This document shows, one piece after another, positions 1-35,637 of a DNA stretch of 35,637 bases. The notes beneath the pieces are model-generated. The model did no database searches and had not been told where the DNA came from. It saw only the letters and a list, made by a program, of their open reading frames with translations. Source of the stretch: Thiohalobacter sp. (lineage in GTDB: Bacteria; Pseudomonadota; Gammaproteobacteria; DSM-19610); the NCBI GenBank assembly GCA_026984515.1, contig JALSRZ010000160.1, forward strand, positions 1-35,637. The letters are read 5' to 3'. Every line of letters begins with the position of its first letter. Position 1 is the stretch's first letter. Made by a program: the position numbers and the translations under genes.

Positions 1-124
1 CGTTCACTCGGTCGGGCTGCTCGACATCGTGTCGACTATGCCTGCGCGGCCCTCGGTCGCGAACGCCGCTGATCACACGACCTGCCACCGCCTCGCTACA
101 GAACCCGGTGAGAAATGCGGGCTA
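1..124 (-). mobile_element. Partial MITE-like element, copy A (cut by window edge)
   Basis: The reverse complement of 1-124 matches 35271-35394 with only three mismatches by eye. It ends at 106-124 in the same terminal sequence TAGCCCGCATTTCTCACCG (reverse strand). The rest of the element lies left of the window. No transposase is encoded. The end abuts CTAA, which fits a YTAR-type target as used by IS5-like elements; this assignment is inference. The element sits 14 bp downstream of the NUDIX gene stop codon. Confidence 0.8.
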
Positions 125-137
125 AATCCTGAATTAA

Positions 138-572
138 TCAGGGCCGTAACGGCGCCGGCTGCCCGGTCGCGCGCCAATGCCGGTAATCCTCGAGTATCTG
201 CGCATGATCGAATACCAGCGGCGGACAGTGACCGGGATCGAACAGCGCCAGTCCCCTGGCATCATCCTGCGCCGATGCGTCACCCGATGCTGTCGCCACG
301 TACACCGCACTGACCGTGTGGCCGCGGGCATCGCGCTGCGGATCGGAATAGCAGCCCAGCAGGCTGACCAGGCGGACGTCCAGGCCGGTCTCTTCCCGCG
401 CTTCGCGCACAGCGGCCCGCTCGAGCCGCTCGCCCACGTCCACAAAACCGCCGGGTAACGCCCAGCCGTGCGGCGGGTACCGGCGTTCGATCAATACGAT
501 CGGACGCCCGGATCGATCGGTCATTTCGATCACGATATCGACCGTCAACAGGGGGGTAACCGGCTTTACCAT
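138..572 (-). CDS. NUDIX hydrolase
   Basis: This 144-residue protein is a single NUDIX domain, a metal-dependent hydrolase of nucleoside diphosphates linked to another moiety. The full Nudix box GX5EX7REUXEEXGU is visible at residues 42-64 (G42, E48, R56-E57, E60-E61, G63). The size is typical of a small house-cleaning or ADP-ribose-type NUDIX enzyme, but the substrate cannot be read from the sequence. The ATG at 572 overlaps the stop codon of the upstream hslR gene by 7 bp, so the two are probably translationally coupled. It is the last gene of a minus-strand run that includes a DsbA-family protein and HtpG. A mobile-element end lies just downstream. Confidence 0.9.
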
Positions 573-943
573 TTCATCTCGCGCAACTGGCGGCGGGCTT
601 TCTTGTCCGGTTTGCGTTGCGGGTGTGGCGTACTGGCCGCGGCCAGTTTGTGCTGCTCACTGAGCGCGGCGCGCTTCGCGATGCTCTGCGCGGATTCCTC
701 GTACAGGGTCTGTGCGACCTTCGCCGGTCCCCGGCGCTGCGACAGCGCCAGCACCTCGATACCATACTCGTAACCACCCTTGTGAATCGACAGCCGGTCA
801 CCCACGGCCAGCGCCCGCGCCCGCTTGACCCGCGCGCCGTTCAACTGCACCTTGCCGCCGTCCACGGCCTGCGCGGCGAGGCTGCGCGTCTTGTAGAAAC
901 GCGCCGCCCACAGCCACTTGTCGATGCGTACGGATTCAGCCAA
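566..943 (-). CDS. hslR: Heat-shock protein Hsp15 (S4-domain RNA-binding protein)
   Basis: Hsp15 binds free 50S subunits carrying a nascent chain with tRNA and helps recycle them after heat shock. The protein opens with the S4 RNA-binding motif ([16 protein letters not shown]) and ends in a basic tail ([15 protein letters not shown]) typical of the family. I place the start at a TTG at 943, giving 125 residues. This puts the S4 domain at the N-terminus as in E. coli Hsp15, leaves an 8-bp overlap with the upstream stop codon, and has AGGG just upstream. An ATG at 1003 would add about 20 residues inside the neighbouring gene and is less likely. The neighbour htpG is also a heat-shock gene. Confidence 0.85.
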
Positions 944-1550
944 CAGCCCTGGCCGCCCGGGCAAGCTGCGCGACGGGAACCGCGCCGTCCAGGCGCTGTT
1001 CACCGATAAACCAGGTGGGCGTCGCCCTGACGTTCAGGTCCTCGGCCGCCTTCCGGTAGTGCTGCAGGCGGGTAGCAACTGCGGCATCCTGCCAGGCCGC
1101 TTCGACCTGTTGCGCATCCATTCCGGCTTCCAGTGCCAGTGCACGCAGGCAGTCCCGGTCACCGATATTTTTACCTTCCGCAAAATATGCCCCAAACAGA
1201 CGCTTGTGCAGGCGGTAAAACAGATCGCGGTCGATATATTTCGCCGCCTCCGCCAGTAGCAGGGCGGAACGCGAGTTGGTGGTGAAATCGTGCTCGAGCA
1301 GGGGCAGTTGCTCTTCCGCCGCCATCTCGCCGAGCGTAGCCATCATGCGCTGCCAGGTCTCGGAGGGGTAATTCAGCGAGGCTACCGGTTCTCCCCCGGG
1401 CGAGGTTTCCGGGTGTATCTCCAGGAAACACCAGTTGACCTTTAGTTCGTAGTCTGCGCGCAAATGATCGAGCCGCGCGTCACCCACGTAACAAAAAGGA
1501 CAGATGTAGTCACTGAATACGGTGACCTTCAGTTCAGGCTTGGGGGACAC
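936..1550 (-). CDS. DsbA-family (FrnE-like) thiol oxidoreductase
   Basis: This 204-residue protein has a thioredoxin-fold active site CPFC at residues 17-20, after a short beta strand (KVTVFSDYICPFC). A long helical insertion and a C-terminal cis-Pro loop (ATPTWFI) follow. This layout is that of the cytoplasmic DsbA-like/FrnE group, which also includes 2-hydroxychromene-2-carboxylate isomerases. There is no signal peptide, so it probably acts in the cytoplasm on protein or small-molecule thiols. The start is a GTG at 1550 with GGAGAG upstream. It follows htpG by 24 bp and overlaps hslR, which suggests one stress-related transcript. The exact substrate is unknown. Confidence 0.88.
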   Translation of the reverse strand: MSPKPELKVTVFSDYICPFCYVGDARLDHLRADYELKVNWCFLEIHPETSPGGEPVASLNYPSETWQRMMATLGEMAAEEQLPLLEHDFTTNSRSALLLAEAAKYIDRDLFYRLHKRLFGAYFAEGKNIGDRDCLRALALEAGMDAQQVEAAWQDAAVATRLQHYRKAAEDLNVRATPTWFIGEQRLDGAVPVAQLARAARAVG

Positions 1551-1574
1551 GGGTCTGTACTCTCCGTCGGCCCG

Positions 1575-3461
1575 CTAGCCGGACAGTTCGACCAGGATGC
1601 TGTTCATTCGTTTCACGAACACGGTCGGGTCCTCCAGCTGGCCACCTTCGCTCAACAGCGCCTGTTCGAACAGCAGGTGGGCCCAGTCAGCAAAGCGCTC
1701 CGGATCCTGCTCCTGTTTCAGGTGTGTCACCAGCGGATGCTCCGGGTTGATCTCCAGCGACGGCTTGCTGACCGGGACATCGTGGCCCGCCTGTTTCATC
1801 AACTGCTGCATGTGTACCGGCATATCGTGTTCTCCCAGCACCAGGCAGGAAGGTGAATCGGTCAGGCGGTGACTGATGCGTACGTCCTGTACATCGTCTG
1901 CCAGCGTTTCCCTGATACGTTCAAGCAGCTCCTTGTACTTGCTCTCGACTTCCTCAGCGGCTTTTTTGTCTTCTTCATCGCTCAGTTTACCGAGGTCCAG
2001 TTCACCCTTGGCTACCGACACCAGCGGCTTGCCGTCAAATTCCGTCAGGTGCGAGACCAGCCACTCGTCCACGCGGTCGCTCATCAGCAATACTTCAATG
2101 CCTTTCTTGCGGAATACTTCCAGGTGCGGGCTGTTTTTGGCCGCGGCAAAACTGTCTGCCGTCACGTAGTAGATTTTATCCTGGCCTTCCTGCATGCGGC
2201 TGACATAGTCTTCCAGCGAAACCGTCTGTTCTTCCGTATCGCTGTTGGTCGACGCAAAGCGCAGCAATTTGGCGATACGTTCGCGGTTGGCAAAGTCTTC
2301 CGCCGGCCCCTCTTTCATAACCTGGCCGTACTGCTTCCAGAACTCCGCGTATTGCTCCGGTTCGTTTTTGGCCATGTTCTCCAGCAGGCCCAGCACTTTC
2401 TTGACCGACGCTCCGCGGATGCTGTCGATAAACTTGTTTTTCTGCAGGATTTCGCGCGAAACGTTCAGCGGCAGGTCATCGGAATCCACCAGCCCGCGAA
2501 CAAAGCGCAGGTACTGCGGCATCAGGTTTTCCGCGTCGTCCATGATAAACACGCGACGCACATACAGCTTGATGCCGTGCCGCCGGTCACGGTCCCAGAG
2601 GTCGAAAGGTGCATGCTTCGGTATGTACAGCAGGCTGGTGTAGGACTGGGTGCCCTCCACCTGGTTGTGACTCCAGGCCAGCGGCTCGCCGAAGTCGTGC
2701 GACACATGCTTGTAGAACTCCCTGTATTCCTCGTCCGAAATCTCGCGCTTGGGACGTTTCCACAGGGCCGAAGCATTATTGACCGCCTCGAACTCGCCTT
2801 CCTTGCCTTCTTCCGTCGATGCCATTTCGATCGGCAGGGAGATGTGATCGGAGTATTTGGTGATAATCGAACGCAGGCGGAAATCGTCCAGGAATTCGTC
2901 TTCCCCTTCGCGCAGGTGCAGGACCACTTCCGTGCCGCGGCTGTCTTTTTCAACCGACTCCAGCGTGTAACTGCCTTCCCCGTTGGAAACCCAGCGCACC
3001 CCTTCGTCCGCAGCGGCACCGGCACGTCGCGTGGTCAGGGTAACCTCGTCAGCAACGATGAAGCACGAATAGAAACCCACGCCGAACTGGCCGATGAGTT
3101 CGATGTCCTTGCTCTGGTCCCCGGTCAGCGCTTCAAAAAACTGCTGTGTGCCGGACTTGGCGATGGTGCCGATATTATCCATGACTTCTTCGCGTGACAT
3201 GCCGATACCGTTATCGCTGACCGTAACGGTGCGCTTGTCCTTGTCGAAGCTGACGCGGATCTTCAGCTCGCTGTCCCCTTCGTACAGGGCATCATTGGAC
3301 AGTGCCTCGAAGCTGAGCTTGTCGCAGGCATCGGAGGCATTGGAAATCAGCTCGCGAAGAAAAATCTCCTTGCTGGAATACAGGGAATGGATCATCAGGC
3401 CCAGCAACTGGCGAACCTCGGCCTGGAATTCAAGCGTTTCTTTCTGTGTCTCTGTAGTCAT
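1575..3461 (-). CDS. htpG: Chaperone HtpG (bacterial Hsp90)
   Basis: HtpG is the ATP-dependent cytosolic Hsp90 chaperone that remodels client proteins with DnaK. The 628-residue length matches the family (about 624 in E. coli). The GHKL ATPase motifs are present: NASDACDKL at 41-49, DNGIGM at 83-88 and the lid motif GQFGVGFYS at 124-132. The middle domain carries the catalytic-arginine region (NVSREILQ) and a full C-terminal dimerisation domain follows. It lies 145 bp downstream of ogt and is followed by the DsbA-family gene and hslR. I did not find a convincing sigma-32 promoter in the 145 bp upstream. Confidence 0.98.
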
Positions 3462-3606
3462 GGTCAGGAACTCGTTATTGGATAATCAGAAAATCGTTAC
3501 GTAAAGGGCCTCTGCTTCATTCGTTTCCCGTCGTTAATGAATCAGCGTTCCCTTTCCTCTGTCAGGCCGCCCGGGCGAAACCTGCTCCTGCGGTAAGGTG
3601 GGGACA

Positions 3607-4089
3607 TCAGCCACGTATTTCAACTCCCTCAGCGTACAGCAGCTGCTGCTTGATCTGCACCAGGCGTCCCTGCCGGTCGCCTGCGAAACCACCCGGTCCA
3701 TGCCGGGCCACCACCCGGTGACAGGGCACCACGATGGGCACGGGATTATGCCGGCAGGCATTGCCAACCGCCCTGGCACTGGTACCGAGCCGCTCTGCCA
3801 TTCCTCCATAGGTCATTGTTTTCCCTGCAGGTATCCTGCGCAGCGCACGCCACACCCGGCACTGGAAAGCGGTACCGGACAGCCTGCACTCGATCCCGGA
3901 CACGGCGCGGGGATCCGCAAAAAAAGCCAGTATCGAACGCTGCAGCCGGCGCGTATCCGCACATCGGGCGGTTCGCAGCCGGTAGTGGCCGGACAGAAAT
4001 TCCAGCCGGCAGAGCGCCCCGTCTTCGACCCGGATACCCAGCCTGCCGACCGGAGAGACGAATACTGCATCAAAATCCTGCCCGGGCAT
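3607..4089 (-). CDS. ogt: Methylated-DNA--protein-cysteine methyltransferase
   Basis: This suicide enzyme transfers the alkyl group from O6-alkylguanine (and O4-alkylthymine) in DNA to its own cysteine. The active-site motif PCHRVV is at residues 122-127 with acceptor C123. The conserved helix-turn-helix (GKTMTYGGMAERLG) and the arginine-finger region (SARAVGNA) precede it. At 160 residues it is an Ogt-type stand-alone protein without an Ada N-terminal domain. The ATG at 4089 overlaps the stop of the upstream TPR gene (TGATG), indicating translational coupling. Confidence 0.95.
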   Translation of the reverse strand: MPGQDFDAVFVSPVGRLGIRVEDGALCRLEFLSGHYRLRTARCADTRRLQRSILAFFADPRAVSGIECRLSGTAFQCRVWRALRRIPAGKTMTYGGMAERLGTSARAVGNACRHNPVPIVVPCHRVVARHGPGGFAGDRQGRLVQIKQQLLYAEGVEIRG

Positions 4090-5873
4090 CAGCTTCCTTT
4101 CTGTTTTACACCGGCGACCAGGTACAGACGCTGTATTTCATTTTGCAACACAGCCTTGCGGCTGGCATCCCGGGTAGCGTGCAGCAGGCTGGTGTAAATC
4201 TGCCGCGCGTCTTCCAGCAGGCCGGCTTCGACCAGCGCCTGTGCGGCATGGTAACGCGCGGTCTGCGCCCAGGGATCCATGGCGGTTACGTCGGTCAGGG
4301 TCGCCGACTTCAGGTACAGGTAGGCTGCCTGTTCATACTGTTCGAGCGCCTGCAGCGAATCGGCCATCCAGAACAGCAGTTCACGCCGTTGCTGCGGCTC
4401 CAGCGGCTTGTCCAGCAAGGCGGTGAACAGCTGCAGGGCCTGTCGGTGCGCCTGCAGGGTCTGCAGGTCGAACACTACCTGTAGCAGACGATCGGTGTTC
4501 TCTGGCGCCCGGTCCGCTGCCGGTGCGGCGAGCTGTTGCTCCAGGATCTTTACCCCGGCATCGACTTTGCCGGTAAATATCGCAACGCGCGCCCGGCGCA
4601 GGTTCCACGCAAAGCGATCGGCGCCGGCAGGCGGTTCCGCCAGCCCGTCCATCAGGCGCGACGCGGTATTCAGCTCACCGGCTTCCAGCGCTTCATCAAT
4701 CAGACGGTAGCGGATCACCGGTGGCAGGCGATCCACGTCGGCAAAGTGCCGGGACTCCAGGTACAGGCGCCGGACCAGCCGTTTGGCACCGGGCAGATCG
4801 TCCAGCATCCCGACCAGGTATTCGTGCGCCAGCGAACGGTGCCGGACGTCCGAACCGAACTCGGACAACACGGCAAACAGCACCCGGGCGCGCAGCGGGT
4901 CTTTCTCCACGGCTTCAGTGGCCGGAAAGTACCAGTCCTCGTCGTTGCCGAGCAGCTTCTGTTCGCGGTTCCCTATACGCTTTCCCTGTTGCAGCCAGGC
5001 ATCCCAGAGCTGGTCAGCATCGAGTACCAGCACGCCGTGCATCAGTTCCTGGTCAAAGGGAAGGGCAAGTGCGTGTTCCAGGTACTCGATCTGCCGCCGA
5101 GGCTGTCCGGCCTGCCCGGCCGCCCTGGCGGCCAGTCCCCAGAAGGCGCTTTGCAGCTGCGGGGTCGCCGCCTGCTGTGCCTGTCCGAGCGCCAGCTTCT
5201 CCACCTCGGCCGCCTGCTGCGGGCTCGCTTTCAGCTGTGCAGCATAACGCAGGAACCGGCCCTGCGGGGTCTCGTCCTGTTGCAACAGCCTGACCGCGGA
5301 GTCCGCATGCCCGCCCTGCAGCATCACGCGCGCACTCAGCCAGCGCCACTGCGGGTCTTCGTTGCCAAAATCCTGCCGGTAGCGTAACAGGGCCAGGCGC
5401 GCGTCTTCGATCTTTGCTTCCAGCAGGTAGCTGCGCACCACCAGGCGTCGCCAGCGGGCCAGGCTGCGCTTATCGGCCTCGGTGGCGTGCGACCACAGCA
5501 GCGTCCTGACGGTAGCCCGCGCGTCCTGCGCCTGCCCTGTGCGCAGCTGTGCGTCCGCTTTCAGGGACAGCGCCTGACGGTGAAAACGCGCATCGACACC
5601 GGCCGGCAGCCGCTTCACACGGTCGATCAGGCTGGCATCCAGTCCCTGGCTGGCCAGGATCTGCAACCGCTCCTGCTCCCAGGCGGTCCACTGCACAAGA
5701 TCCTGGTCCGCGGCCGGTTGTTCGGCATCCATACGCCGCAACGCCAGTTGCGGTGCACCCGCACGCGCCAGCTGCACCAGTTCCTGCAGGCCCGCACCAT
5801 CCAGCGCCCTTGCTATCGCCGGGAGAGAAAAAACCGTCGCCAGCACCAGGCACAGACCAATAAAAACGGGCAA
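4089..5873 (-). CDS. Exported TPR-like (alpha-solenoid) protein of unknown function
   Basis: The protein of about 594 residues starts with a hydrophobic signal-like segment (VFIGLCLVLATVF, then PAIARA as a likely cleavage region). Degenerate helical repeats rich in Ala, Leu, Arg and Gln follow through to the end, as in TPR solenoids. Such proteins usually scaffold periplasmic or envelope complexes; no specific role can be assigned. The start is uncertain. The frame is open back to an ATG at 6014, but that would overlap most of rplS. The first plausible start after the rplS terminator is a TTG at 5873, which lies inside the terminator stem; a GTG at 5846 is an alternative. The stop overlaps the ogt start. 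Confidence 0.75.
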   Translation of the reverse strand: MPVFIGLCLVLATVFSLPAIARALDGAGLQELVQLARAGAPQLALRRMDAEQPAADQDLVQWTAWEQERLQILASQGLDASLIDRVKRLPAGVDARFHRQALSLKADAQLRTGQAQDARATVRTLLWSHATEADKRSLARWRRLVVRSYLLEAKIEDARLALLRYRQDFGNEDPQWRWLSARVMLQGGHADSAVRLLQQDETPQGRFLRYAAQLKASPQQAAEVEKLALGQAQQAATPQLQSAFWGLAARAAGQAGQPRRQIEYLEHALALPFDQELMHGVLVLDADQLWDAWLQQGKRIGNREQKLLGNDEDWYFPATEAVEKDPLRARVLFAVLSEFGSDVRHRSLAHEYLVGMLDDLPGAKRLVRRLYLESRHFADVDRLPPVIRYRLIDEALEAGELNTASRLMDGLAEPPAGADRFAWNLRRARVAIFTGKVDAGVKILEQQLAAPAADRAPENTDRLLQVVFDLQTLQAHRQALQLFTALLDKPLEPQQRRELLFWMADSLQALEQYEQAAYLYLKSATLTDVTAMDPWAQTARYHAAQALVEAGLLEDARQIYTSLLHATRDASRKAVLQNEIQRLYLVAGVKQKGS

Positions 5874-5891
5874 CCTGCGGCCAGGTTGCCC
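5861..5891 (-). terminator. Rho-independent terminator of the rpsP-rplS operon
   Basis: Read on the minus strand, a perfect 10-bp stem (GGGCAACCTG / CAGGTTGCCC) with a 4-nt loop is followed by GTTTTTATT. It begins about 44 bp after the rplS stop codon, as expected for termination of the ribosomal operon. It overlaps the likely start of the downstream TPR gene, so read-through or a start further downstream is needed for that gene. Confidence 0.9.
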
Positions 5892-5934
5892 GTTGCAAGG
5901 TACGATCGCGGTAGCCGGAGGCTCCCGCACCGGA

Positions 5935-6279
5935 TCAAAGCTTCTCTTTGATACGCGCGGCCTTGCCGGAGAGTTCGCGCAGGTAATACAGCTTGGCGCG
6001 GCGCACGTCGCCACGGCGCTTGACCTTGATGCTGGCTACGGCAGGGCTGTAGGTCTGGAACACGCGTTCAACGCCTTCGCCGTGCGAGATCTTGCGCACG
6101 GTAAAGGCGGAATTCAGGCCGCGGTTGCGCCGGGCGATCACGACCCCTTCGAAGGCCTGTAAACGTTCGCGGTTACCTTCCTTCACCTTGACCTGGACCA
6201 CCACGGTATCGCCGGGCGAAAACTCCGGGATCTCTTTGGCCATCTGTTCACTTTCCAGCTGTTGAATTATGTTGCTCAT
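5935..6279 (-). CDS. rplS: 50S ribosomal protein L19
   Basis: L19 sits at the 30S-50S interface of the ribosome. The 114-residue sequence has the family signature: N-terminal [16 protein letters not shown], central [17 protein letters not shown] and C-terminal basic RRAKLYYLR. The ATG at 6279 is chosen over a GTG three codons earlier because AGGTGA lies 5 nt upstream of it. It is the last gene of rpsP-rimM-trmD-rplS and is followed by a strong intrinsic terminator. Confidence 0.98.
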
Positions 6280-6300
6280 GTGCTTCACCTAACCACGCTT

Positions 6301-7047
6301 TCAATCCGGTTGTTGCGATTGTTGCTCGCGAATATATTCCGCCAGCAACGCCTGTTGTTCCTCGCTCAGCGACTTCTGCTCAAGCAGATCGGGCCGGCGG
6401 CGCCAGGTTCTTCCCAGCGACTGCTTCATGCGCCAGCGTTCGATGTCGGCGTGATTGCCGGACAACAACACGCCCGGCACGGCCATTCCGTCGACGACTT
6501 CCGGGCGCGTGTAGTGCGGGTAGTCCAGCAACCCGTCCATGAAGGAATCATACAACGCCGATTCCTCGTCTCCCAGCGCACCCGGCAACAGGCGCGCCAG
6601 CGCATCGATCCAGACCAGTGCCGCGGGTTCGCCGCCGCTCAGCACATAGTCGCCGATGGACCATTCCTCGTCGACATGGCGTTCAATGAGCCGTTCATCG
6701 ATGCCCTCGTACCGCCCTGCCAGCAGTACCAGGTGCGGCAGTGCGGCAAAGCGTTTTAATGCCGCCTGGTCCAGGCGCCGGCCCTGCGGGCTGAGGTAAA
6801 TCACCGGCCCGTCACCCTGGCTGCACGCCGCCTGGATCGCGTCCGCCACCGGCTGCACCTGCATGACCATCCCGGGACCACCGCCGTAGGGGCGGTCATC
6901 CACGCTGCGATGCCGGTTGTCGGCATACTCGCGCGGGTTCCAGCAGGCCAGTTCCAGCAAGCCCTTGTCCCGGGCGATGCGCGGTATCCCGTAGCTGCAG
7001 CAGTCCCGGATCATCTCCGGGAACAGGGTTACCAGGTCGATACGCAT
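6301..7047 (-). CDS. trmD: tRNA (guanine-N1-)-methyltransferase
   Basis: TrmD methylates G37 of tRNAs that read CNN codons, using S-adenosylmethionine, and so prevents frameshifting. The 248-residue protein has the SPOUT trefoil-knot motifs [25 protein letters not shown] and [20 protein letters not shown]. The N-terminus [12 protein letters not shown] is also typical. It lies in the standard order between rimM (10-bp gap) and rplS. Confidence 0.98.
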
Positions 7048-7056
7048 GGCAACCCG

Positions 7057-7578
7057 TTAAAAATCCCTGTCCCAGTCCACCCGGATCTCACCCTGTTCCA
7101 GGTCGACCTGAACGATGACCTGCCCCATGACAAACGGAATCAGGCGTTCCCGGTCACCCTTCACGACCAGCACGTCGTTGGCGCCGGTTTCAATCAGGTG
7201 ATCCACCGACCCCAGTGCTTCGCCCGCCAGGGTAACGACCTTCAAACCCTGTAAATCGTGCCAGTAGTATTCACCGGGCTGCGCCGCGGGAAGCGCGTCA
7301 CGCGTTATGCCGATTTCGCAACCGGTCAGCGCCTGGGCCTGGTCCCGGTCGCCGCAACCCGCCAGCAGCGCCACCACACCCTTGCCGTGTTGCCGGCCTT
7401 CGATCAGCGTTCGCCGCTGCCAGCTTCCGTCTCCGCACTGCAGGTACCAGGTCGGGTAGCGGACAATATTTTCACGCGGTCGGGTGTAGGAGTAGACCCG
7501 GACCCATCCGCGTACGCCGTAGACGCCCGAAACCCGGCCAACCGGGATAAGGTGCGCCTGTGCCCCGGTTTCGCTTAC
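7057..7578 (-). CDS. rimM: Ribosome maturation factor RimM, no canonical start codon visible
   Basis: RimM binds S19 and assists 30S head assembly. The frame encodes a complete protein of about 173 residues: the N-terminal domain ([20 protein letters not shown]) and the C-terminal PRC-barrel ([25 protein letters not shown], ending VDWDRDF). The oddity is the start. The only canonical starts in frame are GTG codons around 7377-7380, which would delete the whole N-terminal domain. A well-placed AGGAG lies 8 nt before a GTA at 7578, and that GTA overlaps the rpsP stop as GTAA. A GTG there would make the common GTGA stop/start overlap. I give the frame from that GTA; initiation there is unproven. 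Confidence 0.82.
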
Positions 7579-7817
7579 TGTGCCTGCTCCTTGAGCAGAC
7601 TGGCAACGCGTTCGGACGTACGGGCGCCCTTGCTGACCCAGTGCTGCGCACGCTCGGCGTCGATCCTGAGACGAACTTCCTGGCCGACTGCGCCGGGATT
7701 GAAAAAACCAAGACGCTCGATGTAGCGACCGTCACGACGGTTACGGGAATCCGTAACCACCACATGATAGAAAGGCCGCTTTTTTGCGCCGCCGCGTGCC
7801 AGTCGAATAGTTACCAT
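7575..7817 (-). CDS. rpsP: 30S ribosomal protein S16
   Basis: S16 is a small 30S subunit assembly protein. The 80-residue sequence starts [20 protein letters not shown], with the conserved [14 protein letters not shown] motif. The ATG at 7817 is the family start; an upstream in-frame codon at 7865 would add 16 non-homologous residues. It is the first gene of rpsP-rimM-trmD-rplS and overlaps the inferred rimM start. Confidence 0.98.
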
Positions 7818-7880
7818 CGAGACAGAACCTCTGCTTGAATCTTGTAGGCGGGCCACAACCGGCACCGCAGAAAAGCGGGC

Positions 7881-7908
7881 ATTTTACGCGGTTTGGCTGA
7901 AAAGTGAA
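7881..7908 (-). promoter_or_regulatory. Sigma-70-type promoter of the rpsP operon
   Basis: On the minus strand TTCACT (7903-7908) and TAAAAT (7881-7886) are separated by 16 bp, about 65 bp upstream of the rpsP ATG. The -10 box matches consensus at five of six positions and the -35 box at four of six. The 7866-8103 gap holds no other recognisable gene. Confidence 0.6.
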
Positions 7909-8103
7909 GCGCTTGAGGGGAAAACACCCCCGGAATCCCGGGAAATGCGAGGCCCCGTATCCCGGCCAGCGGTGCAGGGACGGGCGGAGCCCCGGCGGAA
8001 ACGCTGCCGGCGGAACCTAAGCCAATGAAATCTATAAGCCTGCCGGATTATGCCCGGCCACGCCCCGCAGGCTGGCCGGCATCCGCTAAAACCACCGCTC
8101 CAG

Positions 8104-9747
8104 TCACTTCCCACCCGGCAACGAAAAGAAAAAGCAGGCGCCCTGTTGCGGTACGCCTTCCCCCCAGATCCGGCCACCGTGGCGTTCAATAATCCGTTTC
8201 ACCGTCGCCAGCCCGATACCGGTCCCTTCGAAGTCGCTGCCGTGCAGGCGCTCGAACACACCGAACAGCTTGTCGGCATACTTCATGTCGAAACCGTCCC
8301 CGTTGTCGCGCACGAAGAAAACCGTGTCACCGTCCTCGGTGGTGGAATCCATTTCGATACAGGCATCGGCCTTGCGGCCGGAATATTTCCAGGCATTACC
8401 CAGCAGGTTCTCCAGCACGATGTTCATCAGGCTGGCATCCCCCTCCAGGCGCAGGCCGTCTTCGATCCGGATATCCACGGCACGCTGCGGCTCATCCTTC
8501 TGCAAACGCTCGAGCACCTTCCTGGCCAGCGAGGAAAGATCCACCGGCTCCCTTTTCAGCTCCTTGCGACCGATGCGCGACAGCGTGAGCAAATCATCGA
8601 TGAGCGCCCCCATACGCTGGCTGGCGGCGCGGATCCGCGCCAGGTAATCCCTGCCCCGGTCGTCCAGCTGACCGGCACAATCCTGCAGCAGCGCCTCACT
8701 GAAACCGTCTATGCCACGCAACGGTGCGCGCAGATCGTGGGATACCGAGTAGGAAAAGGCTTCCAGCTCTGCGATGGCATTCTGCATATCCGCGGTGCGC
8801 TGCTCGACAATCTGTTCCAGGTGTACCTGGTAACTGCGCAACTCGTTCTCAACCTGTTTCTTGTCACTGACATCAAACAGCGCACCATCCAGCCATACTA
8901 CGTCGCCGTGCTGGTCACGGTGCGCCTGACCCTTCTCGTAGATCCAGTGAATCCTGCCCTGTGCATCCACCAGCCGGTATTCGAGCACAAAGGACCGGTT
9001 TTCCTGTATGGCCGCACGCACACTGTCTTCTACGGCGCTTGCATCCTGCGGATGAATCAGGCTGGCGTAACTGCGTACCCGGTTATCGATAAAATCTTCC
9101 GGCGGGTAACCGGACAGCGCCTGGATGGCCTCACTGATAAACTCCATGCTGCGCTCGGCATCGAACCGGCAGCGATAGACCACGCCGGGTATATTGGCCA
9201 CCAGCGTACGATATCGTTCCTCACTGCGGCGTACTTCCCTTTCGCTCTCCTGGCGCTCGATTTCCCTGGCCACGCGCAGGGCGTAGATCTTCAATACTTC
9301 TTTTTTATAGTCCAGCTCATCGATCGGCTCTGTGTGCAGAACGACCACGATACCCGTCGGTTGCCCGGTCGAATCGAACAGGGGTGCGCCGATATAGGAC
9401 TGCACCCCCATATCGATCAGCATGGGGTCTTCAGGAAACAGTTCCTGGCAATTACTGCCGTAGGCACAGATTCTTTTGCCCACCACGTTTTCGCAGGGCG
9501 TACCCGGCAGCGTGTAATGGAAGGGATCGATGATGTTACCGTGCGCCATCGCCGCCAGCGCGCGAATGCTCGGTATACCCGCTTCGTTGTGGTACAGCCT
9601 GCCGACAAAGCCATAGGCTGTCCCGAACGTCTGCACCAGGTGTTCCACACACTGGCGCAGGAACTGTTCGCCGTCGGTTGCGCTCAGTTCAAAGGCAACC
9701 TCCTGGAGTACCGCACGTAATTTCCCTTCGAAACCGGCTTCTTCCAT
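8104..9747 (-). CDS. Cytoplasmic sensor histidine kinase (GAF-PAS-HisKA-HATPase)
   Basis: This 547-residue kinase has a GAF domain (about 15-165), a PAS/PAC domain (about 178-298), a short coiled linker, HisKA with SVSHDLRAPLRG around the phospho-acceptor H337, and a GHKL ATPase domain. The ATPase has an N box at 447-456, DNGDGF at 481-486 and GTGIGL at 508-513. There is no transmembrane segment, so it senses an internal signal through GAF/PAS. The H-box type resembles the phytochrome-like/Cph1 group, but the conserved phytochrome chromophore region is absent. No response regulator is adjacent, so it is an orphan kinase. It lies between ffh (upstream, 37-bp gap) and rpsP. Confidence 0.92.
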   Translation of the reverse strand: MEEAGFEGKLRAVLQEVAFELSATDGEQFLRQCVEHLVQTFGTAYGFVGRLYHNEAGIPSIRALAAMAHGNIIDPFHYTLPGTPCENVVGKRICAYGSNCQELFPEDPMLIDMGVQSYIGAPLFDSTGQPTGIVVVLHTEPIDELDYKKEVLKIYALRVAREIERQESEREVRRSEERYRTLVANIPGVVYRCRFDAERSMEFISEAIQALSGYPPEDFIDNRVRSYASLIHPQDASAVEDSVRAAIQENRSFVLEYRLVDAQGRIHWIYEKGQAHRDQHGDVVWLDGALFDVSDKKQVENELRSYQVHLEQIVEQRTADMQNAIAELEAFSYSVSHDLRAPLRGIDGFSEALLQDCAGQLDDRGRDYLARIRAASQRMGALIDDLLTLSRIGRKELKREPVDLSSLARKVLERLQKDEPQRAVDIRIEDGLRLEGDASLMNIVLENLLGNAWKYSGRKADACIEMDSTTEDGDTVFFVRDNGDGFDMKYADKLFGVFERLHGSDFEGTGIGLATVKRIIERHGGRIWGEGVPQQGACFFFSLPGGK

Positions 9748-9784
9748 ACTGCTCCCTGGTGGTGGATATGTCCCCGCCGGCCTG

Positions 9785-11143
9785 CTAGAACGGGAACCCC
9801 TGCGGCATGCGCCCCTTGAGTCCCCGCATCATGTTCTTCATGCCACCTTTCGACATTTTCTTCATCATTTTCTGCATCTGGGTGAACTGCTTCAACAGGC
9901 GGTTCACGTCCTGGACCCGGGTCCCGGAACCGGCCGCGATGCGACGCCGTCGCGAACCCTTGATGATATCGGGAAACCGCTTTTCCTTCGCCGTCATGGA
10001 GCGGATGATGGCCAGCATGTGCTGCATATCGCGGTCATTGACCTGCTCACGCACCTTCTGTGGTAACTGGCTGACCCCGGGCAGCTTGTCCATCAGGCCG
10101 CCCAGCCCGCCCATGCCCATCATCTGTTCCAGCTGGTCATGGAAATCATCCAGATCGAAGCGCTTGCCCTTGTGCAGCTTTTTGGCCAGCTTTTCCGCCT
10201 TGACCCGGTCGACCTTGCGTTCTGCTTCTTCGACCAGGCTGAGCACATCGCCCATGCCCAGGATGCGGGATGCCACGCGGTCGGGGTGAAAGGGTTCCAG
10301 CGCATCGGTCTTTTCCCCGATACCGAGGAACTTGATCGGCTTGCCGGTGATACTGCGAATCGACAGTGCCGCACCACCACGCGCGTCACCGTCGGTCTTG
10401 GTCAGCACCACGCCGCTGAGCGGCAGCGCCTCATGGAAAGCGCGCGCCGTGTTGGCGGCATCCTGCCCGGTCATGCTGTCGACCACGAACAGGGTCTCGA
10501 CCGGCTTGACCGCCGCATGGATACGGCGGATCTCGTCCATCATTTCACTGTCGATGTGCAGGCGACCCGCGGTATCGACGATCAGTACATCCAGGTGATG
10601 GTTACGTGCGTGATCCAGCGCCGCCGTCGCGATCGCCACCGGGTCCTGGTCGCCGCTGCTGGGAAAAAATTCGGCATCGACTTCAGCGGCCAGGGTCTGT
10701 AACTGCTGGATGGCAGCGGGCCGGTAGACGTCACAGCTGGCGACCAGCACCGATTTCTTTTTGCGTTCTTTCAGCCAGCGCGCCAGCTTGGCGGTGGACG
10801 TGGTCTTGCCCGAGCCCTGCAGGCCCGCCATCAACACCACCACCGGCGGCTGCGCGTTGAGGTTCAGTTCATCGTTGGCCTCGCCCATGAGCGAGACCAG
10901 CTCGTCATTGACGATCCTGACCAGCGCCTGCCCGGGACTGAGGCTCTGCAGCACTTCCTGGCCCACCGCGCGCGCACGAACCTTTTCAATGAATTCCTTG
11001 ACCACTGGCAGCGCCACATCGGCTTCCAGCAGCGCCATGCGCACTTCGCGCAGGGTATCCCTGATATTGTCTTCGCTGAGTCGGCCCTGCCCGCGCAGGT
11101 TCTTGATGGTCCGGCCGAGCCGGTCCGTGAGGTTTTGAAACAT
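9785..11143 (-). CDS. ffh: Signal recognition particle protein Ffh
   Basis: Ffh binds 4.5S RNA and signal sequences and, with FtsY, targets nascent membrane proteins to SecYEG. The 452-residue protein starts MFQNLTDRLGRTIKNLRG. It has the NG domain with P-loop GLQGSGKTT at 107-115 and DTAGRL, then the methionine-rich M domain (TQMQKMMKKMSKGGMKNMM) at the C-terminus. The ATG at 11143 is the family start; the open frame back to 11320 is non-homologous. In many gammaproteobacteria ffh is divergent from ypjD, and here one MBL-fold gene lies between them. Confidence 0.98.
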   Translation of the reverse strand: MFQNLTDRLGRTIKNLRGQGRLSEDNIRDTLREVRMALLEADVALPVVKEFIEKVRARAVGQEVLQSLSPGQALVRIVNDELVSLMGEANDELNLNAQPPVVVLMAGLQGSGKTTSTAKLARWLKERKKKSVLVASCDVYRPAAIQQLQTLAAEVDAEFFPSSGDQDPVAIATAALDHARNHHLDVLIVDTAGRLHIDSEMMDEIRRIHAAVKPVETLFVVDSMTGQDAANTARAFHEALPLSGVVLTKTDGDARGGAALSIRSITGKPIKFLGIGEKTDALEPFHPDRVASRILGMGDVLSLVEEAERKVDRVKAEKLAKKLHKGKRFDLDDFHDQLEQMMGMGGLGGLMDKLPGVSQLPQKVREQVNDRDMQHMLAIIRSMTAKEKRFPDIIKGSRRRRIAAGSGTRVQDVNRLLKQFTQMQKMMKKMSKGGMKNMMRGLKGRMPQGFPF

Positions 11144-11231
11144 AAGGCCTTGTCCCGCCGGAAAGATCGGTTGCAGACGGGGCAGGCATGGACGCAACGC
11201 GAATCCGCCGTACCCGGTCTGTACGGCGGGA

Positions 11232-11996
11232 TTATAGCGTGAAGCGCTCACCCCCGCACAAGCGGTGTACCGGCAGGCGGTCGATGCGACCACGGCACTG
11301 TTTGACGATGGTTTCCTCACTGCCCGGCTTGAGGTGTGTCAGGTACAGACGCGGCGTATGGTTGAGCTTTTTCAGGTCATCGGCCAGCAACTGCGGGCAA
11401 TAGTGCCGCGCCCTGGAACTCAGCTCTAGATCTTCGTCGGCAAAGGCGCTCTCCACGATCAACAGGTCCAGCTTGTCGTGGCGGTTCAGGGCCTCCCAGA
11501 AGCCATCGTTGCTGGTGGTATCCCCGCTGAATGCAAAACAGCCGACACCGTTCTGTACCCGGTAACCCGCCGCTGGTACGGCGTGGTTGACGGCAATCAT
11601 CTCGACGCGCCGGTTACCCACCTGGATCTGCTCGCCAGGGCCCATGACTTCAAAACGCAATACCGGTTGCTCCACACTGGGCAGCTGCGAGAAATCGGGC
11701 CAGATCTGCCAGTTGAAGATGTGTTCCCTGAGCACCCTGATCGTCTCTTCACGCGCATGCAGGACGACCGGTTCGCTCACCAGCTCGAAAATGGAATCGA
11801 GCAGCATGGGAATGCCGGCGATATGATCCAGGTGCGAGTGGGTGACGAAGATGTGCCGGATAGCCGCCATCTCTTCCAGGCTCAGTTCGGTAATCCCGGT
11901 GCCACCGTCGATCAGTATATCGTTGTCCACCAACAGGGACGTGGTACTCAGATCGGCACCGATCCCCCCGCTACAACCTAGTATCCTGAGTTCCAT
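11232..11996 (-). CDS. MBL-fold hydrolase, class II cyclic-nucleotide phosphodiesterase-like
   Basis: This 254-residue metallo-beta-lactamase-fold enzyme carries the metal-binding motif THSHLDHIAG (residues 52-61), a later metal-ligand region (FSGDTTSN) and a C-terminal YLTHLKPG. The N-terminal MELRILGCSGG and the HSHLDH form resemble class II 3',5'-cyclic-nucleotide phosphodiesterases more than RNase Z, but the substrate is inferred. I use the ATG at 11996 because MELRILGCSGG is the natural start of the fold; an in-frame start at 12053 would add 19 residues. The gene is 88 bp upstream of ffh on the same strand and divergent from ypjD. If it degrades cAMP it could link to carbon or stress control. 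Confidence 0.78.
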   Translation of the reverse strand: MELRILGCSGGIGADLSTTSLLVDNDILIDGGTGITELSLEEMAAIRHIFVTHSHLDHIAGIPMLLDSIFELVSEPVVLHAREETIRVLREHIFNWQIWPDFSQLPSVEQPVLRFEVMGPGEQIQVGNRRVEMIAVNHAVPAAGYRVQNGVGCFAFSGDTTSNDGFWEALNRHDKLDLLIVESAFADEDLELSSRARHYCPQLLADDLKKLNHTPRLYLTHLKPGSEETIVKQCRGRIDRLPVHRLCGGERFTL

Positions 11997-12204
11997 AAGT
12001 TCTACTCGTTTCGGTTCGTTTCCCTGCTCGATGCGAGGATCGTGCCAGCGCATTTCACAAAAAAAATGCAGGGCGCATCACAGTTCAGGCCCCGAAACCG
12101 CGCCTGTACAGGCTGCCGCCCCGGCACCTGACGCAACACGTCACCGGGCCTGACACGGGCAGGCAGTGCAGCCGGGCTTTTCGCCCACAGCTGCTTGTGC
12201 CATT

Positions 12205-13029
12205 ATGTTTTTTATGAACCTGTTCGCATTTTCCATGGTGGCTATCGTCCTCTACCTGCTCACCAGCGCGGCGCTGACCATGCGCCTGGCCGGCAGTGAC
12301 AGCGGCCTGCGCATGAACCGGAGCCTGATCCTGCTGCTGGGATTCGGCGGTGTGGCGATACACGCGATCGTGCTCTACCCGCACCTGGTCACCGGCAACG
12401 GCCTGAACCTGGGCTTTTTCAACGCTGCATCACTGGTTGCACTCATGATGGTAACCCTGCTGCTGGTAGTGGCGATCAAACAACCGGTCGAAAACCTGGG
12501 CATCCCGGTGCTGCCGATCGCAGCAGCCACGGTCGCGCTGGCCAGCTGGAATCCCGGACACCATGCCTTCATCACCGCGGGTACCTGGCAACTCGACCTG
12601 CACATCCTGTTTTCCGTGCTCGCCTACAGCCTGTTTGCGCTGGCCGCGGTTCAGGCTGTGCTGCTGGCCATCCAGGAGAAACACCTGCGCAACCGTCACC
12701 CCGGCGGCTATATCCGCGCCCTGCCGCCCCTGCAGATCATGGAAAGCCTGCTGTTCCAGATGATCGGCACCGGTTTTGTGCTGTTGAGCGCCGCGCTGCT
12801 GACCGGCATCCTGTTCCTGGAAGACATCTTCGCCCAGCACCTGGTCCACAAAACCGTGCTCTCGATTACCGCCTGGATCATCTTCGGCATCCTGCTGTGG
12901 GGACGCTGGAAATTCGGCTGGCGCGGCCGCAAGGCGATACGCTGGACGCTGATCGGGTTTGTTTTCCTGCTGCTGGCCTACTTCGGCAGTAAACTGGTGC
13001 TGGAACTGATCCTCGGCCGGAACGCCTGA
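12205..13029 (+). CDS. ypjD: YpjD/CcsA-family inner-membrane protein (cytochrome c assembly domain)
   Basis: This integral membrane protein has about eight hydrophobic helices. A central segment (YSLFALAAVQAVLLAIQEK) and a following HKTVLSITAWIIFG-type stretch are typical of the CcsA/CcmF/HemX-like family (E. coli YpjD). Members of the wider family handle heme during cytochrome c maturation; the role of YpjD itself is not settled. The start is uncertain: ATGs at 12205 and 12214 both precede the first helix, while a GTG at 12166 adds a non-hydrophobic leader. It is followed after 57 bp by a CNNM/CorB-type gene, as in E. coli (ypjD-yfjD next to ffh). Confidence 0.9.
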   Translation: MFFMNLFAFSMVAIVLYLLTSAALTMRLAGSDSGLRMNRSLILLLGFGGVAIHAIVLYPHLVTGNGLNLGFFNAASLVALMMVTLLLVVAIKQPVENLGIPVLPIAAATVALASWNPGHHAFITAGTWQLDLHILFSVLAYSLFALAAVQAVLLAIQEKHLRNRHPGGYIRALPPLQIMESLLFQMIGTGFVLLSAALLTGILFLEDIFAQHLVHKTVLSITAWIIFGILLWGRWKFGWRGRKAIRWTLIGFVFLLLAYFGSKLVLELILGRNA

Positions 13030-13086
13030 CAAAGCGGACGCCAGCGCCTACAATCAGCGTATCAGCGGCAACGGAGTTCAGGCTCT

Positions 13087-14367
13087 TTGGACGACATCCC
13101 TCTCAGCGTGCTGTTTGGCACGCTTATTTTTCTGATTATCCTGTCCGCGTTCTTTTCCGGTTCCGAAACCGGCCTGATGACGCTCAACCGCTATCGCTTG
13201 CGCCACCTGGCGCGCACCCGGCACGCTGGCGCAAGACGTGCACAGAAACTGCTGGAACGGCCGGACCGCCTGATTGGCCTGATCCTGCTTGGCAACAACT
13301 TCGTCAACATCCTGGCCTCGTCGCTGACCACGGTGATCGCCCTGCGCCTGGGCGGCGAAACCGGCATCGCCATCGGCGCGGGCCTGCTGACGCTGGTGAT
13401 CCTGATTTTTGCCGAAGTCACACCCAAAACGCTCGCCGCCCTGCACCCGGAACGGGTCGCCTTTCCGGCCGCCTTCATCTACGGCCCGCTGCTGTGGATC
13501 CTTCACCCGCTGGTGTGGGTGGTGAATACCATCGCCAATGCGCTGCTGAAAGCGCTCGGTATCCGCCAGGAAGAGGGCTCCATCGACGCGCTCAGCCAGG
13601 AAGAACTGCGCACGGTGGTTCTGGAAGCCGGCGCCATGATCCCGAAACGCCACCAGGACATGCTGCTGAATATCATCGATCTGGAAAAAGTCACTGTGGA
13701 AGACATCATGGTACCGCGCAAGGAGATCACCGGCATCGACCTGGAAGACAGCTGGGACGCCATCGTGCGCCAGATCAGCAGCAGCCAGTACACCCGCCTG
13801 CCGGTCTACCGGGACGGTATCGACAACGTGATCGGCTTTGTGCATATTCGCAAGATCCTGCCACTGCTGATGGCCGACAAACTGGACCAGGAGACCCTGG
13901 AGAACCTGATCAAGGAACCCCTGTTCATCCCGGAAAACACACCGCTCAACCGCCAGCTGCTGAATTTCCAGCGCGAGCGCCGGCGCATCGGCCTGGTGGT
14001 CGACGAGTACGGTGATATCCAGGGACTGGCCACGCTGGAAGATATCCTGGAAGAAGTGGTCGGCGAATTCACCACCGATCCCTCGGCGGCCGGTCGCGAC
14101 TACACGCCGGAAGAAGACGGCAGTTACCTGGTCAACGGCAGCGCCAGCATACGCGAACTGAACCGTTCCCTGCACATGGAACTGCCCGTCGACGGACCCA
14201 AGACACTGAACGGGATGGTGCTCGAATACCTGGAAGATATCCCGCGGCCCGGCACCAGCCTGCTGCTGTCCGGCTACCCGGTGGATATCGTGAAAACCAA
14301 GGGCAACCTGGTCAAGACGCTGCGTGTGCATACCACCCAGCGGCGTCCTGTACCCTCACCGGAGTGA
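13087..14367 (+). CDS. CNNM/CorB-family membrane protein (DUF21-CBS-CorC)
   Basis: The 426-residue protein is of the YfjD/CorB type. It has an N-terminal DUF21 membrane domain (about 1-180, with [19 protein letters not shown] and [20 protein letters not shown]), a CBS pair (about 200-325, with [14 protein letters not shown]) and a C-terminal CorC/HlyC domain (about 335-415). CNNM proteins are linked to Mg2+ (and Co2+) efflux and homeostasis. The start is a TTG at 13087 preceded by GGAG at a somewhat long spacing. It lies between ypjD and msrB, and its stop is 7 bp from the msrB start, so the three probably form one transcript. Confidence 0.93.
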
Positions 14368-14374
14368 AGCGACT

Positions 14375-14773
14375 ATGGATGATAAGGTCAGCAAAAGCGA
14401 AGCGGAATGGCAGCAACAGCTCAGCCCGGAAGCGTTTGCAGTGACGCGCCGCAAGGGAACCGAACGTGCGTTCAGCGGGCGGTATCACGATTGTAAAACA
14501 GAAGGCATCTATCACTGCACCTGTTGCGATGCCCCCCTGTTCCGCTCGGACGAAAAATTTGATTCCGGCAGTGGCTGGCCCAGTTACTGGCAACCGCTGT
14601 CAGCAGCGGCCATCCATACGGAGGACGACCTGGACCACGGCATGAAACGCGTCGAAGTCCAGTGCGCCCGCTGCGGCGCGCACCTCGGCCACGTGTTCGA
14701 GGATGGCCCACCACCCACCGGACTGCGTTACTGTATAAATTCCATTTCCCTGAAACTCCGGGAAAAACCGTAG
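14375..14773 (+). CDS. msrB: Peptide-methionine (R)-S-oxide reductase
   Basis: MsrB reduces the R epimer of methionine sulfoxide in proteins. The 132-residue protein has the catalytic Cys in RYCINS (C120). Four zinc-binding cysteines are present (C48, C51, C97, C100, in YHCTCC and [12 protein letters not shown]), and the GSGWPSYW substrate-site motif is seen at 65-72. No signal peptide is seen, so it is cytoplasmic. The ATG at 14375 has GGAG upstream; an earlier start at 14324 would overlap the corB-type gene. It is the last gene of ypjD-corB-msrB. Confidence 0.97.
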
Positions 14774-14868
14774 CTACCGTGCGGGCGCAAGCTGCACGGG
14801 CAAGGGCCGGGAACGTACCGGCATCAGATTGCGCCACGCCGGCCGTTGTTTAACCAGGGGGGACAGAC

Positions 14869-15846
14869 ATGGCCAAACTTACACTGTCGTTCAAGGACCG
14901 TAAACTCAGGGTGATCACCCTGCAGGACGAGGATTGCCTGATCGGGCGGGAGTCGGGTTGCATGGTCGAAATCGACAGCCTGGCCATCGCGCCCAGGCAT
15001 GCCTGCATCCGCCGCGACGGTGCCAGCTTTGTGATTGAACCTGTCAGCGGCGATGCCGTGGTCGAAATCAACGGTCAGGCCATCGACACCGCCTGCACCC
15101 TCGGCGAGGGTGATCGCATCCAGGTCGGCAAGCACACACTGGTCTATTCGGAAACCGCTGACAGCACGGTAGCGGAACCCGCTCCCTCAGGCTCGGCACC
15201 CGCCGGCTGGATGCAGATCCAGAGTGGTTCACACCTGGGTCGCGTGATCCGGCTCGAAAAAGCCTTTACCCGGATCGGCAGGCCGGATGGCGAACTCGCG
15301 GTCATCGCCCGGCGTGAGGACGGTTACTACCTGTCGCACCTGCAGGGCGAACAGGCCACGGAACTCAATCAACAGGCCATCGACGACAATGCACACCGCC
15401 TGCAAAACGGTGACCGGATCCTGGTCGGCGAACTGCAGCTACAGTATTTTGTCGATGCCGCTGCCGTACAGGAATCCCCGGTCGAACCTGGCGAGCAAAG
15501 CGAGCAGCGGCAGTTCAGCCGCATCCCCTTCGATGTGCCGGTTACCCTGTCACTGGGAGAACAGCAATGGCATTCCGGCCTGATCGATGTCTCCCTGCAC
15601 GGTGCCCTGGTCAGGTCACCACCGGATTTTGAAGCCGACGCGCAACAGGACTACCGGCTTGCCATACACCTCGAAGGCGGGCCGGACATCCACATGGTCA
15701 TCCGGGTAGCACACCGGGATGACGAAGAACTCGGCCTGCAGTGCAAGGACATCGACGTCGACAGCATCACCCACCTGCGTCGCCTGGTGGAACTCAATCT
15801 CGGCGAACCGGAACTGCTGGAGCGGGAGCTGTCAGCACTGGGTTAA
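14869..15846 (+). CDS. FHA-FHA-PilZ fusion protein
   Basis: This 325-residue soluble protein combines three domains. FHA 1 (about 3-95) has GRE at 26-28, a shortened APRH in place of the usual SRxH, and INGQAI. FHA 2 (about 115-198) has IGRPDG at 136-141 and LNQQAI but lacks the SRxH loop, so its phosphothreonine binding is doubtful. A PilZ domain (about 212-315) has RQFSR (214-218) and DVSLHG (240-245), the RxxxR...DxSxxG signature for c-di-GMP binding. The PilZ part resembles the common stand-alone PilZ proteins. It could couple Ser/Thr phosphorylation with c-di-GMP; that is inference. The ATG at 14869 follows a strong purine-rich RBS (AGGGGGGACAG). It is convergent with radA. Confidence 0.88.
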   Translation: MAKLTLSFKDRKLRVITLQDEDCLIGRESGCMVEIDSLAIAPRHACIRRDGASFVIEPVSGDAVVEINGQAIDTACTLGEGDRIQVGKHTLVYSETADSTVAEPAPSGSAPAGWMQIQSGSHLGRVIRLEKAFTRIGRPDGELAVIARREDGYYLSHLQGEQATELNQQAIDDNAHRLQNGDRILVGELQLQYFVDAAAVQESPVEPGEQSEQRQFSRIPFDVPVTLSLGEQQWHSGLIDVSLHGALVRSPPDFEADAQQDYRLAIHLEGGPDIHMVIRVAHRDDEELGLQCKDIDVDSITHLRRLVELNLGEPELLERELSALG

Positions 15847-15881
15847 CAACACCCGCCGCAACCGGAAAGCCTGCCGCCTCG

Positions 15882-17279
15882 CTACGATTGCCTAAACCCG
15901 ACAGGCCCCTGGCCGGTGAACCACTCCAGTACATCGGTGTAACGCGTAACCGCGTGTATCTCCATGCCCTCTATACCGGCCTTGGGCGCATTGGCGGCAG
16001 GAATCAGCGCCCGCTGAAAACCCAGCTTGGCGGCTTCGCGCAGTCGTTCCTGACCGTTCGGGACCGGCCGGATTTCGCCGGCCAGCCCCACTTCACCGAA
16101 CACGACCAGGTTGTTCGGCAGCGCATGGTCACGGAAACTCGACAGCGCCGCCAGCAGCACCGGCAAATCCGCCGCGGTCTCACTGATGCGTACACCGCCG
16201 ACCACGTTTACGAATACATCCTGGTCACTCATCTGCACGCCACCGTGACGGTGCTGCACGGCCAGCAGCATGGCCAGCCGGTTCTGTTCGGGACCCAGGG
16301 AAACCCGGCGCGGGTTGGCCAGCTGGCTGTCATCGACCAGCGCCTGCACTTCCAGCAGCAGGGGACGCGTCCCCTCCATGGTGACCATGATGACGCTGCC
16401 GGCCACCGGTTGTTCGTGGCGTGACAGGAAGATCGAGGAAGGATTATGGATTTCCTTCAGGCCCTTGTCCGTCATCGCAAACACGCCCAGTTCGTTCACG
16501 GCACCGAAGCGATTCTTGACGGCGCGCACGATGCGGTAGCGTCCACCGGCGTCGCCTTCGAAATACAGCACGGTATCGACCATGTGTTCCAGCACGCGCG
16601 GTCCGGCCAGGGTGCCTTCCTTGGTCACGTGCCCGACCAGCAACAGCGCGGTCCCGGTCTGTTTGGCAAAACGCACCAGTTGTGCCGCGCTCTCGCGCAC
16701 CTGGCTGACCGAACCGGGTGCCGACTGCAACACCTCGGTGTACAGGGTCTGGATGGAATCGATCACCATGATCTGCGGCGTCTCCCGGCGCGCGTGTTCC
16801 AGCACCCGCTGCACTGAGGTCTCCGCGAGCAGGCACACCTGGTCGGCATCGACGCCCAGCCGCCGTGAACGCAGCGCCACCTGTTCGGGGGATTCTTCGC
16901 CGCTGACATACAGCACTTTCAGCCGCGCAGAGAAGGCCGCCAGCGCCTGCAACAGCAAGGTCGATTTACCAATGCCTGGATCACCGCCGATCAGTACCAC
17001 GGAACCCGCCACCAGGCCACCGCCCAGCACCCGGTCAAATTCTTCCATACCCACCGGGATACGGGTTTCCTGCCCGGGCTGCACCTCGCCCAGCCGCTGC
17101 ACTTCCGGTTGTGTGGTACCGGCATAACCGGCGAAACGGGCCGTCTTGGCGCCGGCCGGTACTACCGACAGGGATTCAACCAGGGTATTCCAGGCACCGC
17201 AATCGGCGCACTGCCCTGCCCATTTGCGGGACTGGGCACCGCAGTCACTGCACTGGTACATCACACTGGATTTGGCCAT
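15882..17279 (-). CDS. radA: DNA repair protein RadA (Sms)
   Basis: RadA is a RecA-like, DnaB-type branch-migration helicase that acts in recombinational repair. The 465-residue protein has an N-terminal zinc finger (C10, C13, C24, C27), Walker A GGDPGIGKST at 98-107, Walker B (IMVIDS), the RadA-specific KNRFG at 255-259 and a C-terminal Lon-protease-like domain. It starts 28 bp after the alr stop codon, ending the rpsF...dnaB-alr-radA run. It is convergent with the FHA-PilZ gene. Confidence 0.98.
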   Translation of the reverse strand: MAKSSVMYQCSDCGAQSRKWAGQCADCGAWNTLVESLSVVPAGAKTARFAGYAGTTQPEVQRLGEVQPGQETRIPVGMEEFDRVLGGGLVAGSVVLIGGDPGIGKSTLLLQALAAFSARLKVLYVSGEESPEQVALRSRRLGVDADQVCLLAETSVQRVLEHARRETPQIMVIDSIQTLYTEVLQSAPGSVSQVRESAAQLVRFAKQTGTALLLVGHVTKEGTLAGPRVLEHMVDTVLYFEGDAGGRYRIVRAVKNRFGAVNELGVFAMTDKGLKEIHNPSSIFLSRHEQPVAGSVIMVTMEGTRPLLLEVQALVDDSQLANPRRVSLGPEQNRLAMLLAVQHRHGGVQMSDQDVFVNVVGGVRISETAADLPVLLAALSSFRDHALPNNLVVFGEVGLAGEIRPVPNGQERLREAAKLGFQRALIPAANAPKAGIEGMEIHAVTRYTDVLEWFTGQGPVGFRQS

Positions 17280-17307
17280 CGCGAGATCCTTCTCTTACCG
17301 TTCCGGT

Positions 17308-18405
17308 CTATTCATACACCCGTGGCACCCTGGGTGACAGTTTGCAGAACAACTCGTAACTGATGGTGCCGGCCTGCTGCGCCAGCGTTTCCACCGGCAG
17401 ACCCTCGCCCCACAGCACTACCGGGTCACCGGGTTGCGCCTGTGGCTGGCTGCGCAGGTCGACGCACAGCATATCCATCGATACACGACCCAGCAGTCCG
17501 ACCGGTTTGCCGTTCAGCAGCAACGGCGTTTCGCTGGGTGCATGACGCGGGTAACCGTCGCCGTAACCGGCCGCCACGATGCCTACCGGCATGTCCTCGG
17601 GACAGACCCAGGTCTGTCCATAACCGATGGCCTCATCCTTGCGCCGCTGGTGTACCGCGATCAGTCGCGACTCCAGCGTCATCACCGGGCGTAACGCGGC
17701 ATCCGCTGTATGCGCCGGTAACAGCGGCGACGCTCCGTACAGCATGATACCGGGACGCACCCAGTCAAAGTGCATGTCCGGGCGCGTCAGCAGCGCGGCG
17801 GAATTGGCCAGCGAACCCTCGACGGCCCGGCCCTGCAGGCTTTCCGAAAAACGCATTACCTCGGCAAAACGTTCCAGTTGCCGGTCATTGACCGGACTGG
17901 ACAACTCATCAGCGCAGGCGAGGTGCGACAGCCAGCGCAGGCCGCCGGTTTTTACATAGCTGAGACGTTGCAGGCGTTGCCACATGGCCTGCGCGACATC
18001 GGGTGCGAAGCCAAGCCGGTGCATGCCGGTATCGACCTTCAGCCACAGGTGGACCGAAGCACCGGAGCGGAATTGTTCCAGCCAGCGCACCTGCTGCTCG
18101 CAATGCACCACCAGCTGCAACTGGTGGGTCACCGCCAGTTCCAGCTCACCGGCGTCGAACACCCCTTCCAGCAACAGGATCTCGTGGCGGACGCCGGCCT
18201 CGCGCAGTTGCATGGCTTCTTCCAGGCTTGCTACCGCGAAGGCATCCGCAGCCGCCAGCGCGCGCGCCACGGGGATCACCCCGTGCCCGTAGGCGTTGGC
18301 CTTGATCACCGCCATGATACGGCTGTCGGGAGCGGCCTTACGGGCCCGGGAGAGGTTGTGCGCGAGTGCCTGCAGGTTGATACGCGCCCGCACGGGGCGC
18401 GTCAT
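17308..18405 (-). CDS. alr: Alanine racemase
   Basis: This PLP-dependent enzyme makes D-alanine for peptidoglycan. The PLP lysine is K35 in AVIKANAYGHG; the catalytic tyrosine region (GYGDGYPR) and SMDMLCVD are present. At 365 residues it has the usual two-domain length. Its ATG at 18405 overlaps the dnaB stop (ATGA), so translation is likely coupled; dnaB-alr is the E. coli order. Confidence 0.97.
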   Translation of the reverse strand: MTRPVRARINLQALAHNLSRARKAAPDSRIMAVIKANAYGHGVIPVARALAAADAFAVASLEEAMQLREAGVRHEILLLEGVFDAGELELAVTHQLQLVVHCEQQVRWLEQFRSGASVHLWLKVDTGMHRLGFAPDVAQAMWQRLQRLSYVKTGGLRWLSHLACADELSSPVNDRQLERFAEVMRFSESLQGRAVEGSLANSAALLTRPDMHFDWVRPGIMLYGASPLLPAHTADAALRPVMTLESRLIAVHQRRKDEAIGYGQTWVCPEDMPVGIVAAGYGDGYPRHAPSETPLLLNGKPVGLLGRVSMDMLCVDLRSQPQAQPGDPVVLWGEGLPVETLAQQAGTISYELFCKLSPRVPRVYE

Positions 18406-19805
18406 GCATAATCCTCGCTGGTGGTATAGGCATCGGCGGCAGTAAAGTTCTCGAAGCGCGTGTGCTTGCCGAGGAAGGTCAGGCGGCGTACGCCGATAGG
18501 ACCGTTACGCTGTTTGCCGATGATGATTTCCGCCGTGCCCTTGTCCGGGCTGTCCTCGTCGTAAACCTCATCGCGGTAGATGAACATAATGACGTCTGCA
18601 TCCTGTTCGATGGCCCCGGATTCCCTCAGGTCGGACATCACCGGGCGCTTGTTGGGGCGCTGTTCGAGGCTGCGGTTCAACTGCGACAGGGCGATGACCG
18701 GCACGTTGAGTTCCTTGGCCAGCGCCTTCAGCGAACGGGAGATTTCGGAGATCTCGCCGGTGCGGTTTTCCTTGTGGCCCGGCACCTGCATCAGTTGCAG
18801 GTAGTCGATCACGATCAGCCCCAGGTTGTGTTCCCGCTTCAGCCGCCGGGCGCGGGCGCGCAGCTCGGTCGGGCTCAGCGCCGGGGTATCATCGATAAAC
18901 AGCGGAGCTTCCGAGAGGATGCTGACCGCCGAGGTCAGGCGCGGCCAGTCGTCGTCGTCCAGCTTGCCGGTACGCACCTTGGTCTGGTCGATGCGGCCCA
19001 GCGAAGACATCAGGCGCATGGCCAGCTGTTCACCCGGCATCTCCATGCTGAACACGGCCACCGCCCGGCCGTCGCGGATGGCGGCGTGCTCGGCGATATT
19101 CATGGCAAAGGTGGTCTTGCCCATCGAGGGTCGGCCGGCAACGATAATGAGATCCGAGGCCTGCAGCCCGGCGGTCATTTCATCGACGTCGGTAAAGCCC
19201 GTGGCGATGCCCGTCAACGGGTTGTCCTGGTGGAACAGTTCGTCGATGCGGTCGACTGCTTTGGTCAGCAGGTCACGGATGCTGGCAAAGCCGGCGCCGC
19301 GCGCGTTGCCCTGCTCGGCAATCCGGAATACCAGCTGTTCGGCGTGGTCCAGCAGGGCCGACGAATCCCGACCCTCGGTGAAGTAGGCACTGTTGGCAAT
19401 CTCGGTACCGACTTCGGTCAACTGGCGCAGCACCGAGTTCTCGCGCACGATCTTCGCGTAGGCGGCGATATTGGCGGCGCTGGGGGTGTCCTTGGCCAGG
19501 GTGCCGAGATAGGCCAGACCACCGGCGTCGTTGAGCTGACCCTGGGTTTCCAGCCACTCGGACAGGGTGATGACGTCGCAGGGGTCGCCACGCTCGATCA
19601 GCTGCCGGCTGGCGGCAAAGATCAGGCGGTGGTCACGGCGGTAGAAATCGGTTTCGCTGACCAGGTCGGCGACCTGGTCCCAGGCACGGTTGTCCAGCAG
19701 CAGGCCACCCAGCAGGGATTGCTCGGCCTGTATGGAATGGGGAGGTACTTTCTGGCGGTCGCTGCTGAATTCGACCGTGTTGGCCGTTTGTACCGTTTCC
19801 GGCAT
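18402..19805 (-). CDS. dnaB: Replicative DNA helicase DnaB
   Basis: DnaB is the hexameric 5'-3' helicase of the replication fork. The 467-residue protein has the N-terminal primase-interaction domain (PPHSIQAEQSLLGGLLLDN) and a RecA-like C-terminal domain with Walker A GRPSMGKTT, VIDYLQLM and the arginine-finger region. No intein is visible in the P-loop region. I chose the ATG at 19805, which has GGAGGACAG just upstream and gives the usual start; the frame is open to 19862. It sits 327 bp after rplI, unusually far, with a REP-like palindrome in between. Confidence 0.98.
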   Translation of the reverse strand: MPETVQTANTVEFSSDRQKVPPHSIQAEQSLLGGLLLDNRAWDQVADLVSETDFYRRDHRLIFAASRQLIERGDPCDVITLSEWLETQGQLNDAGGLAYLGTLAKDTPSAANIAAYAKIVRENSVLRQLTEVGTEIANSAYFTEGRDSSALLDHAEQLVFRIAEQGNARGAGFASIRDLLTKAVDRIDELFHQDNPLTGIATGFTDVDEMTAGLQASDLIIVAGRPSMGKTTFAMNIAEHAAIRDGRAVAVFSMEMPGEQLAMRLMSSLGRIDQTKVRTGKLDDDDWPRLTSAVSILSEAPLFIDDTPALSPTELRARARRLKREHNLGLIVIDYLQLMQVPGHKENRTGEISEISRSLKALAKELNVPVIALSQLNRSLEQRPNKRPVMSDLRESGAIEQDADVIMFIYRDEVYDEDSPDKGTAEIIIGKQRNGPIGVRRLTFLGKHTRFENFTAADAYTTSEDYA

Positions 19806-20011
19806 CTGTCCTCCGACTAAACGCTCATCTGGTTGCAGCCCGGCAGCTGATGTACAGAGCATACTCGCGGGGACGTGGCCGGCTCAAGCACGCAATTTGC
19901 GGGCCTCTGCCGGCGCGGGATGAGCGCCTGTGCGCCGGATACCGGTCGACATCCCGAGTCCAGGAAAAACAATGTGTTGGGAAACTCCGCTCCGCCAAAG
20001 ACAGTTCCATT

Positions 20012-20086
20012 CATTGCGCGCGTAGCGCGGCAATCTCTTACAGGTTGCTATCTGAGCAACCAGATTGCCGCACTACGTTCGCAATG
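20012..20086. repeat. REP-like palindromic element between rplI and dnaB
   Basis: Two 25-nt arms (20012-20036 and 20062-20086) are inverted repeats matching at 22 of 25 positions; the outer sequence is CATTGCG...GGCAATCT. Between them an inner perfect 7-bp stem (GGTTGCT / AGCAACC, 20043-20049 and 20055-20061) closes a 5-nt loop. The sequence resembles the widespread CATTGCGA...GCAATCT intergenic palindromes of many bacteria. Apart from this, the 327-bp gap 19806-20132 shows no gene or clear terminator; the dnaB start and RBS lie at its left end. Confidence 0.85.
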
Positions 20087-20132
20087 ACGAATTGATCAAC
20101 ATTTTCCTTGCCGGAAAGCGCTGCGGACCGGT

Positions 20133-20579
20133 TTATTCGGCTTCGATGACCAGCGTGATTTCGGTATTTACATCCGTGTGCAGATGCACCAGCACGTTGT
20201 ATTCACCCAGCTGCCGGAAAGCGCCTTCGGGCAGGCGCACTTCGCTGCGCTCGACCTCGACACCGGCGGCGACAATCGCCGCAGCAATATCGGCGGTACC
20301 GATAGACCCGAACAGCTTGCCTTCGTCACCGGCGCGGGCCTGTATGGTAACGGTCATGTCCGCCAGTTGATCGCGGCGCGCTTCGGCGCGGGCCTGCGCA
20401 TCGGCAGCGGCTTTTTCCAGCTCGGCGCGGCGTTCCTCGAAGGCCTTGATATGTTCCTCGGTCGCCGGCATGGCCTTGCCACCCGGAATCAGGAAATTAC
20501 GCCCGTAACCCGGTTTAACGTTTACCCGGTCACCCAGGCTGCCCAGGTTTTCAACTTTTTCCAGCAGAATGACTTCCAT
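20133..20579 (-). CDS. rplI: 50S ribosomal protein L9
   Basis: L9 binds 23S rRNA near the L1 stalk and influences reading-frame maintenance. The 148-residue protein has the N-terminal RNA-binding signature ([17 protein letters not shown], then [14 protein letters not shown]), a long charged connecting helix ([19 protein letters not shown]) and the C-terminal domain. It is the last ribosomal gene in rpsF-priB-rpsR-DUF2232-rplI. Confidence 0.98.
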
Positions 20580-20618
20580 CGTTTTACCCTACCCTATGCA
20601 CACGGCTTCAATTCAGAT

Positions 20619-21539
20619 TCAGTTCGTTTCAGCTTTCGCTGTCCTGCGGCGCAGATCCAGCCAGGGATCCAGCATACCCGTTGCCACCACCATCAGCAGG
20701 ACCTGCGGTAACAGGCTCATCAATATGTAAATGGCGATCAACCAGCCACGCGCGGCCTTCAGGTTCGCCAGCGTAGCGTGTACCACCGCCAGCCCCACGA
20801 ACAGGAACAGCACCGTCACCACCAGTGCCCACTGCAGTGCCAGGCTGCTGAGCCCACCAAAATCCAGCGCGGCCAGCACGATAATACCCAGGCCCAGCAA
20901 CGACAGGGTCCGGTTCAGGCGCATGGCGTAAAACTCTGCGCGTAACGCGCCGGGCTTCACCAGCAGGGACTGCCACCAGCGTCCCAGCACCAGGCAGGCC
21001 AGCGCCGCAAAACTCAGTCCGGCGGCCAGCGCGCCGGTCATGAACGGCGCCACCTGCTGCGCAAATTCCTTCAGCGCCGCGCGATCGACGTCCTGTTGCA
21101 CGGCAACGCTGTCCAGCATCTCCTGCAGGTGCGCCAGCCACCACGGACCGGGGTCACCAAACAGGATAAAGACCAGCAGCACACCCGCCATCGCCAGCCC
21201 GCTTAACACCAGCATCGCCATCGCCAGCGAGCGGGTTTCGCGCAGCACCGCTGCCGCCAGCCATATCGGGACCCACAACAGCAGCGAAGTCATGGCCACG
21301 GCCAGTCCGTGCTGCACCAGCAGGCCGGCCAGCAGACCGGTCAGCAGCGCCGCACCCAGCATCACCAGTGCGCCGGCCAGCGCACCACGGAACAGGCTGA
21401 ACAGCGCCAGCGCCGCGCTACCGCCGTAACTCAGAACCGACGTCAACGGCGGTGCCAGAAAACTCAGCACGGTACAGAGTGCGATGACCAGTACCGCCTG
21501 CAAGGGACCCGCAACGATCAGACCGGCCAGCGCGCGCAT
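20619..21539 (-). CDS. DUF2232/YybS-like membrane protein
   Basis: The 306-residue protein is almost entirely hydrophobic, with about eight predicted membrane helices and a short charged C-terminus (DLRRRTAKAETN). Location between rpsR and rplI, size and topology match the DUF2232 family often found in this operon in proteobacteria. No enzyme motif is visible and the function is unknown. A soluble loop (residues about 135-165, EMLDSVAVQQDVDRAALKEF) lies in the middle. Confidence 0.85.
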   Translation of the reverse strand: MRALAGLIVAGPLQAVLVIALCTVLSFLAPPLTSVLSYGGSAALALFSLFRGALAGALVMLGAALLTGLLAGLLVQHGLAVAMTSLLLWVPIWLAAAVLRETRSLAMAMLVLSGLAMAGVLLVFILFGDPGPWWLAHLQEMLDSVAVQQDVDRAALKEFAQQVAPFMTGALAAGLSFAALACLVLGRWWQSLLVKPGALRAEFYAMRLNRTLSLLGLGIIVLAALDFGGLSSLALQWALVVTVLFLFVGLAVVHATLANLKAARGWLIAIYILMSLLPQVLLMVVATGMLDPWLDLRRRTAKAETN

Positions 21540-21579
21540 TTACCAGATCCTGCGTGGCCGGTTACGGCCCCCGCTGTAC

Positions 21580-21810
21580 TTACCCTTTATGCGAATCGCA
21601 GTACGGCAGCAGTGCCAGGAAGCGCGCACGCTTGATCGCGGTGGCCAGCTGGCGCTGGTACCTGGCCTTGGTGCCGGTAATCCGGCTGGGCACGATCTTG
21701 CCGGTTTCCGTGATGTAGTTCTTCAGCGTCTGAAGATCCTTGTAATCAATTTCCTTTACGCCCTCTGCGGTAAAACGGCAGAACTTGCGGCGACGAAAAA
21801 AACGGGACAT
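21580..21810 (-). CDS. rpsR: 30S ribosomal protein S18
   Basis: S18 binds the 30S platform as a heterodimer with S6. The 76-residue protein has the signature [20 protein letters not shown] and [14 protein letters not shown]. The ATG at 21810 ([11 protein letters not shown]) is the family start; six extra codons to 21828 are unlikely. It lies 21 bp after priB. Confidence 0.98.
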
Positions 21811-21831
21811 GTGAGTACCTCTTTCCAATAT

Positions 21832-22131
21832 TCAGCCGTCGCTGACGACGGTTTGTAATTCCAGTGCATGCAATTCAATACGCAGGTCCGGAGCCCGGTA
21901 TCCGGCGCGGCACAGAAAGCCTTTTGCCTGTATACGGGTGCCCGGAGACCAGTCGCTTACGCCGGCGGTCAGTGCCTTGCCGCTGGCCACCACGGTCAGC
22001 CGGCATTCCACCTTGCGCAACTGCCCGGCCTCACTGCGCCGCGACTGGTGCTCCAGCACAAACCGGGCAATCGGTATACCGGCCGGCGTAACGCGTATCT
22101 CTGCGGGCTTCAGCAAGCGGCCCGCAAACAC
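21832..22131 (-). CDS. priB: Primosomal replication protein N (PriB)
   Basis: PriB is a single-stranded-DNA-binding OB-fold protein that joins PriA to DnaT/DnaB at restarting forks. The 99-residue sequence shows FAGRLLKPAEIRVTPAG and IPIARFVLEHQSR, matching E. coli PriB (SGIPHCQFVLEHRS), plus a central VASGKAL. Position between rpsF and rpsR is the standard context. The start is unclear: a GTG at 22131 removes the first few residues expected from E. coli (before LVFAG). A CTG at 22149 would give MEPNELVFAG, a better fit to the fold. No ATG exists in frame. Confidence 0.9.
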   Translation of the reverse strand: MFAGRLLKPAEIRVTPAGIPIARFVLEHQSRRSEAGQLRKVECRLTVVASGKALTAGVSDWSPGTRIQAKGFLCRAGYRAPDLRIELHALELQTVVSDG

Positions 22132-22167
22132 CAGTTCATTCGGTTCCAGCGTATCGTCCGGGTACCG

Positions 22168-22620
22168 TTACTCGGCGCCGGCACCCTCTTCTTCGGCGCC
22201 CACATCCCTGGCGGGCGTTTCCGCTGCGGGGGACGCGGGTGCCTCCGCCTCGGGCGCAGGCTTGCGCGGCGCCGCTTCGCGGTCGCTGTCTTTCCGGTCA
22301 TCACTGCGCTTGACCAGCAGCGATGCATCGGTGACCGCTTCCTTGCGCGAAATGATCATGTTGCGCAGCACGGCATCATTGAACCGGAATGCACTTTCCA
22401 GCTCACTCAGCTCGGCGGTACCGCACTCGATATTCATCAGCACGTAGTGGGCCTTGGCGAGTTTCTGGATGGGATAGGCGAGCTGACGGCGGCCCCAGTC
22501 TTCAAGACGGTGGATTTTGCCGCCCGCGGATTCGATGGTGGCACGGTACCGTTCGATCATCGCAGGCACCTGCTCGCTCTGGTCCGGGTGGACCAGGAAT
22601 ACAACTTCATAGTGACGCAT
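22168..22620 (-). CDS. rpsF: 30S ribosomal protein S6
   Basis: S6 forms a heterodimer with S18 on the 30S platform. The protein starts [19 protein letters not shown] and has the conserved [16 protein letters not shown] and [11 protein letters not shown]. At 150 residues it carries a C-terminal tail after residue ~105 rich in Glu, Ala and Pro ([16 protein letters not shown]), comparable to the variable acidic tail that RimK modifies in E. coli. It is the first gene of the rpsF-priB-rpsR-DUF2232-rplI run and has a promoter 84-112 bp upstream. Confidence 0.98.
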
Positions 22621-22703
22621 GTAATGCTCCCTGTGGATTAGCAGCCTTCCGCCCGTGCGAAAAGCAAGGAGTCACGCGCTTAAGAGCGCGCAAAAACGGG
22701 CGA

Positions 22704-22732
22704 ATTCTACGCAAGTGGCGGCCGTAGCGCAA
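22704..22732 (-). promoter_or_regulatory. Sigma-70-type promoter of the rpsF operon
   Basis: On the minus strand TTGCGC (22727-22732) and TAGAAT (22704-22709) are separated by exactly 17 bp. A leader of about 75 nt follows, with a 6-bp hairpin (CGCGCT CTTA AGCGCG, about 22676-22691) before the rpsF ATG. Leaders of rpsF operons are known sites of S6:S18 autoregulation; I could not establish that motif here. Confidence 0.6.
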
Positions 22733-22738
22733 CCGCTG

Positions 22739-23734
22739 TCAGGGCCGCCCGCCAACACCGGGCACGGGGCAGTCAAATGCACGACATTTTCCTGTCCCGG
22801 AAGGCATGGCCTTGATTTCAATCAGGGTATCGTCGATGACCGGGTTCGCCGGCGCAGCCCGGGCAGCACACGCCAGCACCTCCAGCGCGGCTTGCCGGCA
22901 GCCCTGCCCGGCCAGCGCCAGGGCGAGGTTGTTCATAATGGAGGGCTTTCCCGGCTGCAGCGAGAGGGCGGTACGGTACGCGGCTTCGGCCTCGGCATAA
23001 CGCGCCAGGCGGTAGGCGGCGTTACCGCCGGCCGCCCGGAGCAGGGCGTGCTGCGGCCAGCGCCGGGTTCCCGCCCGGTAGGCCTGCAGGGCCGCTTCCG
23101 TCCGCTGCCGACGTTCCAGGCTGCTGGCCGCCTGCAAATAGATCGATGCAGTGGCAGACACCGGTATCTCACCGGGTCTCACCACGACCAGCGCCCAATT
23201 CCCGGCGCGCGACCAGGTCTTCAGGAAACGCCGCCATTCGTAGACCTTGCGCCTGTCCCGCCCGGAGCGCAGGTAGACGAGTTGCCGATCGAGGTCATAA
23301 CCGATCACCACCGCGTAATGCCACAGCGGTAATACCGCCACGCCCAGGTTCTGCAATACCAGCACCGGGCGCCCGTCAGACAACTCCTGCAGGAGAGCGT
23401 CCAGGGTGGGCGGCAACGGCACCGCCAGGTAACCGTAGTGAGCCGGCGCCGCCAGCATTTCCGCCTGCAGGCTGCCCTGGTTGCCAGGCAGGTACACCAG
23501 CGGCTGAACCTGCTCCGGCGAGACTCCGGCACCCGCACTATTCAGCACGGTGGCCAATGCCGCCGGACCACACTGGTACTGCTGCTGGGGAAAGAACGGC
23601 GTGTCGACCAGTTCCCGCGAGCGCGGCAGCGCTGCATCGGTCGGCGCCACGGGATACGGCGCACAGGCGGCAAGCAGCAAGGAAGCACAGAGCGCGCCTG
23701 CCAGGCACACCCTGCGCTTCACCGCCCTGCCCAC
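22739..23734 (-). CDS. PA2778-family lipoprotein: C39-like cysteine peptidase plus TPR
   Basis: The protein begins with a lipoprotein signal (lipobox LLAAC, lipid Cys at about residue 24). A C39-like papain-fold domain follows, with the likely catalytic Cys in QYQCGPAALATVL (C55) and His in LWHYAVVIGYD (H139). The C-terminal third is two to three TPR units (AALQAYRAGTRRWPQHALL, AEAAYRTALSLQPGKPSIMN). This matches the PA2778 family. It probably cleaves or binds a peptide at the inner face of the outer membrane; the substrate is unknown. The start is a GTG at 23734 (or 23722), overlapping or close to the end of the PA2779-family gene, which is its usual partner. Confidence 0.85.
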   Translation of the reverse strand: MGRAVKRRVCLAGALCASLLLAACAPYPVAPTDAALPRSRELVDTPFFPQQQYQCGPAALATVLNSAGAGVSPEQVQPLVYLPGNQGSLQAEMLAAPAHYGYLAVPLPPTLDALLQELSDGRPVLVLQNLGVAVLPLWHYAVVIGYDLDRQLVYLRSGRDRRKVYEWRRFLKTWSRAGNWALVVVRPGEIPVSATASIYLQAASSLERRQRTEAALQAYRAGTRRWPQHALLRAAGGNAAYRLARYAEAEAAYRTALSLQPGKPSIMNNLALALAGQGCRQAALEVLACAARAAPANPVIDDTLIEIKAMPSGTGKCRAFDCPVPGVGGRP

Positions 23735-23738
23735 CGGC

Positions 23739-24134
23739 TTACTTCGCCGGGGGATTGATAAAGGTGAAAATATTGGTGACGCCGACAATGTCCAGGATGA
23801 CCAGCACCAGCAGCACCGCAATCATGATTCCGACGACGCCGGAACCGGCGGGCAGCGTATCCATATTACCCTTGAGTTCCTCGATCTGCGTATCACTGAG
23901 TGCGGCAATACGCTGCTTTGCATAAGCCGGGTCCACACCACGTTCAACCAGTTGCCGGCGCACATCTTCCCGGTCGAGCATGGTCAACAACGCGCTTTTG
24001 TTCAATGCCCCGGATTGCTGCTGCAATAGCTGGTCGGTGGTGACCATACCCGACCAGGCCGGCAGCGCGTACGTACTGAAAAATGAAACCGAGACCAGCA
24101 ACACGATAATCCGTTTCATCAGCGATGACTTCAT
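23739..24134 (-). CDS. PA2779-family protein
   Basis: This 131-residue exported protein has an N-terminal signal (MKSSLMKRIIVLLVSVSFF, cleavage near PAWSG), a helical middle (LLQQQSGALNKSALLTMLDR, then EDVRRQLVERGVDP) and a C-terminal membrane segment (VVGIMIAVLLVLVILDIVGV). This is the architecture of the PA2779 family, which is normally encoded next to a PA2778-family cysteine peptidase, as here. The ATG at 24134 has a perfect AGGAGG 7 nt upstream. The function is unknown; the predicted topology leaves the helical middle in the periplasm, where it could be the substrate or partner of the peptidase. Confidence 0.85.
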   Translation of the reverse strand: MKSSLMKRIIVLLVSVSFFSTYALPAWSGMVTTDQLLQQQSGALNKSALLTMLDREDVRRQLVERGVDPAYAKQRIAALSDTQIEELKGNMDTLPAGSGVVGIMIAVLLVLVILDIVGVTNIFTFINPPAK

Positions 24135-24181
24135 TCCGAATCCTCCTTCAGGACCAGTGGGAAAATGTTCTGTCCGCATGT

Positions 24182-24940
24182 TCATTCCGCCGTGCGGGCA
24201 CGGTCCCGCTGGCGCCTGGCTTCAAACAGGCACACGCCCGTCGCCACCGACACGTTCAGGCTGCTCAGCGAGCCCGCCATGGGGATGGCCAGCAGCCCGT
24301 CGCAGTGTTCCCGCGTCAGCCGCCGCAGACCCTTGCCCTCACCACCCAGCACCAGCGCCAGCGCACCGCACAGGTCAGTTTCATAGAGTGTTGCTTCTGC
24401 CTCGGCGGCCGCACCGTAAATCCATACGCCGCTGTCTTTCAATGCGCGCAGGGTACGCGCCAGGTTGGTTACGCGCACCACCGGCACGGTCTCCGCCGCG
24501 CCGCAGGCGACCTTGCGTACCGTCGAATTCAACGGCACGGAACGGTCTTTGGGAATAATCACCGCATCCACTCCGGCCGCTGCGGCACTGCGCAGGCAGG
24601 CACCCAGGTTATGCGGATCCTGCACGCCGTCTAGCACCAGCAGAAACGCCGGTTGCACCAGCGCTTCCACAAAGGACTGCAGGTCTTTTTCCCCCAGCCC
24701 CGGAGCACCCCCGGTTTCCGCCACCACCCCCTGGTGACTGACACCAGGCACCAGTGCGTCGAGCTCGCGTCGCGCGACCCGCCGCACCGGCACATTGGCC
24801 TTATCCGCCAGCGCCAGCACCTGCTGCATGCGGGCATCGTCGCGGGATTCCAACGCCAGTAACAGGGAAACCCTGGCGGGGTTGCGCTCCAGCAGGCTGG
24901 TAACTGCGTGCAGACCGAATACGCGCTCCGCTTTTTTCAT
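24182..24940 (-). CDS. rlmB: 23S rRNA (guanosine-2'-O-)-methyltransferase RlmB
   Basis: RlmB methylates the 2'-O of G2251 in the 23S rRNA P loop. The 252-residue SpoU/TrmH-type protein has an N-terminal substrate-binding domain and the SPOUT knot motifs (LDGVQDPHNLGACLRSA, VLGGEGKGLRRL, IPMAGSLSSLNVSVATGVCL). It lies 21 bp downstream of rnr, the same order as in E. coli (rnr-rlmB). Confidence 0.97.
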   Translation of the reverse strand: MKKAERVFGLHAVTSLLERNPARVSLLLALESRDDARMQQVLALADKANVPVRRVARRELDALVPGVSHQGVVAETGGAPGLGEKDLQSFVEALVQPAFLLVLDGVQDPHNLGACLRSAAAAGVDAVIIPKDRSVPLNSTVRKVACGAAETVPVVRVTNLARTLRALKDSGVWIYGAAAEAEATLYETDLCGALALVLGGEGKGLRRLTREHCDGLLAIPMAGSLSSLNVSVATGVCLFEARRQRDRARTAE

Positions 24941-24961
24941 GCCGCCTTCATTTTTCAGCGA

Positions 24962-27289
24962 CTAGTCGCGTCTACGCCGCTTTTTGTTAGCCGAGCGACG
25001 CCCGCCACGCCGACCGGACTTCTTTTTCGACGGCCGGGCCGGTTGCTGATCATCCGTGCCGGCGTTCGCCAGTTCGAAATCGATTTTACGGTCGTCCAGG
25101 CTGACACGTACCACTTTTACCTCGACCTCATCACCGAGCCGGTAGGTTTTGCCGGTGCGTTCACCGCGCAGGCGATGACCGGCCGGGTCAAAGTGGTAAT
25201 AGTCGTTGTGCAGTGCCGTGATGTGCACCAGGCCTTCCACGTAGATATCTTTCAGCTCGACAAAAATACCGAACGAGGTCACGCTGCTGACGATGCCAGC
25301 GAAATCCTCCCCGACCTTGTCCAGCATGTACTCGCACTTCAGCCAGTCCACCGCATCGCGGGTAGCGTCATCAGCACGCCGTTCAGTGACCGAACAGTGT
25401 TCGCCCAGCGCGCACATATCGGTTTCGCTGTAGGGGAATTTCGCCAGGCGTGCATTTTTGCCCTTTTCCTTCCTGCGCGCTTCGTTGCGCAACTGGTGGC
25501 GAATGGCGCGGTGCACCAGCAGGTCCGGGTAACGCCGGATCGGCGAGGTGAAGTGCAGGTATTCTTCGCGTGACAGGCCGAAGTGACCGATATTCTCCGG
25601 GCTGTAACGCGCCTGCGACAGGGAGCGCAGCATGACCGTCTGGATCAGGTGCGCGTCGGGTCGCGTACGCACCTGTTTCAGCAGTTTGCCGTAGTCGCCG
25701 GCGCGGGGTTTGTCACCGCCACCGAGCGACAGGCCCAGTTCGCCGAGGAATTCGCGCAGGTCGGACAGCTTGTCGGCCTGCGGGCCTTCGTGCACGCGGT
25801 ACAGGGTCGGCAGTTTGTGGCGGCTGAGGAAACGGGCGGTGCAGACATTGGCCGCGATCATGCACTCTTCGATGATCTTGTGGGCGTCGTTGCGGTGCAC
25901 CGGCACAATGCGCTCGATCTTGCGGTCGGCACCGAACACAATGCGCGTTTCCGTTGTATCGAAGTCAATCGCACCCCGCCGTTCGCGTTGTTTCCTGAAA
26001 GCCTTGTACAAACCATACAGCTCTTCCAGGCTTTTCAACAGCGGCTTGAACCGGGCACGGGTTTTTTTATCGCGGTCCACCAGCATGGCCGCTACCTGGT
26101 CGTAGGTCAGGCGCGCGTGCGAACGCATCACCGCTTCCATGAAGCGCGAGCGCGTCACCTTGCCCTGCCGGTCGATAGTCATTTCACAGACCATGCACAG
26201 GCGGTCAACGTCCGGGTTCAGGGAGCACAGGCCGTTGGACAGGATCTCCGGCAGCATGGGTATCACGCGCTCCGGGAAGTACACCGAGTTGCCGCGCAGG
26301 TGCGCTTCCTGGTCCAGTGCCGTACCCGGTTTGACGTAGTGCGACACGTCGGCGATCGCTACCATCAGCTTCCAGCCATTGGGGGTGCGTTTGCAGTACA
26401 CCGCGTCGTCGAAGTCGCGCGAATCGGCGCCATCAATCGTTACCAGCGGCAGGCTGCGTAAATCGACCCGGTTGCGCCTGGCCGCCGGCGACACCTTTTC
26501 CGCCAGGCCTCGGATTTCATTCTCGACTGCGTCCGGCCAGGCGTGCGGCACTTCGTGGGCACGCATGGCAACGTCGATCTCCATACCGGGTGCCATGTGG
26601 TCACCGATAACTTCCACGATCCTGCCTACCGGCCCGGAACGCTTGTTGGGCTGTTCCACGATCTCCGCGCTAACGAACTGGCCGTGGCGTGCGCCACCCA
26701 CGGCATCCGGCGGAATGCGGATCTCCTGCGTCAGCCGTTTGTGGTCCGGCACCACGAAGCTGATGCCGCTTTCAAAATAGATGCGTCCCACCACGGTATG
26801 GGTATTACGTTCCAGCACTTCGACAATGGCGCCCTCGCGGCGCCCGCGCCGGTCGATGCCCACCACGCGCGCCACCACCCGGTCACCGTTCATCACCTGG
26901 CGCATCTGCCGGGGCGCCAGGAACAGGTCTTCGCCGCCCTCCTCCGGCACCAGGAAGCCGAAACCGTCCGGGTGGCCGATAACCCGGCCGCGCACCATGT
27001 CCATGCGGTCCACCAGGCCGTAGCCACCGCGGCGGTTACGCAACAACTGGCCGTCACGCTCCATGGCGCGCAGGCGGCGGCGCAGGGCTTCGATGTCCTC
27101 GTCCCGGTGCAGGCCAAACGCCTGGCCCAGCTCTTCGCGGGACATCGGCCGGCCGGACTCTTCCAGCACCGACATGATGTACTCGCGGCTGGGAATGGGG
27201 GTATCGTATTTTCCCGCCTCGCGCTCGGCGAACGGGTCCTTACCAAAGCGCGCTTTCTTACTGCGCTGTTTTTTACGTCTTTTTACCAT
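24962..27289 (-). CDS. rnr: Ribonuclease R
   Basis: RNase R is a 3'-5' exoribonuclease that degrades structured RNA and takes part in rRNA quality control and trans-translation. The 775-residue protein has an N-terminal winged-helix region (SREYIMSVLEESGRPMSREE), two cold-shock domains, the RNB catalytic domain with IDGADSRDFDDAVYC at 285-299 (metal-binding Asp residues), an S1 domain (about 640-725) and a very basic C-terminal tail (KKKSGRRGGRRSANKKRRRR). Length is close to E. coli RNase R (813). It is the first gene of rnr-rlmB and is divergent from tRNA-Leu. Confidence 0.98.
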   Translation of the reverse strand: MVKRRKKQRSKKARFGKDPFAEREAGKYDTPIPSREYIMSVLEESGRPMSREELGQAFGLHRDEDIEALRRRLRAMERDGQLLRNRRGGYGLVDRMDMVRGRVIGHPDGFGFLVPEEGGEDLFLAPRQMRQVMNGDRVVARVVGIDRRGRREGAIVEVLERNTHTVVGRIYFESGISFVVPDHKRLTQEIRIPPDAVGGARHGQFVSAEIVEQPNKRSGPVGRIVEVIGDHMAPGMEIDVAMRAHEVPHAWPDAVENEIRGLAEKVSPAARRNRVDLRSLPLVTIDGADSRDFDDAVYCKRTPNGWKLMVAIADVSHYVKPGTALDQEAHLRGNSVYFPERVIPMLPEILSNGLCSLNPDVDRLCMVCEMTIDRQGKVTRSRFMEAVMRSHARLTYDQVAAMLVDRDKKTRARFKPLLKSLEELYGLYKAFRKQRERRGAIDFDTTETRIVFGADRKIERIVPVHRNDAHKIIEECMIAANVCTARFLSRHKLPTLYRVHEGPQADKLSDLREFLGELGLSLGGGDKPRAGDYGKLLKQVRTRPDAHLIQTVMLRSLSQARYSPENIGHFGLSREEYLHFTSPIRRYPDLLVHRAIRHQLRNEARRKEKGKNARLAKFPYSETDMCALGEHCSVTERRADDATRDAVDWLKCEYMLDKVGEDFAGIVSSVTSFGIFVELKDIYVEGLVHITALHNDYYHFDPAGHRLRGERTGKTYRLGDEVEVKVVRVSLDDRKIDFELANAGTDDQQPARPSKKKSGRRGGRRSANKKRRRRD

Positions 27290-27358
27290 GCGCGCATGCT
27301 AACCACTTTAGCCAGCAAAGGAAAATCGAAGCCGCTGCGCAGGAACAGCCCGTCGGAA

Positions 27359-27387
27359 TTGACAAGCCCAAATCGGGCCGGTAGAGT
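27359..27387 (+). promoter_or_regulatory. Promoter of tRNA-Leu
   Basis: A perfect TTGACA (27359-27364), a 17-bp spacer and TAGAGT (27382-27387) lie 39 bp upstream of the mature tRNA. The discriminator after the -10 box is GC-rich (TCGCGG), as in stable-RNA promoters under stringent control; the control itself is inference. Confidence 0.8.
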
Positions 27388-27426
27388 TCGCGGCCTGTCG
27401 TACAGGCGGCCTGCCGGTACGATCAT

Positions 27427-27513
27427 GCCGAGGTGGTGAAATTGGTAGACACGCTAGCTTCAGGTGCTAGTGGGGGCAACCCCGTGGAGGTTCAAGTCCT
27501 CTCCTCGGCACCA
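27427..27513 (+). tRNA. tRNA-Leu (anticodon CAG)
   Basis: This 87-nt class II tRNA has acceptor arms GCCGAGG / CCTCGGC, an anticodon stem CTAGC / GCTAG enclosing loop TTCAGGT with anticodon CAG at 27461-27463, a long variable arm (TGGGGGCAACCCCGT) and a T loop TTCAAGT. Discriminator A and an encoded CCA complete the 3' end. It reads CUG codons. It is followed by accessory DNA, as often seen at integration sites, but I found no duplicated 3' end and no integrase. Confidence 0.97.
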
Positions 27514-27800
27514 TTTAAATCAACCAGTTACAAGCAGCCCCACCAGCAAGAGATACCCAGGAAATCGGGCTGTATGGCGGGGACAGGGACGTGTGCAAAC
27601 ACCAGCCGGTAAACGGCTGAACGAACCGGGGCAGAAACTCAACCGGCCAACCGTGTTCGCATCCACCGGTTTCCCAGGCTAATCATCGAATCGGGCACGG
27701 TAAACCTCAGGCTTTTCACTATACTCATGCTCATGGCGAAGCCTTCGGTTTCCGCTTGGCAGCATTGCATGGTTTGTTGGCCTTCAATCCATAGTAATTA
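27514..27800. other. Intergenic region downstream of tRNA-Leu, no gene recognised
   Basis: No coding frame with recognisable homology is present between the tRNA and the operator array, and no clear intrinsic terminator follows the tRNA. A single copy of a GGGGACAGGGACG-type motif occurs at 27576-27600. Similar sequences are part of REP families tied to Y1-type transposases in other bacteria, but one unpaired copy is weak evidence. Composition becomes AT-rich from about 27780. Confidence 0.5.
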
Positions 27801-27802
27801 TA

Positions 27803-27860
27803 TCGTACGTGAACTATTTCAGGTTATTTTCTGATAAATTCAATATTTATCACGTACGGT
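27803..27860. promoter_or_regulatory. Operator-like array upstream of hipB (sites 1 and 2)
   Basis: CGTACGTGA occurs at 27804-27812 on the plus strand and as TCACGTACG at 27850-27858. A third copy is split by an inserted element (CGTACGT at 27904-27910 and CGTACGTGA at 28145-28153). Core centres are 49 and about 51 bp apart, close to five helical turns each, in AT-rich DNA. HipB proteins bind several spaced operators upstream of hipBA, so these are likely its sites; the E. coli consensus is different. Confidence 0.65.
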
Positions 27861-27910
27861 ATTATTTTATTGATTTTTTTCCAGATTTATTGCTGTTTTT
27901 TACCGTACGT

Positions 27911-28144
27911 CACTGCTGTCCCGTTAACCCGCCAACCACGTGACTAAACCATAAGCGGCAGGTACGTTTTGAGCCAGGTCGGGCAAACCGGACATGGGAC
28001 CGGTATCACCCGGTCAAGACACGCAGAACCTGCCATCCCTGGCCGCTCGACTGCCGCATCCCTGCGGCAGACGGTCCTGACCGGGTGATACCGGTCCCAT
28101 GTCCTCACCTGCAGGCTCGCTCCAAAGTTAACGGGACAGCAGTG
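27911..28144. mobile_element. 234-bp MITE-like element with nested inverted repeats
   Basis: Perfect 18-bp terminal inverted repeats (CACTGCTGTCCCGTTAAC at 27911-27928 and its complement at 28127-28144) are flanked by a 7-bp direct repeat CGTACGT (27904-27910, 28145-28151), a target-site duplication. Inside is a perfect 27-bp inverted repeat (27990-28016 with 28078-28104) and a central 8-bp hairpin (CTGCCGCA TCCC TGCGGCAG, 28051-28070). There is no open frame for a transposase. It lies between the operator-like array and hipB, 28 bp before the hipB ATG. Confidence 0.88.
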
Positions 28145-28172
28145 CGTACGTGATTATTATTGGGCTGGAAAG

Positions 28173-28448
28173 ATGGCAAAAAAGGATATCTCCTACGGAC
28201 GGGTTCAGTCGGCTGAAGACCTCGGCCAGTTGGTACGCGCTCACCGCAAAGGTAAAGGGTTGACACTCCAAACGGTCTCCGGACTCGGCAACCTGAGCAC
28301 ACGGTTCCTGTCCGAATTCGAACGGGGCAAGGAGACTGCCGAGATTGGAAAAGTCCTGAAAGCTTTACGGACCCTGGGTCTGGACGTCATCGTTCAACCA
28401 AGGGGACCGTCAACCACTTCCTCTCACAAACGAAGACTTTTCATGTGA
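28173..28448 (+). CDS. hipB: HipB-like HTH antitoxin/repressor
   Basis: The 91-residue protein has an Xre/Cro-type helix-turn-helix (about residues 15-68: AEDLGQLVRAHRKGKGLTLQ, LSTRFLSEFERGKETAEIGK) followed by LKALRTLGLDVIVQPRG, a HipB-like C-terminal strand. HipB neutralises the HipA kinase toxin and represses the operon. The ATG is preceded by GGAAAG. The gene looks intact, but its toxin gene is only a fragment and its upstream region has been split by a MITE. The last residues (SSHKRRLFM) may be altered by the deletion that removed most of hipA. Confidence 0.8.
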   Translation: MAKKDISYGRVQSAEDLGQLVRAHRKGKGLTLQTVSGLGNLSTRFLSEFERGKETAEIGKVLKALRTLGLDVIVQPRGPSTTSSHKRRLFM

Positions 28449-28458
28449 CGCCAGTGTT

Positions 28459-28611
28459 GCTCATCGTTTTTTCGCCAACCTGCTGCCCGAGGGTAGTGTT
28501 CGCGAGCACATTGTTCGTGATCTGAAAATTCCCAATACCGATTTTGACCTGTTGCGCGCCATCAAACGCATCGAGCGTGTGGCCACACAGCAAGTGCCCT
28601 TGATACGCTAA
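28459..28611 (+). pseudogene. hipA: hipA toxin remnant
   Basis: A frame from about 28459 to the TAA at 28609-28611 encodes HRFFANLLPEGSVREHIV followed by RDLKIPNTDFDLLRAI, matching the conserved N-terminal segment of HipA kinases (FF-NLLPEG...FDLL-AIG). The preceding ~60 residues and the whole kinase domain are missing. After LLRAI the similarity ends (KRIERVATQQVPLIR is not HipA-like). Both a 5' deletion joining it to hipB and a 3' deletion are implied. It has no start codon of its own and cannot make an active toxin. The 28612-28703 remainder shows nothing recognisable. Confidence 0.7.
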
Positions 28612-28703
28612 AAAGTCTGGATCAGGACCGGGCAAACAGCGCCTCGCCTTCTTATTTTCGGCGGTAGCATGTGCAATGCGCACACGTCCGGGCGAAACAC
28701 CTG

Positions 28704-29471
28704 TCAGGGGGGCGTCCCGCCAGCGGATACGGATCGTTTGATCTCGGCTACACCGGCCGGCATATCGCTGTCCTTGTCCCCGACCACGACCCGCGGCCAG
28801 TTCAGCCTGGGATTCGGATTATGGGGAGATTCCATCCGCGTGAGCACCTTGTTGCCCAGGTCCAGCACCTGTCTGAGGGCGGCGGTTTCTTCCGGGTCTG
28901 GCCGGTAGGTGGTAAATTTCTGTTCGATCAGCTTCTGGTCTCCGCGCCAGATCTGGAACACCCAGTCACCCTCGACCAGCTCGTAGTCTTCGTCAAAACC
29001 GTAGCCGGTATAGACAATGACATGGTTACTGCTGACCTTGCGTTTGACCATAAAATCCGAGCCGGTGGTGACCGAACCATCCGGCAGGGTCATTGCGGGG
29101 TGTTTCAGAACGCGTCTCAGCTCAACGTAGGCCGGCTGATTCGGGAGCGGCCATATACGGTACTGCAGGTACATCTGGGCACCCTTGACCAGGGGGATAC
29201 GCGCGGTCGACCTGACCAGTTCAATGACCGGACTGTCAACCACCTTGCCGGTAGTGGTTTTGGGATCATCCACGATCCCGCCGCTGCGTACCATCCGGTA
29301 CAGGCCGCGCTGGGTTACTTTCGCCTGCAGGGGTTTGTTCAGGTAATCCGGGGTCTTTGCAACGGCGACACGATCCGATTCTGACAACGAGGCGTTGTCA
29401 TTCTGCTGCGATGCGTTCTGTTCACAACCGAACAGAGCAACAACCAATATAACGGGAACAAGATACCTCAT
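28704..29471 (-). CDS. DUF3859-containing lipoprotein
   Basis: The 255-residue protein starts with a lipoprotein signal (MRYLVPVILVVALFGCEQ; lipid Cys after LFG). After a low-complexity linker (NASQQNDNASLSESD) it has a single domain. GLYRMVRSGGIVDDPKTTTG, VELRRVLKHPAMTLPDG and YELVEGDWVFQIWRGDQKL match what I know of DUF3859, a beta-sandwich-like domain of unknown function. The ATG at 29471 is chosen because the signal peptide starts there; the frame is open to 29555. It follows the Cys-rich secreted protein gene by 159 bp on the same strand. Confidence 0.75.
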   Translation of the reverse strand: MRYLVPVILVVALFGCEQNASQQNDNASLSESDRVAVAKTPDYLNKPLQAKVTQRGLYRMVRSGGIVDDPKTTTGKVVDSPVIELVRSTARIPLVKGAQMYLQYRIWPLPNQPAYVELRRVLKHPAMTLPDGSVTTGSDFMVKRKVSSNHVIVYTGYGFDEDYELVEGDWVFQIWRGDQKLIEQKFTTYRPDPEETAALRQVLDLGNKVLTRMESPHNPNPRLNWPRVVVGDKDSDMPAGVAEIKRSVSAGGTPP

Positions 29472-29630
29472 GTGACCAGCCTCTGTCTGGGTGTATCGAA
29501 CAATCTGCAACCTGATCCGGAAAGCCGGTATCAGCATACACGCTGTATTGCGCAACAGGAAACCCGGCGGACGCGAACGTCCGCCGGATCAGGTGCAAAC
29601 CACTCAGTCGGCTGTGTTCGAACCACCGGC

Positions 29631-31355
29631 TTACTGGTTATAGGCCTCATGGATGTGCATCACCATGCGCGGATCGACCGTCTCGATATCACCCGGGCCG
29701 ATGTTCGGGTTGGAAACCGCACCACCACGATTGACCCAGTCAAACTGCGCAATCGGCATCGCACAACCGGTGTTACCGGCCGGGTCATTCGGGTCTCCGT
29801 TACAGCGCCCGCTGCCGTCACCCGCCAGCGGTCCACCGTCCTGGTGGGCCTTGTCGATGAGGTATTCGTACACCGTGCCGCCCGGCACAAAACACTGGTT
29901 GGCCGGGTGGCCGGGGCCGGGCTGACCATCCCCGTCCTTGTCACAGCCGGCATTACCGGCCGATACACCGACATACAGGGTCTCGACATCACAGGCATCC
30001 AGGTCGGGCCGCACGCCGGTGACCGGGTCTTTGGGGTTGATGTAATCACAACCGGGACCAGAGATACGGTTGATGCTCACGCCGGCAATGATATTCACAC
30101 CGGGATCGAGGGCAAGCGTACCGGTGCGGTGATTTTCGCCGGGATCCACCACAAAGATATGCTGGCGAAAGACACCGGGATTACAGGCCGGTCCGGGACC
30201 CTGCGGCGATGCACCGGGAGCCTCGCCCCGCACACAGTCACGCGAACGGCTGCGACGGGTACCGAACAGGCTGCCGTCCTCGGACATGCGGATTGCACGC
30301 AGGTTGTCACGACGCTTCGGTGAATTGAAATACGGCGCGTCGTAATAGTTCAACGGGCTGGATGTATCCCCAGTGCCGTCGTTGGAAAGGTCGATTACCC
30401 GGATCACCCTGGCTTCGTTCTTCTCCTTGTCCAGCTTGAGCGACCTGCCGTGCCTGAACGGCTTGTTGGAACCGACGCCACGACTGTGTTTGTCAATGCC
30501 TGCCTTCCAGTCGACCACGAATACCGCGTCACCGTGGAACATGCTGATGAAAAGGCCTTCGTCGTTGACCAGCACGCCGGCAGGACAGTTCCAGCGGGGA
30601 TCATTGGCATAGGGCAGATCGTCGTCCCTGGGCATGCTGTACTCGTCGATGGCTTCCATGGTGTTCTGGTCAATGATGAGTACACGGCCATTGGCACCCC
30701 GCTCCGGGGTGCTGTACACCGGGGGAAAGTACATCCAGGACGAGTTATCCGGTCGCGGGTTGCCGGTCGCCGGGTCAATTGCACTCTCGCCCGGTCCGAA
30801 GGGAGTGGAGTTGTTGGCATTGAAGAAATTGGCGTCACACACCGTCTGCGCAATATTGCCGTTGGGCATGAAACCGTTGCCGAGTATGCGGGGCACATAG
30901 CCGAAGTTGCCGCCATGCGGGGACGGTGAAGTCGGCCAGACCGGGCTGGTCTTGATGGCCGTGCCGTCCCGGTGGTGCTCGATCAGCGCGTGCTGGGCAG
31001 CGCTGGTCAGGTAGGCATGGCCGTTCTCGCCACCGGAGGTATTACCGGTAGGTTTCCACGGGCTGCCTGCTGCGCAGGACACGTGTTCGGGACAGATATC
31101 TGTACCGATATTCGCGGGTGTAAAAGGATTGCTGACCGTAATACCTCGCTCGCCGGTGGTGGTGTTCATTTCCAGTAAACGCCCCGGACCGGGGATATTG
31201 GAGAAGGGGGCATTCTGGGAATCGGCCATCATGATATTGGACTCCAGGCAAACCGGTGTGCCGGCGGCTGAATTGCCTGAATGTGCAACCGCGTTGCCGA
31301 CAGGCATTGACATGCCCACCGCCAGCGCGGTCACCGTTAGCTTGTATCTGTTCAT
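29631..31355 (-). CDS. Secreted Cys-rich, possibly beta-propeller protein of unknown function
   Basis: This 574-residue protein has a Sec signal peptide (MNRYKLTVTALAVGMSMPVG, cleavage near AVA-HSG). The mature part has many cysteines (motifs such as TVCDANF, RWNCPAGVL, GPACNPGVF, DACDVET), suggesting disulfides, and is rich in Gly, Asn, Asp and Pro. Strand-like segments such as GRVLIIDQNTMEAIDEY and VFVVDWKAG look like beta-propeller blades. CDKDGDGQPG resembles a calcium-binding loop (DxDxDG). I do not recognise the family. It may be periplasmic or extracellular. A dyad-symmetric site lies about 93-125 bp upstream, and a DsbA-like folding route would be expected for export. Confidence 0.8.
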   Translation of the reverse strand: MNRYKLTVTALAVGMSMPVGNAVAHSGNSAAGTPVCLESNIMMADSQNAPFSNIPGPGRLLEMNTTTGERGITVSNPFTPANIGTDICPEHVSCAAGSPWKPTGNTSGGENGHAYLTSAAQHALIEHHRDGTAIKTSPVWPTSPSPHGGNFGYVPRILGNGFMPNGNIAQTVCDANFFNANNSTPFGPGESAIDPATGNPRPDNSSWMYFPPVYSTPERGANGRVLIIDQNTMEAIDEYSMPRDDDLPYANDPRWNCPAGVLVNDEGLFISMFHGDAVFVVDWKAGIDKHSRGVGSNKPFRHGRSLKLDKEKNEARVIRVIDLSNDGTGDTSSPLNYYDAPYFNSPKRRDNLRAIRMSEDGSLFGTRRSRSRDCVRGEAPGASPQGPGPACNPGVFRQHIFVVDPGENHRTGTLALDPGVNIIAGVSINRISGPGCDYINPKDPVTGVRPDLDACDVETLYVGVSAGNAGCDKDGDGQPGPGHPANQCFVPGGTVYEYLIDKAHQDGGPLAGDGSGRCNGDPNDPAGNTGCAMPIAQFDWVNRGGAVSNPNIGPGDIETVDPRMVMHIHEAYNQ

Positions 31356-31447
31356 GGGAATCTCGCTCCTGGCTATCGTCTTGTATTGGGGATGCAGCGA
31401 CTACCGGCGCGTAATTTCGCGGCGCCTCAGTGGTGTAAGAGACCGGG

Positions 31448-31480
31448 GCGCTGCAAAATATTCATTTATTTTTGCAGCGC
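31448..31480. promoter_or_regulatory. 33-bp dyad: possible operator upstream of the secreted protein gene
   Basis: Perfect 11-bp arms GCGCTGCAAAA (31448-31458) and TTTTGCAGCGC (31470-31480) flank an 11-bp AT-rich spacer (TATTCATTTAT). It lies 93-125 bp upstream of the start at 31355. There is no T-run after either arm, so it is less likely to be an intrinsic terminator and more like a binding site for a dimeric regulator; this is inference. Confidence 0.5.
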
Positions 31481-31517
31481 GAGAAGGCCGCTGCTTTCAG
31501 TACGCTGGATACCGGCC

Positions 31518-31550
31518 CTAGCCCGCATTTCTCACCGACTTCCTGCTGCG
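31518..31550 (-). mobile_element. Solo end of the copy-A/B element family
   Basis: The 33 nt CTAGCCCGCATTTCTCACCG... at 31518-31550 are identical to the reverse complement of 35421-35453, the right end of the complete element. After 31550 the similarity stops and no second end is found nearby, so this is a remnant. It lies between the DUF853 gene and the secreted protein gene. Confidence 0.8.
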
Positions 31551-31590
31551 CACTACCGATTCCGGCGCCAAACAAGCATATAAAACAGGG

Positions 31591-33054
31591 TTATCGATGC
31601 AGGGAACCGAGGATACCGCGCACCACCTGCCGCCCCAGCGAACTGCCTATGGAGCGCGCAACGCTTTTCATCATGGCCTCCCAGACACTCTGGCGCCTGC
31701 GTCCGCTACGTGCTTTTGTGGCGGTTTTTCCAGGGGCTTTCGCCTTTCTGTTCTCCGTGTCTGCATCCGCCTTCGCTGCCCGCGCGGTCAGTCTCTCCCA
31801 GGCCGATTTTCGATCGACCGGCTGGTCGTATCGATCGCCCAGCGGGCTGGCCGCAATCACCGCACGGCGTTCCGCCGCCCTGGCCGGGCCCATGCGGGAC
31901 GCCGGCGGACGGATCAGGGTACGCTCCACCACGCCGGGGGTACCCTTGGCGGTCAATGTCGAGACCAGTGCTTCACCCACACCCAGCTCCCGGATCGCCT
32001 GCGCGGCACTGAAGTCGGGGTTGGCGCGGAACGTTTCGGCCGCTGCGCGGACGGCTTTCTGGTCACGTGGCGTGAAAGCCCGCAGGGCATGCTGCACCCG
32101 GTTGCCCAGCTGGCCCAGGATACGGTCGGGAATATCCAGCGGACTCTGGGTGACGAAATAGATCCCGACCCCTTTGGAACGAATCAGACGCACTACCTGT
32201 TCGACCTTGTCGACCAGCGCCCTGGGCGCATCGTTGAACAACAGGTGCGCTTCGTCGAAAAAGAACACAATGCGCGGTTTATCCGGATCGCCGATCTCCG
32301 GCAACTCCTCGAACAGTTCCGACATCAACCACAACAGGAAAGTCGCATACAGCCGGGGTTGCTGCATCAGCCGGTCGGCAGCGAGAATATTGACCCGGCC
32401 GCGACCGTCTTCCGCGGTAGCGATAAAATCCCGGATATCCAGTGCCGGTTCCCCCAGGAACTGCCTGCCGCCCTGTTGCTGCAACACCAGCAGGCGGCGC
32501 TGGATGGCACCGACGGAAGCTCGCGGGATGTTGCCATACTCAGCGGAAAGCTCCCTGGCATTTTCCGCCATGAAATTCAGCATGGCGCGCAGGTCCTTGA
32601 GGTCCAGCAGCAACAGACCCTGGTCGTCCGCGACCTGGAAGGTCGCATACAGCACCCCTTCCTGGGTGTCGTTCAGGTCCAGCATGCGCGCCAGCAGCAG
32701 GGGACCGATCTCTGCGACGGTGGTCCGCAGGCGGTGCCCCTTTTTGCCGTACAGGTCCCAGAAAGTGACCGGGCAGGCCCGCAGTGTGTAGGGCTCCAGG
32801 CCGATCTGTGCGGCGCGTTTGATCAGTGCCGGCTTTTCGGTCCCGGCCAGCGCCATTCCCGACAGGTCACCCTTTACATCCGCCATGAAAACCGGCACGC
32901 CCCGGTCTGAAAATGCCTCGGCCAGGACCTGCAGCGAAACCGTTTTACCCGTGCCGGTGGCACCGGCAATCAGGCCGTGGCGATTCGCCATGGCCGGGCG
33001 CAGGTATACCGCGCGCCTGCCCTTGCCCAGAAACAGGCCTTTTTCAACCGTCAT
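31591..33054 (-). CDS. yjgR: HerA-like ATPase, DUF853/YjgR family
   Basis: The 487-residue cytoplasmic protein is a HerA/FtsK-like P-loop ATPase. It has Walker A GATGTGKT (31-38), Walker B RIVFFFDEAHLLF, and the DUF853 motifs DVKGDLSGMA, PVTFWDLYGKKGHRLRTT and GIYFVTQSPLDIPD. Length agrees with E. coli YjgR (about 500). The C-terminal 90 residues are basic (KAPGKTATKARSGRRRQSVW). The biological role is not established. No NurA-like nuclease is nearby, so it is not a canonical HerA-NurA pair. It follows the YidB-like gene by 10 bp. Confidence 0.9.
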   Translation of the reverse strand: MTVEKGLFLGKGRRAVYLRPAMANRHGLIAGATGTGKTVSLQVLAEAFSDRGVPVFMADVKGDLSGMALAGTEKPALIKRAAQIGLEPYTLRACPVTFWDLYGKKGHRLRTTVAEIGPLLLARMLDLNDTQEGVLYATFQVADDQGLLLLDLKDLRAMLNFMAENARELSAEYGNIPRASVGAIQRRLLVLQQQGGRQFLGEPALDIRDFIATAEDGRGRVNILAADRLMQQPRLYATFLLWLMSELFEELPEIGDPDKPRIVFFFDEAHLLFNDAPRALVDKVEQVVRLIRSKGVGIYFVTQSPLDIPDRILGQLGNRVQHALRAFTPRDQKAVRAAAETFRANPDFSAAQAIRELGVGEALVSTLTAKGTPGVVERTLIRPPASRMGPARAAERRAVIAASPLGDRYDQPVDRKSAWERLTARAAKADADTENRKAKAPGKTATKARSGRRRQSVWEAMMKSVARSIGSSLGRQVVRGILGSLHR

Positions 33055-33064
33055 CGGAATGCCG

Positions 33065-33478
33065 CTAGAAGAGTTTTTTCGCCATGTTCATCGCGCCGTC
33101 CAGGCCACCGATGGCATCCAGCAGGGAACCCCCGCGACTGGACCGGTCGACCATTTCGGGCAGCGCCCTGCTCAGGCCGGCGAGCAGGGTATTTTCGTCG
33201 GTGCCCAGCTCGGCGGCGGCAACTGTGACCTTGTCGCCGTCCAGCACGGCGCGGATCTGCTCACCGGAAACCGCATCATTGCTGCCGTCACCCAGCCAGG
33301 AACCGACCACCGAAGCCAGTCCTCCGGACTGCATGGCAGACACCATCCCGGCGATATCCAGCTGGTCGCCGTTACCGACCAGTTTCTGCAATATGCCGGA
33401 CAGGGCCTCCGTATTCTGACCGCCGTGCCCACCCAGGTTGCTCCTGAGCAGATCTGCACCCATCTGAAGAATATCCAT
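33065..33478 (-). CDS. YidB-like (DUF937) protein
   Basis: The 137-residue soluble protein has the YidB/DUF937 pattern: an N-terminal helix (MDILQMGADLLRSN), a Gly-rich middle (GGLASVVGSWLGDGSNDAVS) and a C-terminal helical bundle (GTDENTLLAGLSRALPEMVD). The function of the family is unknown. It is the gene immediately upstream of the DUF853 ATPase, 10 bp apart, so the two are probably co-transcribed. Confidence 0.85.
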   Translation of the reverse strand: MDILQMGADLLRSNLGGHGGQNTEALSGILQKLVGNGDQLDIAGMVSAMQSGGLASVVGSWLGDGSNDAVSGEQIRAVLDGDKVTVAAAELGTDENTLLAGLSRALPEMVDRSSRGGSLLDAIGGLDGAMNMAKKLF

Positions 33479-33638
33479 ACTGAAGTCTCCGCTGCTATCG
33501 ATTCATGCTGCCGGAAGCGACCGGTACGCTTTCCGGCAAACGGCCAGGCTATGACGCACGCTGAATCCTGCACCGGAGTCTGGCACCGCGTCGCTGCACC
33601 GAACAGGCCGGCTAACCGGGACAGGACGGTACAGGCAA

Positions 33639-35078
33639 TCAGTGCGGCCGCTCGATCAGCATCGGCCGGACGCTTGCCAGCAACCGCTTTGCCCGCGACA
33701 TGGTAACCGGGTACCGGGCCAGGCGCCGGGCTTTTTTCAGCACCGGGATCGCGTCACTGTAGTGCAGATTGCCGCCCTGCAACACTTCCAGCGCATCGTC
33801 GATTTCCGAGACGGCTATGCGCAGGTTGGTTTTCCGGTCGCGGCGTTTATAAATCTGTTCGGCCTGTCCGATCAGGGTGATGGCCGAGCGCACGTTTTCA
33901 TCGGCATTCAACACACGCAGGAAGGCACCGACATTGGCGACCTGCGCGCCATTCAGCCCGACAATCGGCGGCAATACCTGGCCATTGCGCAGGTGTCGCT
34001 GCGAGGAGTAGAACGCCACCAGGCCTTCGACGGTGTCGATCTGGTTGGCGTGAAAAAACGGCCCGCTGTCGGCGGCCTCGATCACTGTCGGCACGTTAAA
34101 CAGGCTGGTTCCATGCCCGAAACCGTCGTCAAACGGGTTACCGCTGCTGTCGATAACATCGCCCGGCTGATCGACCAGTTCCTCCACGCGCGGCGCAAAG
34201 GAGCGGTTGCTGAGTTCAAAGGCCGGCGGCGTAACGGTCGCGGGGAAATCAAAATTCGGGTCGGTATTGGCGCCACCATTGAAATGGCAGGCATTGCAGT
34301 TCAGTGTTCCGGCAACGCCAACCCCCAGGTAATTGAGACGACCACGCTCGGCGCGCGGGTCCTTCATGTGGATGGTATGAAAATCATCGTACTCTTCCTG
34401 CCGGCCCAGCGACAGCATGTAGGCTTCCAGTGCGTCGAGTTCGTAGTCCGTAGGCAGGCGGAAATCGACGCCGGGCTCCCGGTGCAGGCTTTTCGTCAGG
34501 TGCTGAATAATCGCGCCGAGCGAAAAATCACGCAGCGTGCCATGCGGCGCCAACGGGGCATCGGGGGCAACCGGCGCACCGTCACCGCTCCAGCCGGTGC
34601 GCTGGTCGGGTGGCAGGGTAGTGCCGTCATTACCACCGGTCGGGGCAAGCAGCGACACACGCAGGGCATTCAGGTGCGGTACGCTGCGCATGGTGAAATC
34701 GGTCTCCGGCGCAGCGAAACCGTTGGTGTTCTCCTTGATCAGACCGGCTCCACGCATCAACCGGGGGTTTTCAAAATGCTCGGACAGGGGATTGGGTTCC
34801 GGGCGCTCGGCAACGAACAGGGGGTCATCGGCCGGCAGCGTGGCGATAAACTTCGGGTCGATCGTGAAGTTGTTGGTCGCGGGGTGGCAGGTACCGCAGG
34901 TACGGCCGTTGCCGTCAAAGGTTTCGTTAAAAAAAATCCTGCGTCCGGCATTGACCAGCGCAGCATTGGGTGCGCCTGGCGGCAGTATGCCGGTTGCCAG
35001 TGCAGTCAGCGGGGAGAATAGCAAACAGGCCGAGCCGGCTGTCAGCGCAATGAGATAATTCCGGCAGTAGTGAAGCAT
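33639..35078 (-). CDS. Di-heme cytochrome c, peroxidase/MauG-like superfamily
   Basis: This 479-residue periplasmic protein has a Sec signal (ALTAGSACLLFSPLTALA) and two c-type heme motifs: CGTCH (61-65) and CNACH (261-265). The spacing of about 200 residues and the RRIFFNETFDGNGRTCGTCH start are those of bacterial di-heme cytochrome c peroxidase/MauG-type proteins. The region between them (SVPHLNAL, GWSGDG) also fits. It may reduce peroxide or oxidise a partner protein; no partner is proven. The ATG at 35078 gives a correct signal peptide; an in-frame start at 35168 does not. Cytochrome c maturation genes are not in the window, although ypjD is a distant CcsA relative. Confidence 0.9.
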   Translation of the reverse strand: MLHYCRNYLIALTAGSACLLFSPLTALATGILPPGAPNAALVNAGRRIFFNETFDGNGRTCGTCHPATNNFTIDPKFIATLPADDPLFVAERPEPNPLSEHFENPRLMRGAGLIKENTNGFAAPETDFTMRSVPHLNALRVSLLAPTGGNDGTTLPPDQRTGWSGDGAPVAPDAPLAPHGTLRDFSLGAIIQHLTKSLHREPGVDFRLPTDYELDALEAYMLSLGRQEEYDDFHTIHMKDPRAERGRLNYLGVGVAGTLNCNACHFNGGANTDPNFDFPATVTPPAFELSNRSFAPRVEELVDQPGDVIDSSGNPFDDGFGHGTSLFNVPTVIEAADSGPFFHANQIDTVEGLVAFYSSQRHLRNGQVLPPIVGLNGAQVANVGAFLRVLNADENVRSAITLIGQAEQIYKRRDRKTNLRIAVSEIDDALEVLQGGNLHYSDAIPVLKKARRLARYPVTMSRAKRLLASVRPMLIERPH

Positions 35079-35269
35079 GGCTGGACCTTTATCAGTAGTT
35101 GTAGTTATGGAGCTGCGGCATCCTGCCATCCCTGCACCAAAAATAGCCGCGATGGGGGCCACGCGCAATGGCGATTACCCTTTGGTAGACCTTCGTATAG
35201 CGGAAAACCCTGGCCGGCCTGCCGAAACAGGGACTTGCGTTCGGTCACCGGAAGCCGGACCAGGTCCGG

Positions 35270-35453
35270 CTAGCCCGCATTTCTCACCGGGTTCCGTAGC
35301 GAGGCGGTGGCAGGTCGTGTGATAAGCGGCGTTCGCGACCGAGGGCCGCGCAGGCATAGTCGACACGATGTCGAGCAGCCCGACCGGGTGAACGCCGCTA
35401 AGCGCGCGGCATGACGCCGCCGCAGCAGGAAGTCGGTGAGAAATGCGGGCTAG
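35270..35453. mobile_element. Complete MITE-like element, copy B
   Basis: The terminal inverted repeats CTAGCCCGCATTTCTCACCG are at 35270-35289 and (as complement) 35434-35453. CTAG at each outer end can be read as a 4-bp YTAR target duplication, as for IS5-type elements. The body of about 176 bp has no transposase frame. It is nearly identical to copy A at 1-124 in opposite orientation. It separates the di-heme cytochrome upstream region (35079-35269, nothing recognised) from the partial gene at the window edge, and it contains the stop codon of that gene. Confidence 0.85.
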
Positions 35454-35637
35454 CGCTTGTTCAGGCAATCGGTAAAGCGGTTGATGCTCTGGTTGATCTC
35501 GGTTTCGTTGCTTTCAGGCATCTTGCTGACCAGCTCATTGCAGTACTCGATTCGCTCCTCATCCAGCGGCCGGGAACGATGGTAGTTGTACAACAGCAAG
35601 GTCAGCACCCCGACGATCAGGGTCAGATAGATCAGTG
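35450..35637 (-). CDS. Partial small membrane protein, 5' end outside the window
   Basis: The 61 visible residues start inside a membrane helix (LIYLTLIVGVLTLLLYNYHR), followed by a charged soluble segment (RPLDEERIEYCNELVSKMP, then ESNETEINQSINRFTDCLNK) with two cysteines. The frame ends at TAG (35450-35452), which lies in the CTAG junction of the mobile element. The family is not recognised. The segment could be the true C-terminus or a truncation caused by insertion. Confidence 0.7.
   Translation of the reverse strand, partial: LIYLTLIVGVLTLLLYNYHRSRPLDEERIEYCNELVSKMPESNETEINQSINRFTDCLNKR

Follow-up and report, generated by a model that had tools for sequence, protein, structure and literature searches.

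The gene at positions 14869 to 15846 of the window (the whole stretch of DNA analysed, 35,637 nucleotides) is the local mapZ orthologue, joined in frame to an FHA-FHA gene that neighbours mapZ in other gammaproteobacterial families. We read its product as a c-di-GMP-dependent inhibitor of CheR1 with a repurposed, predicted phospho-independent docking module, and put the probability of this reading as a whole at roughly 0.55. The features concerned are:

13087-14367, forward strand: corB-like gene (CNNM/CorC-related), a conserved neighbour (NCBIfam PRK11573, 519 bits, above cut-off)
14324-14773, forward strand: msrB, directly upstream (NCBIfam TIGR00357, 183 bits, above cut-off)
14869-15846, forward strand: FHA-FHA-PilZ fusion gene, 325 amino acids (ORF, Pfam and AlphaFold2)
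14869-15156, forward strand: FHA1, about residues 1-96
14947-14949, forward strand: R27, the single pocket residue retained in FHA1
14989-14991, forward strand: A41, where an intact pocket has Ser (APRH instead of SRxH), aligned to the GarA Ser
15052-15057, forward strand: D62-A63, where an intact pocket has Thr-Asn
15196-15456, forward strand: FHA2 (roughly residues 110-196), which has no ligand loop
15502-15792, forward strand: PilZ domain, residues 212-308, with R214, R218, D240, S242 and G245
15757-15840, forward strand: MapZ-type C-terminal helices, residues 297-324 (model helices 297-311 and 314-324)
15882-17279, reverse strand: radA, convergent, directly downstream (NCBIfam TIGR00416, 633 bits)

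A sequence-only reading had described an FHA-FHA-PilZ fusion at this position, and the architecture is real. The ORF starts with ATG, its coordinates are exact on re-reading, and profile searches uphold both domain calls. Pfam PilZ scores 68.9 bits against a cut-off of 22.5; Pfam FHA scores 59.4 bits over two stretches of the 325-residue protein, and FHA1 and FHA2, searched separately as slices, score 40.5 and 24.0 bits against a cut-off of 20.7. An AlphaFold2 model of the full protein (77 rows) has a mean pLDDT of 89.9 but a pTM of 0.48, which means that the domains are well modelled and their mutual arrangement is not. FHA1 of the model matches EmbR and GarA with Z of about 17. The rows listed for the full-length structural comparison belonged to FHA1 and MapZ, so FHA2 was modelled and compared by itself (pLDDT 93.1); its best match is GarA, with Z 13.4 and rmsd 1.7 over 82 residues. 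Both N-terminal domains thus have the FHA fold by Pfam slices and by structural comparison.

Beyond what the sequence-only reading had proposed, the PilZ part is MapZ, a protein whose known partner is CheR1, and the gene product fuses genes that are neighbours in other families. By sequence comparison, PilZ plus the C-terminal part is an orthologue of MapZ (PA4608) of Pseudomonas aeruginosa. Residues 209-324, a stretch that takes in the helix following the PilZ barrel, match PA4608 in phmmer with E 7.1e-26, and PilZ plus C-terminal helix is 48-50% identical to MapZ. The top Foldseek match is MapZ from the CheR1 complex (49% identical), and the closest structures are the MapZ chains of CheR1 complexes 5xly and 5y4r, with Z 19.4 and rmsd 1.4-1.6 over 115-116 residues (5xly_B: Z 19.4, rmsd 1.4 over 116 residues). 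All the ligand residues that the earlier reading had reported are present, namely R214 and R218 of RxxxR and D240, S242 and G245 of DxSxxG. Among the matches listed, R214, R218, D240 and G245 are invariant, and S242 reaches at least 95%, in 125 sequences (23 fused, 20 adjacent, 82 mapZ-only). No statement on the residues of the MapZ-CheR1 interface was found in the accessible part of PMC6370697.

The window's genome contains four CheR matches. The one on contig C14 scores 296 bits against P. aeruginosa CheR1, the other three 165, 114 and 94, and its gene is surrounded by flagellar rod and hook genes, flgA, flgN and a PilZN-PilZ (YcgR-like) gene. With the C14 protein as query, 110 of 370 genomes of the class fall below E 1e-65, a cut-off for CheR1-type proteins that was set after seeing best scores fall from 222 to 203 bits. 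Among the matches listed, a CheR1-type CheR is found in 90 of 113 genomes with mapZ versus 20 of 257 others (Fisher p 6e-44, kinship ignored), and, when only CheR-bearing genomes are counted, in 90 of 108 with mapZ versus 20 of 117 without (p 1e-24, kinship ignored). By state of the locus, again among the matches listed, the fractions are 9/11 for fused, 14/20 for adjacent and 67/82 for mapZ-only. Genomes G016 (the window's genus, 99% complete) and G328 hold the fusion without a CheR1-type CheR by this cut-off. Such genomes would fit a PilZ part that binds c-di-GMP and acts on some target other than CheR1, picked by the FHA pair, and the accessible part of a 2025 review describes quite different partners for further P. 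aeruginosa PilZ proteins (PMC12564702). We consider this unlikely, however, given the CheR1-type CheR in the window's genome and in the nine fused genomes counted above, and a MapZ C-terminal part that is as conserved in fusions as in mapZ-only proteins.

The usual gene order at these loci is ccs-corB-[FHA-FHA]-[mapZ]-radA-alr-dnaB. The gap between the end of the fusion gene and convergent radA is 35 bp in the window, and radA lies within 400 bp at 32 of 82 mapZ-only loci among the matches listed; in P. aeruginosa, PA4608 adjoins radA (PA4609) as well. Elsewhere in the window, the gene at 11232-12053 (reverse strand) encodes a protein with a metallo-beta-lactamase fold and, in addition, a match to cAMP phosphodiesterase class II (PDEase_II, 44 bits); it could be an enzyme of cyclic-nucleotide metabolism close to the locus. 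Genes at 29631-31355 and 33639-35168 (both reverse strand) encode proteins of 574 and 509 amino acids with no Pfam match at 1e-5; the second contains CGTCH and CNACH, haem c-type motifs by eye. An inverted repeat of 124 nt, 98% complementary, occupies 1-124 and 35271-35394, near both ends of the window.

Within the order, matches to the fusion occur in 18 of 20 genomes, and in 11 of the 11 good ones (at least 90% complete, at most 5% contaminated), so the fusion is not a product of chance. Sixteen cover essentially the whole protein, one is without FHA1 where the DNA reads N, and one is cut by a contig end. Gammaproteobacteria bacterium isolate HyVt-581 is the one named relative confirmed, 88% identical; in a phylum sample of 299 genomes, a full-length match was found only in the window's own.

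For the class, an even set of 370 genomes was used, with 120 loci taken from the matches listed and own-family loci added. Fused genes occur in at least 11 of the 370 genomes. Ten have both FHA domains and come from three families, and the other (locus L164 of G090, 4660-5313) is a 217-residue form with FHA2 and PilZ only and the same neighbours, perhaps a fusion that lost FHA1. An FHA-FHA gene stands directly upstream of mapZ, on the same strand, in at least 20 of 370 genomes representing 12 families, the longest ORFs overlapping by up to 105 bp or standing up to 84 bp apart. At least 82 of 370 genomes carry mapZ and gave no sign of an FHA gene next to it, where adjacent and alone were decided by tblastn at 1e-4 and longest ORFs, a procedure that a divergent FHA, or one past a contig end, can escape. 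Among the matches listed in the class sample, 11 loci are FHA-FHA-only (8 of them beside corB) and one has neither match; one genome (G210) is counted in two locus classes. The locus of G109 (L177), without a tblastn match, turned out to be kinase-linked.

On the FHA-FHA tree, which omits L016, L025 and L164, the fused state takes two changes, and the AU test does not reject a single origin (p 0.41). A RadA tree built quickly from 66 rows again gives two changes. These counts do not separate fusion from splitting; since the fused group is narrow and many split families surround it, fusion is the likelier.

The FHA pair departs from what its domain name would suggest. FHA1 has GRE at 26-28 and APRH in place of SRxH at 41-44, and in FHA2 the next strand comes directly after GRP and a short turn, leaving no ligand loop; the sequence-only reading had correctly named GRE and APRH in FHA1 and the missing loop of FHA2. 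Pocket positions were placed at 27 (Arg), 41 (Ser), 62 (Thr) and 63 (Asn) by alignment to GarA and ten paralogues, FHA-FHA proteins found outside the locus. The Ser, at position 41 of FHA1, we take to have a role in phosphothreonine binding. FHA1 of the window retains R27, and A41, D62 and A63 differ from the pocket residues. Among the matches listed, Arg, Ser and Asn occur together in 0 of 50 locus-type FHA1 domains versus 10 of 10 paralogues, a paralogue count that would read 10 of 11 had G160 not been reassigned to the locus type after its sequence was seen, while the 50 omit L025 (FHA1 reads N) and L164 (no FHA1). Taken singly in the same listed matches, Arg is present in 37 of the 50, Ser or Thr at 41 in 4, Ser or Thr at 62 in 5 and Asn at 63 in 4; for Arg, for Ser or Thr at 41 and for Asn, the count in the others is 10 of 10. 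Among the matches listed, every fused sequence with a readable position has R27 (22/22), and Arg persists there in 12 of the 20 adjacent and 3 of the 8 FHA-only proteins of the locus.

The ten paralogues form a separate branch, parting from the locus type at 100/98. Eight have a kinase within about 5 kb, recognized by the Pkinase profile in G074, G126, G036, G375, G132 and G109 and by motif pattern only in G125 and G032; PP2C lies beside four by Pfam (G132, G109, G125 and G032), and no kinase was seen near the paralogues of G146 and G202. Both FHA-FHA types occur together in G036, G125, G126 and G375. At L176, L177, L198 and L199 (also L174 and L194-L196), in gammaproteobacterial genomes, kinase, PP2C and FHA-FHA genes are clustered and the FHA1 pockets are intact. 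Such a cluster is likely to be a phosphothreonine module, and it holds the closest relatives of the FHA pair found in the window. The window gene itself belongs to the other branch of the tree and has msrB and radA for neighbours.

Locus-type proteins share residues of their own at positions where the commonest paralogue letter differs: C31 (88%), S37 (86%) and P42 (86%) in FHA1, and W114 (82%), Q116 (100%) and L158 (100%) in FHA2. D36, L38 and A39, at 92-98% in the locus type, are less telling since 4 to 6 of the 10 paralogues have them too. The FHA2 loop, for which 47 of the 48 FHA2 slices found were aligned, is absent from both types, so its loss is probably older.

These residues bear on the proposal, made from the sequence alone, that the protein joins phosphothreonine and c-di-GMP signalling, which they do not support; the companion suggestion that the FHA units may have turned into protein-binding or structural modules is supported by the 0/50 versus 10/10 pocket count. 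A true integrator, with FHA1 reading phosphothreonine made by one of the genome's Hanks kinases and PilZ reading c-di-GMP, would fit the retention of R27 in the fused forms. For the Bdellovibrio protein DgcB, the accessible part of PMC6733907 describes hydrogen bonds from R61, T96 and N97 to the peptide and credits R61, K72 and R76 with recognizing phosphothreonine. On that basis, losing only the pocket Ser would not put an end to recognition. The Ser and Asn positions are both lost, however, Arg persists in only part of the adjacent and FHA-only forms, and FHA2 is without its loop. The contig of the window (C160) has no Pkinase and no GGDEF match, in keeping with the earlier remark that no kinase or diguanylate cyclase is adjacent; the rest of the genome has four Pkinase matches, a further point for an integrator, and 35 GGDEF matches. 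With all this weighed, we regard the integrator as quite improbable. Kinase co-occurrence was dropped as a test of the phosphothreonine reading, Pkinase being found in 330 of 370 class genomes and therefore giving no discrimination. With its 35 GGDEF and 13 PilZ matches, the 3.4-Mb genome has a large c-di-GMP network.

Lost pocket residues, and genes that already adjoin in other families, could also mean that a stop between two neighbours simply disappeared and that a decaying FHA pair adds nothing to the MapZ part. Yet the fusion is retained across the order and in two further families (among the matches listed), and the conservation of C31, S37, P42, Q116 and L158, mostly absent from paralogues, argues against decay. 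We hold such a passive by-product to be very unlikely.

Under the preferred reading, a CheR1 inhibitor with a docking module, the PilZ and C-terminal part, once loaded with c-di-GMP, would most likely bind the CheR1-type methyltransferase and lower chemoreceptor methylation as MapZ does; this prediction draws on orthology, on ligand residues that are intact and on the co-occurrence of mapZ and CheR1-type CheR. The FHA pair belongs to a family whose other branch mostly adjoins Hanks kinase and PP2C genes. Since FHA1 has lost residues of the phosphothreonine pocket and has a different set in common across the locus type, it would most likely dock the MapZ part onto a protein partner with no need of phosphorylation. 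FHA docking without phosphothreonine is described for Afadin with Scribble in the accessible part of PMC9355967. Several observations count against this reading. Two of 11 fused and 6 of 20 adjacent genomes are without a CheR1-type CheR, among the matches listed. Eight loci (L154, L156, L157 and L169-L173) have a locus-type FHA-FHA gene beside corB with no mapZ beside it, which shows that the pair also serves some purpose apart from MapZ, and four of these eight genomes are without a CheR1-type CheR (among the matches listed). The universal R27 of readable fused sequences makes some phosphate affinity possible. As to history, we suggest tentatively, at slightly less than even odds, that the double FHA left a kinase/phosphatase setting, became a phospho-independent docking module, stayed next to mapZ in 12 or more families of the Gammaproteobacteria, and was later fused to it.

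MapZ links c-di-GMP to chemotactic adaptation. Adjacency across families, together with fusion, suggests that this link has a second component, the FHA-FHA protein, one absent from the Pseudomonas protein. If the docking module arose as suggested above, it would direct MapZ action on receptor methylation to a particular partner or site, something that studies of the stand-alone P. aeruginosa protein had no means of revealing. The family also supplies FHA domains that seemingly no longer read phosphothreonine; in at least four cases the genome also holds an intact paralogue, which can serve as internal control.

In the PMC literature searched, neither an FHA-PilZ protein nor an FHA-FHA/mapZ gene pair was seen to be described. 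The accessible part of the 2025 review names MapZ without mention of FHA (PMC12564702), and a Microcystis FHA-GGDEF-EAL protein is described in literature accessible in part. DgcB, an FHA-GGDEF protein, resembles the window protein in having FHA within a c-di-GMP protein, but, as the accessible part of PMC6733907 describes it, DgcB makes c-di-GMP and its FHA reads phosphothreonine, whereas the window protein is a PilZ receptor with a degraded pocket.

GarA and OdhI, single-FHA regulators of 2-oxoglutarate dehydrogenase, use the FHA fold as a protein-docking surface, as is predicted for the window protein, and both FHA domains resemble them closely in structure; in our alignment GarA has its pocket residues intact, and it has neither a PilZ nor a second FHA domain. 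The kinase/PP2C-linked double-FHA proteins (such as those of L176, L177, L198 and L199) share the two-domain layout, related sequence and an FHA2 without loop, but they keep the R-S-T-N pocket, mostly have kinase genes for neighbours, are without PilZ and make up a branch apart. MapZ of P. aeruginosa corresponds in PilZ plus C-terminal helix, ligand residues, fold, radA neighbour and a CheR1-type CheR in the genome. The stand-alone single-domain form that is typical of MapZ, though not defining, sets it apart: PA4608 is free-standing without FHA domains, whereas the window protein has two of them fused at its N-terminus.
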